Shown here: positions 1 through 64,000 of the stretch, one piece after another
Position numbering within the stretch: position 1 is the stretch's first letter
Layout: every line of letters starts with the position of its first letter
Assembly: GCF_019443505.1 (NCBI RefSeq)
Contig: NZ_CP080377.1
Coordinates: 1,426,001 to 1,490,000 of the forward strand
From: Janthinobacterium sp. PAMC25594
GTDB taxonomy: Bacteria; Pseudomonadota; Gammaproteobacteria; Burkholderiales; Burkholderiaceae_D
Direction of reading: 5' to 3'
Length of the DNA stretch: 64,000 bases
Position numbers and translations under genes: made by a program
The notes under the pieces: model-generated
Told to the model about the DNA's origin: nothing
Seen by the model: the letters and a program-made list of their open reading frames with translations, nothing else
Database searches by the model: none

Positions 1-67
1 CGTCTCGGCCAATATTCAGGAGCATTGGCAGCCGCGGCTGCAGCGTTTCGGCATGAAACTGGAGTAA
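1..67 (+). CDS. 3' end of an unidentified protein (partial)
   Basis: An open frame enters from the left edge and runs to a TAA at 65-67, giving a 21-residue C-terminal tail that ends GMKLE. Codon use is like that of the neighbouring genes. The tail is too short to name a family. It lies 48 bases before the sirtuin start on the same strand, so the two could be cotranscribed. Confidence 0.5.
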   Translation, partial: VSANIQEHWQPRLQRFGMKLE

Positions 68-115
68 TCACTGCCCTTGCAACGGCGCCATGCTTTTCGG
101 TTAGCATGGCGCATC

Positions 116-979
116 ATGCAAAATTTTCCCTCAGCCAGCCTGCAAGCCGCCAGCGACGATGCCGCCCTGGAGCAACTGGCGCAGTTCCTGCGCCGCCATC
201 CCGACGTGCTGCTGCTGACGGGCGCCGGCATCAGCACGGCATCCGGCATTCCCGACTACCGCGACACGGACGGCGTGCGGCGCGGCAACACCCCCGTGCA
301 AGGCCCCGATTTTCGCCGCCAGGAAGCCGTGCGCCGCCGCTACTGGGCGCGCAGCATGGTAGGCTGGCCCACCCTGGCGCGCGCCACGCCCAATCCCGGT
401 CACCTGGCCATCGCGCATTTGGCGCAGCGCCAGCGCATCGGCGGCCTGGTCACGCAAAACGTCGATGGACTGCATCAGCAGGCGGGCAGCGCCGCCGTCA
501 CGGAGTTACACGGCAGCATACATGGCGTCGTATGCCTCGATTGCCGGACCCACCACACGCGCCGCCTGATCCAGGACCTGCTGGAACGCGACAATCCGCA
601 ACTGCTGGGCGCCACGGCCACGCCGGCGCCCGATGGCGACGCCTTGCTAGAACCATCCCAGCTGGCCACCTTCCACCTGCCCGCCTGCCCCCGCTGCGGC
701 GGCACCCTGCAGCCGGACGTGGTGTTTTTTGGCGATGGCGTGCCCGCCGCCTGCGCGGCCGAGGCCGAAAGCAAGATGCATGCGGCCGGCGCACTGCTGG
801 TGGTGGGCTCGTCCGTCATGGTGTATTCGAGCTTTCGCCTGTGCCGCATGGCGGCCGAAACGGGCAAGCCCGTGGCCGCCATCAACCTGGGCAAGACGCG
901 CGCCGACCCTTTGCTGGCCTTCAAGGCAGAAGCGCCGGCACAGGACATCCTGCCTGCGTTAGCGGCCATGCTGGGCTGA
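116..979 (+). CDS. NAD-dependent protein deacylase, Sir2 family
   Basis: A sirtuin of 287 residues that removes acyl groups from protein lysines using NAD+. The NAD-binding signature GAGIS...GIPDYRD is near residues 37-50. QNVDGLH and the catalytic His context ELHGS follow in the middle. Two Cys pairs (CLDC and CPRC) form the structural zinc site. The GIPDYRD form and overall length suggest a SIRT4-like class II sirtuin rather than the classical CobB desuccinylase; this is an inference from motif style. I chose ATG 116, because the alternative TTG at 77 has no better ribosome site. It is followed 56 bases later by S-formylglutathione hydrolase. Confidence 0.88.
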   Translation: MQNFPSASLQAASDDAALEQLAQFLRRHPDVLLLTGAGISTASGIPDYRDTDGVRRGNTPVQGPDFRRQEAVRRRYWARSMVGWPTLARATPNPGHLAIAHLAQRQRIGGLVTQNVDGLHQQAGSAAVTELHGSIHGVVCLDCRTHHTRRLIQDLLERDNPQLLGATATPAPDGDALLEPSQLATFHLPACPRCGGTLQPDVVFFGDGVPAACAAEAESKMHAAGALLVVGSSVMVYSSFRLCRMAAETGKPVAAINLGKTRADPLLAFKAEAPAQDILPALAAMLG

Positions 980-1035
980 TGCCGTGCCGGCCCTGCGCCA
1001 CTCTGGCTATACTGTGGCATTAACGAGGAGAATTC

Positions 1036-1902
1036 ATGCTGGAACTGTTGAGTGAACACGCCTGTTTTGGCGGCGTACAACGCTTTTATCGCCACGACGC
1101 GCACGCCATCGGCTTGCCCATGCGTTTCTCGGCTTTCATTCCGGATACGCCACCAGGCGCCACGATCAGCACCAAACGCCCCGCCCTGTTTTACCTGGCG
1201 GGCCTGACGTGCACGGAAGAAACGTTCATGATCAAGGGTGGCGCGCAGCGCGTGGCGGCCGAAGAAGGCTTGATCCTGATCGCGCCCGACACCAGCCCCC
1301 GTGGCGCCAACATCGCGGGCGAGACGGATGCCTGGGATTTCGGCGCGGGCGCCGGCTTTTACGTCGACGCCACCGAAGCGCCGTGGAGCAGCCACTATCG
1401 GATGTATAGCTACCTGCTGGAACTGCGCGCGCTGCTGGAACAGGAACTGGCGATCGATGCGCAACGCACGGGCATCTTCGGCCACTCGATGGGCGGCCAT
1501 GGCGCGCTGGTGCTGGCCTTGCGCAACCCAGACCTATTCCGCTCCGTCTCCGCCTTCGCCCCCATCGCCGCGCCGAGCCAGTGCCCATGGGGCAAGAAAG
1601 CGTTTACGGGCTACCTGGGCAAGGACGAAGCCAGCTGGCAGCAGTACGATGCCAGCGCGCTGATGCGCGGCCAGCAAGGCAAGCCGGCACTATTTCCTAA
1701 CGGCATCTTGATCGACCAGGGCCTGGCCGACAAGTTTTTACCGGAGCAACTGTACCCCGAGGTGTTCGAAGCGGCATGCCGCGACGCCGGCCAGCCATTA
1801 CGGCTGCGCCGCCATGCCGGCTATGACCACGGCTATTACTTTATCGCCAGCTTCATGGAAGAGCACGTGCGCTTCCATGCGAGGAACTTGCGCGCCGCCT
1901 GA
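1036..1902 (+). CDS. fghA: S-formylglutathione hydrolase
   Basis: A 288-residue esterase-D-type alpha/beta hydrolase that splits S-formylglutathione to formate and glutathione, the second step of glutathione-dependent formaldehyde detoxification in the cytosol. The nucleophile elbow GHSMGG places Ser151. The Asp (LADKF) and His (YDHGYYF) of the triad are present near the C-terminus. FYLAGLTCTEE near residue 55 is typical of the family. A strong GAGGAGA ribosome site precedes ATG 1036. The usual partner, glutathione-dependent formaldehyde dehydrogenase, is not in this window. Confidence 0.93.
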   Translation: MLELLSEHACFGGVQRFYRHDAHAIGLPMRFSAFIPDTPPGATISTKRPALFYLAGLTCTEETFMIKGGAQRVAAEEGLILIAPDTSPRGANIAGETDAWDFGAGAGFYVDATEAPWSSHYRMYSYLLELRALLEQELAIDAQRTGIFGHSMGGHGALVLALRNPDLFRSVSAFAPIAAPSQCPWGKKAFTGYLGKDEASWQQYDASALMRGQQGKPALFPNGILIDQGLADKFLPEQLYPEVFEAACRDAGQPLRLRRHAGYDHGYYFIASFMEEHVRFHARNLRAA

Positions 1903-1911
1903 CCTGCTGCC

Positions 1912-2577
1912 CTACTGCGCCGTACTGGTATGCCCGTTGAAATGCCTCGTGTACCAGTCGGTAGCCAGCAGGGCCGCCTGGTGGCGCGTGTCGGGGCCGC
2001 CTGGGGCGGCGATCTGTTCCAGCTGCTTGTCGCAGCGCAAGGTGGCAAACGCCATGCGGTTCAGGCCGGCCACGTCGGGGTCACGCCCGCCCACGATCAG
2101 CAACGATGGCACGCGCACGTTTTCCAGCGCCGCCTTGCCCGCCATTTCCACCTGGCCATCACAGACGGCCAGTGCGGCGATTTCCGCGCTGCGCCAGGCC
2201 GCCAGTTGCATCACCACGGCGGCGCTGGTGCCATAGCCATACAGGCCGCAGGGCAAGCGCCGCGTGGAAGGGTCGACCTGCAGCCAGCCCAGGGCTTTTT
2301 CCAGCTGGCGCGCCAGCAGCACGATATCGCTGCGCACGAAGTACGCGTGACCATCGCCGCCGCCGCCGGGCGCGACACCGCCTTGGTCGAAGCGCAGGGT
2401 GGCGATGCCCGCTCGCAAAAAATCCTGGGAAGTGGCGTGGCTGGAGGCGCCCAGGTAGTCGCTATCGGCGCCAGCGCCGTGGGCAAACAGGACGATGCCC
2501 ACGGGCCGCTCGGGCATTTCAAGCACGCCGTCCATTTGAAGTTCATCGGCCGTGATGCTGACAAATTGTTCTTGCAT
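1912..2577 (-). CDS. dienelactone-hydrolase-like protein with degenerate active site
   Basis: A 221-residue protein with the fold signature of small DLH-type alpha/beta hydrolases: FAHGAGADSD near residue 32, TLRFDQGG near 60 and VGGRDPDV near 165. The nucleophile elbow normally reads G-x-S-T-G in this family. Here it reads YGYGTSAA, with Gly116 at the catalytic Ser position (codon GGC). The usual C-terminal GATH histidine is replaced by GGPDT. The Asp remains. By these motifs it would lack two of the three triad residues, so it may be non-catalytic or use a different chemistry. It is convergent with fghA and separated from it by 9 bases. Confidence 0.7.
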   Translation of the reverse strand: MQEQFVSITADELQMDGVLEMPERPVGIVLFAHGAGADSDYLGASSHATSQDFLRAGIATLRFDQGGVAPGGGGDGHAYFVRSDIVLLARQLEKALGWLQVDPSTRRLPCGLYGYGTSAAVVMQLAAWRSAEIAALAVCDGQVEMAGKAALENVRVPSLLIVGGRDPDVAGLNRMAFATLRCDKQLEQIAAPGGPDTRHQAALLATDWYTRHFNGHTSTAQ

Positions 2578-2738
2578 GGCTGCCTCCGCTATCGAGCTGG
2601 AATTAAGCTGACATCGCGCTGATTTTGCTCTGATCTTGCCGGACCGGGCGCCGCCTGCGCGCCCTGAGCGGCAATTCTCAGTGTACCAGCCTGCGTCCGT
2701 TCACGCGCGGCGCACGTCAAATTTGCCCCACGCCCGCA

Positions 2739-5057
2739 TCAGACGGCGCCGTGCCGGTCCAGCCCCTTCAGCACGGCATCGGGGCGGATCGGCAAATGCC
2801 GCACGCGCGAGGCCACGGCGGCGAAGATGGCGTTGCCAATCGCTGGCGCCACGGCCGTCGTGGGCGGCTCGCCCATGCCCGTCGCCGTCGCCGTGCTGGC
2901 GACGAATTCGATGTCGAGCTCGGGCACGTCGGCCATGCGCAGGGGCGTGTAGGTATTCAGGTTGGTATCCTTCACTTCGCCGTTGAGGAAAGCCGTGCCT
3001 TCATGCAAGGCCATGCTCACGCCCCACAGCGCGCCCCCTTCCGCCTGCGCCAGCGCGCCATCGGGGTCGACGATGCTGCCCGCATCGATGACCATGAACA
3101 GCTTTTCGACTTTCACCATGCAAGTGCTGCGGTCCACTTTCACCCGCGCGACGCAGGCCGTCCAGGTGGGCATGTCGCGCTCCTGGCCAAACGTGGCGGC
3201 GATGCCCAGGCCCGTGTCGGGCGGCATGGCCGTGCCCCAGCCCGCCTTGTCCGCCACCCGCCGCAGCACGTGGGCCAGGCGCGCGGCGCCGCCGACGGCG
3301 TTCGGCGCGCTGCCCGCGTTGCGCCCCGTCGCCTGCAGCAAGGACAGGCGAAACGCCAGCGGATCGACCTTGGCCGCCTGCGCCGCCTCGTCCATGAAAC
3401 TTTCCACAGCCCAATTCGTCCAGCCGGGACCCACGGAACGCAGCCAGCCGGGGCGAAAACTGCTGTTGGCCAGGTCGTTCGACACGGCCCGCACGCGCTG
3501 CGCACCCACCGTGTACCAGTGGTCGGCGCCGGCGATGGCGAACGGATCGTACGGATGGCCCTGCTTATCCTTGGCCAGGAAGGCGGGAATCATCGCTTGC
3601 GTGGGCCAGCCCGCGCTCGCTTCGTGCACCATCGCCGACACCTTGCCGGCCTCGTCGAACGCCATGCGCACATGCTGCACGGATGGCGAACGGGGCGAAT
3701 CGAAACGCGCATCGTCGGACCGCGTGCAAATCATCTTGACGGGCCGCCCCACGGCTTGCGCCGCCAGCGCGGCCGGCACGCAATAATCGCCATTCAGGCG
3801 CCGCCCGAAGCCGCCGCCGAGCAGATAGGTGTGCAGCATGACCTTGCTCTCCGGCACCTTCAACGCCTGCGCCAGCACGGGCAGGATCAACGATTGCCAT
3901 TGATTGCCCGCATGGATATGCCAGACGCCGTCGATTTCCTGCGCCAGCGCATTCACCGGTTCCAGCTGGAAATGCAGCACGGTGCTGGTCGTGTAATGGC
4001 GTTCCAGTTGCAGGCTGGCATCGTTGAACGCTTGTTCCACGCCATCATCATCGACCACGCGGGCGCCCAGGCCGGCATCGGCCAGCTGCTTGCCCGCATA
4101 GTTGACGATATCCTGCTCCGACACGTGGGCCGCCGCACCGGCCCGCCATTTCACCTGCACCAGGTCGGCCGCGCGCATGGCGGCCGCATACGTGTCGGCC
4201 ACCACCATGACCCAGCCGGGCACCGTGCCGCTGGGGTCTTGCAAGGCGAACGAGCGCAAGTAGCCCTTGACCTTTTTCGCGGCCGTATCATCGATGGACA
4301 CGACTTTCGAGCCGTAGCGCGTGGGCGGGATCTTCGGGCGCGCATACAGCATGCCCTCGATTTCCGCATCGATGCCGTACACGGCCGTGCCATCGATTTT
4401 CGCGGGGATGTCGAGCGCCTGCACCTGCTGGCCGATCAGCCTGCGCTGCTGCGGCGTCTTCAGCACGATGGCTTGCAATTGCCCGGGCGTGTACTGGCGC
4501 GCCAGCTTGCCACGGCGCACGATGTCGCCATAGCTGATCGAGCGTCCCCGGCCATGCACGACACCGAGCCGGGCGTGGCAGGCGGAGACGGGCACGCGCA
4601 GCAGGCGCGCGCCCTCCTCGACCAGCGCGAGGCGACCAGCCGCGCCGGCACGGCTGAGCGGATCGAAATTCTGCCAGACGGACCAGCTGCCGCCCGTGAC
4701 CATCAAGCCCCATTTCGGGTCCGTGTCCACGTAATGCAGGCGCACCTTGCTCCAGTCCGCTTCCAGCTCCTCGGCCACGATACGCGCCAGGGCCGTGCCG
4801 ATGTGCTGGCCCATTTCCGCCTTGGCGATATTCACGGTGACGATGCCGTCGCGGCCGATCTGGAACCAGATGCTGGGGTCGAACACGGGCGCGGCAGGCT
4901 TGACGGGCGGCGCGGACGCCGCCTTGCCGGCGGCCAAGGAGCTGTCCGCGCGCAAGAAGGCCAGCGTAAACCCCGTGCCGGCGGCGGCGATCAGGAAGCC
5001 GCGCCGTCCCAGCGAACTGGGGCGGGCAGCAGAATGTTCTTTCGGCAGCTTAAACAC
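2739..5057 (-). CDS. iorB: molybdopterin-binding large subunit, isoquinoline 1-oxidoreductase type
   Basis: A 772-residue large subunit of a xanthine-oxidase-family molybdenum hydroxylase of the membrane-associated, cytochrome-linked type. A twin-arginine-like signal ([12 protein letters not shown]) lies at about residues 19-30, implying periplasmic export. Glycine-rich MoCo motifs ([30 protein letters not shown]) are visible. The start is GTG 5057: it overlaps the stop of the small subunit gene by 8 bases and has a GGAGG ribosome site 8 bases upstream. The natural substrate is unknown; isoquinoline or aldehydes are family precedents. It is the middle gene of a block with the 2Fe-2S subunit and a cytochrome c. 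Confidence 0.88.
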
Positions 5058-5517
5058 GGGGCGCCTCCTGCATGCCGGCCGCCAGTTTAATTGCCTTGCG
5101 GATCCGTACATACGCCATGCAACGGCACAGGTTGCCGCTCATGACGGCATCGATATTCGCATCCGTCGGCTGCGGATAGTCTTTCAACAAGGTGGCCGCC
5201 TGCATGATCTGGCCCGACTGGCAATAGCCGCACTGGGGCGCCTGCGTGGCCAGCCACGCGCGCTGCAGCGGGTGCGTGCCATCGGGCGAGAGGCCTTCGA
5301 TGGTGGTGATGGCGCAACCGGCCACGGCGGCAATCGGCGTGATGCACGAGCGCATGGCGCGGCCATCCACGTGCACGGTGCAGGCGCCGCACATGCCGAT
5401 GCCGCAGCCAAACTTCGTGCCTTTCAAATGGGCTTCGTCGCGCAACACCCACAGCAGGGGCGTCTCGGCGTCGGTCTCGGTGCCGAAGGGCTGGCCATTG
5501 ACGGTAATGTTATACAT
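5050..5517 (-). CDS. iorA: 2Fe-2S small subunit, isoquinoline 1-oxidoreductase type
   Basis: A 155-residue iron-sulfur subunit that passes electrons from the molybdenum centre. The plant-type 2Fe-2S cluster uses Cys38, Cys43, Cys46 and Cys58 (CGIGMCGAC). The second cluster uses the CGYC pair at 96/99 and CRC at 131/133. No signal peptide is present, so it probably travels with the Tat-exported large subunit, as is usual in this family. Its stop overlaps the iorB start by 8 bases, showing translational coupling. Confidence 0.92.
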
Positions 5518-5541
5518 AAATATTTAAGACACTTTCAAGAA

Positions 5542-6840
5542 TTACTTGCCGGCGCGCGCGCGCGCCACGGCCGCTTCCAGGTTCGTCCAGGCCGGCTGGG
5601 TGCTGCGGCTGCGGCGCAGATAGGCGGCCAGCTGGGCCACGTCGTTGTCCGTCAGCGAGGAGGCAAAGCCGGGCATCAGCACGCCGGGCATGGCGTCATC
5701 CTTGCTGATGCCGTGCAATATCACCTGGATCAGGTTGGCGGGATCGGGCGCGCTGACGGCGCTGTTCAGGCTCAGTTCCGGACGCAGGGCTGTGGGTTTT
5801 CCATCGCTGTTCGAATGGCACGATGCGCAGGCGGCCACGTACAGGCTGGCGCCTCGGTCATTGTCGACCAGGCTGACGCGCTGCGAGCGGGCGATGCCGG
5901 CTTTCACGACGGTATCGGTATCGACCTGGCGTTGCTCTACGCCGGCCACGCCGGCAAAATACGTGGCCAGCGCGCGGATATCGCCGTCGGGCGACGCGCC
6001 CATGCCTTCGTGCACGACGGCCGACATGGGGCCGGCCGCCACGCCGTGCAAGGCCGTCGCCCCCGTGCGCAGGAAGGCGTACAGCTCGTCCTGCGTCCAC
6101 GGCAACGGTGCCGTATTGGCGCTGGTCAAGGCCGGCGCATACCAGTGATCGATGGAAGCGCCCAGATACGACGAGCCGGCAAGCTCGGCGCCCAGCGCAT
6201 TGCGCGGCGTGTGGCAGGCGGCGCAATGGGCCAGGCCCTCGGCCAGGTAGCGGCCCCGGTTCCAGTCCAGCCCTTGCGCGGGGTCAAGCTGATACCTGGC
6301 CGGCTTGAAAAACAGCAACTTCCAGCCCGCCTGCAAGGGCCGCAGGTTCAGGGGGAACGGCACGCTGTTGGCGGGCGCGACCGCATACACGGGCGGGCGC
6401 GTCATGAAATACGCGTACAAGGCCGTCAGGTCCGCGTCGGAAACGAGCGTGAAGTGGGTGTACGGAAAGACGGGAAACAAATGCGCGCCATCGCGGCCCA
6501 CGCCTTCGCGCATGGCCCGCTGGAAGGCGGCCAGCGACCAGCGGCCGATGCCCGTCTGCCGGTCCGGCGTGATATTCGTGGCATAAATCGTGCCGAACGG
6601 CGTGGCCAGGCCATTGCCGCCCGCGTAGTCGGCGCCGCCCTGGGCCGTATGGCAGGCGGCGCAATTGCCCATGCCGGCCAGGATGCGGCCCCGCTCCACC
6701 ACTTGCGGGGAAAAGGCCGTGGCGGCAGGCGGATCGATGGGCGCCAGCGCGGGGCGCCAGTAATACAAGTAGGCAGCCAGGGCCGCCACGATGAGCAATG
6801 CCAGCGACAGCAGCAGGCCGGTGAAAATCTTTTTGAGCAA
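5542..6840 (-). CDS. membrane-anchored tri-haem cytochrome c
   Basis: A 432-residue cytochrome c subunit. One N-terminal membrane segment (residues 5-27) is followed by three c-type haem sites: CAACH at 60-64, CAACH at 206-210 and CASCH at 338-342. It belongs to the cytochrome subunit family of membrane alcohol, aldehyde and gluconate dehydrogenases. It is the first gene of the block with iorA (24 bases downstream) and iorB, and so is the likely electron acceptor passing electrons to the respiratory chain. It is transcribed divergently from the antiporter gene at 7030. Confidence 0.9.
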   Translation of the reverse strand: MLKKIFTGLLLSLALLIVAALAAYLYYWRPALAPIDPPAATAFSPQVVERGRILAGMGNCAACHTAQGGADYAGGNGLATPFGTIYATNITPDRQTGIGRWSLAAFQRAMREGVGRDGAHLFPVFPYTHFTLVSDADLTALYAYFMTRPPVYAVAPANSVPFPLNLRPLQAGWKLLFFKPARYQLDPAQGLDWNRGRYLAEGLAHCAACHTPRNALGAELAGSSYLGASIDHWYAPALTSANTAPLPWTQDELYAFLRTGATALHGVAAGPMSAVVHEGMGASPDGDIRALATYFAGVAGVEQRQVDTDTVVKAGIARSQRVSLVDNDRGASLYVAACASCHSNSDGKPTALRPELSLNSAVSAPDPANLIQVILHGISKDDAMPGVLMPGFASSLTDNDVAQLAAYLRRSRSTQPAWTNLEAAVARARAGK

Positions 6841-7029
6841 AACAGGAGTCCGATAAAAGGCTAAGCACGCGCCTGCCGCGCACGGACGGCGGCAACAGGG
6901 CGGATTATGACAATGATAGGGGCAATCTTACCGCGATTGTGACTTGTTGTATGTACGCAATGACACGCAGGCAACGCCGCGGGCGGACTGCGCCTTATAA
7001 TCAGCGTTTCAGCACGCCGCCGCTCCTTC

Positions 7030-8682
7030 ATGCATACCGTTACCATCATCCTCATCCTCGTCTTGACCGTCGTCCTGTGCGGCTTTCTCGCCCGCTCGCG
7101 CTGGGTCAAGCTGCCGCTGCCCCTGATCCAGATCGCCGGCGGCACGGGATTGGCCCTGTTTGGCGTGCAAGTGCCGCTCGATCCCGACATTTTCTTCCTG
7201 CTTTTCATCCCGCCGCTGCTGTTTCTCGATGGCTGGCGCATTCCCAAGGGCGCCTTCTTTTCCGATGCGCGCTCGATCCTGATGCTGGCCATCGGCCTGG
7301 TGCTGTTTACCGTGCTGGGCATGGGTTTCTTCATCGACTGGCTGATTCCCAGCGTGCCGCTGGCCGTCGCCTTCGCGCTGGGCGCCATCCTCTCGCCGAC
7401 GGACCCCGTGGCCGTGTCGGCGATCGCGGCCGGCAATCCGATTCCGCCGCGCCTGATGCACATCCTCGAAGGCGAATCCCTGCTCAACGACGCCTCGGGC
7501 CTGGTCTGCTTCACGTTTGCCGTCGGCGCCATGATGACGGGCGGCTTTTCCATCGGCGCCGCTTCGCTGAGTTTCCTGCAGGAAGCGGGCGGCGGCATCG
7601 TCATCGGCCTGGCCATCTCGTGGGGCGTGGGCCTGGCGAATAAATGGCTGGTGAGCAAGGTCGGTGAGGAACCGGGCCTGCAAATCCTCATCAGCATCCT
7701 GATTCCGTTCGCCGCCTACCTGGGCGCCGAACAAATCCACGGCTCGGGCATCCTGGCCGCCGCCACGGCGGGCGTGTCCATGCATTACGCAGACCTGATC
7801 GGCCGCCCGCTGGCCGCCACGCGCACCCAGCGCAAGGCCGTGTGGGATACCGTGCAACTGGTCTTGAATGGCGTGATCTTCGTCATGCTGGGCGCGCAAC
7901 TGCCCACCACCGTGGCCGGCTTGCCCGCCGCCTCCATGGAAGTGGGCGCCGGCAGCGCCTGGAAACTGCCCCTGTTCGTCGTCGCCATCACGGTGGGGCT
8001 GACCTTCATGCGCTTCATCTGGGTCTTCATCTCGATGAAACTGACCCTGTTCAAGCACCACAAGAAAATGGCCGGCGAACCGAAGGACGCGGCGCTGCTG
8101 GCCCGCCCCAGCCTGCGCCTGCTGCTGGTGGCCTCGTTTGCGGGCGTGCGCGGCGCGCTGACCCTGGCCGGCATCCTGACCCTGCCGTTGTTCTTGCCTG
8201 ACGGAAATCGTTTCCCCGCGCGCGACCTGGTCATCTTCCTGGCCATGGGGGTGATTTTGCTGTCGCTGATATTGGCCAGCGTCACCCTGCCCCTGCTGAC
8301 CAAGGGCCTGGTGTTCGCGCCGCCCGCGCGCCGCTCGACGGAAGAGCGCGATGCCCGCGCCGCCGCCGCCGAAGCGGCCATCGCGCGGCTGGAAAAAGTG
8401 TGCGAAGGCATCGACAAGAATGACAAGCAGCAAGTCGTCACCGAGGCGGCCAACCGCCTGATCGAAGCCTACCGGCGCCGCCTCGCGTACGGCGAAAGCA
8501 GCAACGACGAGGCGACGCGGCTGCAGGAACTGGCCAAGGCCGAACGGGCGCTGCGCCTGGAAGCGCTGAACGCGGAACGCGATGAACTGTACCGCCGCCG
8601 CATCTCGGGCGAACTGGACGACACCATCCATTTGCGCCTGCTGCGCGAAATCGACTTGCTGGAAGCGACACTGGAAGAATAG
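7030..8682 (+). CDS. Na+/H+ antiporter, CPA1 family
   Basis: A 550-residue monovalent cation/proton antiporter. About 12 hydrophobic segments fill the first 420 residues and carry the CPA1 signatures GAILSPTDPVAVSAI (transport Asp) and GESLLNDASGL. The last 120 residues form a charged, helical cytosolic tail that is probably coiled-coil. It is likely used for sodium and pH homeostasis at the inner membrane. It stands alone, divergent from the cytochrome gene. The ribosome site before ATG 7030 is weak. Confidence 0.87.
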   Translation: MHTVTIILILVLTVVLCGFLARSRWVKLPLPLIQIAGGTGLALFGVQVPLDPDIFFLLFIPPLLFLDGWRIPKGAFFSDARSILMLAIGLVLFTVLGMGFFIDWLIPSVPLAVAFALGAILSPTDPVAVSAIAAGNPIPPRLMHILEGESLLNDASGLVCFTFAVGAMMTGGFSIGAASLSFLQEAGGGIVIGLAISWGVGLANKWLVSKVGEEPGLQILISILIPFAAYLGAEQIHGSGILAAATAGVSMHYADLIGRPLAATRTQRKAVWDTVQLVLNGVIFVMLGAQLPTTVAGLPAASMEVGAGSAWKLPLFVVAITVGLTFMRFIWVFISMKLTLFKHHKKMAGEPKDAALLARPSLRLLLVASFAGVRGALTLAGILTLPLFLPDGNRFPARDLVIFLAMGVILLSLILASVTLPLLTKGLVFAPPARRSTEERDARAAAAEAAIARLEKVCEGIDKNDKQQVVTEAANRLIEAYRRRLAYGESSNDEATRLQELAKAERALRLEALNAERDELYRRRISGELDDTIHLRLLREIDLLEATLEE

Positions 8683-8822
8683 CAACACTCTGTTGCACGG
8701 CAATAGTGTCGATCAGTCAATTCTCATGGTAAAGAATGCAAGTTTCAGCATTCGTGTTTATAATGCAAGATTGCATGGCATAGCGCCATGATTTACTTTC
8801 AGCATGGACTTCCGTACAGTCT

Positions 8823-9467
8823 GTGTTGTTGAGTAAGAATTTGAATAGCCGCCCGACCTGCATAAAGATACCCGACGCCGTGCCCTCCTCCCCCCGCCAC
8901 CGGCAGCGCTGCGCGCCGCCCGCCCTGCCCGTGCTGCTGACCTCGCTGCTGGCCTCGCTGTTCGCCATCGGCGTGCTGGCGCCGGTCGCGGCGTGGGCGC
9001 AGACGGGCGCGGCGGCCGACGCCAGACGGCCGGCCGAAGTGGCCCAGGTCCTGTTTGGCATCATCAGCTATGTGCGCTGGCCCGTGGCGCATCCGGAAGT
9101 GCGCGTCTGCATGCTCGGTGCCCCCCGCTACGGGGCGGCCATCGTCGACAAACCCGCCTCCAGCCTGGGCCAGCGCATCCGCGTGAAAGTCCCGGCGGCG
9201 GCCGCCGCTGCCGGCGACTGCGACGTCATCTACCTGGGCAGCCTGCCCGAGGGAGAGCGCGAACACCTGCTGGCGCAGATCATCGGCAAACCGATTTTAT
9301 CGGTCGCCGAACCTGGCACGTCCTGCAGCGTGGGCACCATGTTCTGCCTGCGCCTGAACGACGCGCAGATCGGTTTTGACGTCAACCTCGACGCCATCGC
9401 CCGCAGCGGCCTGCGCGTGCATCCGAACGCCTTGCAAATTGCACGTCGCAAGGCAGCGCCGCCATGA
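8823..9467 (+). CDS. yfiR: YfiR-family periplasmic regulator of diguanylate cyclase
   Basis: A protein of up to 214 residues with a late hydrophobic signal segment (about residues 33-60) followed by a YfiR domain. In Pseudomonas, YfiR is the periplasmic repressor of the cyclase YfiN. Conserved Cys residues (RVCMLG, CDVIYLG, TSCSVG, MFCLRL) fit the family's disulfides. The start is uncertain: GTG 8823, TTG 8826/8829 and GTG 8880 are all in frame, and the late signal segment favours a downstream start. Its stop overlaps the cyclase start by 4 bases (ATGA). Confidence 0.82.
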   Translation: MLLSKNLNSRPTCIKIPDAVPSSPRHRQRCAPPALPVLLTSLLASLFAIGVLAPVAAWAQTGAAADARRPAEVAQVLFGIISYVRWPVAHPEVRVCMLGAPRYGAAIVDKPASSLGQRIRVKVPAAAAAAGDCDVIYLGSLPEGEREHLLAQIIGKPILSVAEPGTSCSVGTMFCLRLNDAQIGFDVNLDAIARSGLRVHPNALQIARRKAAPP

Positions 9468-10744
9468 GCGCCCGCATGAGCAATAAATCTGCCCGCCAGC
9501 CCCGCCCCACGCTCGACAGCGTGCTGCGGCGCGCCCACCTGAGCGTGTCGCTGATCGCCGTGCTGGCGGCCGGCCTGACCCTGACGGCCGTGGCGCTGCT
9601 GGCCTTGCGCGTGTATTCGGACCAGAACCTGCGCCTGGTGGCCCGCTCGATGAGCTACACGGTGGAAGGGGCCGTCGTCTTTGGCGACTCCATGGCCGCC
9701 AGGGAAGCGCTGGCCTTGATTGGCGTCAATGAAGATGTTGACCAGGCGCAAGTGAGCGACATGGCCGGCAAGGTGCTGGCCCGCTGGGAACGGGGTCAGC
9801 ACGGCACGCGCTACTCCATCGAACGCGCGCTGACGGGCTGGATACTGCCCGATTCGCTGACCTTCCCCATCATGCGCAATGAGCAGGCCATCGGCAGCAT
9901 CAAGCTGGTGCCGCACAGCCGCAGCCTGCTGCCCTTCCTGCTGAGCGGACTGTCCTGCCTGCTCGCTTGCCTCGTGCTGAGCCTGGTCGTCGCCGTGCGC
10001 CTGTCGCGCCGCATGGAAACAGAAATCACCTCGCCCCTGCGCCACCTGGCGGAAACGGCCCACCGCGTGCGGCGCGACCGCTCGTTCGAATTGCGCGTGC
10101 CGCCCGCCAACATCGCCGAACTGAACCAGATCAATGACGACTTCAACGCCCTGCTCGACGAACTGGAAGCGTGGCAAAGCCATCTGCAAAAGGAACACGC
10201 CTCGCTGTCGCACCGCGCCAACCACGACAGCCTGACGGGCCTGTCGAACCGCGCCTTCATGGAAGCGGAACTGGAACGCGCCATCCTCGAAGCGCGCATC
10301 GGCAATGGCAAGGTGGCCGTGCTGTTCCTCGACAGCGACCGCTTCAAGTACATCAACGACACGTTTGGCCATGCCTCGGGCGACCGCGTGCTGGTGACGA
10401 TCGCCGCGCGCATCAAGCAGCAATTGCGCGAGGGCGACCTGGTGGCGCGCCTGGGCGGCGACGAATTTGCCATCCTGCTCAAGCCGCTGCGCAACAGCAG
10501 CGACGCCATGCACATCGCCGACAACATCATCACCGCCATGGCGCAAGCCATTGAACTGCCTACCGGCAACAGCATCGTCAGCTCGCTGACCATCGGCGTG
10601 GCCGTCTTCCCCGATCACGCCATCGACGCCGTCTCGCTGGTGGGCGCGGCGGACGAAGCCATGTACCGCGCCAAGCAGGCGCAGCGCGGCACGCGCCAGG
10701 TGGCGCGCCTGCCGCAACCCCCGCACCTCCACACTCACCCCTGA
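9464..10744 (+). CDS. yfiN: membrane diguanylate cyclase (YfiN/TpbB type)
   Basis: A 426-residue inner-membrane cyclase that makes cyclic di-GMP from two GTP. There is a membrane segment near residues 22-48, a periplasmic sensor region, a second segment near 145-175, a HAMP linker, then the GGDEF domain. The active loop GGDEF is at about 331-335. An RxxD product-inhibition site (REGD) lies exactly five residues before it, so feedback control is expected. There is no EAL domain. It lies between yfiR and yfiB, matching the three-part YfiBNR signalling system that controls biofilm. Confidence 0.9.
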   Translation: MSARMSNKSARQPRPTLDSVLRRAHLSVSLIAVLAAGLTLTAVALLALRVYSDQNLRLVARSMSYTVEGAVVFGDSMAAREALALIGVNEDVDQAQVSDMAGKVLARWERGQHGTRYSIERALTGWILPDSLTFPIMRNEQAIGSIKLVPHSRSLLPFLLSGLSCLLACLVLSLVVAVRLSRRMETEITSPLRHLAETAHRVRRDRSFELRVPPANIAELNQINDDFNALLDELEAWQSHLQKEHASLSHRANHDSLTGLSNRAFMEAELERAILEARIGNGKVAVLFLDSDRFKYINDTFGHASGDRVLVTIAARIKQQLREGDLVARLGGDEFAILLKPLRNSSDAMHIADNIITAMAQAIELPTGNSIVSSLTIGVAVFPDHAIDAVSLVGAADEAMYRAKQAQRGTRQVARLPQPPHLHTHP

Positions 10745-10760
10745 ACCAAGGAGCAACACC

Positions 10761-11264
10761 ATGCAATTCATCTACAAGCAATTACGCCGCGGCTTCCTCG
10801 GTCTGTTCATGCTGGGCCTGTTGGCCGCCTGCCAGAGCACGCCAGAGACAAAACCGCTGTTCAACGCCGAACAAGTCGCCACCCTGAAGGAACAAGGTTT
10901 CAACCAGACGGACGAAGGCTGGGAACTGAGCTTTACCGACAAGCTGCTGTTCGATTTCGGCGCTTCCAGCCTGACGGCGCCGAGCCGGGCCGCCATCCAG
11001 AAAATCAGCGCCGCCCTGCTGAAAGTGGGCATCACCCACATGCGCGTGGAAGGCCATACGGACAACGAAGGTGCCGAACTGCTCAACAACAAGCTGTCGC
11101 TGGCGCGCGCCAACGTGGTGGCCGATGCGATGGGCGTGGCCGGCATTCCACGCGGCAATATCGTCGTCAAGGGCCTGGGCATGAGCAAGCCCGTGGCCTC
11201 GAACGCCACCAAGGCTGGCCAGGCGGAAAACCGCCGCGTCACCGTCATCGTCTCGGCGCCTTGA
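10761..11264 (+). CDS. yfiB: OmpA-like outer-membrane lipoprotein YfiB
   Basis: A 167-residue lipoprotein. The signal peptide ends at a lipobox (LLAAC, Cys near residue 24). It is followed by a linker and an OmpA-type peptidoglycan-binding domain (VEGHTDNEGAELLNNKLSLARA). In the Pseudomonas model, YfiB sequesters YfiR and so releases YfiN. It starts 16 bases after yfiN with an AAGGAG ribosome site, and its last codons overlap the next gene's possible TTG start. Confidence 0.88.
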   Translation: MQFIYKQLRRGFLGLFMLGLLAACQSTPETKPLFNAEQVATLKEQGFNQTDEGWELSFTDKLLFDFGASSLTAPSRAAIQKISAALLKVGITHMRVEGHTDNEGAELLNNKLSLARANVVADAMGVAGIPRGNIVVKGLGMSKPVASNATKAGQAENRRVTVIVSAP

Positions 11265-11272
11265 GCGTGGGT

Positions 11273-11767
11273 ATGCCCGCCGCGCGCTGGGTCGTGATGG
11301 GCGTCTCCGGCTGCGGCAAGAGCGCCGTCGGCGGCCTGTTGGCCGACGCCTTGCACGTGCCCTACGTGGAAGGCGACGACGTGCATTCCCCGGAAAACGT
11401 GGCCAGGATGGCGGCCGGCATCGCGCTCGACGATGCCGACCGGGCCGGCTGGCTGGCCGCCCTGCGCGACCGGATCGCCACGGCCCGCGCGCAAGGCGGC
11501 GGCCTGGTCGTCTCCTGCTCGGCCCTGAAGCGCGCCTACCGCGACGTGCTGCGCGAAGGCGACCCGGCCCTGCGCCTTGTCCACCTGGACGGCCCGCGCG
11601 CCGTGCTGGAGCGCCGCATGCAGCGTCCCGGCCATTTCATGCCGCCCAGCCTGCTCGACAGCCAGCTGGCCACCCTGCAGCCCCTGCAAGCGGACGAGGC
11701 CGGCATCGTGCTCGACATCCGCCAGCCGCTGCCCATTTTGCTGGAACAGATCCTGCAGGCGTCCTGA
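11273..11767 (+). CDS. gntK: gluconokinase
   Basis: A kinase of about 164 residues that phosphorylates D-gluconate with ATP to 6-phosphogluconate, feeding the pentose phosphate and Entner-Doudoroff routes. The P-loop is MGVSGCGKSAVG. VEGDDVHSPENVARMAAGIALDD and VSCSALKRAYRD are hallmark gluconokinase segments. I chose ATG 11273; in-frame TTG 11261 and GTG 11267 overlap or abut the yfiB stop. There is no gluconate transporter nearby, so its place after yfiB looks like chance or loose cotranscription. Confidence 0.9.
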   Translation: MPAARWVVMGVSGCGKSAVGGLLADALHVPYVEGDDVHSPENVARMAAGIALDDADRAGWLAALRDRIATARAQGGGLVVSCSALKRAYRDVLREGDPALRLVHLDGPRAVLERRMQRPGHFMPPSLLDSQLATLQPLQADEAGIVLDIRQPLPILLEQILQAS

Positions 11768-11837
11768 CCGGCAGCCGCGCGGCTGGACAGCCCGCGGCCC
11801 CCTGTGTAGACTGGCGCGCACTTTCATAGGGATTTTC

Positions 11838-12155
11838 ATGAACACACCAACAACAAAACCAGCACCGGGCCCGGAATTCTGGGAACGCGCCGACCAGGTC
11901 ATCGCCCTGGCCAACGAGCAATGCCAGCATAGCGGCGGCAATGAAGTAGCCACCTCGCTGCTGTACGCGGCCGCCCGCTTCAACGCCTTCCTCGTCGCCA
12001 GCAAGAGCAACGACGTGGCCAAGATGCAGGAAGAGAAGGAAGGCGCCGTGGCCTTCTTCACGGAACAGTACAAGCGCATGCTGACCGACAACTTCAACGA
12101 CTACATCACCAACTTCGACAAGTACACGCAACCGTCGTCCGCCCCCAAGGATTGA
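11838..12155 (+). CDS. DUF3144-family protein
   Basis: A 105-residue soluble protein with an acidic and helical composition (FWERADQVIALANEQ near the N-terminus; AARFNAF in the middle; FNDYITNFDKY at the end). These features match the uncharacterised DUF3144 family of proteobacteria. No catalytic motif or signal is visible. ATG 11838 lies a short distance after a GGGA ribosome-site-like stretch. The stop TGA shares its last base with the start of the desaturase gene, so the two are translationally coupled. Confidence 0.75.
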   Translation: MNTPTTKPAPGPEFWERADQVIALANEQCQHSGGNEVATSLLYAAARFNAFLVASKSNDVAKMQEEKEGAVAFFTEQYKRMLTDNFNDYITNFDKYTQPSSAPKD

Positions 12156-13096
12156 TGTCCGCAGTCAGCCTGGACAGCCACCGCGTCCGCGCCACGCACG
12201 CCGGCAGCGTGCTCGACGGCGCGGTGCGCTACGCGCCTCTGCCCTCGCTGTGGCTGATGGCCATGCTGGCCGGCGCCGTGACGGGCGCCCTGTTTTTCTT
12301 CAGCTGGACCGGCCTGCTGCTGTTTGTCAGCGGCACGGCCATCGTCCTGCTGTTCGGCCACTCGCTGGGCAGCCACCGCAAACTGATCCACGACAGCTTT
12401 CATTGCCCAACATGGCTGGAATATGTACTCGTCTACCTGGGTGTGCTGGTGGGACTCAGTGGCCCGCTGGGCCTGCTTCGCCAGCACGAACTGCGCGACT
12501 ATGCCCAGCGCCTGCCCGACTGTCACCCCTATTTGCGCCACGGCGCCGGTTTCTGGCGCGATGCTTGGTGGCAATTACACTGCCGCCTGGACCTCGACCA
12601 TCCGCCGCACGTCGCCATCGAGCCGCGCATCGGGCACGACCGTTTTTACCGTTTTCTGGAAGCCACCTGGATGCTGCAGCAACTGCCGTGGGCCGTGCTG
12701 TTCTACGCCTGGGGTGGCTGGGGCTTCGTCTGCTGGGGAGTGTGCGCGCGGGTCAGCGCCGGCGTGCTCGGTCACTGGCTGATCGGCTACTTCGCCCACA
12801 ACCATGGGCAAATGCACTTCCATGTCGATGGCGCCGCCGTGCAAGGCAGGAATATCCGCCTGACGTCGCTGCTGACCATGGGCGAATGCTGGCACAACAA
12901 CCACCACGCGTATCCGGGCTCGGCCAGGCTGGGCCTGCTGCCGGGCGAATGGGACCCGGGCTGGTGGGTCTTGCTGCTGTGGCAACGCATGGGCCTGGTG
13001 TCCGGCCTGCGCCTGCCGCAAGACCTGGCGCCGCGCCCGGAACTGCGCCGCCTCGATCATGCCGACAATCAGGCGGCGTCGCCACCGGCCAGGTAA
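12155..13096 (+). CDS. acyl desaturase (membrane di-iron family)
   Basis: A 313-residue integral membrane desaturase that introduces a double bond into an acyl chain with O2 and reducing power. Hydrophobic segments flank three histidine clusters: HRKLIH near residue 74, HNHGQMHFH near 215, and WHNNHHAYP near 248. The HxxHH cluster and length fit the delta-9 fatty-acid desaturase family, although the first box is spaced slightly unusually. The start ATG overlaps the DUF3144 stop (TGATG). The 3' end overlaps the convergent carbonic anhydrase gene by 28 bases. Confidence 0.83.
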   Translation: MSAVSLDSHRVRATHAGSVLDGAVRYAPLPSLWLMAMLAGAVTGALFFFSWTGLLLFVSGTAIVLLFGHSLGSHRKLIHDSFHCPTWLEYVLVYLGVLVGLSGPLGLLRQHELRDYAQRLPDCHPYLRHGAGFWRDAWWQLHCRLDLDHPPHVAIEPRIGHDRFYRFLEATWMLQQLPWAVLFYAWGGWGFVCWGVCARVSAGVLGHWLIGYFAHNHGQMHFHVDGAAVQGRNIRLTSLLTMGECWHNNHHAYPGSARLGLLPGEWDPGWWVLLLWQRMGLVSGLRLPQDLAPRPELRRLDHADNQAASPPAR

Positions 13097-13629
13097 TTGT
13101 TTTTGACGCGTACGTAATGCTCGGCCGAATAGCGCAGGTAGGCGATCTCGGCGTCCGTCAGCGCACGCACCTTGGCGGCGGGCCGGCCCACGTACAGATG
13201 GCCGCTTTCCAGCACCTTGCCCGGCGACACCAGGCTGCCCGCGCCCAGCATCACGTGTTTTTCCACCACCACGTCATCCATGACGATGCTGCCCATGCCG
13301 ATCAGGCATTCGTCGCCAATGGTGCAGCCATGCAAAATCACGGAGTGGCCGATGGTCACGTACTTGCCGATGGTCAAGGGCGAACCGTCGGGCTTGGCCG
13401 CATTCTTGTGCGACACATGGCCCATGGAAAAGTCCTGGATATTGCTGCCCTCGCCGATGACGATGCGGTTGACGTCGCCGCGCAGCACGCTGTTGCACCA
13501 GATGGAGCAGTCGTCGCCGATCTGCACATCGCCAATCACTTGCGCCGTGTCATGCAGGTAGACGCGCTCGCCCACGACGGGACGGGTATTCAGGTAGGAG
13601 CTGACAGGCATCGCTTTCTCGCTTTTCAT
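13069..13629 (-). CDS. gamma-class carbonic anhydrase-like protein
   Basis: A 186-residue left-handed beta-helix protein built from hexapeptide repeats. The zinc-type histidines of the gamma carbonic anhydrase/YrdA family are present (MGHVSHK, then IGHSVILHG). The RGDVNRIVIGEGSNIQD stretch is diagnostic. It may hydrate CO2, but several YrdA-type members have no shown activity. The start ATG 13629 has in-frame alternatives including ATG 13611. The gene overlaps the desaturase tail in convergent orientation. Confidence 0.87.
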   Translation of the reverse strand: MKSEKAMPVSSYLNTRPVVGERVYLHDTAQVIGDVQIGDDCSIWCNSVLRGDVNRIVIGEGSNIQDFSMGHVSHKNAAKPDGSPLTIGKYVTIGHSVILHGCTIGDECLIGMGSIVMDDVVVEKHVMLGAGSLVSPGKVLESGHLYVGRPAAKVRALTDAEIAYLRYSAEHYVRVKNNYLAGGDAA

Positions 13630-13792
13630 TAATTAATAAACATTCACACCCAGCCGGCGGCCAGCGCAAAAATCGCCAGGCCATGCGCCAGGGAGCTCAA
13701 CTCGGCCATCGTTCACATCGGGAAAAGTACGGTGCCAACGGGCACGGGCGCAGCAATTGTATGCGGCGGCTGGCAAAATGGCTATGCCGCCG

Positions 13793-15001
13793 TCAAGCCG
13801 CCTTGCGCCAGCCATGCATCAGCCCATGCGCCGCCAGGCCGGCCGCCAGCCCCCACAGGGCGCCGCCCACGCCCAGCAAGGTCACGTTCGCCGCCGTCGC
13901 CAGGAAAGTGATCAGCGCCGTTTCGCGCATGCGCACGTCCGCCATCGCCTGTGCCAGGCTGTTGCCGATGGCGCCCAGCAGGGCCAGGCCCGCCAGCGCC
14001 GTAATAAAACTGCGCGGCAAGACCATGAACAGGCTGGCCAGGGTGACGCCGAAGATGCCCACCAGGATGTACAGCACGCCGCACGCCAGCCCCGCGACAT
14101 AGCGTTTCGACGGGTCCGCATGGGCATCCTTGCCCGTGCAGATGGCGGCCGTGATGGCGGCCACGTTGAAGGCGTGCGCGCCGAACGGCGCCATGAGCAG
14201 CGAACCGAGTCCCGTCACCGTCAAAATGGGATTGGCACTGACGGGGTAACCGTCATTGCGCAGCACCAGCATGCCGGGCATGTATTGCCCCGTCAAGGTG
14301 ATCAGGAACAGGGGCAGCGCCACGCCCAAGAGCGACGCCACGGAAAAGCGCGGCATCTCGAAGACGGGCGCGACCAGGGCCAGTTCGATGCCGTGCGCAT
14401 CGATGCGCCCCTGCGCCAGCAGCAGTGCCAGGCCGATCAGCATGATGCCCACCACGGCAAAGCGTGCCGTGAAGCGGCGCAGCACGGCGTACGACAGCAG
14501 CAGCACCGCCACCAGCAGCGGGTCGGCGCTGGCGCCGCCAAACGCATTCACGCCGAACTGCAGCAGAATGCCGGCCAGCAAACCGGCCGCGATGCCGCCA
14601 GGAATCAGCCGCACCAGGCGCTCGAAGGCGCCGGACATGCCCAGCAGAATGAAGGCGATGGCCGACACCATGTAGGCGCCGATCACCTCGGCATACGGCG
14701 TGTGCGGCATGACGGTGGCCAGGAAGGCCACGCCGGGTGTGGACCAGGCCGTGATGATGGGCGCGCGGTAGCGATAGCTGAGCCAGATGCCCGTCACGCC
14801 CACGCCGATGCTCAGCGACCAGACCCAGGATGCCGTCTGCGCCGCGCTCAGCTGGGCCAGCTGGGCCGCCTGAAACACCAGCACGAAGGTGCCGCCATAG
14901 TTGACGAACACGGAGATGCAGGCGGCCAGCGTGGGGGCCGCAAGATCGCGCCAGCGCAGCCGGTCGGCCATGGCGGCGGTTGTTGTGGTGGTGGTTGTCA
15001 T
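13793..15001 (-). CDS. benE: benzoate/H+ symporter family protein BenE
   Basis: A 402-residue membrane protein with about 12 hydrophobic segments and BenE-type signatures (GVFLATVMPHTPYAEV-like segment, LMAPFGAHAFNVAAITAAICTG, HADPSKRY). It probably imports benzoate or a similar aromatic acid by proton symport. I chose ATG 15001, which has a GGCAGGGG stretch upstream; the frame stays open to 15043. It lies 98 bases downstream of the MocR regulator on the same strand. No benzoate catabolic genes are present here. Confidence 0.86.
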   Translation of the reverse strand: MTTTTTTTAAMADRLRWRDLAAPTLAACISVFVNYGGTFVLVFQAAQLAQLSAAQTASWVWSLSIGVGVTGIWLSYRYRAPIITAWSTPGVAFLATVMPHTPYAEVIGAYMVSAIAFILLGMSGAFERLVRLIPGGIAAGLLAGILLQFGVNAFGGASADPLLVAVLLLSYAVLRRFTARFAVVGIMLIGLALLLAQGRIDAHGIELALVAPVFEMPRFSVASLLGVALPLFLITLTGQYMPGMLVLRNDGYPVSANPILTVTGLGSLLMAPFGAHAFNVAAITAAICTGKDAHADPSKRYVAGLACGVLYILVGIFGVTLASLFMVLPRSFITALAGLALLGAIGNSLAQAMADVRMRETALITFLATAANVTLLGVGGALWGLAAGLAAHGLMHGWRKAA

Positions 15002-15098
15002 GTGTATGCCCCTGCCATTGAAAGGGAGCATCTTAATGGCCATATGGACTGCTCAAGCAGTCCAATTCAAACACATATAACAGACCACTTTGACGGCA

Positions 15099-16574
15099 TC
15101 AGCCCAAGGCGCGCGCCAGGCGGACGATGCCGCTGTCGATCTCGTGCGGCGTGAGCGCCGCAAAGCCCAGCAGCCAGCCGCCACGGGCCGGCGGCGTCGC
15201 ATACAGCCGGCTCAGACCGGGCAGCACGATGCCCGCCTGGGCCGCCCGGCGTAGCGTTTCCAGCTCGTCCCTGCCCTCGTGCAGCAAACATGGCATCTGC
15301 AAGCCGCCCGGCGGCAGCTGCGCCGTGACCACGTGCGGCAAGTGGCGCCGCACGGCCTGCGCCATCGCGTCGCGGCGCACGGCATAGACCTTGCGCATGG
15401 CGCGCACATGGGCCGCGAAATGGCCGTCCGCGATGAAACGGGCCAGTGTCAGCTGATCCAGTTGCGGCGTGTGACCATCGAGGATGCTGCGCGCATAGGT
15501 CATCGGCGTCACCAGCGCGGGCGGCAGCACCATGTAGCCGATGCGCAGGCCCGGATACAGCGACTTGGCGAAGGTGCCCAGATAGATCGTGCGCTGCTGT
15601 GTGTCTAGCCCCTGCACGCAAGCCGTCGGCAAGCCCGCATAGTGAAACTGGCTGTCGTAATCGTCCTCGATGATCCAGCCCTGGCGTTCCACAGCCCAGG
15701 CCGTCAGGGCCAGGCGGCGCTCCAGTGTCAGCGTGGCGCCCGTCGGGTATTGATGCGACGGCGTGACGTACACCGTGTTGGCGCCGCTGCGGTCCGCGCG
15801 CAGGTGGTCGATGGACAAGCCCTGCGCGTCGACCGGCACGGGCAGCACCTGCAATTGCGCCATCTCGAACGCCTTGCGCGCGCCAAAATAGCCGGGATCT
15901 TCCATCAATATCGGGCCATGCGCGTCGGCCAGCACCTGCGCGCACAGGTACAGGGCCTGGCGCGTGCTGCTCAAGACCAGCACCTGATCCGCCGTGGCCC
16001 GCGCGCCCCGCTCCAGGTTGACATAGTCGGCGATGGCTTGCCGCAAAGGCTCCGCGCCTTGCGGGTCGCCGTGCAGCAGGACGCCGGCCTGGTGTTCGCT
16101 GGCCGCCTGGCGCCGCAAGCGCTCCCACACGGCGAGGGGAAAGGCGCGCGTTTCCGGCAAGCCCGTGGCAAACGCCTTCACGCTCTGCTGGTCGGCCACG
16201 CCGCCGCTGGCGAGAATCTGCGCGCCGCGCATGCTGAGGGCCACCGGCTGCGCGGACGCGGGCCGCAATGCCGAAGACGACTTGCCCAGCAAGCTCGCGC
16301 CTATCGTCGCCGACACGAAACTGCCCGATCCCGTCTGCCGCTCGATGTAGCCATCGAGACGCAGCTGCGCGTACGCCATTTCCACCGTGTCGCGCGACAC
16401 GCCCAGCGATTGCGCCAGCGCGCGCGTGGCCGGCAGGCGCAGGCCGGGCGCCAGCACGCCATCGAGTATCAGCTGGCGCAGCGCGCGCTGCACGCGCACG
16501 CGCAAGTCGAGCGCCGCCAGTTCAGGCGCGGCGAGGCGGATTTTCAGGGTGTCGAGTTCGAACTGCGGCGTCAT
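15099..16574 (-). CDS. MocR/PdxR-type transcriptional regulator (GntR HTH + aminotransferase domain)
   Basis: A 491-residue regulator. Residues 15-85 form a GntR winged helix (LPATRALAQSLGVSRDTVEMAYAQL). Residues 130-490 form a class I aminotransferase-like domain that should bind PLP. The PLP Lys context is GTFAKSLYPGLRIGY and the DDYDSQF segment is conserved. Such proteins usually control a neighbouring transport or vitamin B6 gene. Its first codon overlaps the stop of the upstream hydrolase (ATGA, 4 bases) and benE follows, so control of benE is a reasonable inference. Confidence 0.88.
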   Translation of the reverse strand: MTPQFELDTLKIRLAAPELAALDLRVRVQRALRQLILDGVLAPGLRLPATRALAQSLGVSRDTVEMAYAQLRLDGYIERQTGSGSFVSATIGASLLGKSSSALRPASAQPVALSMRGAQILASGGVADQQSVKAFATGLPETRAFPLAVWERLRRQAASEHQAGVLLHGDPQGAEPLRQAIADYVNLERGARATADQVLVLSSTRQALYLCAQVLADAHGPILMEDPGYFGARKAFEMAQLQVLPVPVDAQGLSIDHLRADRSGANTVYVTPSHQYPTGATLTLERRLALTAWAVERQGWIIEDDYDSQFHYAGLPTACVQGLDTQQRTIYLGTFAKSLYPGLRIGYMVLPPALVTPMTYARSILDGHTPQLDQLTLARFIADGHFAAHVRAMRKVYAVRRDAMAQAVRRHLPHVVTAQLPPGGLQMPCLLHEGRDELETLRRAAQAGIVLPGLSRLYATPPARGGWLLGFAALTPHEIDSGIVRLARALG

Positions 16575-17512
16575 GGAGCTTTCGGCGCGGCGCGGGCCGC
16601 CTCCACGGCCGCCATGCTGCTGGCCGGCGAAAAGCCGTGCTGCTGCAGCACCGCGACCAGCTGTTCGCGGGCGCAGCCCAAACGCAGGTTTTCCGCCACC
16701 CAGTCCTGCCAGGCGGCGCCGATCTCCGGCATCGGTTCATCTTCCAGCGTGAGACCGAGTATGCAGCGGGCCAGCAAGCCGTTGATCCGTTTGGTGTCGA
16801 TCAGGTGCTGCACCACCGCGTGGCCCGACTGGGGAAACGGGTGCAGGGTGCAGCGGCCGAAGGCGGCCAGGCGCTGCGCGTGCATGGCGTCGAGATTCAC
16901 CGATTCGCTGGCACTGGCGCCAGAGCTGGCCGCGTCAGGCCGCGTGCCGAACAGCAGGTGCAGCTGCGTATGCTCGGTCGCCCTGGCGCGGCACAGGGAC
17001 GCCAGGTCGTAATAGCCGGACGGCGGTGGATCCTGCGCCAGCGACTCCATCACGGGCAGCCAGCGCAGCTCGTGATACAAACGCGCCTGCCGCACGTCGA
17101 GGAAGGACAACGGACCGAAGGCGACGATCTGCTGCACGTCCAGCAGCAAGCCAAACATGACGGCCGCGTATGCGCCCATGGACTGGCCCAGGGTAGTGAC
17201 CTGGCTTGGCGCGATGCGGCGCACCAGCTCGCGCAGGGCCTGCGCCGTTTCATCCACGTGATTACCCAGGCCCGCGATCTGGCGGTGATACCAGGCATTG
17301 CCCGAATCGCGCACGAGGATTTTGTTCAGATGCTGGCCGCTGACCTGCTCCAGTTTTCTCAGGCGTCCATAAAAATCGAAGGCGGGGCGCGTGGTCCACG
17401 AAACGAAGCCGAAGGCGATGACCAGCGGCGCGCCGGGCACGATGCGGTCGACCAGCACGTCGTCGCCAGTGGTGGCGACCAGTCGATTATCCAGCGTTTG
17501 CGCTTGCAGCAT
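16571..17512 (-). CDS. alpha/beta hydrolase-like protein of unknown role
   Basis: A 313-residue protein with an alpha/beta-hydrolase core: an elbow GQSMGAYAA near residue 110 with Ser at the nucleophile position, and a late His in SGHAVVQHL near residue 225. No signal peptide is visible. The last 60 residues form a separate helical tail (WQDWVAENLRLGCAREQLVAVL). I recall a similar tail attached to other enzymes in beta- and gammaproteobacteria. It overlaps the MocR gene by 4 bases and is the first gene of that block. The substrate is unknown. Confidence 0.68.
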   Translation of the reverse strand: MLQAQTLDNRLVATTGDDVLVDRIVPGAPLVIAFGFVSWTTRPAFDFYGRLRKLEQVSGQHLNKILVRDSGNAWYHRQIAGLGNHVDETAQALRELVRRIAPSQVTTLGQSMGAYAAVMFGLLLDVQQIVAFGPLSFLDVRQARLYHELRWLPVMESLAQDPPPSGYYDLASLCRARATEHTQLHLLFGTRPDAASSGASASESVNLDAMHAQRLAAFGRCTLHPFPQSGHAVVQHLIDTKRINGLLARCILGLTLEDEPMPEIGAAWQDWVAENLRLGCAREQLVAVLQQHGFSPASSMAAVEAARAAPKAP

Positions 17513-17661
17513 CGGCCCGGCTCCCCGATCAAGGTTGAAACAGCAGAAAGCATGAGTTTAATGCCAAGGCTGGCAAAATGGAAAGCAATCGCCGCTACGG
17601 TACGCTGGCCGGCACGAAAAATCTGCTAATGTGCGGGCATCCCCCCTCACAGGAGCATCCC

Positions 17662-18129
17662 ATGCTGCATCGCCTGACGCATCGTCTCAAATACCTGTCC
17701 CTCGCCGCCGCCATCGCCATGGCCGGCGGCTGCGCCGCCACGTCCGACAGCGCCAGGCCAGACAACGGCCTGGCGCCGCAGGCCAGCCTGACGAATACCT
17801 ACTGGAAGCTGACGCAGCTCGATGGCGCCCCGGTGACGATGGCGCCGCAGCAGGAGCGCGAAGTGCGCATCACCCTCACCGACGATGGCAAGGTCCAGGG
17901 TTTTACGGGCTGCAACCGCGTGATGGGTGGCTATACGCTGGCTGGCACGGCCCTGCGTTTCACGCAACTGGCCGGCACGCGCATGGCCTGCCCGCCGCCC
18001 CTGATGCAGCTGGAAAGCGCGGTATTGGCCAACTTGAACAGCGTGACGGGCTACCAGCTTGAGGGCGAGAAGCTGATCCTGCTCAAGGATGGCGCGCCCG
18101 TGGCCCGTTTTGAATCGGTCTACCTGTGA
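17662..18129 (+). CDS. META-domain (HslJ-like) lipoprotein
   Basis: A 155-residue lipoprotein with a signal peptide ending at AMAGGC (Cys near residue 29), then a META/HslJ domain. The domain signatures TYWKLTQLDG, GFTGCNRVMGGYTL and LFTQL-like RFTQLAGTRMACPPPL are present, with the two conserved Cys. HslJ-type proteins are linked to heat and novobiocin resistance in E. coli, but the molecular role is unclear. An AGGAG ribosome site precedes ATG 17662. A second member of the same family lies at 28121. Confidence 0.85.
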   Translation: MLHRLTHRLKYLSLAAAIAMAGGCAATSDSARPDNGLAPQASLTNTYWKLTQLDGAPVTMAPQQEREVRITLTDDGKVQGFTGCNRVMGGYTLAGTALRFTQLAGTRMACPPPLMQLESAVLANLNSVTGYQLEGEKLILLKDGAPVARFESVYL

Positions 18130-18184
18130 AATAAAAATCGACTGCCGTTACAATGGCTTCCAGCCCATCATCCGGAAGGAAGCC

Positions 18185-18907
18185 ATGTCCGCACTGCCCT
18201 CGCCGTTTTCACCCCCGCCACCATCGGCCGCCGGCCGCTATCGGGCTTTTCTGTTTGACATGGACGGCACCGTCATCAATTCCATCGCCGCCGCCGAACG
18301 CATCTGGGGCACCTGGGCGCAGCGCCAGGGCCTCGATGTAGCGACCTTTTTACCCACCATCCACGGGGCGCGCTCGGTCGATACCATCGCCAGACTGCGC
18401 TTGCCCGGCATCGACGCGCAACGCGAATCGCAGGGCATCACGGATGCGGAAATCATCGATGTGGCAGGGATTATTGAAATCGCGGGCGCGCTGCGCTTTT
18501 TACAGTCGCTGCCGCCCGCGCAATGGGCCATCGTCACCTCGGCGCCGCGCGCGCTGGCGACGGCGCGCCTGAAGGCGGCCGGCATGCCCATTCCCGCCAT
18601 CATGGTGACGGCGGAAGACGTCAAGGCGGGTAAACCAAAACCCGATTGCTACCTGCTGGCGGCGGAAAAACTGGGCGTGGCGCCCGTCGATTGCCTGGTG
18701 TTCGAGGATGCGTCCGTCGGCATCGAGGCGGGCGAAGCGGCGGGAGCGAAAATCATGGTGGTCACCGCCACGCATGCGCACCCGCTGGCCACGCGCCATC
18801 CGGCCATCGCCAGCTATGAGAACATCGTGGCGACCGTCGATGACGATGGTTTCATCGTGCTGGCGCAGTCATCTGACCCTGCTGCTGCAGCACCCGCGAC
18901 AAGATAG
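18185..18907 (+). CDS. HAD-superfamily sugar-phosphatase-like hydrolase
   Basis: A 240-residue phosphatase of HAD subfamily I. Motif I is [10 protein letters not shown] (nucleophile Asp near residue 27), motif II VTSAP, motif III Lys in AGKPKPDC and motif [13 protein letters not shown]. The small helical cap fits sugar-phosphate or glycerol-phosphate phosphatases of the YfbT/GPP type. An AAGGAAG ribosome site precedes ATG 18185. The 3' end overlaps the convergent ssuB gene by 56 bases. The exact substrate cannot be read from the sequence. Confidence 0.82.
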
Positions 18908-19694
18908 CCTGCTCCAGCGCGGCGAAAGCCGCATGGCCGCGCTGACGGGGGCGCGGCAAGTCCACCCGCACGTCCAGGGTGATCCGCCCCTCCTCGATCA
19001 GCAGCACCCGGTCGGCCAGCGCCACCGCTTCGGCCACATCGTGCGTCACCAGCACGGCCGTGAAACCGCGCGCCAGCCACAGCGACTCGATCAGCTGCTG
19101 CATCTCGATGCGCGTCAGGGCGTCGAGCGCCCCCAGGGGCTCGTCAAGCAGCAGCAATTGCGGTTCGTGCACCAGGGCGCGCGCCAGCGCCACGCGCTGC
19201 TTCTGCCCGCCCGACAGGGCCGCCGGCCAGTCGTCCGCCCGCTCGGCCAGGCCCACCGTCCACAGCGAGGCGGCCGCCGCGCCGACGGAGCGGGGTAGCC
19301 CCAAGGCCACGTTGTCGAGCACCGTTTTCCACGGCAGCAGCCGCGACTCCTGGAACATGATGCGGATGTCGGGCGCGCCCACGCCGCTGCCGATGGCGAC
19401 CCTGCCTTCATCGATGCTTTCCAGCCCCGCGATCGCGCGCAGCAAGGTGCTCTTGCCACAGCCGCTGCGCCCCACGATGGCGACGAATTCTCCCGCTTCC
19501 AGCTGCAGGTCGACGTTGTTCAGCACGGACCGGCTGGTGTAGGATTTACTCAGGTTCGTCAGTTCCAGCGGCACGCCCCTGCGCTGCAAGGGAGCCTGCG
19601 GAGCTACCTTCGCCTGCGGGGGCGCACTGGCCGGGTCGTACTGCACGAAGTGCGACAAAAAATCCGTTTCGATCTGGATGGGGGCGAGCAGCAT
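18852..19694 (-). CDS. ssuB: aliphatic sulfonate ABC transporter ATPase
   Basis: A 280-residue ATPase subunit that powers sulfonate import. Walker A is GRSGCGKST, the signature LSGGQ, Walker [13 protein letters not shown], and the switch His lies in [17 protein letters not shown] ribosome site just upstream makes ATG 19694 the likely start; ATG 19712 touches the ssuC stop but lacks a ribosome site. It is the last gene of the ssuEADCB operon. Roughly 40 residues before the Walker domain are longer than usual. Confidence 0.92.
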
Positions 19695-19711
19695 GGTTTT
19701 TTCTTTCCTCA

Positions 19712-20503
19712 TTATCGGTAGGCGGGATTCCAGCGCAGGCAGTGGCGTTCCAGCCGGCGCGAGAATAAATCGGCCAGCTTGCCCAGCAAGGCGTACAGCA
19801 AAATCCCCACCAGCACCACGTCCGTTTGCAGGAATTCGCGCGCATTCATGGTCATGTAGCCGATGCCGGCCTGCGCCGAGATGGTTTCGGCGACGATCAG
19901 CAGCACCCACACGAGACCCAGCGAAAAGCGCACGCCAACTAAAATGGAGGGCATGGCGGCCGGCAGGATCACGTCGCGGTACAGGGGCCAGCCGGACAAG
20001 CCGTAGCTTTTCGCCATTTCGATCAAGCCCTGGTCGGCCGAGCGGATGCCGTGGAAGGTGTTCAGGTAGACGGGAAAGAACACGCCGACGGCCAGCAGAA
20101 ACAGTTTCGCCGTCTCGTCGATGCCGAACCACAGTATCACCAGCGGGATCAGGGCCAGGGCCGGGATGTTGCGCACCATTTGCAATGTCGTGTCGAGCAG
20201 GGTTTCCGCGTGGCGGAAGCTGCCCGTCAATAGCCCCAGCAGCAAGCCCAGTCCCGCGCCGATGGCGAAACCGAGCGTCGCGCGCCACAAGCTCGTTTTC
20301 AGGTGCAGCCACAATTCGCCCGACGCGGCCAGGTGCCAGAAGGCTTTCGCCACGGCCCACGGCTCGGGCAGGATGCGGCTCGACAGCCAGCCCCACTGCG
20401 CGGCCAGTTGCCAGGCCAGCAGCAGCGCCACGGGCAAGGCCCACGGCGCCAATGCATTGCGCCATGGCGTGCCGGGCGGATGCTTGACGGTGGCCGTCGC
20501 CAT
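19712..20503 (-). CDS. ssuC: aliphatic sulfonate ABC transporter permease
   Basis: A 263-residue inner-membrane permease with about six hydrophobic segments and the binding-protein-dependent transport loop ([27 protein letters not shown]), which contacts the ATPase. It belongs to the SsuC/TauC family. It starts one base after the ssuD stop and ends 17 bases before the chosen ssuB start, so it is tightly packed in the operon. Confidence 0.93.
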
Positions 20504-20504
20504 C

Positions 20505-21665
20505 TCAGGCCGCCTTTTTCTGTGGCGCGGCCGGCACGATATTGCTGGCCATGACTTCGCCGAAAGGCCCCGTCAGTGACTGCTCACCCACGGCCTTGCC
20601 CTTGCCCAGCAGCGGGAACACCAGTTCGGCGAAGCGGTACGATTCTTCCAGGTGCGGATAGCCCGAAAAAATGAAGGTGTCGATGCCCAGGTCCGCGTAT
20701 TCCTGCATGCGCGCCACCACGGTCGGACCGTCGCCCACCAGGGCCGTGCCCGCGCCGCCGCGCACCAGGCCCACGCCGGCCCACAGATTCGGCGACACTT
20801 CGAGCTTGTCGCGCCGCCCGCCATGCAGGGCCGCCATCCGTTGCTGGCCCACGGAATCCATCTTGCCGAACGCCGCCTGCGCCTTGGCGATGATGTCGTC
20901 GTCCAGGTGGCTGATCAGTTCATCGGCCGCGCGCCAGGCCGCCTCGTTCGTTTCGCGCACGATCACGTGCAATCGGATGCCAAACCGGACCGTGCGGCCT
21001 TTTTTTGCCGCGCGCGCGCGGATGTCGGCGATTTTCTCGGCGACGGCGGCGGGCGGCTCGCCCCACGTCAGGTAGACGTCCATCTGCTCGGCCGCCAGTT
21101 CATGCGCGGGCTCCGACGAGCCGCCAAAATACAGCGGTGGATACGGTTTCTGCACGGGCGGGTACAGGGTTTTCGCGCCTCTGACCTGGATATGCTTGCC
21201 CTCGAAATCGTAGCCGGCCGCGCCGCCCTCGCCCGCCAGGGTGGCGCGCCACACCTTGATGAATTCATCGGAAATTTCATAGCGCTTGGCGTGGTCGGCA
21301 AACAGGCCGTCCGCTTCCAGCTCGCCCTGGTCGCCGCCCGTGACGATGTTGATCAAGAGACGCCCGTTCGACAGGCGGTCGAAGGTGGACGCCATGCGCA
21401 CGGCCAGGCCCGGCGTGGACAGGCCGGGCCGCACGGCCACGAGGAACTTGAGCTTTTGCGTCACGCTGATCAGCGACGACGCCACCACCCAGGCGTCTTC
21501 GCAGGAGCGGCCCGTGGGCAGCAGCACGCCGTCGTAGCCGAGCGTGTCGGCGGCCACGGCCACCTGGCGCAAATAATCGGCATCGACGGGGCGCGCGCCC
21601 TGCGACGTGCCCAGGTAGCGGCTGTCGCCGTGGGTGGGGATGAACCAGAAGACATTCAATGACAT
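20505..21665 (-). CDS. ssuD: FMNH2-dependent alkanesulfonate monooxygenase
   Basis: A 386-residue class C flavin monooxygenase of the luciferase fold that cleaves alkanesulfonates to the aldehyde and sulfite using O2 and FMNH2. The N-terminus [14 protein letters not shown], the GRSCEDAWV segment and the [10 protein letters not shown] segment are typical of SsuD, and the length matches the family. Reduced flavin would come from SsuE in the same operon. Translation starts at ATG 21665 with AAGGAAA upstream. Confidence 0.95.
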
Positions 21666-21677
21666 GATATTTTTTCC

Positions 21678-22682
21678 TTATTTTGTGCTGGTAGCGAGCT
21701 GGCGCGCCGGCAGCAGCGCGTCCTTGACAACGATCGGTTTCGGAATCAGCTTCAGGCTGGAAAAGGCGTCGGCCACCCTTTGCTGCGAAGCGATGACGTC
21801 AACGGAAACGGGTTTCACGCCATACGCATAGCGCGAGGCGGCCAGCGCCACGACATCCTTGCTCAGCCCAGTCTGCGCCGACAAAATCGTCGCCACTTCG
21901 TCCGGATTGTTGCGGCCCCAGTCATCGACCTTGGCCACTTCTTCGAGCACGATGCGCAGGATCTCGGGATGCTTTTCCGCATACGTGCGCGAGGCCAGGT
22001 AGAACTGGTAGTTCGCCACCAGGCCCTTGCCGTCGGCCAGCACGCGCGCGCCCAGCTGCTTTTCGGCGGCCGCCAGGAACGGGTCCCAGATGGCCCAGGC
22101 GTCCACGCTGCCCCGTTCAAAAGCGGCGCGCGCATCGGCCGGCGGCAGGAAGACGGGCTGGATGTCGGCATACGCGACGCCGGCCTTTTCCAGCGCTTTC
22201 AACAGCAGGTAATGCACGTTCGAGCCCTTGTTCAGGGCGATTTTCTTGCCCTTCAAGTCGGCCAGGGTACGCAGGCCGGAGCCCTTGGGCACGACGATGG
22301 CTTCGCTGGCCGGCGACGCCGGCTCATTGCCGACATACACCAGGTTGGCACCGGCCGCCTGCGCAAAGATCGGCGGCGCTTCGCCCACGGTGCCGAAATC
22401 GATGCTGCCCACGTTCAGGCCTTCGAGCAGCACGGGGCCGGCCGGGAACTCCGTCCATTTCACGCCCACACCCTGTTCGGCCAGGCGTTTTTCCAGGGTG
22501 CCGCGCCCTTTCAGCAGGGTCAGGGTGCCGTATTTCTGATAACCAATACGCACCTGGACCTCCCCCTTGGCCTGCGCCAGCGCCGCGGCCGGCATGCCGG
22601 CCGTCATCACGCCGGCGGCAGCGGCAAACAGCAGGCCCAAAGTGGTACGGCGCGAGAGTCGTTGTGCGTGGCGGTGTGTCAT
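21678..22682 (-). CDS. ssuA: aliphatic sulfonate ABC transporter substrate-binding protein
   Basis: A 334-residue periplasmic binding protein. Its signal peptide contains a twin-Arg-like start (SRRTTLGLLFAAAAG) and ends after ALAQA, near residue 34. The mature part has the SsuA/NrtA fold signatures (RIGYQKYGTLTLLKGRG, GSIDFGTVGEAPPIFAQAA, DAWAIWDPFLAA). It delivers sulfonates to SsuBC. An AAGGAAG ribosome site supports ATG 22682. It sits between ssuE and ssuD. Confidence 0.93.
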   Translation of the reverse strand: MTHRHAQRLSRRTTLGLLFAAAAGVMTAGMPAAALAQAKGEVQVRIGYQKYGTLTLLKGRGTLEKRLAEQGVGVKWTEFPAGPVLLEGLNVGSIDFGTVGEAPPIFAQAAGANLVYVGNEPASPASEAIVVPKGSGLRTLADLKGKKIALNKGSNVHYLLLKALEKAGVAYADIQPVFLPPADARAAFERGSVDAWAIWDPFLAAAEKQLGARVLADGKGLVANYQFYLASRTYAEKHPEILRIVLEEVAKVDDWGRNNPDEVATILSAQTGLSKDVVALAASRYAYGVKPVSVDVIASQQRVADAFSSLKLIPKPIVVKDALLPARQLATSTK

Positions 22683-22713
22683 GGTGCTTCCTTGGTTGGT
22701 AAGTAACAAATAA

Positions 22714-23334
22714 TCAGGCGGCTTGAAACTGGGGAGCGTAAGGCTGGTCTTGCAGCGAACGCACGGGATGCGGGACCTCCGCTGGCGCGGGCGGACGCCG
22801 GCCCTGCAGCACGAACAGGCCGGTAGACAGCTCCTCGATGCCGGCCTGCACGCGTTCGGCAATCGGCGCGTCCAGGCTCAGGCCCCGCTCTTCGTGCCAG
22901 GCCAGCTGCTGCGCATTGACGTAAATGCTGGTGAACACCTGCTTGGCGCCCAGCGCATGCAGCACGGGGCGCAGCGCATAGTCGAGCGCCAGGGTGTGGG
23001 CATGGCCGCCGCCCGTGGCCAGCGGCAGCACCAGCTTGCCGGCCAGGCCATCTTGCGGCAGCAGGTCGAGGAAGGCTTTCAGCAGCCCTGTATACGACGC
23101 CTTGTAGATGGGCGTGGCGATCACGATGGCATCGGCGTCGGCCACGGCGCGCACGGCGCGGGCAATCGCCACGTCGTCGTAGTCGGCCAGCAGCAAGGCA
23201 CGCGCCGGCAGGTCGCGCACATGCAGCCTGGCGTAGCTGTGGCCCTGCAGCGCCAGCTGCTCGCCGATATGCAGCAGCAGGCGACTGGAACTCGATGGGA
23301 GTTGCGGGCTACCGCCCAATAACAAGATGCTCAT
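22714..23334 (-). CDS. ssuE: NADPH-dependent FMN reductase of the sulfonate system
   Basis: A 206-residue flavodoxin-like FMN reductase that supplies FMNH2 to SsuD and probably to the flavin monooxygenases across the divergent promoter. The N-terminal phosphate-binding stretch LLGGSPQLPSSSSRLL and the IVIATPIYKASYTGLLKAFLDLLP segment are family hallmarks. The C-terminal 25 residues extend beyond the usual length. It is the first gene of ssuEADCB, and the intergenic region upstream carries two palindromic sites (23433-23453 and 23491-23511). Confidence 0.93.
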   Translation of the reverse strand: MSILLLGGSPQLPSSSSRLLLHIGEQLALQGHSYARLHVRDLPARALLLADYDDVAIARAVRAVADADAIVIATPIYKASYTGLLKAFLDLLPQDGLAGKLVLPLATGGGHAHTLALDYALRPVLHALGAKQVFTSIYVNAQQLAWHEERGLSLDAPIAERVQAGIEELSTGLFVLQGRRPPAPAEVPHPVRSLQDQPYAPQFQAA

Positions 23335-23432
23335 GTGATGCCCGTCCCTGTAGGTGGTCGAAAGTGGCGTTGCTCGGATGCTTGCAGCCTATCGCCATCA
23401 GCCGCCCGGCAAAACGAATGCTTTCGCGCTTC

Positions 23433-23453
23433 GATATGCGTTTTTTGACTATC
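23433..23453. promoter_or_regulatory. LysR-type (CysB/SsuR-like) binding-site candidate, ssu divergent region
   Basis: The site reads GATATGCG, five T, then TGACTATC: an 8-5-8 imperfect inverted repeat. The left half matches the half-sites of the perfect palindrome before the serine acetyltransferase gene. It lies 99 bases upstream of ssuE and on the other side faces the DszC-like gene. The shared motif at two sulfur genes suggests a sulfur-limitation regulator. Confidence 0.45.
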
Positions 23454-23490
23454 CGGGGCTGACGCCCCGCAAGCGAAGGCGCTCCTCCCC

Positions 23491-23511
23491 ACATGGCTTT
23501 TTTCGCATATC
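23491..23511. promoter_or_regulatory. second LysR-type half-site in the ssu divergent region
   Basis: A good right half CGCATATC follows a T run; the matching left half (ACATGGCT) is poor. It sits 58 bases after the first site (start to start), 78 bases before the DszC-like start codon. It is supported mainly by similarity to the palindrome at 29724-29744. Confidence 0.35.
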
Positions 23512-23588
23512 CATGCGCGGTTTTCTTCGTGTACGGCACGCGCCTGGCGGTGCAATATCGGCCTCATCGTCTTTCTGGAATGTCACTC

Positions 23589-24803
23589 ATGTCTAGCGCT
23601 TTACTCCATGCCACCCTTCCCCTGTCGCCCGTGCCGGAACCCTTGCAGGACGCCATCCGCATCGCCACCTCGCTGGCCGCGCGCCTGGCCGAAACGGCGA
23701 ATGCCCGCGACCAGGCCGGCGGCCATGCGGCGCAGGAGCGTGAATGGCTGCGCGAGTCGGGTCTGCTGACCTTGTCGATCCCCGTGGAATTCGGCGGCCA
23801 GGGCGCTTCGTGGCCCCTCGTGTACCAGGTGATCCGCATCCTGGCGCGCGCCGACAGCGCGCTGGCGCATGTCTTCGGCTTCCACCATCTGCAGCTGGCC
23901 GGCCTGCAGCTGTATGGCAGCGCGCAGCAGCAGCGCCGCCTGCTCACCCTGACCGTCGACGAGCGCCTGTTCTGGGGCAATGCCTTGAACCCCCTCGACA
24001 AACGGGTCACGGCCAGCGACACCAACAGTGGCTTTATCCTCGACGGCATCAAGAGCTTTTCTTCCGGCTCGGTCGGTTCCGACTGGCTGACCGTCTCCGC
24101 CTGGCACGCACCCACGCAGACGGCGCTGATCGCCGCCCTGCCGACGCGCCAGGATGGCGTGACCGTGCAGGCGGACTGGGACGCCTTCGGCCAGCGCCAG
24201 ACGGACAGCGGCAATGTGCATTTCCAGGCGGTCGCCCTGCCCCACGCGCTGGTGCTGCAGGCGCCCGCGCAGGCCGCCACGCCGCAAGCGACCGTGCGCT
24301 CGCAGATCGCGCAGCTGATCATGGCCAATTTATACCTGGGCATCGCCGAAGGCGCGTTCGAGGCGGCGCGCCGCTACACCAACGAGCAGGCGAAAGCCTG
24401 GTTTGCCTCGGGCGTGGCCAGGGCAACGGACGACCCTTTGGTGCAGCACCGCTACGGCCAGCTGTGGCTTTTGCTGCGCCCCGCGCAAGTGCTGGCTGAC
24501 GGCGCGGCGCAGGAACTGGAAAAGGTGTTCCGCAAGGGCGCGCTGGTGACGGCGCGCGAACGGGGCTTGCTGGCCGTGGCCGTGGCCGAAGCCAAATGCC
24601 TGGCGCACAAGGCGGGACTGGAGATCAGCAGCCAGATGTTCGAGCTGACGGGCGCCCGCTCCACCTCGGCCCAGTACGGCTTCGACCGCTACTGGCGCAA
24701 CGTGCGCGTGCATACCCTGCACGACCCCATCGACTACAAGCTGCGCGACCTGGGACGCTTTGCCTTGACAGGCACGGTGCCCGAACCGACGGCATATTCA
24801 TAA
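23589..24803 (+). CDS. acyl-CoA-dehydrogenase-fold flavin monooxygenase (DszC/SfnB-like)
   Basis: A 404-residue flavoenzyme of the acyl-CoA dehydrogenase fold. Segments such as REWLRESGLLTLSIPVEFGGQG near residue 42 and GNALNPLDKRV near 130 resemble the DszC/SfnB group, which oxygenates organosulfur compounds with reduced flavin. The catalytic base of true acyl-CoA dehydrogenases is not evident. I chose ATG 23589; ATG 23580 is in frame. It is divergent from ssuE and is followed by a binding protein and a DszA/NtaA-like enzyme in an operon, so a role in organosulfur use is likely. Confidence 0.8.
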   Translation: MSSALLHATLPLSPVPEPLQDAIRIATSLAARLAETANARDQAGGHAAQEREWLRESGLLTLSIPVEFGGQGASWPLVYQVIRILARADSALAHVFGFHHLQLAGLQLYGSAQQQRRLLTLTVDERLFWGNALNPLDKRVTASDTNSGFILDGIKSFSSGSVGSDWLTVSAWHAPTQTALIAALPTRQDGVTVQADWDAFGQRQTDSGNVHFQAVALPHALVLQAPAQAATPQATVRSQIAQLIMANLYLGIAEGAFEAARRYTNEQAKAWFASGVARATDDPLVQHRYGQLWLLLRPAQVLADGAAQELEKVFRKGALVTARERGLLAVAVAEAKCLAHKAGLEISSQMFELTGARSTSAQYGFDRYWRNVRVHTLHDPIDYKLRDLGRFALTGTVPEPTAYS

Positions 24804-24824
24804 TTCACTCACCAAGGAGCCCGC

Positions 24825-25652
24825 ATGACCATCGCCCGCCGCAGCATCCTCCTCAGCGCCCTGACCCTGGCCTTGACGGCCAGCTTCGCCCACGCCAAGG
24901 ACCCGAAAGAGATCACCATCGGCACCAGCGCCGGGCCGTACGCGGACCAGATCAAGCTGGGCATCAAGCCGATACTGGAAAAGCAGGGCTACAAGGTCAG
25001 GCTGGTGGAATTCAATGACTACATCCAGCCGAACTTCGCGCTGGCCGAGGGTTCGCTGGACGCCAACGTATTCCAGCACATCGTCTACCTGAAGAAATTC
25101 GCGCTGGAGCACAAGCTGGCCCTGACGGACCTGATCACGATCCCCACGGCGCCGATCGCCATCTACAGCAAGAAGCACAAGACCCTGGACGACGTGAAGG
25201 AAGGCACGACGGTGGGCTTGCCGAACGATCCGACCAACCAGGCGCGCGCGCTGGTGCTGCTCGACCAGCTGGGATGGATCAAGCTGCGCGCCAGCTTCGA
25301 CCCCGTGCGCGCGTCGGAAAAGGATATCGCCGTCAACACGAAGAAAATCAAGCTGCTGCCGCTGGAAGCGGCGCAGCTGCCACGCTCGCTGGGCGACACC
25401 GACTACTCCTTCATCAACGGCAATTACGCGCTGGCGTCGGGGCTGAAACTGACGGAGGCGCTGGTGGCCGAGAAAATCTCGCCCAACTACATCAACCTGG
25501 TGGCCATCCGCACGGCCGACAAGGACAAGCAGTTCGCCAAGGACCTGGCGGCCGCCTACCGCTCGCGCGAATTCCTCGACATCACGAATAAACACTTTGC
25601 CGGCTACTCGAAACCCGATTACCAGCAAGCCTTGCAAACAGCAGCCAAATAA
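24825..25652 (+). CDS. MetQ/NlpA-family periplasmic binding protein (orphan)
   Basis: A 275-residue binding protein with a Sec signal ending FAHA near residue 25. There is no lipobox Cys, unlike typical MetQ. The mature part has family signatures (ITIGTSAGPYADQI, ALAEGSLDANVFQHIVYL, VGLPNDPTNQARALVLL). The ligand may be methionine or an oxidised sulfur compound. No ATPase or permease gene lies beside it. It sits 21 bases after the DszC-like gene (AAGGAG ribosome site) and 3 bases before the next monooxygenase, which ties it to their substrate. Confidence 0.85.
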   Translation: MTIARRSILLSALTLALTASFAHAKDPKEITIGTSAGPYADQIKLGIKPILEKQGYKVRLVEFNDYIQPNFALAEGSLDANVFQHIVYLKKFALEHKLALTDLITIPTAPIAIYSKKHKTLDDVKEGTTVGLPNDPTNQARALVLLDQLGWIKLRASFDPVRASEKDIAVNTKKIKLLPLEAAQLPRSLGDTDYSFINGNYALASGLKLTEALVAEKISPNYINLVAIRTADKDKQFAKDLAAAYRSREFLDITNKHFAGYSKPDYQQALQTAAK

Positions 25653-25655
25653 GCC

Positions 25656-27047
25656 ATGGCCAAGACGATACGCTTCAACGCCTTCCAGATGAATACCGTC
25701 GGCCACCAGTCGCCGGGACTGTGGACGCATGCGCGCGACCGCAGCCACCGCTATACCGACCCCGAACACTGGACGGAACTGGCGCGGCTGCTGGAAGCGG
25801 GCCTGTTCGACGCGGTCTTCCTGGCCGACGTGCTGGGCGTGTATGACGTGTACCGGGGCAGCCTCGATGCGGCCCTGGAACACGGCGTGCAGGTGCCGCT
25901 GAACGACCCGCTGGCCCTCGTGCCCATCATGGCGCAGGCCACCACGCACCTGGGTTTCGGCGTCACCTGCGCCCTCACCTACGAGCATCCGTACACGTTC
26001 GCGCGGCGCATTTCCACCCTCGACCACCTGACGGGAGGGCGCATCGGCTGGAATATCGTCACCGGCTATTTAGACAGCGCCGCGCGCAACCTGGGCCTGA
26101 GCCAGCAGCTGGGCCACGACGAACGCTACGACCTGGCCGACGAATACCTCGACGTCGTCTACAAGCTGTGGGAAAAGAGCTGGGACGACGATGCCGTCGT
26201 CAACGACAAGGCGCGCGGCATCTACGCCGATCCGGCCAAGGTACATCCGATCAACCATGCCGGGCGCCACTACCAGGTGCCCGGCATCCATTTGTGCGAG
26301 CCGTCGCCGCAGCGCACGCCCCTGCTGTACCAGGCGGGCACCTCGCCACGCGGCACGCGCTTCGCGGCGCGCCACGCGGAAGCGACATTTGTCAGTGGCC
26401 CCAGCAAGACGGTAGTGAAACGCTATGCCGACGACCTGCGCGCCGCCGTGCGGCAAAGCGGACGCGATGGCGATGCGCTGCTGATCTACGCGCAGGCGCT
26501 GGTCATCACGGGCGCCACGGAAGCAGAGGCGCGCGCCAAGCACGCCGACTACCTGCGCCACGTGAATATCGAGGCGGCGCTGGTGCTGCTGTCTGGCTGG
26601 ACGGGCGTCGATTTCAGCCGCTACCCGCTCGACGCCACCATCGACTACATCGATTCGTCGGCCGGCCGCTCGGCGCTGGCCTCGTTCAGCCAGGCCGACC
26701 CGGACCGCACGTGGACGGTGCGCGAGGCCGCCGAATACATCGGCCTGGGCGGGCGCGGCCCGGTGCTGGTGGGCGATGCGCGCCAGGTGGCCGACCAGCT
26801 GGAAAGCTGGCTGGACGAGACGGGCATCGACGGCTTCAATCTGGCCTTCGCCGTGGCGCAAGACAGCATGGCCGACGTGGTGACCCACATCGTGCCGGAA
26901 CTGCAGCGGCGCGGCCGCTATCGCACCCGTTACGAGGAAGGCACCCTGCGCCACAAGGTCTTCGGCCAAGGCCCGCGCCTGCCCGCCGACCACGCGGGAC
27001 GCCAGGTCAGCATCGCGCCCGGCAGCGCCACCTTGGCTGCGGCCTGA
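25656..27047 (+). CDS. FMNH2-dependent monooxygenase, NtaA/SnaA/DszA family
   Basis: A 463-residue luciferase-like monooxygenase. The N-terminal segment (FNAFQMNTVGHQSPGLW), LADVLGVYDVY, and GWNIVTGYLDSAARNLG are typical of the NtaA/SnaA/DszA group, which oxidises nitrilotriacetate or sulfones with FMNH2. The sulfur context favours a sulfone or sulfonate-like substrate. It lies 3 bases after the MetQ-like gene. SsuE across the promoter is a plausible flavin reductase for it. Confidence 0.87.
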   Translation: MAKTIRFNAFQMNTVGHQSPGLWTHARDRSHRYTDPEHWTELARLLEAGLFDAVFLADVLGVYDVYRGSLDAALEHGVQVPLNDPLALVPIMAQATTHLGFGVTCALTYEHPYTFARRISTLDHLTGGRIGWNIVTGYLDSAARNLGLSQQLGHDERYDLADEYLDVVYKLWEKSWDDDAVVNDKARGIYADPAKVHPINHAGRHYQVPGIHLCEPSPQRTPLLYQAGTSPRGTRFAARHAEATFVSGPSKTVVKRYADDLRAAVRQSGRDGDALLIYAQALVITGATEAEARAKHADYLRHVNIEAALVLLSGWTGVDFSRYPLDATIDYIDSSAGRSALASFSQADPDRTWTVREAAEYIGLGGRGPVLVGDARQVADQLESWLDETGIDGFNLAFAVAQDSMADVVTHIVPELQRRGRYRTRYEEGTLRHKVFGQGPRLPADHAGRQVSIAPGSATLAAA

Positions 27048-27147
27048 ATATCCGCTTCGCCAGCAGCTATGCATGCAAGGATGCGTTTGCGTCCAGCCCC
27101 GTTCCGTGTCAGCATACGCCACCTTGGCAACACGGATAAGGATTGCA

Positions 27148-28047
27148 ATGCCCCTCACTCTTACACGCGCGCTGGCACTGGCGCTGCTGGCAGGCCATGG
27201 CTGCCTGGCATTGGCGCAGGCGCCAGCCACGCCGCCGACGCCGGGCTGCGACGTCTGCGCCACCTGGAATGCGGACCAGGCGCCGTTCCGCATCTTCGGC
27301 AATACCTATTATGTGGGCGTGAAAGGCCTCAGTTCCGTGCTCATCACGTCGCCGCAGGGCCACGTGCTGATCGACGGCGGCTTGCCGGAATCGGCGCCCA
27401 AGATCATCGCCAATATCGCCACCCTGGGCTTGCGCATCGAGGACGTCAAGCTGATACTCAATTCGCACGGCCACATCGACCATGCGGGCGGCCTGGCCGA
27501 ACTGCAGCGGCGCAGCAATGCGCTGGTGGCCGCCAGCCCGTCGGCGGCGCTGGACCTGGCGTCGGGCGAAGTGGGGCCGGACGATCCGCAATACCACGCG
27601 CTGCCCAAGTACCCGCCCGTGAAGGACATGCGTTTGGCGCGCGACGGCGGCCAGTTCAATGTCGGCCCCATCAAACTGACGGCGCACGCCACGCCGGGCC
27701 ACACGCCCGGAGGCCTGAGCTGGACGTGGCAATCGTGCGACGGCCCCCGCTGCCTGAACATGGTGTACGCGGACAGCCTCAACGCCGTCTCGCGCCCCGG
27801 CTTCAAGTTCAGCGCCAGCAGCGAGTATCCGAACGCCCTGGCGGATTTGCGCCACAGCTTCGAGACCCTGGAAAAACTGCCCTGCGACGTACTCGTTTCG
27901 GCGCATCCGGAAGCGTCGCAATTGTGGGAGCGGCTGGAAGCGAGCGCCACGGCCGGCAGCGACGCCTTTGTCGACCCGCAGGCCTGCCACGCCTATGTGG
28001 CGGCGGCGCGCACCTTGCTTGAGGCGCGGCTGGAGCAGGAGCGGTAG
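27148..28047 (+). CDS. subclass B3 metallo-beta-lactamase (THIN-B type)
   Basis: A 299-residue exported zinc enzyme expected to hydrolyse beta-lactams including carbapenems. The signal peptide ends near ALAQA, residue 25. The full B3 zinc set is visible: HGHIDH gives His107, His109, Asp111 and His112; His185 lies in GHTPGG; His253 lies in SAHPE. AAGGA sits 5 bases before ATG 27148, so the upstream in-frame start is not needed. THIN-B is a chromosomal B3 enzyme described from Janthinobacterium lividum; identity with it is inferred from family and host. No regulator or mobile element adjoins it. Confidence 0.92.
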   Translation: MPLTLTRALALALLAGHGCLALAQAPATPPTPGCDVCATWNADQAPFRIFGNTYYVGVKGLSSVLITSPQGHVLIDGGLPESAPKIIANIATLGLRIEDVKLILNSHGHIDHAGGLAELQRRSNALVAASPSAALDLASGEVGPDDPQYHALPKYPPVKDMRLARDGGQFNVGPIKLTAHATPGHTPGGLSWTWQSCDGPRCLNMVYADSLNAVSRPGFKFSASSEYPNALADLRHSFETLEKLPCDVLVSAHPEASQLWERLEASATAGSDAFVDPQACHAYVAAARTLLEARLEQER

Positions 28048-28120
28048 GCTTGTCAACCGTGCACGCTGGCGTGGCGCCGATCTGCTACGCTGGCGGCTAT
28101 CACTTTAACCAGGAAATGCC

Positions 28121-28600
28121 ATGTTCACATTCGCCAGACTGATTCCCCTCGCCGCCATCGTCGCCATCACCGCCGGCTGTGCGCAAACGCCAGTGCGCAG
28201 CGACGCCGCCGCCGCCGCGCCAGGCGCCACCTCGCCCGCCAAGCCGGCGCCCAAACTGACGGGCACGCAGTGGAAGCTGAAGGAATTGAAGGGCAAGCAA
28301 GTGGTGCGCAAGGCGCCCGAGCAGCGCGACGTGACCCTGCTGCTGGCCGAAGGCCGCGCCAGTGGCCATAGCGGTTGCAACCAGATGATGGGCGGCTACA
28401 CCAGCGATGGCGTCAGCACCCTGAACTTTGCGCAGATGGCCGGCACCATGATGATGTGCCAGCCGCAGGACATGGACCTCGAACGCGAGCTCCTGACCAC
28501 CCTGGGCGAAGTCAATGGCTACCGCTACGCCGACCAGGAATTGCTGCTGCTGAAGGATGGCGTGCCCGTGGCGCGCTATGAAGCGCTGACGGTGAAGTAA
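28121..28600 (+). CDS. META-domain (HslJ-like) lipoprotein, second copy
   Basis: A 159-residue lipoprotein with the lipobox ITAGC (Cys near residue 20), an Ala/Pro-rich linker to about residue 44, then a META domain. The signatures GTQWKLKELKG, SGHSGCNQMMGGYTS and MMCQPQDMDLE match the product at 17662, so the two are paralogues. It lies 73 bases after the beta-lactamase and is followed by a strong hairpin. Confidence 0.85.
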   Translation: MFTFARLIPLAAIVAITAGCAQTPVRSDAAAAAPGATSPAKPAPKLTGTQWKLKELKGKQVVRKAPEQRDVTLLLAEGRASGHSGCNQMMGGYTSDGVSTLNFAQMAGTMMMCQPQDMDLERELLTTLGEVNGYRYADQELLLLKDGVPVARYEALTVK

Positions 28601-28615
28601 TCCCAACCGCAAATA

Positions 28616-28646
28616 CCGGGGTCGTACCCTCAGGGTACGACCCCGG
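28616..28646. terminator. perfect hairpin between convergent genes
   Basis: A 14-base perfect stem (CCGGGGTCGTACCC with its complement) encloses a 3-base loop. It lies between the convergent META lipoprotein and serine acetyltransferase genes. There is no T run on either side, so it may be a bidirectional terminator helper or a REP-like palindrome rather than a simple intrinsic terminator. Confidence 0.45.
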
Positions 28647-28679
28647 CCTTATCTGGGTTAACTTTTCCTTCCGCCGCAC

Positions 28680-29633
28680 CTAGTCGTTGCGCATCTGCGC
28701 CTGCGATACGTTACTCTCAGGCGGCACGCTCTGCGTCAGCCACACATTCCCCCCGATGGTCGATCCCGCGCCGATGGTGATGCGCCCCAGCACGGTCGCG
28801 CCCGCGTAGATGACCACGTCGTCCTCGACGATGGGGTGACGCGGCGTGCCCTTGATCAGCGCGCCGGAAGCGTCGGCCGGAAAACGCTTGGCGCCCAGGG
28901 TGACGGCCTGGTACAGGCGCACCCGCTGGCCGATGATGGCCGTCTCGCCGATCACCACGCCCGTGCCGTGGTCGATGAAGAACGAGGCGCCGATGTGCGC
29001 GCCCGGGTGGATGTCGATGCCCGTCAGCGTGTGCGCGATGTCGGCGATCAGGCGCGCCAGGAACGGCGCGCCGAGCGCGTGCAGCCGGTGCGCGAGGCGG
29101 TGGTACAAAATGGCGATGGTGCCCGGATAGCACAGCATGATTTCAGCCACCGAGGTGGCGGCCGGATCGCCCGCGTAAGCGGCCTGCACGTCCGACACCA
29201 GCAGGGCGCGGATGTCGGGCAGGCTGGCGGCGAACGCGCGCGTGATGTCGCGCGCCTGCTGCGCCAGGGCCGCGTCGTCGCTGGCGCCATCACCCTCATC
29301 GCCGGCCGGCACGGCGTGAGCCGGAGCGGAGAACAGCAAACCGCGCCGCACCTGCTCGCTGAGCCGGTTCAGGGTAGTGTTGAGCGTGTCGCCGACAAAA
29401 TAGTCGATGCTTTCATCGGTCAGATTCGGCCGCCCGTAATGCGTGGGAAACAGCGCCGCCGACAGGCCGTTGACGATGGTGGTCAGCGCTTCGCGCGACG
29501 GCAGTTCGCGCACCCTGCCGTTATGGCGGATCTTGTGCTTGTCTTCACGCGAGCTGCGCAGCGCCTGGATCACGGGCCCCAGGTTCCACTGGGCCGTGTC
29601 GTCGGCGGGCGCCGCGGGATAAATACTGTGCAT
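28680..29633 (-). CDS. serine O-acetyltransferase (EpsC/SrpH-like)
   Basis: A 317-residue serine acetyltransferase that makes O-acetylserine, the acceptor of sulfide in cysteine synthesis. The last 130 residues are a hexapeptide left-handed helix (DIHPGAHIGASFFIDHGTGVVIGET, VTLGAKRFP). The N-terminal 180 residues are longer than in short CysE proteins and match the EpsC-type. The CysB-like palindrome 91 bases upstream suggests sulfur-responsive control, in step with the ssu block. It is convergent with the META lipoprotein gene. Confidence 0.9.
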   Translation of the reverse strand: MHSIYPAAPADDTAQWNLGPVIQALRSSREDKHKIRHNGRVRELPSREALTTIVNGLSAALFPTHYGRPNLTDESIDYFVGDTLNTTLNRLSEQVRRGLLFSAPAHAVPAGDEGDGASDDAALAQQARDITRAFAASLPDIRALLVSDVQAAYAGDPAATSVAEIMLCYPGTIAILYHRLAHRLHALGAPFLARLIADIAHTLTGIDIHPGAHIGASFFIDHGTGVVIGETAIIGQRVRLYQAVTLGAKRFPADASGALIKGTPRHPIVEDDVVIYAGATVLGRITIGAGSTIGGNVWLTQSVPPESNVSQAQMRND

Positions 29634-29723
29634 GGCGTATCACTTCCAGAAAACGGCAAACAGGCCGGGTCGCCCAAGCATAGCGGCCAGGCACCGCGAT
29701 TCAAACGAAGAATTCCAAGGTTT

Positions 29724-29744
29724 CATATGCGAAAAACGCATATG
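29724..29744. promoter_or_regulatory. perfect 8-5-8 palindrome, sulfur-regulator site candidate
   Basis: CATATGCG, five A, then CGCATATG: a perfect palindrome that contains the LysR T-N11-A core. It lies 91-111 bases upstream of the serine acetyltransferase start. Half-sites recur upstream of ssuE. CysB or a Cbl/SsuR-like regulator is the natural candidate; none is encoded in the window. Confidence 0.55.
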
Positions 29745-29781
29745 GATGGCCAGCCGCGGCGACACCGGACCCGATTCCCGC

Positions 29782-29949
29782 CGCTAAGTAACCCCCAATA
29801 AATTATTGTGATTTCTGACTTCCATAACCGGCGCTCTGCGGCGTTGCCCGCTGCTAGCAGTGCTCGCACTGCGTCGCAGCGCGCGCCTTGCATAGCATCC
29901 TGTTCTGTTCGTCATAAATTCACAATAATTTCCTGAGGATTACTTAGCG
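29782..29949. repeat. MITE-like element with 38-39 bp terminal inverted repeats
   Basis: The left arm (29782-29819) and the right arm (29911-29949) begin with the same 10 bases, CGCTAAGTAA, and share a 12-base block AAATTATTGTGA, with only a few mismatches and one gap. The 91-base centre is GC-rich and itself contains small inverted repeats. No transposase is encoded. The right arm abuts the promoter of the Bcr/CflA gene. The rest of the 349-base gap holds the palindrome described above and no gene. Confidence 0.5.
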
Positions 29950-29982
29950 TAAAATGACGGACTAACAAAAACACTCTTCAAC

Positions 29983-31158
29983 ATGACTAAATTATTAACC
30001 TGGATTTTGGCGGGCCTGGCGATGGTCGGACCGCTTGCAATTGACACCTATCTGCCGTCTTTCCCCGCCATCACGCAAGATTTCAATGCCAGCCCCCTGC
30101 TGGTGCAGCAGACCCTGAGCTTTTTCCTGTTCACGTTCGCCTTCATGATGCTGTTTTACGGCACCCTGTCCGACTCGTTCGGCCGCCGTCCCGTGATTCT
30201 CGTCTCGCTGGTGCTGTATGTGATCGCCTCCGTGGGCGCCGCGCTGGCGCCGTCGCTGGGCTGGCTGCTGGCCTGGCGCGTGCTGCAGGGCCTGTCGGCG
30301 GGCGCCGGTTCCGTGATCGGCCGCGCCATCGTGCAAGACCGCTATTCGGGCGCCGCCGCGCAAAAAATCCTCTCGCACATCATGATGGTGTTCGCGCTGG
30401 CGCCGGCCATCGCGCCCGTGCTGGGCGGCTGGCTGCAGGTGAGCCTGGGCTGGCGCTGGATTTTCTGGTTCCTCACGGCCTTCGGCGTGCTGATGTTCAT
30501 CGTCGTCTGGCGCGCGCTGCCGGAAAGCCTGCCGAAGGAGCAGCGCCACGCCTTCCACCTGGGCGACATCGCCGTCAATTACTGGAAAGTGCTGTGCCAC
30601 CGCCAGTTCCTGCTGCTGTCGACGGCCATCGGCGCCGCCTTCGGCGGCTTCGCGCTGTACATCGGTTCGGCCGCCTACTTCATCATCAACATCCTGCACC
30701 TGCCGGAGACGGCCTTCGCCTGGCTGTTCATTCCCTTAATTAGCGGCATGGTGTTCGGTTCGGCCCTGTCGGCGAAAATCGCCCACCGCTATAGCCAGCG
30801 CCAGATGATCTGGGCCGGCTTCATCCTGATGCTGGTGGCGGCTGCAGCCAACATCGGCTACAACTACTTCTTTGCCGCCGAAGTGCCATGGGCCGTGCTG
30901 CCGCTGTTCTTCTACTCGTTCGCCCTGTCGATCGCCATGCCGCCGATGACCCTGATGGCGCTGAACCACTTCCCCAACAACAGCGGCCTGGCCTCGTCGA
31001 TGCAGTCCTTCATCCAGATGCTGCTGTTCGCGCTGGTCTCGGGCCTGGTGGCGCCGCTGCTGTTCGACAGCGCCCTGAATCTGGCGTATGGCGTGATGGC
31101 GGGACTGCTGGTGAGTTTGGTTTGCTGGGTGTTTGCGCAGGGCAAGGCTGAAGCGTAG
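29983..31158 (+). CDS. Bcr/CflA-family drug efflux transporter (MFS)
   Basis: A 391-residue major facilitator with 12 hydrophobic segments. The first-helix signature GPLAIDTYLPSFPAI and the loop-2/3 motif YGTLSDSFGRRPV identify the Bcr/CflA family of proton-driven exporters (bicyclomycin, chloramphenicol or sulfur compounds such as cysteine in E. coli Bcr). The cysteine-export precedent is interesting beside a serine acetyltransferase, but the sequence does not decide it. Its stop codon lies inside a palindromic repeat. Confidence 0.88.
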   Translation: MTKLLTWILAGLAMVGPLAIDTYLPSFPAITQDFNASPLLVQQTLSFFLFTFAFMMLFYGTLSDSFGRRPVILVSLVLYVIASVGAALAPSLGWLLAWRVLQGLSAGAGSVIGRAIVQDRYSGAAAQKILSHIMMVFALAPAIAPVLGGWLQVSLGWRWIFWFLTAFGVLMFIVVWRALPESLPKEQRHAFHLGDIAVNYWKVLCHRQFLLLSTAIGAAFGGFALYIGSAAYFIINILHLPETAFAWLFIPLISGMVFGSALSAKIAHRYSQRQMIWAGFILMLVAAAANIGYNYFFAAEVPWAVLPLFFYSFALSIAMPPMTLMALNHFPNNSGLASSMQSFIQMLLFALVSGLVAPLLFDSALNLAYGVMAGLLVSLVCWVFAQGKAEA

Positions 31159-31249
31159 GTCGGATTAGGCCCGCAGGGCCGTAATCCGACACCACCACAG
31201 GCCAACAATGTCGTCGGATTACGGCGCCTTGCGCCTAATCCGACCTACG
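31154..31249. repeat. palindromic dispersed repeat, copy 1
   Basis: The outer ends (CGTAGGTCGGATTAG and its complement) and inner blocks (GTAATCCGAC and GTCGGATTAC) form a nested 96 bp palindrome. The same arrangement, including the central CCAACAATG, recurs at 63678-63768. It covers the stop codon of the MFS gene and touches the 3' end of the small gene on the other strand. Confidence 0.8.
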
Positions 31250-31547
31250 GCCACGGTGCCGGCGTCACATCCAGATATTGCGCCCCGCCCTGCTCAGGGG
31301 CCGGCTCCGCCCCATCGCGCGTGACTGGCTGATTCAAGGAACCGGCCGGCGAACGCAAACTCAAGATTTCCTTGCGCGTCTCGACGAAGTCGGCGGAACT
31401 CAAGGGATGTTGCTGGTCCGGCCAGTGGCTGACGGCCCATTCCTGCAAGGTTTCAAAGCGCCGCCACAGTTCGGCGATGAATTCGCGGCGCGCCTCTTCC
31501 TCCTGCTGCGGCGTCTTTGCGGCGCCTTCTCCGATAGGTACTTGCAT
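31245..31547 (-). CDS. small hypothetical protein
   Basis: A 100-residue acidic and Pro-rich protein with no signal or membrane segment. The middle is helical and Glu/Trp-rich (EEEARREFIAELWRRFETLQEW), and DFVETRKEIL follows. I do not recognise a family. ATG 31547 has a GGGAGC ribosome site; the frame is open further upstream to 31622. The last codons run into the palindromic repeat. Confidence 0.55.
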   Translation of the reverse strand: MQVPIGEGAAKTPQQEEEARREFIAELWRRFETLQEWAVSHWPDQQHPLSSADFVETRKEILSLRSPAGSLNQPVTRDGAEPAPEQGGAQYLDVTPAPWP

Positions 31548-31626
31548 GGCTGCTCCCTGGCTGATCAATCGTCCTGCCAGCCTACTCCGGGACCAGCCAG
31601 GCGTCTGTTCGCGAACGAACACAGAG

Positions 31627-32067
31627 TTATTCGGGCATCTTGCGAAAGCCCACGGCCAGGCGGTTCCAGGTATTGATGGAGCCGATGGCCAGGGTGACGT
31701 TGACCATTTCCGCCGGCGTCAATTGCTGCGCCAGCGCCGCATACACGTCATCGGGCGCCTGGCTTTGCGGCAGCAGGGTCAGCGCTTCCGTCCAGGCCAG
31801 CACGGCCCGCTCGCGCGGCGTGAAAAACGGCGTTTCGCGCCAGACGGACACGGCATACAGGCGGCGTTCCGTTTCGCCCGCCTTGCGCGCGTCGCTCGTG
31901 TGCATGTCCACGCAAAAGGCGCAGCCATTGATTTGCGAAGCGCGCAGGCGGATCAGCTCGAGCAGCGAGTGTTCCAGCCCCAGCTTGGCAATCGCCGCTT
32001 CCAGCGCGTACATGGCCTTGACGGCGTCGGGCGAAGCTTGTGTAAAATCGAGTCGTTGCTGTGTCAT
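31627..32067 (-). CDS. carboxymuconolactone decarboxylase/AhpD-family protein
   Basis: A 146-residue member of the AhpD-like family. The redox motif CAFCVDMH (Cys49, Cys52, His56) follows LLELIRLRASQING, exactly as in peroxidase-type members. It probably has alkylhydroperoxidase activity or a related thiol role. ATG 32067 is chosen because the family begins there; the longer frame upstream overlaps the divergent regulator gene. Such genes are often paired with a MocR regulator, which here is broken. Confidence 0.87.
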   Translation of the reverse strand: MTQQRLDFTQASPDAVKAMYALEAAIAKLGLEHSLLELIRLRASQINGCAFCVDMHTSDARKAGETERRLYAVSVWRETPFFTPRERAVLAWTEALTLLPQSQAPDDVYAALAQQLTPAEMVNVTLAIGSINTWNRLAVGFRKMPE

Positions 32068-32170
32068 GATGCATTCCTTGATGATGAGAGATGCTCCATT
32101 GTAGAAGCGCAAGAAGAGCGCGCGGCAGGCCAATCCTGCCGAAAAACGGCAGACCACCAACAGATACCCC

Positions 32171-33655
32171 ATGGAATTACATATCCTGATCGACGGCACG
32201 CGCGACCTGGGCGGCCAGCTGTACCGCCAGCTCAGCGCAGCCATCCGCTCGGGCCGCCTGACGGACGGGCAGCAATTGCCGCCCACGCGCCTGCTGGCCA
32301 GCCAGCTGGGCCTGTCGCGCAAGACGGTGTCCGACGTGTATGAGAGGCTCGGTTACGAAAAGCTGCTGGTCGGTAAAGTCGGCGTGGGCAGCTTCGTGCA
32401 GACGCCGCACGCCTCGCCGCAGCGCCGCCATGCGAGCACGCCGCTGGCCAGCGCGCAGCGCATCGCCCGCTGGGAAGCGACGCCCACGCCCCTGCGCCAG
32501 GCCAGCCAGGAAACGCCAGCGCGCTACGCCTTCATCGGCGGGCGCGCCACGCCAGCGCACTTCCCGCAGGATGAATGGCGCACCTGCATGCTGCATGCGC
32601 TGCGCCAGGGTGACCAGGCGCGCGGCCGCTATGGCCCCGTGGAAGGCTTGCCCGCCTTGCGCGCGGCGATCGCCGGCCATGCCGCCTTCAGCCGCGGCAT
32701 CCATTGCACCGAGGAACAGGTACTCGTTACCAGCGGCGCGCAGCAAGCCTTGCACCTGCTGGCGCTGGCCCTGCTGGAAGCGGGCGACACGGTTGCCGTG
32801 GAAGAACCCGGCTACCCGGTGGCGCGCGCCGTGTTCGCCAGCCAGGGCGCGCGCGTGGTGGGCATCGAAGTGGACGAGGACGGGCTCATCGTCGCGTAAA
32901 TCCCCGACGGCACGCGCTTGATCTATGTCACGCCCGCCCATCAATTTCCGCTCGGCATGCCGATGAGCATGGCCCGCCGCCATGCCTTGTTGGAGCGTGC
33001 CCGGCAGTTGGGTGCCATCATCATCGAAGACGATTACGACAGCGCCTTCCGCTATGAAGGCCGGCCCGAGGATGCGCTGCAAAGCATGGACCGCTACGGC
33101 GTCGTCGCGCACGTGGGCAGCTTTTCCAAGATCATGCTGCCGGAACTGCGCCTGGGCTATGTGGTGCTGCCGCAAGCCCTCGTGTCCGCCATGCAGACGG
33201 TGAAATACCTGAGCGATTGCCATACGGCCAGCCTGGGCCAGCATGCGCTGGCCAAGTTCATCGGCGACGGCCATTTGCTGCGCCATATCCGCCGCTGCCA
33301 CGACATCTATGCGGGACGGCGCGAACGGCTGCAGCACTGGTTCAACGGCCCGTTGTCGCCGTGGTTCCGCCTGGTGCCCGCCAGCGCCGGCTTCCACGTG
33401 GCGGCGCTGGCGCAGGCGCCGCTCGATATCGCCGAATTGCTGCGCCGCGCACGCCTGGCCGACGTCAGCCTGTATGCGCTGGCCAGCTTTTACCATGGCC
33501 CCGCCCGCCACGAAGGCCTGTTCCTCGGCTATGGCGCCATCGACAAGCTCGACATCGACACGGCGCTGGCCATCGTGCTGGCGATCCTGCAAGACATGGC
33601 GCCCCTGCCCCTCAGCGGGGTTGCCAACCGGGCTGCCAACGATAGTGCCCCGTGA
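32171..33655 (+). pseudogene. MocR/PdxR-type regulator interrupted by an in-frame stop
   Basis: The frame encodes a full GntR-aminotransferase regulator of about 494 codons: winged helix LPPTRLLASQLGLSRKTVSDVYERL near residues 37-60, PLP Lys context GSFSKIMLPELRLGY, and EDDYDSAFRYE. It is cut at codon 243 by TAA (32897-32899). The same frame continues without a shift and keeps homology (RLIYVTPAHQFPLG) to 33655. The upstream piece retains the DNA-binding domain but loses the PLP Lys. This is either a real nonsense mutation or a sequencing error. It is divergent from the AhpD-like gene. Confidence 0.85.
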
Positions 33656-34217
33656 TCGGATAACTGAATAAAATATTTTCCTCGCGCGCGCCTTCGCCGA
33701 TGTTGTGGATGATCAGCGGCACGCCGCTCCACGACTGCTTGTCGCTGACGATGCCGATGTGCGTGAGGTTGCGCGGCAGGCGCCAGGTGACGATGTCGCC
33801 CGCGCGGTAAGCGTTCGCTTGCGTGGCTGGAGGCAGGCTGGTGCCGTGGCGGGCAAAGTAGGTGCCCAGGTTCGGCACGCGGCGGTGGTCGATATTGCGG
33901 TCCGGCCCCTTCATCTGCCAGCGTCCCTGCCGCTGGTACACCTGCCATGCCTTGCGCATGTCTTCGTGCACCAGCACCTGCAAGTCCTGCCCCAGCTGGC
34001 GGTAGGCGCGCACGACCACATCCGTGCACACGCCCCGCTCGAGCGGCACATCGCCGCCCGGATAGGCCAGGCGTTCGTAGCGCGGATCGTACTGCACCGT
34101 CACGCCCACCTGACTGCGGGCGGCGGCAACGAGGGCTTGCGGGCTGGCAGGGACTGCCGACGCCAGCATGGGCGCCAGGGCAAGCATCACGGTGAAAAGC
34201 GGTTTGATGGGCATCAA
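33612..34217 (-). CDS. DUF1287-family secreted protein
   Basis: A 201-residue protein with a Sec signal ending near ASAVPA, residue 24. The mature part has DUF1287 hallmarks: QVGVTVQYDPRY, YPGGDVPLERGVCTDVVVRAYR, ADIVTWRLP-like GDIVTWRLPRNLTHIGIVSD and HNIG. The Cys/His pattern (GVCTDV, LTHIGIV, IIHNIG) resembles NlpC/P60 peptidase-type domains, so a cell-wall hydrolase role is possible but unproven. It overlaps the regulator pseudogene's 3' end by 44 bases, convergent. Confidence 0.82.
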   Translation of the reverse strand: MMPIKPLFTVMLALAPMLASAVPASPQALVAAARSQVGVTVQYDPRYERLAYPGGDVPLERGVCTDVVVRAYRQLGQDLQVLVHEDMRKAWQVYQRQGRWQMKGPDRNIDHRRVPNLGTYFARHGTSLPPATQANAYRAGDIVTWRLPRNLTHIGIVSDKQSWSGVPLIIHNIGEGAREENILFSYPITGHYRWQPGWQPR

Positions 34218-34276
34218 CGTCGGGGCTTGCGTGTAAATGCCAACTTTACCGCAGCGGCAGGAAAAACGTCGGACGC

Positions 34277-34612
34277 TTAGACGGTCGCCAGCTGCGCCAG
34301 GTGGGCAGGGAAATCCACGGCCGGACCGGCCGCATTGACGGTGTCGAAGTAATCATGCCAGCCCGTGGCGGCGATACCGGCCAGCAAGGCGTCCAGTGCC
34401 GCCTCGTCCGGGAAGCGCCAGACGGCATAGAATTGCTGGGCAGCCGCATGCAGCTTGCCGCCGTCGATGGCGCCCATGGCCAGCGCTTCGGCGCCGCTGC
34501 CGGACAAGGCCGCCATGCCGGCGCCCACCGTGGCGAAATACGATTGGCGCGCGGCGCCGTCGAGGGCCAGCCAGGCGGCTTTCGGGCTGTACAGCTCCAA
34601 CAGATAATGCAT
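34277..34612 (-). CDS. small protein, DUF6616-like
   Basis: A 111-residue soluble protein of ferredoxin-like composition (YLLELYSPKAAWLALDGAARQSYF at the start; FYAVWRFPDEAALDALLAGIAATGWHDYF near the end). These stretches look like the DUF6616 family, from memory and with moderate certainty. It lies 24 bases downstream of the AlkC-like gene, on the same strand, with GGAGAAA before ATG 34612, so it is probably cotranscribed. Confidence 0.6.
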   Translation of the reverse strand: MHYLLELYSPKAAWLALDGAARQSYFATVGAGMAALSGSGAEALAMGAIDGGKLHAAAQQFYAVWRFPDEAALDALLAGIAATGWHDYFDTVNAAGPAVDFPAHLAQLATV

Positions 34613-34636
34613 GTTTTCTCCTTCGGTGATGAATGA

Positions 34637-35383
34637 TCAGGCCAGCGAGCGCTGGGCGCGCTTGCAGATGCGTGCCGTGGCGGCAACGGGGCTTTCCAGC
34701 AGCCATTGCGCGCACAGGCTGCGCACCCAGTCCGGCTGGCTCTTCGCCGCATCGTTGAGCCAGTTGGCCACGGAATCTTGCACGTAGACGGCAGGATCGG
34801 CGCGCAAGGGTTGCAACAGGGGCAAGGCCAGCTGCGGCTCTTCTTTTAACTGGGCGATATGCGCGCACCACACGCCGCGCGGGCGCAGCGCTTCGCAGGC
34901 AAAGCGGCGCAGGCGTTCCGACGGGTGCGCCGTCCACGGCGCCAGCAGCGCGATGGCCTCAGGCAGATGCTCGGCAAGACGGGGCCGCAGCGCCAGCCAG
35001 GCCCATTCGCGCACGCCAAAGTGGCCATCGTCGGCCAGCGGCCGCATGGCGGCCAGCTGTTGCGGCAAGGACCAGCCAGCCTGGGCGGCGATGGCAAAAC
35101 AGGCCCAGCCGCGCACCGTGTCGGACGGGTGCGCTTGCAGCAGCGCCGGGTCGGCGTCGGCTTCCAGCAGCAATTGTGTCGCCAAGGCCATGCGTCTGGT
35201 GATGCCCGCAGCGGCCTGCGCACGCATCCGCTCCAGGCGGGCGGCGCCGAGATCGGGCACGGCTGCGGCCAGCAGCTGGGCAAAATCGATGGCCAGCCCC
35301 TCCGTCAGGGTGGCGCTGACCACGCTGCCCCCATTCAGCAGGGCCAGGCGCGCGGGGGCGATGTCGGCGACGCCACGACTCAT
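34637..35383 (-). CDS. HEAT-repeat DNA alkylation repair protein, AlkC-like
   Basis: A 248-residue all-helical protein built of HEAT-like repeats. The segments VRGWACFAIAAQAG, VREWAWLALRPRL, ERLRRFACEALRPRGVW and YVQDSVANWLNDAAK match the AlkC/AlkD superfamily of alkylpurine DNA glycosylases, closest in style to AlkC. It probably removes 3-methyladenine-type lesions. Its start overlaps the MarR regulator stop by 4 bases (ATGA), so regulator and repair gene are coupled. Confidence 0.78.
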   Translation of the reverse strand: MSRGVADIAPARLALLNGGSVVSATLTEGLAIDFAQLLAAAVPDLGAARLERMRAQAAAGITRRMALATQLLLEADADPALLQAHPSDTVRGWACFAIAAQAGWSLPQQLAAMRPLADDGHFGVREWAWLALRPRLAEHLPEAIALLAPWTAHPSERLRRFACEALRPRGVWCAHIAQLKEEPQLALPLLQPLRADPAVYVQDSVANWLNDAAKSQPDWVRSLCAQWLLESPVAATARICKRAQRSLA

Positions 35384-35904
35384 GGCGCACCCTGCATTTC
35401 ACCTTTATCCGTCTTGCGCCAGGCTTTTTCCAGCAGTCCACTCAATAATTGCATTTCCTCGGCCGTGAAATCGGCAAACAGGCTGGCGATCCATTGCGCA
35501 TGCTCATCGACCAGGGTGGCGGCGGCAGCTGCTCCCCTGGCGCTCAGGCGCACCAGCAGCTTGCGCCGGTCGAACTGGTCCGCGTGGCGCGCCAGGAAGC
35601 CATCGCGCTCCAGGCCGTCGAGCAAACCCGTGATGGTGCCGCGCGTCACGCCGGCCCGCTCGGCCAGTGCGTGCGGCGAGAGTCCGTCGGGCACGTCGCG
35701 CAGCAGGGACAGCAGTACAAACTTGCCTTCCGACAAGCCATGCCGGCCCAGGCGCGTGGCGCAATCGCCATCGATGGCGGACGCCAGGCCCAGCACTTCA
35801 AAGCACAGGCGCAAGCGTCCGATGGATGCCGGAGCGTCCGCGCCCAGCGCGCGGCGCTGCACGTCAGCGAGCAGGGCCGTGTATTTCTGTTCGAGTTTTA
35901 TCAT
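35380..35904 (-). CDS. MarR-family transcriptional regulator
   Basis: A 174-residue winged-helix regulator (LSEGKFVLLSLLRDVPDGLSPHALAERAGVTRGTITGLLDGLERDGFL). The DNA-binding helix and wing (RDGFLARHADQFDRRKLLVRLSARG equivalent) are intact. I chose ATG 35904, because the longer TTG start at 35913 would run into the promoter. A direct repeat ATGGCGC lies just upstream, a possible autoregulatory operator. The gene is the first of a three-gene block with the AlkC-like and DUF6616-like genes. Confidence 0.87.
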   Translation of the reverse strand: MIKLEQKYTALLADVQRRALGADAPASIGRLRLCFEVLGLASAIDGDCATRLGRHGLSEGKFVLLSLLRDVPDGLSPHALAERAGVTRGTITGLLDGLERDGFLARHADQFDRRKLLVRLSARGAAAAATLVDEHAQWIASLFADFTAEEMQLLSGLLEKAWRKTDKGEMQGAP

Positions 35905-35942
35905 ATGGCGCAATATAATATGGCGCCATACTACATGTCAAA
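35905..35942 (-). promoter_or_regulatory. promoter and possible operator of the MarR gene
   Basis: Reading the minus strand, TTGACA (35941-35936) is a perfect -35. A -10 of TATTAT or TATATT follows 15 or 18 bases later. The ATG at 35904 comes so soon after the -10 that the mRNA would start at or almost at the start codon. On the plus strand, ATGGCGC occurs at 35905-35911 and 35920-35926, flanking the -10. Confidence 0.5.
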
Positions 35943-35971
35943 TGAAAAACCGTGAAGGTTTTCCCGTAGCC

Positions 35972-36424
35972 TTAAAGACGGGCTTTATCCCTCGCCCACA
36001 CGATGATGGCATTCGCATCGATGGCACCCGGCTGGCGCGCCACTTCCACGCCGCGCAAAAACAGGGCCAGCGTGGGAATGCTGCGGATATTGAAACGGCT
36101 GCCCAGGTCGGGCGACGCTTCCGTATTCACCTTGACAACGCGGAACGCTGGTTCCAGGGTCCTGGCGGCTTGCACATAGAATGGCGCCATGCTGCGGCAC
36201 GGGCCGCACCAGGGCGCCCAGAAATCCACCAGCACGGGAATGTCGCTGCGTTCGATATGCTTGAGGAAACGGGCGCTGGCCAGGTCCACGGGCTGGCCCG
36301 TAAACAAATCCTTCTGGCACTTGCCGCAAGTGGGCTGTTCAATCAGGCGGACGGCCGGCAAGCGGTTGACGGCGTCGCAATGGGGGCACACGATGTGCAG
36401 GGAGTCTGGCGTGGTCGGGGTCAT
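35972..36424 (-). CDS. trxC: thioredoxin 2 (zinc-ribbon thioredoxin)
   Basis: A 150-residue thioredoxin with an N-terminal zinc ribbon (CPHC near residue 13 and CGKC near 33) followed by a thioredoxin domain with WCGPC near residue 74. It reduces protein disulfides in the cytosol and is usually oxidative-stress linked. The length and zinc site separate it from TrxA. It is transcribed toward the MarR gene, with 67 bases between them. Confidence 0.94.
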   Translation of the reverse strand: MTPTTPDSLHIVCPHCDAVNRLPAVRLIEQPTCGKCQKDLFTGQPVDLASARFLKHIERSDIPVLVDFWAPWCGPCRSMAPFYVQAARTLEPAFRVVKVNTEASPDLGSRFNIRSIPTLALFLRGVEVARQPGAIDANAIIVWARDKARL

Positions 36425-36554
36425 GGCATTCCTGGAAAGGGTAGCGTACGGTTGCCGGACATTTTACGGCGTATCGTGCGGCGGCGCTTATCCGCATAGT
36501 CCACTATAGTGTGCTGGAACGGCGCGCATATTGCCCGGCCGGCCAAGGAGAAAC

Positions 36555-37985
36555 ATGCCTGATGTCGCAAACAACATGGAGCTGAAGAACGCCGAACTGG
36601 CTGCAGCCCTGGCCGTGCAGCGTGCCGCCTGCCTGGCCCACCCCCTACCCACGTTCGCCGAGCGCAAACGCGACCTGCAAACCCTGCAGCGCTTCATCCG
36701 CGACCATACAGACGCGCTATGCGAGGCGATCAGCGCCGATTATGGCAACCGCTCCCGGCACGAAACCTTGCTGGCGGAGATCTTTCCCGCCATCGACGGG
36801 ATCGATCACGTACTGAGCCAGTTGAAAAAATGGATGAAACCGCAGCGCCGCAGCGTGGACTGGCGCAATTTTCCAGGCGCCCGCAACCGCGTGCTGCCTC
36901 AGCCGCTGGGCGTGGTGGGCGTCATCGTTCCGTGGAATTTCCCCGTCAACCTGAGCCTGGTGCCTTTGACTTACATCTTTGCCGCCGGCAACCGCGCCAT
37001 GGTCAAGATGAGCGAAAACTCGCGCCACCTGGCGCGGCTATTGATCGACACCATGCCCGCCTATTTCCCGCCGGAAAAGCTGCAGTTTTTCGACGAGACG
37101 GGTGGTGTGGGCATCGCGTTTTCGCAACTGCCGTTCGACCACCTGCTGTTTACGGGTTCCGGCCAGACGGGCCGCGCCGTCATGGCGGCGGCCGCGCGCA
37201 ATCTGTGCCCCGTGACCCTGGAACTGGGCGGCAAGGCGCCGGCCATCGTCTGCGCAGACTTTCCCCTGCGCACGGCAGCCGAACGCATCCTGTTCGTCAA
37301 ATACCTGAACGCGGGGCAAATCTGCACTTGCGTCGACCATGTCTGGCTGCCCGAAGCCAGCATCGCCGCCTTCGTCGAGCACGCGCGCCAGATCATGCCC
37401 ACGCGCTGCCCGCGGCTGGACACGCCCGACTATACGTCCATCATCGACGAGGCCGCCTTTGAGCGCCTGCTGCAGGCGCTGGACGAAGCACGGGAACGGG
37501 GTGCACAAGTGATTTCCCTGTTGCCAGGTCCGGCCTGGGACCGCGCCACGCGCAAGATCGCGCCGCACATCGTGCTCGACGCCCCCGCGGACAGCCTGCT
37601 GCTGACGCGCGAAATCTTCGGCCCCATCCTGCCGCTGCGCGGCTATACGAAGCTGGAGGCCGTGATCGCCAGCATCAACGCGGGGCCGCGCCCGCTGGCC
37701 ATCTATCCGTTCAGCAACGACAAGCAGACCGTGCAGCTGCTGATCGACACGGTGATGTCGGGCGGCGTGTCCGTCAACGACGCGCTGTACCACGTGGGCC
37801 AGCATGATTTACCGTTCGGCGGCGTGGGCGAGTCCGGCATGGGCCACTACCACGGCGTCGAAGGTTTTCACACTTTCAGCAAGCTGCGTCCCGTGTTTTA
37901 CCAGGCGCGCTACAGCGCGTTGACACTGCTGTGGCCGCCGTATGGCAAGCTGGCCAGCCGTGTATTGAACTTCCTGACCCGCTGA
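36555..37985 (+). CDS. calB: coniferyl aldehyde dehydrogenase
   Basis: A 476-residue NAD(P)-dependent aldehyde dehydrogenase that oxidises coniferyl or other aldehydes to acids. The catalytic Glu223 (LELGGKAPA) and Cys257 (GQICTC) are present. The C-terminal hydrophobic tail (LLWPPYGKLASRVLNFLTR) is characteristic of the coniferyl/fatty-aldehyde subgroup. An AAGGAG ribosome site precedes ATG 36555. The gene faces the converging LysE-type exporter. CalB is the customary annotation, but the true substrate could be another aromatic or aliphatic aldehyde. Confidence 0.87.
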   Translation: MPDVANNMELKNAELAAALAVQRAACLAHPLPTFAERKRDLQTLQRFIRDHTDALCEAISADYGNRSRHETLLAEIFPAIDGIDHVLSQLKKWMKPQRRSVDWRNFPGARNRVLPQPLGVVGVIVPWNFPVNLSLVPLTYIFAAGNRAMVKMSENSRHLARLLIDTMPAYFPPEKLQFFDETGGVGIAFSQLPFDHLLFTGSGQTGRAVMAAAARNLCPVTLELGGKAPAIVCADFPLRTAAERILFVKYLNAGQICTCVDHVWLPEASIAAFVEHARQIMPTRCPRLDTPDYTSIIDEAAFERLLQALDEARERGAQVISLLPGPAWDRATRKIAPHIVLDAPADSLLLTREIFGPILPLRGYTKLEAVIASINAGPRPLAIYPFSNDKQTVQLLIDTVMSGGVSVNDALYHVGQHDLPFGGVGESGMGHYHGVEGFHTFSKLRPVFYQARYSALTLLWPPYGKLASRVLNFLTR

Positions 37986-38591
37986 TTACAGGAACAGCGA
38001 GGCGGCGATGGCCCACATGACGAGGGCGATAATACCGTCGAGCACGCGCCAGGCCATGGGATTGGCAAACACGGGCGCCAGATAGCGGGCGCCAAAGCCC
38101 AGCAGGAAGAACCACAGGGCCGACGCCATGATGGCGCCACCGGCAAAGTAGAAGCGTCCCGCGCCTTCATGCTGGCCGCCGATCGAACCGAGCAAAATCA
38201 CCGTGTCGAGGAAGGCGTGCGGGTTCAGCAGGCTGAACGCCAGCGCCGCGCCGATCACGGCCCAGTAGCCTTCGGGCGACTTGGCCGCCGACACCGTCAT
38301 GGCCGTTGGACGCCAGGCCGACTTGGCCGCGCGCAAGCCGTAGGCGATCAGAAAGGTGGCGCCAGCGGCCTTGGCCCACAGCAGGAAATCAGGATTGTCG
38401 GCAATAAAAGTGCCCATGCCGGCCACGCCGGCCGTGATCAGGATGGCGTCGCACAGCAAACAGACGAGTATGCAGGTGAGCACGTAATGGCGCTTCAGCC
38501 CCTGCTTGAGCAAGAATGCGTTTTGCGTGCCGATGGCCACGATCAGGCTCGCTCCGAGCCCCATGCCTTTCAAGAAAATTGCGCTGTCCAT
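37986..38591 (-). CDS. argO: LysE/ArgO-family amino acid exporter
   Basis: A 201-residue membrane protein with about six hydrophobic segments. GLGASLIVAIGTQNAFLLKQGL at the N-terminus and NPHAFLDTVILLGSI in the middle are LysE/ArgO signatures. It exports arginine or lysine. It is divergent from an ArgP-type regulator with a repeat-containing 226-base gap between them, the classical ArgP-argO arrangement. Confidence 0.9.
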   Translation of the reverse strand: MDSAIFLKGMGLGASLIVAIGTQNAFLLKQGLKRHYVLTCILVCLLCDAILITAGVAGMGTFIADNPDFLLWAKAAGATFLIAYGLRAAKSAWRPTAMTVSAAKSPEGYWAVIGAALAFSLLNPHAFLDTVILLGSIGGQHEGAGRFYFAGGAIMASALWFFLLGFGARYLAPVFANPMAWRVLDGIIALVMWAIAASLFL

Positions 38592-38713
38592 ATCGATTCC
38601 TTTCTATTGCTTCCATCACGCGCACGGCCGCCCACGCTCTGCCGGCAACGGCAAAGTCATCAGAGGTAGGTGGAGGGTGGTGCGGAACCAGGGGGACCGC
38701 GCGGGAGAGTGGA

Positions 38714-38759
38714 GTTGTTACCCTATTTCAACAGTGGTTGTTACCCTATTTCAACAGTG
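38714..38759. repeat. two perfect tandem 23 bp repeats in the argO-argP gap
   Basis: The unit GTTGTTACCCTATTTCAACAGTG without its last bases is palindromic at its ends (GTTG ... CAAC), and occurs twice with no spacer (38714-38736 and 38737-38759). It lies 123 bases upstream of argO and 58 bases upstream of argP. It could be a regulator-binding array or a replication-slippage product. Confidence 0.75.
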
Positions 38760-38817
38760 TAAAGAAAAAGTAAATATAAGTATAATGAATGATTCTAACC
38801 ATATATAAGAGAATCTT

Positions 38818-39723
38818 ATGCGTGTCGTCGATTACCGTGGATTGGCCGCCCTCGACGCCGTGATTGGCCTGGGCAGCTTTGAAAAGGCCGCGCAGGCGCT
38901 GGCGATCAGCCAGCCGGCCGTGTCGCAGCGCATCCGCACCCTGGAAAACCTGGAAGGCACCCTGTTGATCATCCGCAGCCACCCGCCCCTGCCCACGGAA
39001 GCGGGCCAGCGCCTGATCGCCCATTACCGGCAAGTCAAGCTGCTTGAAGCGGCGCTCGACGCCCAGCCCGGTCCCACCACGCAATTGCCGGAGCTGGCCA
39101 TCGCCGTCAACGCCGACAGCGCCGCCACCTGGATTCCGGAAGCGCTGGGGCCGCTGCTCTCGCCGCCATCCTGCCTGCTCGATATCCGCCTCGACGACCA
39201 GGACCATACCTTGAGCCAGCTGCGCGAAGGCCGCGTGTTTGCCTGCGTCACCAGCGCCAACGACCTGGTGGCCGGCACCACGGCCACGCCGCTGGGCGGC
39301 ATGCGCTACCTGTGCGTGGCCTCGCCCGCGTTCGCGCTGCAATGGTTTCCCCATGGTTTTACGGTGGAAGCCGTCAGCCAGGCGCCCGCCATCACGTTTG
39401 GCAGCAAGGATGCGCTGCACGAGCGCTATCTGCAGCACCGCCTCGGCTACACGGGCCGCTATCCGCACCATGTGCTCGGTTCGGCGCGCGACTTCGTGCG
39501 CTTCATCGAAGCGGGCTATGCCTATGGCATGGTGCCCTTGCTGCAGGCGGAAACGGCGCTGGCCGCCGGCCGGCTGGTCGACGTGGTGGCCGGGCAAGCG
39601 CTCGACGTGCCCCTGACCTGGCATGCCTGGGATATCCAGACGCCGCTCACGCGCACCCTGTCGGACGCCGTCATCGCCACGGCGCGCAAATGGCTGCTAC
39701 AAGACAACTTTGTTTCCGAATAA
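38818..39723 (+). CDS. argP: LysR-family regulator ArgP
   Basis: A 301-residue LysR regulator with an N-terminal helix-turn-helix (FEKAAQALAISQPAVSQRIRTLE) and an effector-binding domain. The DYRGLAALDAVIGLGSFEKAA start is typical of ArgP/IciA, which switches on argO in response to arginine or lysine. The divergent exporter supports the call. The sequence upstream is AT-rich with a plausible ribosome site (AGAGAATCTT region) close to ATG 38818. Confidence 0.9.
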   Translation: MRVVDYRGLAALDAVIGLGSFEKAAQALAISQPAVSQRIRTLENLEGTLLIIRSHPPLPTEAGQRLIAHYRQVKLLEAALDAQPGPTTQLPELAIAVNADSAATWIPEALGPLLSPPSCLLDIRLDDQDHTLSQLREGRVFACVTSANDLVAGTTATPLGGMRYLCVASPAFALQWFPHGFTVEAVSQAPAITFGSKDALHERYLQHRLGYTGRYPHHVLGSARDFVRFIEAGYAYGMVPLLQAETALAAGRLVDVVAGQALDVPLTWHAWDIQTPLTRTLSDAVIATARKWLLQDNFVSE

Positions 39724-39808
39724 TTTCTATGCTACTGCAACAACTGATACATACCGCGCGCCGCTTGGCCTACACTGCAAACATCCTTCATGACAACCAG
39801 GGGACGGC

Positions 39809-40828
39809 ATGACGATCGTGCGCACCACTCTGCTGGGCTTGCTGGCGACGCTGCCTGTGGCCGCCGGCCTGATCGCCTGCTTTCCCTTGACGGCCATCAA
39901 TGCCCTGTCGTCCGGCAGTGCCTCGCAAGTGACGCGGGGCCTGGCCTACGGCCCCCTGCCACGGCAAAAACTCGATGTCTACGCCCCCAAAATCCGCACG
40001 GGGCCCGTGCCCGTGGTGGTGTTCTTTTATGGCGGCAACTGGACGGCGGGCGAGCGCGCCGACTATGCCTTCGTTGGCCACGCGCTCGCTGCGCGCGGCT
40101 ACCTGGCCGTGATCGCCGACTACCGGCTGTATCCGGATGTGCACTACCCGGAAATTTTGCAGGATGCGGCCCGCGCCGTGGCCTGGGCCGCGATGGAATC
40201 GAGCCGCCATGGCGGCGACCCCGCCCGCCTGTTCGTCATGGGCCATAGCGCCGGCGCCTACAATGCGGCGATGGTGGCGCTCGACGCCAGCCTGCTGGCG
40301 CGCCACGGCATGCACCCGCACGACTTGCGGGGCTGGATAGGCTTGGCCGGTCCCTACGATTTCTTGCCGATCGAAAATACCACCACCCGGCCCGTCTTCT
40401 TTTACCCGGACACGCCCGCCGCTTCGCAGCCCATCCACCACGTGACGGCCGAGGCCCCGCCCGCCCTGCTGATCGCCCCCTTGCCCGGACAGGACAAGCT
40501 GGTCAATCCACAACGCAATACGGGTGGCCTGGCCAAGGCCTTGCGGGCGCTGCACAGGCCCGTGACGGAAACGTATTTCGACAAGGTCAGCCATACCACC
40601 CTGGTCGCCTCGCTGGCCGGCCCCCTGCGCATGCTGGCCCCCACGCTGGACGCCGTGAGCGCCTTTATCGACGCCAACAGCAAGGTCGATACCATGCTGA
40701 CACGTAACATGGGCGTGGGCACGGACGGGCGGGAAACTCCCGCCATGCCGCCACGTCTTGCGACGGCGCAAAGCGCCACCACGCAGGCTGCCGTCGCGCG
40801 CGCCCACGACAAAACGCCCGCCCCCTGA
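39809..40828 (+). CDS. carboxylesterase-like alpha/beta hydrolase
   Basis: A 339-residue hydrolase with an N-terminal hydrophobic signal or anchor (residues 7-24). The oxyanion motif is FFYGGNW near residue 72 and the nucleophile motif GHSAGA near 147. LPGQDKLVNPQ and DKVSHTTLVASLA carry the later triad residues. It belongs to the BD-FAE/esterase group that cleaves short esters. The region after residue 300 is low-complexity and Ala/Thr-rich. The 3' end forms part of a hairpin shared with the convergent phasin gene. Confidence 0.82.
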   Translation: MTIVRTTLLGLLATLPVAAGLIACFPLTAINALSSGSASQVTRGLAYGPLPRQKLDVYAPKIRTGPVPVVVFFYGGNWTAGERADYAFVGHALAARGYLAVIADYRLYPDVHYPEILQDAARAVAWAAMESSRHGGDPARLFVMGHSAGAYNAAMVALDASLLARHGMHPHDLRGWIGLAGPYDFLPIENTTTRPVFFYPDTPAASQPIHHVTAEAPPALLIAPLPGQDKLVNPQRNTGGLAKALRALHRPVTETYFDKVSHTTLVASLAGPLRMLAPTLDAVSAFIDANSKVDTMLTRNMGVGTDGRETPAMPPRLATAQSATTQAAVARAHDKTPAP

Positions 40829-40838
40829 AGGGCGGGCG
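40811..40838 (-). terminator. intrinsic terminator of the phasin gene
   Basis: A 9-base perfect stem (CGCCCGCCC with its complement) and 6-base loop. On the minus strand it is followed by GTTTTG, fitting a Rho-independent terminator 115 bases after the phasin stop. It overlaps the last codons of the esterase gene. Confidence 0.6.
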
Positions 40839-40850
40839 CTCTGCCCGGAC

Positions 40851-40871
40851 CACGATGCACGATGCACGATG
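40851..40871. repeat. three tandem copies of CACGATG
   Basis: Three perfect 7-base copies lie just beyond the phasin terminator in the convergent gap. This is probably simple slippage; no function is indicated. Confidence 0.7.
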
Positions 40872-40953
40872 CGGCGCCAGCTAAGAGCCTATCCCAAGGC
40901 TCGGCCCTCGCGATGCGAATTCAGCTGGCATTCAGCTACCGGCAGCAGCCCGC

Positions 40954-41592
40954 TTACTCTTTACGGCTGGCGCTGCTGGTTTTGCTTTGTGCGGAGCCCG
41001 CTTGCGATGCGCTGCCGCTGGCCGAGCTTTCGCTGCCGGACGACTGCTGGCTGCCCTGGTGGTTGCCGCTTTGCAGGCTTTGGCCATCACGGCTTTGCGC
41101 TCCGCGCTGCTGGTCGCGGTTGGTGCCGTTTTGATGGTAAGCCTGGAACGGTTCGGCGATGCGCTGCATGGCTTCCTGCTGCTTGCGCACGTTTTTCTCC
41201 GTTTCTTCCGAAGCGGTGCGGGCCACTTCTTCGGCCAGTGCCTTGGCGGTACGGCTCGTTTCATTCACATGTTGCTCGGCCACGTTGGCCAGTTCGACCT
41301 GCGTATCGGCGGCCAGACGCGACAGCTGTTGCTGATACTTGCGCAATTGCTCGGCAGCTGGCTGGCCCGCTGCGGCAGCCACCTGGAACACATCTTCGGC
41401 GCGCTCGACCGTCAGCAGGTTCTGGCTGGTCACGGTGCTTTCTTCCAGCAAGCCTTGCGCCAGTTGCATGTTCAGGTCATTGAAGTGCTGCACCGACTGG
41501 AACAAGGACTTCGACAAACTATTGAAAAAAGCCAGTTGCGCTTCCAGGTGGTTTTTGGCGGCTGGGGTAACACTACGGGAATATGGATACAT
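40954..41592 (-). CDS. phasin-family protein
   Basis: A 212-residue helical protein. Residues 10-120 match the phasin domain (LEAQLAFFNSLSKSLFQSVQHFNDLNMQLAQGLLEES). The last 70 residues are low-complexity and Gln/Ser/Gly-rich. Phasins coat polyhydroxyalkanoate granules. GAGGA lies 6 bases before ATG 41592, deciding against the two earlier in-frame starts. No PHA genes adjoin. Confidence 0.88.
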   Translation of the reverse strand: MYPYSRSVTPAAKNHLEAQLAFFNSLSKSLFQSVQHFNDLNMQLAQGLLEESTVTSQNLLTVERAEDVFQVAAAAGQPAAEQLRKYQQQLSRLAADTQVELANVAEQHVNETSRTAKALAEEVARTASEETEKNVRKQQEAMQRIAEPFQAYHQNGTNRDQQRGAQSRDGQSLQSGNHQGSQQSSGSESSASGSASQAGSAQSKTSSASRKE

Positions 41593-41865
41593 GGAGTTCC
41601 TCATTAAATAGCGGTTGGGTAAACACAAGGCGACACCACCGGTTGTCGAACGCTGAAGCAGACGACCGGGCTACGCCACGAAACGCGAAAAACATATCCG
41701 ATTGGTGGGAAGATGCTTTGCAACGCGAGTCCCAAGGCTACGTGAGCACCGCAGGTGAGGCATGATCTGGATCAAACGTGCGCTAAGCTGCGCAGAAAGT
41801 TTTGGCTGGACAGCTTGCCCTTGGCAAACGTCAGTGACAGGAAGGAAAATCTGTGACAGGCACGC

Positions 41866-42151
41866 TCAACGCGCGGCGCCGCTGCCCGGCACGACAGGCT
41901 TGTAACCATGGCTGCGCAGCGACGCTTCCAGCCAGCGGTTGCCATACCAGCCACGTGCCAGCAGGTAACTGAGCTCCGCGGCGGCCAAACCACAGGCAGG
42001 CATCCATCGCCAGCATGAGCAGCAACAGCCACCAGCGGCGCTTGGCCACGGCCCAGAACGAGCCCAGCAACAGGGCCGGCCAGGAAAAACCCGCTTTCAC
42101 GTAGGCATAGCGGCCCGCATCGTCGGCAAACAGGGTGGCGCTGTGCTTCAT
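41866..42151 (-). pseudogene. DUF2628-family membrane protein, frameshifted
   Basis: The first 50 codons (ADDAGRYAYVKAGFSWPALLLGSFWAVAKRRWW) are a normal DUF2628 start with one or two membrane segments. After DACLWF the expected continuation (AAELSYLLARGWYGNRWLE, ending PGSGAAR with a stop at 41866) lies in another frame. Removing one base of the GGCC at about 41984-41987 restores a 94-residue protein. The raw frame instead runs on to 41831 with unrelated residues. Either a real +1 insertion or a sequencing error in a short G/C run explains it. Confidence 0.8.
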
Positions 42152-42178
42152 GCTGCTCTCTTCTGGTAATGAACGGTG

Positions 42179-42550
42179 TCAGGGTTCGGGATGGTGGCAG
42201 ACGGCTTCGACATTGTGACCGTCCGGCCCCAGCACGAAAGCGCCATAGTAATTCGGGTGATACATGGCGCGGATGCCGGGCGCGCCGTTATCCTTGCCGC
42301 CCGCTGCCAGTGCGGCCTGGTAAAACGCGTCCACCTGGGCGCGGTTGTCCGCCGCGAAGGCGAGATGCATGCCGGCATGCGGCGCGGCGCCCACGCCGAA
42401 CCAGAAATCGGGCTTGCCATCCCTGCCCAGGCCGACCCAGCCCTGCGCTTCCATCACCACCGACACGCCCAAAGGCGCCAGGGCGGCCGAAAAGAAGGCC
42501 TTGCTGGCCTGTGCATCGCTGACATTCAAACCGATGTGATCAAGAATCAT
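42179..42550 (-). CDS. VOC/glyoxalase-family protein
   Basis: A 123-residue vicinal-oxygen-chelate protein. LDHIGLNVSDAQASKAFFSAAL at the start, HLAFAADNRAQVDAFYQAAL in the middle and YYGAFVLGPDGHNVEAVCH at the end carry the conserved metal-site residues (His, His and Glu positions). The reaction is not determinable; dioxygenase, lyase or resistance roles occur in the family. A GAGGAGC ribosome site supports ATG 42550 over the longer frame. Confidence 0.87.
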   Translation of the reverse strand: MILDHIGLNVSDAQASKAFFSAALAPLGVSVVMEAQGWVGLGRDGKPDFWFGVGAAPHAGMHLAFAADNRAQVDAFYQAALAAGGKDNGAPGIRAMYHPNYYGAFVLGPDGHNVEAVCHHPEP

Positions 42551-42691
42551 GATGGTGCTCCTCGCAGGTAAGGGGACAGGAAGCGCAGTATGCGCCAATA
42601 TTGCCTTTTAAGCAAGCAAGGCAGCAGGTCCTGTGCGGTCGGATCTTGCACGCACAGTTACCCCATCACTATTACCTTGCACCTGCCTCGC

Positions 42692-43963
42692 CTAGCGCAG
42701 GTTGCCCGTATGCCCGAGCGAATAGCGGCCTGGCTGCGGCCACACGGTGAGGCCGTGCGGTTCCTGGCCGACTTTCACTTTCGACACGTCGCCACTGTTC
42801 GTATCGATGCGGTAGACCACATCGTCGAAACGGCCGGACAGCCACAGATACTTGCCGTCGGCGCTCACATTGCCCATGTCGGGGCTGCCGCCGCCGGGAA
42901 TCGGCCAGTTCGCCACCACTTTTTCCGTGGCGAAATCGATCACGCTGACGCTGCCCTTGCCATTGCGCTTGCCATGGATGCGGTGCGTGCCGCGGTTGGC
43001 CACGTACAGCTTTTTACCGTCGCGGCTCGGGTACAGGCCGTGTGCGCCCACGCCCGTCTGGATGAAGCCGATTTCCTTCAGGGTGGCGCCATCGACGATG
43101 TGCACGCCGTCGGCGTCCATGTCGGCGATAAAGAATTTCTTGCCGTCCGGCGAGATGCGTATGTCTTGCGGCATGCCTTTCTTGACGCTGCAGATTTCAT
43201 TCGCGGGGCCGCCCACGGGACCGGACTCGGCAAAGCGCTTGGCCGGCATCTGCAATTTCAGGTAGCCGTCGACCTTGCGGCCCACCAGGTCGATCTTGGC
43301 GATGGTGCCGTCGAACTCGCAGGTGAACATGGCGTAGCGGCCGTCATTCGAGAAATCCGCATGGTTAATGCCGCCGCACTGGGGCGTGTCGATCGAATAC
43401 TGCACGGCCATGGTCTTCGGATCGCGGAAATCGAGGCGGTGGCGCGCTTCGGCCACGACGATGGCCGACTTGCCATCCGGTGTGAAATACATATTGTAGG
43501 GATCATCGACGGGCACTTCCTTGCCCGGCTTGCCCGTCAAGGGGTCGACCGGCGTCAGACTGCCCTTGTCCGTGCGTTCGGCATTGTTCGCCACCCACAG
43601 CGTGCGCAAGTCCCACGACGGCACCACGTGCTGCGGGCCGCTGCCGACCTTGAACTTGTCGACCACTTTCAGGCTGTCCTGGTCGATCACATACACGTCG
43701 TTCGAGCGCAGGTTGGGCACGTAGACGCGGCGCAAATGATCCTTGACGACGGGGCTCATATTGCTGCTGGCGATGCTGCCATACACGTTTTTCGGGTCCA
43801 CCAGCGGCGGCATGCCCGGCAGCGGCGAATAGGCGGCAGCCGGCGCGGCAGCGGCAGGAGCCGGCGTGCTGGCGCCGATGACCTGGCTGGCCACGCCCAG
43901 GCCGGCCAGAGCGGCAGCCAGGACGGACAAGGTGACGATGGTGCGTCGTTGAGATTTTTTCAT
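42692..43963 (-). CDS. secreted YVTN/YncE-type beta-propeller protein
   Basis: A 423-residue exported protein. The signal peptide covers residues 6-32. The rest has repeated propeller blades with YVTN-like units (RVYVPNLRSNDVYVID, KLYVANRGTHRIHG, YLWLSGRFDDVVYRID). HAD and His-rich loops (GINHADFSND, VGAHGLYPSRDG) may bind metal or cofactor. The function is unknown; related propellers occur beside periplasmic dehydrogenases. It follows the secreted creatininase-like gene by 57 bases on the same strand, so they form a likely operon. Confidence 0.8.
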   Translation of the reverse strand: MKKSQRRTIVTLSVLAAALAGLGVASQVIGASTPAPAAAAPAAAYSPLPGMPPLVDPKNVYGSIASSNMSPVVKDHLRRVYVPNLRSNDVYVIDQDSLKVVDKFKVGSGPQHVVPSWDLRTLWVANNAERTDKGSLTPVDPLTGKPGKEVPVDDPYNMYFTPDGKSAIVVAEARHRLDFRDPKTMAVQYSIDTPQCGGINHADFSNDGRYAMFTCEFDGTIAKIDLVGRKVDGYLKLQMPAKRFAESGPVGGPANEICSVKKGMPQDIRISPDGKKFFIADMDADGVHIVDGATLKEIGFIQTGVGAHGLYPSRDGKKLYVANRGTHRIHGKRNGKGSVSVIDFATEKVVANWPIPGGGSPDMGNVSADGKYLWLSGRFDDVVYRIDTNSGDVSKVKVGQEPHGLTVWPQPGRYSLGHTGNLR

Positions 43964-44020
43964 GTGTTTTCGCGTCATTTCGTTGCAAAAGCCGGAAGTT
44001 CAGCACTGCCGGCGGAGAAT

Positions 44021-44914
44021 TTACTTGTTACGTTGTAGCAGCTGCCTGATGGCGACCACCGACGTGTCCACCTGCAGCTTGATGCCGATCTGCCCCAGTT
44101 CAGCCGTGGCACGCGTGGCGTCGCCGCGCACGCCGTCCGCCACGCCGGGCTTGGGTCCGTGCGCCATGGCCTCGCTGCGCACCAGCGACGGGTCCGTCGC
44201 CAGCATCAGCGCCGCGTCCGCCAAGCCCGCGTGCAGGCCGATCTCGGCGCTGCCGTAGCCGCGTTTTTGCAGCTCGGCAATATAGGCCGATTGTGTGATG
44301 TCATAGTAATCGAGCAAGGCATACGCACGCGCATCTTTCGCCGTGGAAGCTTTGCCCCAGGCCCGATTGAGCTTGTTCGCCACATTCTGCTCGTTCTTCT
44401 GGTAACCACCGTGATCGCCGAGGAAAATGATGTCGCGGAAACCATGCTGGCGCAGGCTGGCGGCCGCCCCTTCCAGCACGGCCTCGAAGGCGGCTGGCGG
44501 TATCGAGATCGTGCCGGCAAAACGCATGTGGCCGGCCGGCGGAGAAATCGCGCCTTCCGGCACGTAGGAAACGACGGGCGCGACGATGGTGTTGCCCAGC
44601 TTTTGCGCAATCTGGCGCGCCAGCAGCCCGGCGCGCACATTGTGCTTGCCCAGCGCAATATACGGCCCGCTCTGCTCGACGCCGCCGATCGGCACCAGCA
44701 CGGTGGTGGCGCCGTGGTCGATACGGCTGCGCAACTCCGTACTCGTCAGCTCTTCCAGCATGACACTGCTGCCAGCAGGCGTGGCCGCCAGAGCGGACGC
44801 CGCAGGAATCAGGCAGAACAGGGTCAGGGAAAACAGGGAGCCGAAGGGCTTGGACAGAATGGAAGGCGCGCGCGGCGCAAGGGGCACATTCGGCAGGGGG
44901 AACTGCAGAGTCAT
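44021..44914 (-). CDS. exported creatininase-family protein
   Basis: A 297-residue creatininase-fold protein with an N-terminal signal or anchor (LFSLTLFCLIPAASALAA, residues 25-42), unlike cytosolic creatininase. The core shows VPIGGVEQSGPYIALGKHN, FLGDHGGYQ and GLHAGLADAALML. Compared with EQHGPH...TD of classical members, the His after EQ is Ser and the Asp is replaced within GKHN, so the metal site is altered. Other secreted members share the GKHN form, from memory. It precedes the beta-propeller gene. Confidence 0.8.
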   Translation of the reverse strand: MTLQFPLPNVPLAPRAPSILSKPFGSLFSLTLFCLIPAASALAATPAGSSVMLEELTSTELRSRIDHGATTVLVPIGGVEQSGPYIALGKHNVRAGLLARQIAQKLGNTIVAPVVSYVPEGAISPPAGHMRFAGTISIPPAAFEAVLEGAAASLRQHGFRDIIFLGDHGGYQKNEQNVANKLNRAWGKASTAKDARAYALLDYYDITQSAYIAELQKRGYGSAEIGLHAGLADAALMLATDPSLVRSEAMAHGPKPGVADGVRGDATRATAELGQIGIKLQVDTSVVAIRQLLQRNK

Positions 44915-45067
44915 AAGCAAACATCTTTCCAAGGTCAAAGCGTGACGCCGTGCCCGGCCTTGCCAGGCAAGCTGGCTGCCACGCAGGAATTGTATGCCAT
45001 CATGACAGGAAGGGCACGTTAATTTGACGCGGTGCTTTGCAAGGAATTGACGTGGGGAAACTATCTG

Positions 45068-45649
45068 TCAGGCGGTGCTCGCCTTGACCCCGTCCACCAC
45101 GCCATCATGGAGCGTCGCGTGGCGCTTCTCGGCATAGGCCTTGAGCGAGCGCATCGTTTTGGGAAGCCCTTGCCGCACTTGTCTGGCAACGCCTGGTCCG
45201 AACAGAAAGGCAAGCGCTCCAGTGAACCACACGCGGTGAACGACTGCAGATCCGCCGTCTACGGCAGTAACCGTGTGCTCGAAGTGGATGCGGAACAGGG
45301 GAATGTAGCCCTCGACGGTGAACGAGCGGCCTGCGGTGCGCTCGGTAACCAGCATCGCAATACCCATCCCCTTGTTCGGCACTATCCTGCCCTGTGTTCC
45401 CGCGGCGAATGGCCCATTGAGCCGGGCTTGCTTTGTATCCGGATCCCACAGGTGCCATCGGTCGACTTCGCTCCAGATTTGATCGATGACCGTGGGCGGG
45501 ACGGCAATGTGGATGCTTTCTTCGATATGCGCCAATTTGGGGATCTCCCTATCATTGCGATAAAAGTAACTGCGCCTGCTATCCGCATCGCGCAGTGCCT
45601 GGGTATTGGTCAGCGGCATGGCATTCATCATGTGGAATATCCATGACAA
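45068..45649 (-). CDS. SRPBCC-family (polyketide cyclase-like) protein
   Basis: A 193-residue protein whose residues 40-180 fit the START/SRPBCC lipid-binding fold (AHIEESIHIAVPPTVIDQIWSEVDRWHLWDPD, then FTVEGYIPLFRIHFEHTVTAVDGGSAVVHRVWFTG). It probably binds a small hydrophobic ligand. Starts at 45649 or the in-frame ATG codons at 45631/45628 and 45619 are possible. It marks the left border of the AT-richer island. Confidence 0.75.
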   Translation of the reverse strand: MSWIFHMMNAMPLTNTQALRDADSRRSYFYRNDREIPKLAHIEESIHIAVPPTVIDQIWSEVDRWHLWDPDTKQARLNGPFAAGTQGRIVPNKGMGIAMLVTERTAGRSFTVEGYIPLFRIHFEHTVTAVDGGSAVVHRVWFTGALAFLFGPGVARQVRQGLPKTMRSLKAYAEKRHATLHDGVVDGVKASTA

Positions 45650-45913
45650 CTGCGACAGTCAAAGGATCGTTTTCCGACAGGCACAAAGACAGCCGCTTTT
45701 CCTTTGCATCGATAAAAAATATAGCTGCTGAGATTGCAGGGTACACTGTTTTTTTATCATATAAATAGAGTTAGATTCTGGTTATACTTGTCGCAGACAA
45801 AGCCAGACCATGATGACAGCTTATTTGGTGCCAAGATTAAGGGATGCGCCAGTGAGTAGGAACCACAAGCTGCCGCTCGCCATGACCGTGAGCCCATTGG
45901 ATTTTGAGAAGTT

Positions 45914-46330
45914 ATGAACGCAACACATTGGAGGGTTCAGGAGCTAAATCACCACTCAGCGGATATCGTCTGGCTTGATGCCGAGGGCGCCGGCCGTGCA
46001 TATCATTTAGTACGCCTTCATGATTCGAAGACGCATCCCGGCCTGGACGTTAACACCGTTGACTCCATCGAGCGCTTCGCATTCGGCAATGATGTGGTCA
46101 GCGCGACCAGGTGGTTACGTGCGCGTGTGCCGGGAATTCAGCAGGTCGTAGTTGTGTTTGGAAAAGACGAAAGCTTCGTATGCAACAGTGTGTTCCTGGT
46201 CGAAAATTGGTCGGATATTTTTGTCCCTTCGCGTGACGACGCGATGATCTGTTCGAACGACACGCCGCTTGTCCTGTTTTATTGCCATGAAAATGCATTC
46301 GAGGTAGGGCAGCGAATTGTCTTTGATTAA
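45914..46330 (+). CDS. unrecognised small protein, first gene of the island
   Basis: A 138-residue soluble protein without signal or membrane segment. Features include a central FAFGNDVVSATRWLRARVPGIQQVVVVFG and an acidic C-terminal half (FVPSRDDAMICSNDTPLVLFYCHENAFEVG). I do not recognise its family. It starts after a 264-base gene-free, AT-rich stretch that presumably holds the promoter. The stop is immediately followed by the first short island repeat (46331). Confidence 0.6.
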   Translation: MNATHWRVQELNHHSADIVWLDAEGAGRAYHLVRLHDSKTHPGLDVNTVDSIERFAFGNDVVSATRWLRARVPGIQQVVVVFGKDESFVCNSVFLVENWSDIFVPSRDDAMICSNDTPLVLFYCHENAFEVGQRIVFD

Positions 46331-46359
46331 AGGCCGAGTTCGGCCAGAAGCCGACCTCC
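46331..46359 (+). repeat. island repeat unit a
   Basis: Core GGCCGAGTTCGGCCAGAAGC, beginning directly after the stop codon of the preceding gene. It shares the CGGCCARRAGC core with the other seven units. Confidence 0.55.
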
Positions 46360-46385
46360 ATATGATCCAGTATAAGAAGGGGCGA

Positions 46386-46892
46386 GTGCTCGTGGGAAAT
46401 GCCGTTTTAAGCCGGTTGTCCATGTTGGGCGTTGTTTTCTTGTGCCTTTCGCTGTCGTCCTTGACCAATGCTTCCGAACAACAAAGCGATATGGCATCGA
46501 TCAAGCAGGAGCATTGCGAAGAAAATAGTAATCTTGAGAGTACTTTCTGCATGAGTCGAGAGCTAAAAGAATCCGACACGCGTTTAAACGTCGTCTACAA
46601 GACATTGATGTCTGCGCTTACCAAGCCACGAGGGTTGCAACGCGCGCAACGTGCATGGATTGTTTTCCGCGACGCGGAGTGCAAGTTCCAGAACGCGGCG
46701 ATGCATGGCGCAAGTGGTTACAACTTTTCGATGGACCTGTGTTTGATGCAGCTGACTGAACAGCGCATATCGGTGTTAGAAACCGTTAGGCCCTGCAATG
46801 GATGCGTAGAATTCAAGGATGAGTTTTATAGAACGGGGAAAGGATTCAGCTTACCAGAGCGTAAACGCACTCCTGCTTCGGGCAAGCTATGA
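46386..46892 (+). CDS. LprI-like (DUF1311) secreted protein
   Basis: A 168-residue protein with a signal segment (LSMLGVVFLCLSLSSLTNA) and a LprI/DUF1311 domain: four Cys (EHCEEN, TFCMSRE, ECKFQN, DLCLMQL) and the QRAWIVFRDAECKF core. LprI of Mycobacterium inhibits lysozyme; the bacterial family is broader. GTG 46386 is chosen because AAGAAGGGG lies just before it; ATG 46362 and 46422 are alternatives. It lies between repeats a and b. Confidence 0.72.
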   Translation: MLVGNAVLSRLSMLGVVFLCLSLSSLTNASEQQSDMASIKQEHCEENSNLESTFCMSRELKESDTRLNVVYKTLMSALTKPRGLQRAQRAWIVFRDAECKFQNAAMHGASGYNFSMDLCLMQLTEQRISVLETVRPCNGCVEFKDEFYRTGKGFSLPERKRTPASGKL

Positions 46893-46948
46893 CACGGGGC
46901 GAGGCTTGGTGGCTTTTAGTCCCGTTTTAACGCGCTTCGACTGCTACG

Positions 46949-47010
46949 TCCGCCAAGGGGCGGACTCCGCCTACGGCGGCAACCGATTGAATCCGCAGCC
47001 AAGAGCAGCC
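46949..47010 (+). repeat. island repeat unit b
   Basis: Blocks TCCGCCAAGGGGCGGA, GGCGGCAACCG and CAGCCAAGAGCAGCC appear in the same order as in units d, f and g, with a longer middle. It follows the LprI-like gene. Confidence 0.55.
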
Positions 47011-47070
47011 ATTCGCGTTGACGTGACAATGCGTGACTTTTCTCGCTCGGCATTTCGCTATGCTCATGGG

Positions 47071-47093
47071 CCGCTAGCGGCCAAAAGCGATTC
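47071..47093 (+). repeat. island repeat unit c
   Basis: A short unit with the core GCGGCCAAAAGCGATTC. Only 60 bases separate it from unit b, with no gene between. Confidence 0.5.
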
Positions 47094-47136
47094 ACGCGAC
47101 TATATTAATTGCCATCAGTCCGGTTTGGGGCCATTC

Positions 47137-47559
47137 ATGATTCAAGTAGAAGTTCTCGACGAAAGCGTTTCATGGCCATTCACAATTCCTCCCGGCCGGA
47201 GCAATCACGATGGGGCTCCACCGCGTGTGGCCGAACTCTGCGTAAATGCCAAGTATTGGCATTTAATTGGGTGGAAGGACTGTAGTTCGAACTCCATTGG
47301 AATAGCCAGAAAAAACCAAGTAATTTCAATTGACGTTGAAAACATGGAGGCCTTATCGGTCTGCTTCATGCGCAGAGCGAAGGGTCCTGGCTTTGTTTCA
47401 TTTGAGGTAAGGATGTTGGAAAATCGACGCTCTGTGGTCTTCTTCGCGGCGGACCATTTTAATGAAGATGCATTACTCTGGCTTCAGAGCAATACCAACA
47501 GACTGGCGGCCTTATTTGGTATGCCGATAACAATCAACGACTGTGGCTCGGACTACTAG
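47137..47559 (+). CDS. unrecognised small protein of the island
   Basis: A 140-residue protein, acidic at the N-terminus (MIQVEVLDESVSWPF), with a Cys-containing centre and a C-terminal FFAADHFNEDALLWLQSNTNRLAALFG. No family is recognised and no signal peptide is visible. The frame is open back to 46819, but that stretch crosses repeats b and c, so ATG 47137, preceded by GGGG, is the credible start. Repeat d follows 21 bases after the stop. Confidence 0.55.
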   Translation: MIQVEVLDESVSWPFTIPPGRSNHDGAPPRVAELCVNAKYWHLIGWKDCSSNSIGIARKNQVISIDVENMEALSVCFMRRAKGPGFVSFEVRMLENRRSVVFFAADHFNEDALLWLQSNTNRLAALFGMPITINDCGSDY

Positions 47560-47580
47560 CTATCAGTCCAATCGCGAAGG

Positions 47581-47630
47581 TCCGAATTGGGGCGGAACCT
47601 GCCGATGACAGCAACCGGCCAAGAGCAGCC
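47581..47630 (+). repeat. island repeat unit d (full length)
   Basis: A 50-base unit: TCCGAATTGGGGCGGAACC, then TGCC, then GCAACCGGCCAAGAGCAGCC. It aligns almost base for base with units f and g. Confidence 0.75.
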
Positions 47631-47656
47631 TGTCGAAAATTTATGAATGGGTTTAT

Positions 47657-47959
47657 ATGAACGAGCGCCCAATACCCCCTGCAGCACTAAGAGACGCGGC
47701 TTCGGTTGAAATGCTGCGTGTTTGGGTAGCTGAGAAGCAGTTGCACTGCTCACTGAAGATTGGCATGTACAGAGATGGTGTGGGCATTGATGAGGAATCG
47801 GCCTGGGGGACAATACTTGCAGATGCAGCTAGGCATATATCGAGAGCTCTGCATCCTGAAGATGCAGAAGCGGAAGAGGCCGCACTAGAAAAAATTCGCC
47901 ATCGATTAAACGAGGAACTTGCTGCCCCAACATCCGACGCTAAAGGCAGACTCTTATAA
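47657..47959 (+). CDS. DUF5076-family protein
   Basis: A 100-residue soluble protein. Segments RDAASVEMLRVWVAEKQLHCSLKIGMY, ESAWGTILADAARHIS and LAAPTSDAKGRL match the uncharacterised DUF5076 family as I remember it. No catalytic residues are apparent. ATG 47657 lies 26 bases after repeat d. Repeat e begins at the base after the stop. Confidence 0.7.
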   Translation: MNERPIPPAALRDAASVEMLRVWVAEKQLHCSLKIGMYRDGVGIDEESAWGTILADAARHISRALHPEDAEAEEAALEKIRHRLNEELAAPTSDAKGRLL

Positions 47960-47960
47960 A

Positions 47961-47990
47961 TGCCGGCAGCCGGCCAAAAGCGGACAGACG
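47961..47990 (+). repeat. island repeat unit e
   Basis: A short unit reading GCCGGCAGCCGGCCAAAAGC then GGAC, placed directly after the DUF5076 stop. Confidence 0.55.
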
Positions 47991-48003
47991 ACTTGATAAG
48001 CTT

Positions 48004-48486
48004 GTGCTCTTGGGCGACAACGACGGAAAAGGAATATATATCATGTACCGATTGCTGCCTCAATCTACGGCCGTGTCGCAAGCAATGGGGCGCTGGGCCA
48101 ATTTTGTCGGCGAATTCGACGAAGTCTTTGGATATAGCTATTTGGAAGACGTTTTCTTACGTAATCCTTCCGGTGGCCAATGTGCAGTTCTTTTTACAGT
48201 AAATCCGGAAATCGTTCCACTAGGAATGAATTTAATCACTGCTTTTATCGAATCCTTTCTTGCTCATCCCGAGACCAAGCGATTGATTCCAAAAGAAGAA
48301 AAAGTCGTCGAAATTGAAACTCGACTTGGGTCTCTCGATGATGGCGAGATTTTCATTCCTGTACCTTTTCCATTTATGGGTGGGGACAGCTCAGTCGCGT
48401 CATACAAGAAGGGGAATTTCTTCACATATGTGGAGTTGGTGGGTGGATTGCAGGATATCGAACCGTCTAGAGCGGTGGGAACATAG
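48004..48486 (+). CDS. DUF1851 (Tdi1-type immunity) family protein, possibly N-terminally short
   Basis: A 160-residue protein matching the C-terminal domain of Tdi1-type type VI secretion immunity proteins: FGYSYLEDVFLRNPSGGQCAVLF, LIPKEEKVVEIETRLG, and DDGEIFIPVPFPF. Full members usually carry an N-terminal GAD-like domain of about 80 residues that is missing here. The start is GTG 48004 or ATG 48043 (AAGGAA upstream). If functional, it would protect against a toxin related to Tde1-type DNases; no toxin gene is present. Confidence 0.68.
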   Translation: MLLGDNDGKGIYIMYRLLPQSTAVSQAMGRWANFVGEFDEVFGYSYLEDVFLRNPSGGQCAVLFTVNPEIVPLGMNLITAFIESFLAHPETKRLIPKEEKVVEIETRLGSLDDGEIFIPVPFPFMGGDSSVASYKKGNFFTYVELVGGLQDIEPSRAVGT

Positions 48487-48498
48487 CCTAATGTGTCG

Positions 48499-48548
48499 TC
48501 CGATTTGGCGCGGAACCTGGCAACGACGGCAACCGGCCAGGAGCAGCC
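48499..48548 (+). repeat. island repeat unit f (full length)
   Basis: A 50-base unit: TCCGATTTGGCGCGGAACC, then ACGACGGCAACCGGCCAGGA, then GCAGCC. It follows the DUF1851 gene by 12 bases. Confidence 0.75.
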
Positions 48549-48578
48549 GTTGAAGCGAAACTTAAGAAACTAAAATCA

Positions 48579-48887
48579 ATGATAAAAATTATGGAATATG
48601 AAATACGACTTCAGTTGGGACAGAAAATTTCCCGCATTTCTCTATTTTTTTTCTCGTTAATTTTCTTTGGTTGCGCCTTTGCTCCTGAAGTTGTACCGGT
48701 TCATGTAAGGTTTTTTTCTTTGGCGCTATCGGCACTATTTTCTTGCGTAGGGAGCAACAACTATGCTTTGGTTTCACCGACGAAAAGCTTGCAATGGAAG
48801 TTCATGCCACCGATACCAAGAGCTTTGTTTCTCGCTTTTTTTCAGTTGCTAGTATTGTCGACTGTGATGATGTTCTTGGATGTTTAA
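48579..48887 (+). CDS. small membrane protein of the island, unrecognised
   Basis: A 102-residue hydrophobic protein with three likely membrane segments: about residues 19-37, 43-60 and 80-100. It is rich in Phe and Ser and has no known motif. ATG 48579 or ATG 48591 could start it. Its base composition is markedly AT-rich compared with the flanking chromosome. It lies between repeats f and g. Confidence 0.55.
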   Translation: MIKIMEYEIRLQLGQKISRISLFFFSLIFFGCAFAPEVVPVHVRFFSLALSALFSCVGSNNYALVSPTKSLQWKFMPPIPRALFLAFFQLLVLSTVMMFLDV

Positions 48888-48966
48888 ACTGCCACGAGTT
48901 CACTTGACACTGCTGATTTGTTCATAAGCTTTGGCTGGGCGACAGTTACAAACGGTCAGTAAAGCA

Positions 48967-49014
48967 TCCAATGGGGCGGAGCCTGCCAACGACGGCAACC
49001 GGCCAGAAGCGGTC
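48967..49014 (+). repeat. island repeat unit g (full length)
   Basis: A 48-base unit: TCCAATGGGGCGGAGCC, then TGCCAACGACGGCAACCGG, then CCAGAAGCGGTC. It follows the membrane protein gene. Confidence 0.75.
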
Positions 49015-49056
49015 ATACGCGTTCTATTCTAAAACTGAAGCCTTGCAAGGAAACAC

Positions 49057-49752
49057 TTGGATTTCACAGAACTTGCTTTTAAGAGGATCGATGGATCCTG
49101 GATAAAGACACTCGACTACGTCGATTGGGCAAATGAGTTGCTGGAAGGCGGTTGTGATGCGCCTAGCATTTGGGAACTCGCTGTTTGCCGCTGGGACGAC
49201 TACGTCGATTCGGATCAAGTTGAACGATTATTTCAGTCATCCATAAACGAACTAAGATTGGAACTGCCGAGCGACTGGTACAGCGCTCTATGTACTTACT
49301 CTAGTAGCATTTGCCAAAAGATGCTTCAAGGCCTACTTATGCCTTGGGAATGCGTGCAGGAAATGCTAACAATTTCTGATGATTACAATGAACCTTATAT
49401 CCACTGGATCTGGCTGGATCTCGTAAACGATCTCGATCCAGCAAAAGCTCAAACCGACTGCATAAAATTTAACGGAGCGCTTGACCTAAATAAACCCGAA
49501 GAGTGCATCCAGACAGTCGCTCAGCAATTCGTTTTCCTCTGTTCTGTATCTCTACCTGAAAGATTTCCGTGGATCTGGCGCTGCGAAATGTGCCAGGCAC
49601 TTAGCGAGGAAAACACATTTACGCAAACGAAGACATGCACCTGTACCCGCTGTGGGGGCATCGTTACAATGAAAAATATGCGATTTTTCGAAAATCGAGC
49701 CGCATTGGTGAAAAGTCTCGACGGTGGCGAAAAAGTCGGCGAAAAATGTTGA
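49057..49752 (+). CDS. zinc-ribbon protein of the island
   Basis: A 231-residue soluble acidic protein. The N-terminus (DYVDWANELLEGGCDAPSIWELA) resembles the helical region of several small predicted immunity proteins; this is a weak resemblance. The C-terminal 60 residues carry a zinc ribbon of two Cys pairs (CEMC, and CTRC after CTC). It starts with TTG 49057, six bases after AAGG. Unit h of the repeat family follows its stop by 4 bases. Confidence 0.62.
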   Translation: MDFTELAFKRIDGSWIKTLDYVDWANELLEGGCDAPSIWELAVCRWDDYVDSDQVERLFQSSINELRLELPSDWYSALCTYSSSICQKMLQGLLMPWECVQEMLTISDDYNEPYIHWIWLDLVNDLDPAKAQTDCIKFNGALDLNKPEECIQTVAQQFVFLCSVSLPERFPWIWRCEMCQALSEENTFTQTKTCTCTRCGGIVTMKNMRFFENRAALVKSLDGGEKVGEKC

Positions 49753-49756
49753 GCTG

Positions 49757-49785
49757 TGTCCGTTTTGGGGCGCAAGCGGACTCAC
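49757..49785 (+). repeat. island repeat unit h (right end)
   Basis: A shortened unit: GTGTCCGTTTTGGGGCGCAA, then GCGGAC. It follows the last island gene, and the GC-rich backbone resumes after it. Confidence 0.5.
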
Positions 49786-49938
49786 GCGCCCGACAGTGAA
49801 GCAGACACCCTGACTGCTGCGGAACCGGACGGCGCCGCCCACCTTCCCCTCCGCCCTGCCAGCCCGAGCAACTTTACTGACACTCGCCACAGCTGCAGGA
49901 CATCAACGCTCCCGCATAGGACAGTGATACCACCAAGG

Positions 49939-49959
49939 AAAAACCCCGGCGTACCGGGG
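49939..49959 (-). terminator. intrinsic terminator of the chemotaxis receptor gene
   Basis: On the minus strand, CCCCGG-TACG-CCGGGG is followed by five T, 13 bases past the receptor stop. This is a clear Rho-independent terminator. Confidence 0.8.
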
Positions 49960-49971
49960 CAGTCACAAGGT

Positions 49972-51618
49972 TTAACCGCGGGCGCTGCGGCCTGGCAGCG
50001 CCAGGCGGCGGCTGGCGGCGCTTGAAATCGGGGTCGGCAAGCCGCCCGCCACTTTCAGCGCTTTCCCCTGGGCGTCGCCACGCAGGCGGAATACGGCCAC
50101 CACGTCGACCAGTTCCACGGCGCGCTCTTGCAGCGAGGATGCGGCGGCGGCCGCCTCTTCCACCAGGGCCGCGTTTTGCTGGGTCACCTGGTCCATCTGC
50201 GAAATGGCCTGGTTCACCTGCTCGATGCCGGCGCTTTGCTCGTGGCTGGCGTTGGCGATGTCGCCCATGATGTCCGTCACGCGGCGAATGCTGGCGACGA
50301 TTTCTTCCATGGTCGCGCCCGCCTGGTCGACCAGCACGCTGCCCGTGTTGACTTTATCCACGGAATCCTCGATCAAGCCCTTGATTTCCTTGGCGGCCGC
50401 CGCCGAGCGCTGCGCCAGGTTGCGCACCTCGGTGGCGACCACGGCGAAGCCACGGCCCTGCTCGCCCGCGCGCGCCGCTTCCACGGCCGCATTCAGCGCC
50501 AAAATGTTGGTTTGGAAGGCAATGCCGTCGATCACGCCGATAATGTCGGCGATCTTCTTCGCCGACTCATTGATGGACCCCATCGTGCCCACCACTTGCG
50601 CCACCACGGCGCCGCCCTTGCGGGCCACGTCCGAAGCGGACACGGCCAAGGTATTCGCCTGGCGCGCATTGTCCGTGTTCTGGCGCACGGCCGAGGTCAG
50701 CTCTTCCAGGCTGGAAGCGGTTTCTTCCAGCGACGACGCCTGCTGCTCGGTGCGCACGGACAAGTCCGCATTGCCGGCGGAAATCTGCGCGGCCGCCACG
50801 CTGACCGTATCGGCCGAGGTGCGCACGGTAGCGATCACGTCGACGATGCGTTCCAGGAAGTTATTGAAGGCGGTGGCCGTGCGGCCCACTTCATCCATGC
50901 GCTCCACGGGCATGGCGGCGGACAGGTCCAGCGAGGCGCTGACGCGTTCCAAGGTGTGTTCGATATTGCCCAGGCCGCCGCTGATGGTGCGGTAGATATG
51001 CCAGGCCAGGGCGCCCGTCAGCAGCACGGCCACACCGAGCACGGCCAGCATGGTGTTGAACGCCGTGTCGTAGGCGGCCAGGCTTTCCGCTTTTACATCG
51101 TCGACCAGTTTGTTGTTGTAGGCGATATGGTCATCCATGCTTTTTTTCGCGGCGGCGGCCGTGATGGCCAGCGGCGTGCCGGCCAGCAAGGTGGCGCGCA
51201 CGCCATCCATGTCGCCCGCGTAGGCGGCGGCAAAGAATGGCACCAGCGCGCGGCGGTACGCTTCCATGGCGGCCTGGTCGGCGTCGAGCATCTTGCTGTC
51301 CGTCGCGTCGTACAGGCGCTCGGCGCGGTAGGTGGCGATGACCTTGTCGAAATTCGTGTTGGCCTCGGCCACGGCCTTGTCCAGCGCCGTCTTGTCGGTC
51401 AGGTTCGAGAATACGGACAGGCGGTAGCCGGCCAGACGCGAATCGGCCAGGAAACCCTTGGCCGCATTCAAGCCCTGGATACTGGGGATGATGCGGTTTT
51501 GCACGGTGTCAAAACGTTCCTGGGCGCGCTGCAGCTGGATGGCGCCGCCGGCGCCCAGCAATAGCAGGGCCAGCAAGGCGATGGTGAGGGTCAGGATTAA
51601 TTGCTTGGTGATATTCAT
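49972..51618 (-). CDS. methyl-accepting chemotaxis protein
   Basis: A 548-residue receptor. A membrane segment at residues 6-28 is followed by a periplasmic four-helix-bundle sensor (about 29-185), a second segment (188-208), HAMP, and a long signalling helix pair. The hairpin tip ([31 protein letters not shown]) is intact. The C-terminus carries no CheR-binding pentapeptide. ATG 51618 is the chosen start. No che genes are adjacent, so it feeds a chemotaxis system elsewhere. The ligand is unknown. Confidence 0.92.
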
Positions 51619-51711
51619 GGTGTTCACAGTCAAAAAAGCAGCCTGGTAGGGCCAGGCGGGATGAGTAGCTGCCGATCAGGTGGCCGGAGACCGGTTGCAA
51701 ACGGCGCGAGC

Positions 51712-52827
51712 TTAGGCCGCCAGCGGGGCAGCGTCAGGCGTGCGGCGCAGCAAGTCGCCATGCTGGCGGCAAAATGCCAGGCCCGCCTTGTGGCCCACGT
51801 CGAACAGCAACTGCATGTTCGAGCTGGACCAGTCCAGGGTGTCGGGCCAGTGCTGCTCCGGGATGCCGCCCATCAGGTCGAGTTTCAGCAGGCGCCGCTT
51901 GGGCTGGCCCGTGCTTCTGTCCGTGTTGTGTTCGAGTTCAAACAGGCGCAGCTCGCTCTTGGAAATCTTCACCAGCGGCGTGATGATGGAGCGCACCCAG
52001 GCGTCGTACAGGTTGCGCGGCTTGCGCAGCAGGCGCTCATCGCCGAGGATGTCGAGGATGACGAGGGTGTCCGCGTCATGATGCTCGCCCTTGCCTTCGA
52101 TAAACGGGTCGAAATTGAGCGTGTCGAGCGCCGCGCCTTCGATGTAGTCGTCGCCATCGATGGTGGTGGGCGCATACAGGAAGGGAAACGACAGGGCCGC
52201 GCGCACGTGGATCGGTGCGATCTCGTGCTTGCCCCAGATTTGCATGCGGTGCTCGCTGAGGTTGTAGGCATTGATGTAGAAATCGGGACGCATGCGCGCC
52301 ACGCCCGAGAAATCCACGGCTTTTTCCAGGAAGGGCAAGTGCGCGCACAGGCCCAGGCTTTTCGCCGACAGGTCCGATGGCGACAGCGATGACACCATCA
52401 GCTTGCCCCAGTCCGACCAGGCCGTGGGCACGCCCGCAAACGTTTGCTGGAACGCCTGAAAAAAAGGATTGTTGGCCGGCGGCTGGAAAGCGTCGCGAAA
52501 AGTGCTCGCATGCATGCCCGGCTTCTGGAACACCTTGTAATTGATCGGAATCATCTTGTAGATGCTGTCGGCCACGCCCGTGTCGGCCCAGCTTTGCAGC
52601 GCTTGGCGCGGCGTGGCTTCGTGTGGCGTCGTGTAAAGCAAACCCATCAGCACACCGGCGCCCGAGGCCGAAATGACATCGAATTCAATGCCTTCGTCGA
52701 GAAACGCGGCCAGCGCGCCCGCGATCAAGGTGGAATTTGGTGCACCGCCACCAAGCAGCAGGCCCGTCTTGCGGGCGGGTGTCGCGGCTGGTGCCGGATG
52801 TGGCGGCATCGTGCTTACTGTCTTCAT
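51712..52827 (-). CDS. patatin-like protein with variant catalytic motifs
   Basis: A 371-residue patatin-fold protein. The oxyanion loop is GGGAPN at residues 26-31. The usual GxSxG elbow reads SASGAG (Ser53, Ser55), so Ser is shifted or the flanking Gly are changed. The dyad DG[GA] appears as EGA at 230-232. It may be a divergent lipid acyl hydrolase or lack activity. GGGAG lies before ATG 52827; GTG 52833 is possible. Confidence 0.7.
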   Translation of the reverse strand: MKTVSTMPPHPAPAATPARKTGLLLGGGAPNSTLIAGALAAFLDEGIEFDVISASGAGVLMGLLYTTPHEATPRQALQSWADTGVADSIYKMIPINYKVFQKPGMHASTFRDAFQPPANNPFFQAFQQTFAGVPTAWSDWGKLMVSSLSPSDLSAKSLGLCAHLPFLEKAVDFSGVARMRPDFYINAYNLSEHRMQIWGKHEIAPIHVRAALSFPFLYAPTTIDGDDYIEGAALDTLNFDPFIEGKGEHHDADTLVILDILGDERLLRKPRNLYDAWVRSIITPLVKISKSELRLFELEHNTDRSTGQPKRRLLKLDLMGGIPEQHWPDTLDWSSSNMQLLFDVGHKAGLAFCRQHGDLLRRTPDAAPLAA

Positions 52828-53137
52828 GCACACTCCCTGAACGGAACCGGGCTCACGCCCTAATTGTTGGTTACTACACGCTTACTACGCTGATTCATGC
52901 CCATGTTCCAGCAACTGGAAACTATTGCAATATTGCCGAAACAGATATTAAATTAACATAAATAAATTCCTTATGGCAATTTAATTAACGCATGATAGGT
53001 ATTCAGAAAGGGTATAAGTTGACGGCACGCGGCGTGGCGTGACGCATCGCAGCAAATAAATATTCTGCAATGTTAGGAAAAATCTCTTTTGGGTAGGAAT
53101 ATTCCTCAACTGGCCGCCATGGCGGCTGCCAGACCGT
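52828..53137. other. gene-free AT-rich intergenic stretch
   Basis: These 310 bases between the patatin-like and LysR genes have no credible coding frame. They contain AT-rich tracts (for example 52945-52990). No promoter, repeat or hairpin could be assigned with confidence. Confidence 0.5.
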
Positions 53138-54052
53138 TCAGGGGATGGGAGGTGGGGCTGAAAAATGCAGGTGGGTACACAGATGGTCAACAAAGACGCG
53201 GATTTTCGGTGACAGATGGCGGCTTGATGGCCACAGCACCCAGAACTTGCTCGCGTGCAGCAAGTAGTCGCCCAGCACGGCTTGCAGTTCGCCCCGTCCG
53301 ATGGCATCGCGCACGATAAAATCAGGCAAATACGCGAGGCCCACGCCCTGCGTGGCGGCGCCGATCAAGGCTTCGATATTGTTGCAGGTCAAGGCAGTCG
53401 GCAAGCGCAATTCGCCGCCGCTGTCGCCCTCGGCGCGCTGCAGCGCCCATTCCTGCAACTTGCCCGTGGTGGGGAATTTATAGCGCACGCACGCATGTTC
53501 TTCCAGCGCGCGCGGCGTGGCCGGCACGCCATGGCGGGCGAAGTACGCGGGAGAACCCACGATGGCAAACGCGAACGGCCCCAGTTCGCGCGCCATCAGC
53601 CGCGAATCCGTCAAGGTGCCGCTGCGCATGGCCACGTCGATGCCTTCGGCCACCACGTCGACCAGCCGGTCATTGAAATCGAGGTCGAGCTCGATCTCCG
53701 GGTACTTGCGCGTAAAGTCCGCCAGCAAGGGCAGGATGATGCGGTAGCCGATCACGGGCAAGCTGACGCGCAGCTTGCCACGCGGCGCCTCGGCCAGGTG
53801 CGACAGTTCCGCCTCGGCATCGCCGAGGTCGGCCAGGATGCGCTGGCAGCGCTCGTAAAACAGCGCGCCCTCGTTGCTCAGGCTGATGCGCCGCGTGCTA
53901 CGGTTGAGCAAGCGCACGCCCAGCTTTTCTTCCAGCCGCGCCACGCTCTTGCCCACGGCCGAGGCTGACACGCCGAGCAAGCGCCCGGCCGCCACATAAC
54001 TGGAGGTTTCCGCCGCGCGCACGAAGGCGGCAATGCCGTTCAGATTATCCAT
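53138..54052 (-). CDS. LysR-family transcriptional regulator
   Basis: A 304-residue LysR regulator. The helix-turn-helix (SYVAAGRLLGVSASAVGKSVARLEEKLG) is followed by the effector-binding domain (PLLADFTRKYPEIELDLDFNDRLVDVV). It resembles the CrgA/YafC group that often represses a divergent gene. The MFS gene starts 107 bases away on the other strand, and is its likely target. Confidence 0.88.
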   Translation of the reverse strand: MDNLNGIAAFVRAAETSSYVAAGRLLGVSASAVGKSVARLEEKLGVRLLNRSTRRISLSNEGALFYERCQRILADLGDAEAELSHLAEAPRGKLRVSLPVIGYRIILPLLADFTRKYPEIELDLDFNDRLVDVVAEGIDVAMRSGTLTDSRLMARELGPFAFAIVGSPAYFARHGVPATPRALEEHACVRYKFPTTGKLQEWALQRAEGDSGGELRLPTALTCNNIEALIGAATQGVGLAYLPDFIVRDAIGRGELQAVLGDYLLHASKFWVLWPSSRHLSPKIRVFVDHLCTHLHFSAPPPIP

Positions 54053-54159
54053 ATCTTCTTTATTAGGGAATATTTATCCGTTATGAGTGGATTTTCAGCC
54101 ATTTTTTCATGGATTGCGTCCATATTATCATCAGATTCCCTCTTTCTGGAATCACTCCC

Positions 54160-55725
54160 ATGGATACGAATCTTCCCGCGCATGCCCCGGACCAAGCGAC
54201 TGCACGGCGTATGCTGGTGCTGGCCGCCGTCTGCCTGGCCGCGCTATGCATGCCGCTCAGTTTTACGGGACCGGCCATCGCCATTCCCGCCATCGCCGCC
54301 GACCTGCACGGCACGCCGCTGGCGCTGGCGTGGATCACGAATGCCTTCATGCTCAGCTTTGGCGGCTGCCTGATGGTGGCCGGCGCGCTGGCCGACCGCT
54401 ACGGCCGCAAGCGCGTGTTCTTGCTGGGCATGGGCGTGTTTTCCGCCGCCGCGCTGGCACTGTCAGCCGCGCCAGGCATTGTGTGGCTCGACGTGCTGCG
54501 CGCCGTCCAGGGCCTCGGCTGCGCCATGGCCCTGTCGAGCGGACTGGCGGCGCTGGCGCAGGAATTCGACGGCCCGGCCCGCGCGCGCGCCTTCAGCCTG
54601 ATCGGCACGGCCTTCGGCGTGGGCCTGGCTTTCGGTCCCTTCCTGGCCGGCACCTTGATCACGCACACGGGCTGGCGCGCCATCTTCATCGCCACGGCCG
54701 TGGCCGGCCTGGCCGCCCTGCTGGCCGCCGCGCGCGCCATGCGCGAATCGCGCGATCCGCAGGCGCAGGGCGTCGATTGGCCCGGCGCCCTGACGTTTAC
54801 GGGCGCGCTGTCGCTGTTTACGTATGGCTTGCTGCAAGCGCCCGACAGTGGCTGGGGCAGCGCGGCCAGCGTGGGGCTGTTCAGTGGCGCGGCCCTGCTG
54901 CTGGTCGCGTTCATCCGCGTGGAGCGGCGCGCCGCGCGGCCCATGCTGGACTTGACCCTGTTTCGCCTGCCAGCCTTTGCCGGCGTGCAACTGCTGGCCG
55001 CCGCGCCCGCGTTCTCCTTCGTCGTGCTGCTGGTGCTGCTGCCGGCCCGCTTCATCGGCATCGAGGGTTATGGCGCCTTCGACGCGGGACGCATGATGAT
55101 CGCCCTGTCGGCGCCCATGCTGGTACTGCCTGTCCTGGCCGGCATGGCGGCGCAGCGCATCGCCGCCGCGCACATTTGCGCCAGCGGCCTGCTGCTGGCG
55201 GCGGGCGGCCTGCTGTGGCTGTCGACCTGCGCGCCGGGCCAGTCGCCCGCCAGTTTGCTGGGGCCGCTGCTGCTGATCGGCTGCGGCATCAGCCTGCCCT
55301 GGGGCTTGATGGATGGCCTGGCCATCAGCGTCGTGCCCGTCGAGCGGGCCGGCATGGCCGCCGGCATCTTCAACACGACGCGCGTGGCGGGCGAAGGCCT
55401 GGCGCTGGCCATCGTCAGCGCGCTGCTGGGCACGTTCACTGTGGCGGCGCTGGGCCGCGCCGGCCTTGCCGGCATCGGCGCGCAACAGGCGGCGCACGCG
55501 GGCCCCTTCCTGGCGCTGGGCGAGCTGCGCCATGCGGCTAGCCTGCTGCCCCAAGTGGGCGCGACCGAACTGGCGCAAGCGTACGGCATGGCCTTCCGCC
55601 ACTTGCTGTATGTGCTGGCCAGCATTACGACGGCCTCGGCCCTGCTGATCCTGGCATTCCTGCGTCATCCTGCCACTGCCGCAACAGACACGGCCGCCCT
55701 GCCCGCCTGCAAGGCACAGCAATAA
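54160..55725 (+). CDS. DHA2-family MFS drug exporter (14 TM, EmrB/QacA-like)
   Basis: A 521-residue transporter with about 14 hydrophobic segments. FTGPAIAIPAIAADL in helix 1, ALADRYGRKRVF in the loop after helix 2, and LAFGPFLAGTLI-like motif C (GPFLAGTLITHTGWRAIF) identify the drug/H+ antiporter DHA2 family. It lacks an EmrA-type partner nearby. ATG 54160 is chosen with ATCACTCCC upstream; the frame is open to 54109. It is divergent from the LysR gene and followed by a GC-rich hairpin. Confidence 0.87.
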   Translation: MDTNLPAHAPDQATARRMLVLAAVCLAALCMPLSFTGPAIAIPAIAADLHGTPLALAWITNAFMLSFGGCLMVAGALADRYGRKRVFLLGMGVFSAAALALSAAPGIVWLDVLRAVQGLGCAMALSSGLAALAQEFDGPARARAFSLIGTAFGVGLAFGPFLAGTLITHTGWRAIFIATAVAGLAALLAAARAMRESRDPQAQGVDWPGALTFTGALSLFTYGLLQAPDSGWGSAASVGLFSGAALLLVAFIRVERRAARPMLDLTLFRLPAFAGVQLLAAAPAFSFVVLLVLLPARFIGIEGYGAFDAGRMMIALSAPMLVLPVLAGMAAQRIAAAHICASGLLLAAGGLLWLSTCAPGQSPASLLGPLLLIGCGISLPWGLMDGLAISVVPVERAGMAAGIFNTTRVAGEGLALAIVSALLGTFTVAALGRAGLAGIGAQQAAHAGPFLALGELRHAASLLPQVGATELAQAYGMAFRHLLYVLASITTASALLILAFLRHPATAATDTAALPACKAQQ

Positions 55726-55753
55726 TTCACCATCGTAGTTTCTCTTCCGTACA

Positions 55754-55775
55754 CGGCGGCGCCAATGCGCCGCCG
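55754..55775 (+). terminator. hairpin after the MFS gene
   Basis: A 9-base perfect stem (CGGCGGCGC with its complement) and 4-base loop lie 28 bases after the stop. Only a loose T-rich stretch follows, so termination is likely but not certain. Confidence 0.45.
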
Positions 55776-55839
55776 CCCGCCTTTGATGTTTCTCCGCAAC
55801 ACCTCAAAAGTTTAAGAAGAATTCAAAGAATAAAACTAG

Positions 55840-55903
55840 TTTACTCATCAAAGCGCTTTGAACTATACTCAAAGCGCTTTGAAACATAGTTAAAGCGCTT
55901 TGG
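55840..55903 (+). promoter_or_regulatory. lamB promoter with three LacI-type operators
   Basis: TTTACT (55840-55845) and TATACT (55864-55869), 18 bases apart, make the promoter. Three copies of the palindrome AAAGCGCTTT lie at 55848-55861, 55869-55882 and 55890-55903, with centres exactly 21 bases apart, so they lie on one face of the helix. The first fills the -35/-10 spacer. The likely ligand is the MalR-like protein encoded at 57469. Confidence 0.8.
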
Positions 55904-55956
55904 TTGTGCAAATTGATGCACGCCGATCCCACACCTATAAAAACACTGGAGACGCA

Positions 55957-57177
55957 ATGAACAAACATTTCTTGAAAACTTTGCCTGCCGCCGTGGCGTT
56001 GGCCTTGAGCGCTTCGGCTGCCCAGGCCGCCCTGCCGATCGACTTCGGCGGCTACATCCGCTCGGGCTTCGGCACCAGCAGCGAAGGCGGCAAGGAAGCC
56101 TGTTTCGGCCTGGCCGGCGCCTCGTCCAAGTATCGTCTGGGCAATGAGTGCGAAACCTACGGCGAGCTGAAATTCGGCGGCGAAGCCTTCAAGGCAGCCA
56201 ACGGCACCACCTTCCGCATCAATACCCTGGTGGCGTTTTCCGTCAACCAGAATCAGGACTGGGAACAATCGGACCCGTCGTGGCGCGAAATGAACGTGGT
56301 GGCCGACAAGATCGGTACGGGCGCCTTCGCCGAAGCGCGCGCCTGGGTCGGCAAGCGCTACTACGACCGCCAGGACGTGCACATCACCGATTACTACTTC
56401 TGGAATAACAGCGGCCCCGGCGCCGGCCTGGAAAACATCGACCTGGGCGCCGCCAAGCTGGCCTACGCCGTCGTGCGCACGGCCGATGACGGCGACAGCA
56501 AGCGCATGGGCCTGTCCCACGACCTGCGCTTCTCCGGCATCAAGGTCAACCCGGATGGCGAACTGACGCTGGGCCTGCAATTCAATCAGAAACGCAACGC
56601 GCAAGGCGCGGCCCCCATCGCCAGCGGCCACCTGCTGACCATCATGCATACGCAGGGCAACCTGCTGGGCGGCTTCAACAAGGTGGCATTGCAATATGGT
56701 AAAGGCAGCGCCGCCAACACGGGCGGCTTCAACCTGGGCGCCAACAAGGATGACAAGGTCGTGCGCCTGACGGAACAAATCATGATTCAGCCCAAAGGCG
56801 CCTGGTCGGGCATGGGCACCTTCGTCTACGAAGACAAGGAAACGGCGGGCGTGAGCAGCAAGTGGACCTCGATCGGCGCGCGTCCCGTCTACCACTTCAC
56901 GGACAACTACAGCCTGGCCGTGGAACTGGGCCACGACATCGTCAAGCCGGAAGGCGGCGAGAGCCGCAACCTGACCAAGCTGACCTTCGCGCCGCAACTG
57001 TCGGCCGGCAACAGCTTCTGGTCGCGCCCCGTGCTGCGCGCCTTCTACACCTACGCCAAATGGAACAAGGCCGCCCAATCGGCCGCCGCGGCGGAAACCG
57101 CGCTGTCGTCGACGGGCGTGTTCGGTGGCAAGACCAACGGCAGTTCGCTGGGTTTCCAGGTCGAGTCGTGGTGGTAA
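55957..57177 (+). CDS. lamB: maltoporin
   Basis: A 406-residue outer-membrane porin for maltose and maltodextrins. The signal peptide ends SAAQA near residue 24. The mature start (ALPIDFGGYIRSGFGTSSEGGKEACF) and the terminal strand ending in Trp (LGFQVESWW) are typical of LamB trimers. The greasy-slide aromatic residues cannot be assigned by eye. GGAGA precedes ATG 55957. It is controlled by the operators upstream and is the first gene of the mal locus. Confidence 0.92.
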   Translation: MNKHFLKTLPAAVALALSASAAQAALPIDFGGYIRSGFGTSSEGGKEACFGLAGASSKYRLGNECETYGELKFGGEAFKAANGTTFRINTLVAFSVNQNQDWEQSDPSWREMNVVADKIGTGAFAEARAWVGKRYYDRQDVHITDYYFWNNSGPGAGLENIDLGAAKLAYAVVRTADDGDSKRMGLSHDLRFSGIKVNPDGELTLGLQFNQKRNAQGAAPIASGHLLTIMHTQGNLLGGFNKVALQYGKGSAANTGGFNLGANKDDKVVRLTEQIMIQPKGAWSGMGTFVYEDKETAGVSSKWTSIGARPVYHFTDNYSLAVELGHDIVKPEGGESRNLTKLTFAPQLSAGNSFWSRPVLRAFYTYAKWNKAAQSAAAAETALSSTGVFGGKTNGSSLGFQVESWW

Positions 57178-57338
57178 GCGCGGGACTCTAGAACTTTGGT
57201 AAGCGTCCATGGACACTTGCCACAGGCAGCAACACCGCCCGCTTTTTCAGGGGCAAGGAATATCCGGACCCACCATTTCGCCGCTGCACGCGATGGCCGG
57301 CAGCTTCACTGTAGTGATTCAGCAGTATCCTCTTTTAG

Positions 57339-57373
57339 CGCGGGCGCCCCTGGGTTTGCCCGCGTATTTTTTT
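57339..57373 (+). terminator. intrinsic terminator of lamB
   Basis: A 7-base stem (CGCGGGC with GCCCGCG) with a 12-base loop is followed by TATTTTTTT. It lies 162 bases after lamB and before malR. Confidence 0.65.
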
Positions 57374-57468
57374 GGGCGCTGCCGCCGCAGGTCATCCCCC
57401 TGATCATTCCGGCATTTATCAGATAAACTACCCTGCATCGCTCCCGATCCACCCCAGACGCAGCATCC

Positions 57469-58479
57469 ATGAACCTCAAAAATCTCGCCAAAACGCTAGG
57501 AATATCCGAAACCACCGTCAGCCGCGCCTTGAATGGCTATCCGGAAGTGAGCGAACGCACGCGCGAGCGGGTGCTGGCCGCCGCGCAGGCGGCCGGCTAC
57601 CGTCCCAATCCCATGGCGCGCAGCCTGGCCGTGGGACGCACGAATATCGTCGGCATCATCTACCCGCTGATGCCGAACGACCTGGCCGACCCCATGTTCA
57701 TCGACATCGTGGGCGGCATGTCGGAAGCGCTGGAAGCGCAGCAGATGGACATGATGATCGCGCCAGCGTCGGCCACCAATGAATTCCACACGTATCAACG
57801 CATGGTCAAGGGCCGTCGCATCGATGGGCTGGTGGTCGGACGCACGAAACCGTACGACGAGCGCATCGCCTACCTGGCGCAGCAGGGCATGCCGTTTGTC
57901 GCGCATGGCCGCACGCAGCTGAACCAGCCGCACGCGTGGTTCGACTACGACAACGAGGCGGGCATGCGCCTGGCCGTCGAACGCCTGGCGCAGCTGGGCC
58001 ACCAGCGCATCGGCCTGATCAGCGCCACGCCGGACCTGAACTTCGTGCGCCAGCGCGTCGAGAGTTTCCAGCACGCCATGCAGGCGGGCGGCCTGGCCAT
58101 CGATCCGGACAACCTGGTCGACAATGCGCACGACCGCCGCGCCGGCTACCAGGCCATGCAGCGCCTGCTGGCCCGCTCGCCCCGCCCCACCGCCGTCATC
58201 GTCGACAATCACATGTCGGGCGTGGGTGCGGTGCGCGCCCTGCTCGACGCGGGCATCGCCATCGGCAGCGAGATGTCGCTGATCGTCTGGGGCGTGATGG
58301 AAGATTCCCTGGCCGGCCACAACGTCACCACCGTCGTCCAGCCCGACCCGCGCGGCGCCGGCGCGAAGATGATCCACATGCTGCTGGCCCTGATGGATGG
58401 CACGCCCGTCGCAGATCTGCAGGAACTGTGGCCGTGCGAACTGTTGCCGGGCGAGTCGGCCGGGCCGGTAGCCGCCTGA
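57469..58479 (+). CDS. malR: LacI-family regulator of the maltose/alpha-glucoside locus
   Basis: A 336-residue LacI-type repressor. The helix-turn-helix (NLAKTLGISETTVSRALNGYPEVSERTRERV) and hinge (NPMARSLAVGRTNIVGII) are intact, followed by a periplasmic-binding-protein-like effector domain. CAAAGCGCTTTG palindromes before lamB and aglA fit this family's operators. It is likely released by maltose or a related glucoside. The symbol follows the locus; AglR is an equally good name. Confidence 0.88.
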   Translation: MNLKNLAKTLGISETTVSRALNGYPEVSERTRERVLAAAQAAGYRPNPMARSLAVGRTNIVGIIYPLMPNDLADPMFIDIVGGMSEALEAQQMDMMIAPASATNEFHTYQRMVKGRRIDGLVVGRTKPYDERIAYLAQQGMPFVAHGRTQLNQPHAWFDYDNEAGMRLAVERLAQLGHQRIGLISATPDLNFVRQRVESFQHAMQAGGLAIDPDNLVDNAHDRRAGYQAMQRLLARSPRPTAVIVDNHMSGVGAVRALLDAGIAIGSEMSLIVWGVMEDSLAGHNVTTVVQPDPRGAGAKMIHMLLALMDGTPVADLQELWPCELLPGESAGPVAA

Positions 58480-58523
58480 TGCCCCTGCGCCGCCACCCTT
58501 GAGCAGCGTGGACGGCGTGCGCC

Positions 58524-59198
58524 TCAGCGGGCCTGGCTTGGCGAGATAATCTGCATCTGCTGCGCGCTTGCCGCGGCCTGTCCCGCACATTGGCTGACCT
58601 TGTCTTCACTCCCCTCGCAGAACAGGACGGAAACTCCTTTTTGCAAAGCCAGGCCATGGGTGGGCGAGAGAACATACACGCCGCCTTTGCGTTTTGTAAT
58701 CCTGTTCATCGCCGCCGAAAAATCAGCTGGCGAAGGCTGCCCGGTCCTCGCTTCCAGCCATGCAAGCAAGATCACCTTGGTCTCCAGGGCCGGCACCTGG
58801 CTCCCTGGCTCAAATCCAGGATGAAACATCAGGGCCGAATCGGGCTGTTCGGAAGAAAATTCCCTCACCTCGCCGCCCATGAATGCGATTGCGCATGCCG
58901 ATGCGCAAATGCCTTCGGCAACCGTTGTTATTTTTTTTTCTGCAATTAATTTCCCGATCCTGAGCCCCCAGGAAAATGAACCGCCGCCTGAATTCTTGAA
59001 GACGACCTTGGAAATTTTCTCAGTTGCAAGAACTTCAGATAACTTTTCATACTCTTCCAATCCGATGCGGCCGCTGACGGTGACGGCATGCCCGTTGGCA
59101 ACCACATCGGCCCTGGCCGCATGCGCGCCAAGTATGAACAGCAGGAAAAATATCCCGATGAAACGATAGAGTAATGCTTGGCGGTAAAGAATTTTCAT
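58524..59198 (-). CDS. ClpP/crotonase-like periplasmic protein
   Basis: A 224-residue exported protein with a signal segment (LLYRFIGIFFLLFILGAHAARA). The mature part has SGGGSFSWGLRIGKLI and EGICASACAIAFMGG, resembling the nucleophile region of ClpP-like serine peptidases (Ser in the ASAC context), and MFHPG. A peptidase or structural role is possible; a His-Asp pair cannot be confirmed. It lies in the opposite orientation inside the mal locus, with ATG 59198 chosen over TTG 59213. Confidence 0.68.
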   Translation of the reverse strand: MKILYRQALLYRFIGIFFLLFILGAHAARADVVANGHAVTVSGRIGLEEYEKLSEVLATEKISKVVFKNSGGGSFSWGLRIGKLIAEKKITTVAEGICASACAIAFMGGEVREFSSEQPDSALMFHPGFEPGSQVPALETKVILLAWLEARTGQPSPADFSAAMNRITKRKGGVYVLSPTHGLALQKGVSVLFCEGSEDKVSQCAGQAAASAQQMQIISPSQAR

Positions 59199-59386
59199 CG
59201 GTGGAAAGCGCAACCCTTGTGTCTTCGCCTTGCGCAGGGCCAGAGCAGGCTTCCTCGACGCACGACGATGCAGCCATTATGCAACTGTTCCACCCGAACA
59301 GGCGCTGGAAAACAGGGACAGTGCAAGCGCCACGGCGCCGGGCCGCAGCCTCGAAAAAATTTCACGGTTTCGGCACACGGTATCGC

Positions 59387-59440
59387 TTTACTTTTCAAAG
59401 CGCTTTGAACTATACTCATTTCATACCCAAAGCGCTTTGA
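59387..59440 (+). promoter_or_regulatory. aglA promoter with two LacI-type operators
   Basis: TTTACT (59387-59392) and TATACT (59411-59416), again 18 bases apart, copy the lamB promoter. Operators at 59395-59408 (in the spacer) and 59427-59440 have centres 32 bases apart, about three helix turns. It drives the aglA-malK-malE-malF unit. Confidence 0.8.
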
Positions 59441-59522
59441 ATTTTAAAATAAGACGTTCGCCTACCAACCAGCAGCGCCGCCCTGATAGCCGAGGCTACA
59501 GGCAACTTTTAAGAAATCATTC

Positions 59523-61160
59523 ATGCCGACCATCCAGAACAATCTCGCCAACCTGCCCGCCGACTGGTGGCGCAGCGCCGTCATCTACCAGGTCTATCCA
59601 CGCAGCTTCCTCGACAGCAATGGCGACGGCATCGGCGACTTGCCCGGCATCACCTCCAAGCTCGATTACATCGCCGCCCTGGGTGCCGACATCGTCTGGA
59701 TCTCGCCCTTCTTCACGTCGCCAATGAAAGACTTCGGCTACGACGTGGCCGATTTCTGCGACGTCGACCCCATGTTCGGTACCCTGGCCGATTTCGACCG
59801 CCTGGTGGCGCGCGCCCATGAACTGGGCCTGAAAGTAATGATCGACCAGGTGCTGTCGCACTCGTCCGACGTCCACCCGTGGTTCGTGGAAAGCCGCTCC
59901 AGCCGCGACAATGCCAAGGCCGACTGGTATGTATGGGCCGACCAGAAACCGGATGGCACGGCGCCCAACAACTGGCTGTCCGTGTTCGGCGGTTCCGCCT
60001 GGCAATGGGAACCGCGCCGCGGCCAGTACTTCCTGCACGATTTCCTCGCCAGCCAGCCCGACCTGAATTTCCATAACCCGGCCGTGCAGCAGGCCCAGCT
60101 GGACAACCTGCGCTTCTGGCTGGAACGCGGCGTCGATGGCTTCCGCTTCGATTCCTGCAACTTTCCGTATCACGACCAGTTGCTGCGCGATAATCCGCCG
60201 GCCGCCCAGCGCGACGCCAGCAGCGTGTCGGCCATCAACCCGTACGGCATGCAAGCGCACGTGTACGACAAGACGCAGCCGGAAAACATCGCCTACCTGC
60301 AGCGCGTGCGCGCCATACTCGATGAATACCAGGCCATTTCCATCGGCGAAGTGGGCGACGACAATGCGCTGGCCACCATGGCCGCCTACACGGGCGCCGA
60401 CAAGCTGCACATGGCTTACAGTTTCAACTTGCTGACGGCGGAGTTTTCCGCCGCGCACATCCGCACGCAAGTGGAAGAGTTCGAAGCGCAAGTGGCCGAC
60501 GGCTGGGCTTCCTGGTCCGTGGGCAACCACGACAGCGTGCGCGTCATGACGCGCTGGGGCGGCGAAAACCCGTCGCCATCGCTGGCCAAGGTGGTGCTGG
60601 CCGTGCAAGCGGCGCTGAAAGGCACGCCGTGCCTGTACCAGGGCGACGAGCTGGCCCTGACGGAAGCGGACATTCCTTTCGAAGCGCTGCAAGACCCATA
60701 TGGCATCCCGTTCTGGCCGCAGTTCAAGGGCCGCGACGGCTGCCGCACGCCGATGCCGTGGGTGGCTGACGCGCCGCATGGCGGCTTCAGCACTACCACG
60801 CCGTGGTTGCCCGTGCCGCCCGAACATTTGGCGCGCGCGGTCGACCTCGAAGAAAACGATGCCGCCTCGCCGCTGCGCTTTGCGCAAAATATCCTTGCCT
60901 GGCGCCGCACCTTGCCGCAATTGCTGCGCGGCGATATCGTCTTCTTCGATGCGCCGGAACCCGTGCTGGCCCTGCGCCGCGACTTGCCGGGACACCCGTC
61001 CGTGCTGGCCGCCTTCAACCTGGGCACCGAAACGGTCACGTTTGACTTGCCGGCCGCCGCAGCAGCGACCGACCTGGCCGGTCACGGCTTGCCGGGTAGC
61101 AAAGATGGCCAGCAGATCAGCCTGCCACCGCATGGCGGCTGGTTCGGCACGCACGCTTAA
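59523..61160 (+). CDS. aglA: alpha-glucosidase, GH13 family
   Basis: A 545-residue glycoside hydrolase that releases glucose from maltose and related alpha-glucosides. A TIM barrel with conserved regions is visible: DQVLSHSSDVHPWF, GFRFDSCNF (nucleophile Asp210), IGEVGDD (acid/base Glu276) and VGNHDS (Asp337). No signal peptide is present, so it acts in the cytosol on imported sugar. It could be annotated malZ-like. It lies 82 bases after the second operator and 84 bases before malK. Confidence 0.92.
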   Translation: MPTIQNNLANLPADWWRSAVIYQVYPRSFLDSNGDGIGDLPGITSKLDYIAALGADIVWISPFFTSPMKDFGYDVADFCDVDPMFGTLADFDRLVARAHELGLKVMIDQVLSHSSDVHPWFVESRSSRDNAKADWYVWADQKPDGTAPNNWLSVFGGSAWQWEPRRGQYFLHDFLASQPDLNFHNPAVQQAQLDNLRFWLERGVDGFRFDSCNFPYHDQLLRDNPPAAQRDASSVSAINPYGMQAHVYDKTQPENIAYLQRVRAILDEYQAISIGEVGDDNALATMAAYTGADKLHMAYSFNLLTAEFSAAHIRTQVEEFEAQVADGWASWSVGNHDSVRVMTRWGGENPSPSLAKVVLAVQAALKGTPCLYQGDELALTEADIPFEALQDPYGIPFWPQFKGRDGCRTPMPWVADAPHGGFSTTTPWLPVPPEHLARAVDLEENDAASPLRFAQNILAWRRTLPQLLRGDIVFFDAPEPVLALRRDLPGHPSVLAAFNLGTETVTFDLPAAAAATDLAGHGLPGSKDGQQISLPPHGGWFGTHA

Positions 61161-61244
61161 ACAGTATCCTTTGGCGGCCATGCCGCCAATTACAATAACG
61201 AGCCCCGCGCATCAGCGGGGACGGATTGACACAGTGAGGACGAC

Positions 61245-62330
<1,086 letters not shown>

Positions 62331-62343
62331 CACCCGAATTAAG

Positions 62344-62373
62344 GGGCCAGGCGCTACAGGCGCCGCCTGGCCC
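62344..62373 (+). other. intercistronic hairpin between malK and malE
   Basis: A 10-base perfect stem (GGGCCAGGCG with its complement) with a 10-base loop lies 13 bases after malK. There is no T run, so it is more likely a transcript-stabilising or processing hairpin than a terminator. It could help raise malE mRNA relative to malK. Confidence 0.55.
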
Positions 62374-62439
62374 GGTTGCATCGTTTCAGCCTTGATACTC
62401 AACATAAACTTAGCATAAAAAAAGATACTGGAGATTGAC

Positions 62440-63660
62440 ATGTCCTTCACGCACCCGAAACGCAGCTTCATCAAAACCACGCTGATCGCCGCCGCCCTGG
62501 CCGGCATCGGCAACCTGGCCGCCGTCAGCATGGCAAACGCGGCCGAAGCAGGCACCCTCTTGATCTGGATCAATGGCGACAAGGGCTACAAGGGCCTGGC
62601 CAAGGTCGGCGAGGAATTCACCAAGAAGACGGGCATCAAGGTCGTCGTCGAGCACCCGGAAGATGCGCCGAACAAATTCCAGCAGGCGGCGGCCGCCGGC
62701 AAGGGCCCGGACATCTGGATCTGGCCGCATGACCGCATCGGCGGCTGGATCGACGCCGGCCTGCTGCAACCAGTGACGCCAAGCAAGGAAGCGCGCGCCG
62801 CCATCCTGCCGCTGGCATGGAACGCCTTTACCGTGGGCGGCAAGACCTGGGGCTACCCGATCTCCATCGAAGCCGTCGCCCTCGTCTACAACAAGGACCT
62901 GGTGCCGAATCCGCCAAAAACCTTCGAGGAAATCGCCGCGCTGGACAAGAAACTCTCCGCACAAGGCAAGAAAGCCATCCTGTGGGATTACACGAATACC
63001 TATTTCACGTGGCCTTTGCTGGGCGCGGGCGGCGGCTTCCCGTTTGAAGTCAAGAGCGACGGCCGCTACGATGCAGCCAAGACGGGCGTCAACAATGCCG
63101 GTTCGCAGGCGGGCGTGAATGCGCTGATGACCCTGATCAACAGCGGCGCCATGCCGAAGGGCGCCGGCTATGCGGAGATGGAAGCGGGCTTCAACCAGGG
63201 CAAGATCGCCATGATGATCAACGGCCCATGGTCGTGGGACAATGCGCGCAAATCGAAGATCAATTACGGCGTGGCAACGATTCCGACCGTAGCAGGCAAG
63301 ACGGCCACCCCATTCGTGGGCGTGCTCGGTGCGATGATTTCGAAAGCCAGCCCGAACAAGGACCTGGCGACGGAATTCCTGGAAAACCAGATGCTGCAGC
63401 TCAATGGCCTGAAAACCATCAACGCCGACGTCCCGCTGGGCACGCCAGCTAATAAAGTGCTGTTCGCGGAATTGAAAACCAACCCGAACATCCAGGCGAC
63501 GATGGAAAGCGCCCAAGCGGGCCGCCCGATGCCGAACAACCCGGAAATGGGCCGCTTCTGGTCGTCGATGCAATCGGCGCTGGAAAACATCACGCAAGGC
63601 CGCCAGACGACCAAGGATGGCCTGGATGCGGCGGCGAAGCGGATTACGACCGCCAATTAA
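62440..63660 (+). CDS. malE: maltose/maltodextrin-binding protein
   Basis: A 406-residue periplasmic binding protein. The signal peptide covers residues 8-35 (ending NAAEA). The mature part is unmistakably Mal[39 protein letters not shown] at the start and [14 protein letters not shown] later. GGAGA precedes ATG 62440. It is the third gene of the unit; the palindromic repeat lies after its stop. Confidence 0.95.
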
Positions 63661-63677
63661 GCCCTATTTTGTTTGAG

Positions 63678-63768
63678 CGTAGGTCGGATTAGCGTGTAGC
63701 GCGTAATCCGACATGTGCCGCCAACAATGTTGTCGGATTACGGCCCTTTGGGCCTAATCCGACCTACG
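63678..63768. repeat. palindromic dispersed repeat, copy 2
   Basis: A 91 bp nested palindrome with the same outer (CGTAGGTCGGATTAG) and inner (GTAATCCGAC) blocks as the copy at 31154-31249. It lies between malE and malF, so it is transcribed within the operon and can fold into a strong hairpin. Confidence 0.8.
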
Positions 63769-63788
63769 TATCATTACAGGTATCCATC

Positions 63789-64000
63789 GTGCGCAAGTTT
63801 ATCGGCCCTACGGTATTGACCATCAGCATGGCGCTGGGTCTGTATCTGCTCTTCATGTTGTACATATCCGGCCAGACCATGCTGGCCGCCGTTTTCCTCG
63901 GCTTGCTGACCTTGACGACGTTTGTCTTCACGTCGCCGCGCGCCTATGCCTACCGTTATCTGTTTCCCGGCATCACGGCGGTCATCGTCTTCGTGCTGCT
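63789..64000 (+). CDS. malF: maltose transporter permease MalF, 5' end only
   Basis: The first 70 codons of a permease run to the right edge. It starts at GTG 63789 (GTGCGCAAGTTT). Three hydrophobic stretches are visible, as in the N-terminal membrane helices of MalF. It follows malE and the palindromic repeat. The family assignment rests mainly on its position after malE. Confidence 0.75.
   Translation, partial: MRKFIGPTVLTISMALGLYLLFMLYISGQTMLAAVFLGLLTLTTFVFTSPRAYAYRYLFPGITAVIVFVL

Follow-up and report, generated by a model that had tools for sequence, protein, structure and literature searches.

Small-gene cassettes bounded by a CGGCCA repeat in Janthinobacterium point to a probable integron-like system with its own site

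Integrons are the textbook means of storing and rearranging single genes in bacteria. The window analysed here, a whole stretch of 64,000 nucleotides from Janthinobacterium sp. PAMC25594, carries at 45914–49752 a row of seven small plus-strand genes that alternate with units of a short repeat, which raises the question of whether the row is an array of mobile cassettes and how such cassettes would be moved. A sequence-only reading had proposed an array that gains and loses single-gene cassettes, possibly a reservoir of immunity or defence genes. We consider it probable, at roughly 0.7, that the locus belongs to a cassette system that resembles integrons but has a site of its own, and that a site-specific, probably tyrosine-type recombinase moves its cassettes by acting within CGGCCA. 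The existence of such a system alongside integrons, working through another site, would mean that attC-based searches miss a stock of small genes, immunity-type genes among them, and its short exchange segment and single- and double-core forms would make the mechanism directly testable.

The array and its repeat unit

A repeat unit starts 1–76 nt after the stop codon of each of the seven array genes. These genes are mutually unrelated, and the GC content of the array is 44–54% compared with mostly 60–70% in the flanks, in agreement with the sequence-only reading. The simple alternation of gene and repeat that it described applies to the seven genes but is interrupted by an additional gene-less block followed by a further core (Table 1). 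Unit c contains an insertion, and three others (a, e and h) are partial. The full units d, f and g, described earlier as agreeing almost base for base, proved more divergent, f being 86% and g 73% identical to d. The exact motif CGGCCARRAGC occurs six times in the window, always on the plus strand and always within 46341–49010; with at most one mismatch it occurs 32 times against 11.4 expected, a count reached by 0 of 100 shuffles. A search of 45000–51000 against Rfam at E 1 gave no match, nor did a phage comparison of the array.

Table 1. Features of the cassette array in window coordinates. Protein lengths depend on the chosen start codons, and unit limits were drawn by hand.
Feature	Position	Strand	Description
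g1	45914..46330	+	138 aa; opens the array; in 12 of 17 syntenic loci including the window
unit a	46332..46355	+	single core GGCCGAGTT-CGGCCA-GAAGCCGAC; 5' junction, followed by differing cassettes in other genomes
g2	46362..46892	+	176 aa; LprI-type lysozyme inhibitor, PF07007, 1.5e-18
unit c	46947..47010	+	arm GTCCGCCAA-GGGGCG, insertion ending in CGATTGAATCCG, core CAGCCA-AGAGCAGCC; repeat model R1 E 0.057
gene-less leader-like block	47002..47077	+	GTGACAATG...CTATGCT; between cores c and c2
unit c2	47067..47092	+	core CGGCCA-AAAGCGATT at 47078
g3	47137..47559	+	140 aa; without family above cut-off
unit d	47580..47630	+	full double-core site, 71.9 bits
g4	47657..47959	+	100 aa; DUF5076, PF16826, 5.2e-29
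unit e	47962..47985	+	partial; core CGGCCA-AAAGCGGAC at 47971
g5	48043..48486	+	147 aa; T6SS immunity protein Tdi1 C-terminal family, PF08906, 3.4e-8
unit f	48498..48548	+	full double-core site, 71.0 bits
g6	48579..48887	+	102 aa; without family
unit g	48964..49014	+	full double-core site, 66.5 bits
g7	49057..49752	+	231 aa; without family; closes the gene row; also in genome G024 at the same place
unit h	49758..49781	+	short single core GTCCGTTTT-GGGGCG-CAAGCGGAC; array end

The consensus of 69 unique units reads 9-6-9-3-9-6-9, a division read off the consensus afterwards, with two conserved 6-bp segments. The full site runs R'' (GTCCGCTTT)-6 bp (GGGGCG)-L''-short loop-L'-6 bp (CGGCCA)-R' (GAAGCGGAC), and in the consensus one arm repeats the other in inverted orientation. 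The two segments reach 1.42 and 1.81 bits per position, the value for GGGGCG standing barely above that of the L' arm (1.42 versus 1.39 bits). R'' and R' hardly match better within a unit (5.49) than between units (5.35), and no covariation of the arms within a cassette or unit was seen in these small counts. Predicted single-strand folding of units d, f and g on both strands was no better than that of shuffles (z from -0.21 to 0.38), so that an attC-like folded mechanism is unsupported; the short unit h, the last of the four units folded, gave z of -0.94 and -1.79.

A leader of the kind found in the gene-less block lies 5' of 14 of the 167 cores in the collected genus loci, window included. 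A promoter scan of the array returned 2 promoters where 4.4 were expected, so it is the conservation of this block, and not the scan, that suggests it might supply a promoter.

Cassette differences between genomes and the position of their edges

Gain and loss of cassettes, as proposed earlier, is borne out by comparison: at this locus related genomes differ by whole gene-plus-repeat blocks with sharp joints. In 17 syntenic loci the gap between the flanks ranges from 174 bp to 6.2 kb. G015 has g1 joined directly to g6 and lacks about 2.19 kb that the window carries at this point, and G019 is about 1.04 kb longer than G029 at GGGGCG|AAAGC. At the array end, GGGGCG followed by similar host-side sequence is found in 9 of the 17 loci, window included.

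Cassettes common to different neighbourhoods have two sharp edges, both at the short segment CGGCCA. Among 28 left pairs aligned on the core, two of which (L124 position 37) are artefacts of a locus edge, the 38 positions preceding CGGCCA have a mean identity of 0.40 (range by position 0.18–0.89), and identity is 0.71–1.0 from its first C onward. Among 29 right pairs identity is 1.0 or 0.9 across CGGCCA, drops to 0.48 at the first and 0.38 at the second letter after it, and is about 0.3 outside the core; 11 of these pairs represent one g1 end and 7 one leader-type end, the edge pairs having been filtered from 401 alignments and not being independent. A J. lividum plasmid carries a 94% identical copy of the g5 cassette whose alignment covers 47975–48538 of the window; it starts at the final C of CGGCC in unit e and stops at the corresponding C in unit f. 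Within the genome of the window, g6 has a second copy at 962 kb, with 90% identity over 421 bp. Three record pairs from other taxa (L173/L234, L170/L180 and L166/L203), selected by eye from 80 loci, show the CGGCCA edge as well.

Because the similarity of cassette copies extends from one core to the next and ends shortly outside, a site-specific recombinase likely excises and inserts them. The array would then consist of gene cassettes, each closed by one repeat of a common family, and the cassette edges would mark the crossover points. The enzyme, probably a tyrosine recombinase, would exchange strands inside the 6-bp CGGCCA, with this segment as the overlap used in the exchange. A core for such an enzyme would have two inverted arms around a centre of 6–8 bp to which exchange is confined; in the present sites arms and 6-bp centres are seen, and most edges fall at these centres. 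The second class of edge, GGGGCG in the single-core site at the array end, may reflect exchange in the other 6-bp segment. The middle 21 bp travels with the upstream cassette in L105/L132 and L099/L156 but does not do so in L117/L124, so a single crossover point cannot account for everything. Some junctions read CAGCCA or CAGTCA in place of CGGCCA, including the left flank of the plasmid g5 copy, so the 6-bp identity is not strict.

The repeats could instead be mere short homologies, with cassettes exchanged by ordinary homologous recombination, or by homology-facilitated illegitimate recombination, once foreign DNA has been taken up. The flanks of the syntenic loci are common to the strains, so recombination in the flanks can swap whole arrays, and recombination of this kind after DNA uptake is argued for the orphan T6SS immunity arrays of Vibrio cholerae in PMC5361080. 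Homologous exchange, however, would scatter edges anywhere in the unit's about 40 conserved bases, whereas at either end the observed edges lie no more than a few bases from the core in arrays otherwise without shared DNA, including the plasmid and different chromosomal loci, and we regard this explanation as improbable.

Candidate recombinases

No integrase had been noted in the window by the sequence-only reading, and none of the 20 places in the genome that match tyrosine recombinases (PF00589, E 0.001) falls there. In the genus, the integron integrase model TIGR02249 (integrase_gron) scored above cut-off in 0 of 40 genomes; its sub-threshold matches cover mostly the C-terminal part and occur likewise in 13 of 14 control genomes.

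Within the site-specific recombinase reading, a weak candidate enzyme is a genus-conserved Cre-like tyrosine recombinase gene near some arrays (G000:603440-604525), whose adjoining gene reads as KfrA-like. It is present in 36 of the 40 genus genomes. In flanks of up to 8 kb beyond its 3' end, 17 strict cores face the gene in 10 of 35 genomes examined, with 0 on the other strand, and short-form junctions were read by eye in several of these 3' flanks. The closest solved structures to the protein are those of Cre (E 1.8e-9), 17 of 18 matches being Cre or Tre, and R173, K199, H280, R283, W306 and Y315, which are taken to be the catalytic positions as in Cre, are invariant across 29 homologues.

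Its assignment as the enzyme of the system is nevertheless doubtful. Outside the genus the gene (E 1e-60) is found in 4 of 18 unit-bearing genomes versus 50 of 249 others, and 12 of the remaining 14 unit-bearing genomes are without a homologue at E 1e-10. In 20 recombinase loci of other genera there are two convergent core matches, judged to be chance, and three on the upstream side. The gene also occurs in genus genomes without an R1 match, such as G009, G013 and G016, most arrays' units sit far from it, and with about 10 hotspots and 20 tyrosine recombinases one chance adjacency is plausible (about 7% by our estimate). A profile of the candidate, in a screen limited to this recombinase, found it in three collected array loci only, and a repeat search in four other-genus recombinase flanks made no alternative repeat family evident.

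Distribution, related systems and cargo

The repeat is present in most genus genomes examined. The repeat model R1, trained on units of the own genome, matches 25 of 36 congeneric (Janthinobacterium) genomes, with no match in the other 11, plus the own genome and one marginal genome of another order; within the family sample it matches 23 of 27 genus genomes. The own genome carries the repeat at about eight scattered places. Small genes are flanked by units at other loci as well, as predicted from the window. Of the 88 strong units in the fetched loci, 68 lie within 100 nt past a same-strand stop, compared with 10.5% of random positions. Repeats are not placed at random relative to genes, and gene content at the locus is not identical across the genus. 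The 60 fetched loci comprise 43 picked through the unit model or a pattern match and 17 picked through a flank gene; units lie on mixed strands in 1 of 28 loci having more than one strong unit.

In other genera two 9-6-9 cores occur in 12 sites as 9-6-9-10-9-6-9 (g42, n=10; g64, n=1; Pseudomonas, n=1). Similar repeats are known from Pseudomonas genomes. More tentatively, and short of what we would favour, there might be a second cassette system apart from integrons in Oxalobacteraceae, Pseudomonas and other Beta-/Gammaproteobacteria, in which a Cre-like or other non-IntI tyrosine recombinase would use a double 9-6-9 site with CGGCCA as the exchange segment and promoters would travel as mobile cassettes. 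In the literature covered, with subscription journals and preprints mostly outside, no paper was recognised as describing this CGGCCA repeat; a match by letters was an unrelated cancer paper.

The blocks might alternatively be small transposon-like elements with imperfect inverted ends (GAAGCGGAC...GTCCGCTTT), moved by a transposase such as a REP-type Y1 enzyme. The inverted consensus arms would suit such ends, Y1_Tnp occurs in 35 of 40 genus genomes, and IS30-type transposase genes lie near some arrays. Against this, block orientation is nearly always uniform within a locus and the edge is an internal segment instead of an outer end, which makes the explanation quite improbable. As a motor the Y1 transposase is inconsistent with its distribution: at E 1e-6 it was not found in G015, G016, G018, G020 and G032, of which G015, G020 and G032 have 13, 6 and 10 units. 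REP/BIME elements with RAYT transposases are short palindromic intergenic repeats downstream of genes. The present repeats share these traits; unlike REP/BIME, they bound the travelling block, and Y1 is missing at that threshold from the three unit-rich genomes.

An attC site has two box pairs, short spacers and a variable middle. The site described here, named with the attC box terms (R', R'' and so on) as used in PMC9892861, shows the R''-spacer-L''-loop-L'-spacer-R' layout with two inverted box pairs. Like integrons and sedentary chromosomal integrons, the arrays contain small-gene cassettes mostly in one orientation with one recombination site each, lie on chromosome and plasmid, carry similar cargo, and at the 17 syntenic loci have fixed ends and a variable interior in which cassettes are gained and lost as units. 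Unlike integrons, they keep GTTRRRY/RYYYAAC boxes at background (pairs in 1 of 141 units, 0.75 expected from shuffles), occur in genomes without an integrase over the cut-off, have full sites (d, f, g) not predicted to fold, and occupy several scattered places per genome instead of one array beside an integrase. CALINs, cassette arrays without a neighbouring integrase as described in PMC9892861, resemble the present arrays in having no integrase nearby; they are defined by attC sites, which the present sites are not by box sequence. That the locus is a true CALIN, its boxes having diverged strongly and its cassettes still being moved by a visiting IntI, would fit the attC-like layout and the GNATs, glyoxalases and unknowns of its cargo but is very improbable in view of the same box, integrase and folding results.

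With its inverted arms around a 6-bp centre, the short single-core form GTCCGCTTT-GGGGCG-AAAGCGGAC resembles the sites of Cre/loxP, dif/XerCD and pdif, from which the internal sites differ in being double cores. The centre of dif is 6 bp and that of lox 8 bp; the arm sequences are presumably unrelated to dif or lox arms. Rows of small immunity-type genes varying between strains are shared with the orphan T6SS immunity arrays of V. cholerae. In those arrays the genes follow T6SS effector modules, and PMC5361080 accounts for them by displacement of effectors, whereas the genes here carry their own repeat and most lack an immunity signature.

The suggested immunity or defence reservoir is upheld for the Tdi1-type immunity protein and the lysozyme inhibitor of the window but not for most cargo, which belongs to other or unknown families: Pfam over 117 array proteins gave 3 Tdi1 (two in one cluster) and 2 LprI (one cluster) proteins, the remainder including GNAT acetyltransferases, glyoxalases and many unknowns. 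PADLOC reported 7 families among the array proteins with 1 member each. Not every block holds a single gene, as first supposed: one is gene-less, and one of 2.6 kb has two genes. The latter contains a 408/324-aa gene pair that follows a unit at a constant distance in three loci; considered as an autonomous mobile module, the pair turned out to be an FAD monooxygenase and a LysR regulator. Copies of this block at three loci are 96–98% identical, and identity to a fourth locus is about 83%.

The array and its repeat

The gene array in the window likely works like an integron cassette array, and two features that define an integron, its box sequences and its integrase, are both wanting in this system; a literature search returned no recognised description of the repeat. 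The PAMC25594 genome is a single contig of 6.55 Mb, of which the window covers positions 1426001-1490000. The sequence-only reading described seven same-strand genes alternating with a repeat, and this arrangement was borne out: a unit lies 1–76 nt past the stop codon of each of seven plus-strand genes (g1–g7). Exact CGGCCARRAGC occurs six times in the whole window, every copy inside the array and on a single strand. Family searches assigned g2, g4, and g5 (table below) and gave no match above the cut-off for g1, g3, g6, and g7. One block carries no gene; its leader, GTGACAATG...CTATGCT, recurs ahead of cores from two or more genera.

For 69 unique full-length units, the consensus reads GTCCGCTTT-GGGGCG-GAACCTGCC-AAC-GACGGCAAC-CGGCCA-GAAGCGGAC, a 9-6-9-3-9-6-9 layout, and the form at the array end consists of one 9-6-9 core. 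The two 6-bp segments hold 1.42 and 1.81 bits per position and the arms 0.94–1.39, and both classes of block edge described below fall at these segments. The consensus displays a 16-of-25 dyad, reached by about 1 in 10,000 shuffles. The match between the arms of one unit scarcely exceeds that between arms of different units, as is expected if the left and right arms derive from neighbouring cassettes.

Features of the window array and of related loci (G000, the PAMC25594 genome; L numbers, extracted loci)
Sequence	Coordinates	Strand	Feature
Window	45068-45649	minus	Putative SRPBCC-type gene bounding the array, by reading of sequence
Window	45914-49752	plus	Genes g1–g7
Window (g2)			LprI, family match
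Window (g4)			DUF5076, family match
Window (g5)			T6SS Tdi1 immunity, family match
Window	47002-47077		Block without a gene
Window	47975-48538		Segment of the g5 cassette aligned to a plasmid copy
Window	49972-51633	minus	Putative methyl-accepting chemotaxis gene bounding the array, by reading of sequence
G000	603440-604525		Cre-like tyrosine recombinase
L284	4441-5529 and 3272-4321	plus and minus	Cre-like tyrosine recombinase adjoining a KfrA-like gene, by reading
L283 (NZ_CP049829.1)	321971-336521		J. lividum plasmid; about eleven small genes in a row, all in one orientation, carrying the same repeat
L375 (genus g35)	6349, 7123, 8914		Three sites of a third subtype
L113	10405-11649		IS30-family transposase gene
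L125	1466-2635		IS30-family transposase gene

Block edges and variation among relatives

Where copies of a block stand in different neighbourhoods, their similarity ends at the repeat. The edge pairs were filtered out of 401 alignments and are not independent, 11 of the right pairs being one g1 end and 7 one leader-type end. In 28 left-edge pairs aligned on the core, two of them artefacts at a locus edge, mean identity was 0.40 in the 38 positions that precede CGGCCA (0.18–0.89) and 0.71–1.0 rightward. In 29 right-edge pairs it was 0.9–1.0 across CGGCCA, dropped to 0.48 and 0.38 at the following two letters, was mixed in the conserved remainder of the core, and fell to about 0.3 past it. The clearest case is the g5 cassette, whose copy on J. 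lividum EIF2 plasmid p356839 is 94% identical over an alignment bounded by the final C of two successive CGGCC motifs; in the plasmid the left edge reads CAGTCA. The plasmid row includes a Tdi1 gene and a gene annotated as contact-dependent-inhibition (CDI) immunity, and encodes WP_176386522.1 twice, one copy ending in a short junction and the other in a long one.

The flank gene is present in 23 of 40 genus genomes (E 1e-30), and both flanks were found at 17 loci, the window among them. The interval between them ranges from 174 bp (G008) up to 6190 bp (G015), and g1 occurs in 12 of the 17. It had been proposed that relatives would differ here by whole gene-plus-repeat blocks, and they do. In G024, g1 and g7 enclose one other block, 99% identical to a block at a different locus of G020, whereas the window has g2–g6 between them. 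Three further cases were picked among 60 listed of 96 candidate places, a set that includes many ordinary host differences: G015, in which g6 is directly joined to g1 and the window is about 2.19 kb longer (2182 bp between aligned pieces), and two that define the second edge class, at GGGGCG, namely G019, about 1.04 kb longer than G029 at the syntenic locus (the extra DNA lying between GGGGCG and AAAGCGGAC), and a difference of 0.95 kb between the plasmid and G032. On the chemotaxis-gene side, GGGGCG followed by similar host sequence closes the array in 9 of the 17 loci, behind several different last genes. Loci L140, L151, and L152 have a syntenic gap without an array and with an ORF whose start reads by eye as putatively P-loop kinase-like.

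Proposed exchange mechanism and candidate enzyme

The edges are consistent with site-specific recombination inside a 6-bp overlap, in which double-core sites would exchange CGGCCA with one another and the single core at the array end would use GGGGCG. Exchange within a 6-bp overlap is a hallmark of tyrosine recombinases. This scheme does not account for the middle 21 bp of the site, whose inheritance varies between pairs, nor for CAGCCA or CAGTCA at some junctions. Predicted folding gives no support to single-strand folding of the site. In the genus, 14 of 167 cores have YTATGCT in the 40 nt preceding them, as do 6 of 38 cores from other genera, where chance predicts 0.2% per search window; the gene-less leader block may carry a mobile promoter, and a promoter scan of the array showed none for it.

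Among the 20 places in the PAMC25594 genome that match PF00589 is a Cre-like gene, which we consider an improbable candidate for the enzyme of the cassette system. The closest solved structures to its product are Cre, and the residues that we take to be catalytic are invariant in 29 homologues. The gene is present in 36 of 40 genus genomes; the other four comprise three that are 82–88% complete and G021, which is 98% complete and has no unit match either. Its 3' flank, variable and often AT-rich, was examined in 35 of those 36 genomes: ten of them carry 17 strict cores there, all oriented towards the gene, and in several a reading by eye showed short-form junctions. The recombinase is conserved in the genus and part of the family (81/294 genomes); for its putative KfrA-like neighbour, NCBIfam yields coiled-coil matches only, below cut-off. 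Against this candidate, the gene and the units do not co-occur outside the genus, 20 other-genus Cre-like loci have no convincing cores alongside, and a profile search found no kin of the protein near the remaining array, other-genus, and f33 (another family) loci examined. An integron integrase over cut-off appeared in 0 of 40 genomes, and no Y1 transposase was found in three unit-rich genomes.

Distribution of the repeat and cargo of the arrays

A covariance model built from seven own-genome units matched nine places in that genome (E 1e-4 or better). At E 0.01 it matched 25 of 36 congeners and, among 24 genomes from other orders, a single one, marginally (0.0047); in a family sample at E 1e-4, 41 of 294 genomes matched, 23/27 in the genus and 18/267 outside. 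Sixty loci were extracted, 43 by unit match and 17 by flank gene, which with the window gave 127 unit matches in 41 sources (E 1) and 19 in 20 sources (E 0.5). Copies elsewhere also flank small genes, as had been anticipated: with ORFs called mechanically, 68 of the 88 units that score about 31 bits or higher (strong units) lie at most 100 nt downstream of a same-strand stop (median 38), vs 10.5% of random positions. The gene that follows shares the strand of the unit in 74/87, and unit strands are mixed at one of 28 loci having several strong units.

Twelve other-genus sites selected by pattern (ten in genus g42, one in genus g64, one in a named Pseudomonas record) give the consensus GTCCGCTTT-GGGTCG-GAAGCGGAC-N10-GTCTGCAAC-CGGCCA-GGAGCGGAC, with two complete cores. 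Among 398 genomes of the phylum, 17 carry matches to a sequence model of these sites (E 1e-4): two belong to the family, 12 to f33, and 3 to three further families. Sequence letters were inspected for some. Three record pairs, picked by eye among at least 80 loci, share DNA through GGCCA or a few letters past and then diverge: Pseudomonas and a gammaproteobacterium, two betaproteobacterial MAGs, and Caballeronia and Paraburkholderia. The L375 sites have GAGTACAATCGGCAG ahead of CGGCCA, with a -10-like hexamer within.

The 151 ORFs adjoining units fall into 118 clusters, with a median of 143 aa and 89% below 250 aa. A set of 117 proteins was scanned. It consists of the cluster representatives, from which eight ORFs were dropped as short, doubtful, or re-started, together with g1–g7, so that four window genes stand alongside a cluster mate. 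Pfam returned 68 families, the 25 listed including GNAT (up to 4 members), glyoxalase (3), Tdi1 immunity (3), and LprI (2); PADLOC returned seven families with one member each, and NCBIfam one match to the APH(3')-I aminoglycoside phosphotransferase family (E 1.2e-139). The suggestion of an immunity or defence reservoir is supported only in part; the cargo overall is mixed and defence does not predominate. A 2.6-kb block (LysR regulator and FAD monooxygenase) lies directly behind a unit in L114, L122, and L125, 96–98% identical among the three, and L155 holds a fourth copy at about 83%. IS30-family transposase genes lie near arrays in L113 and L125, and related ORFs in L127, L132, and L135 cluster with them.
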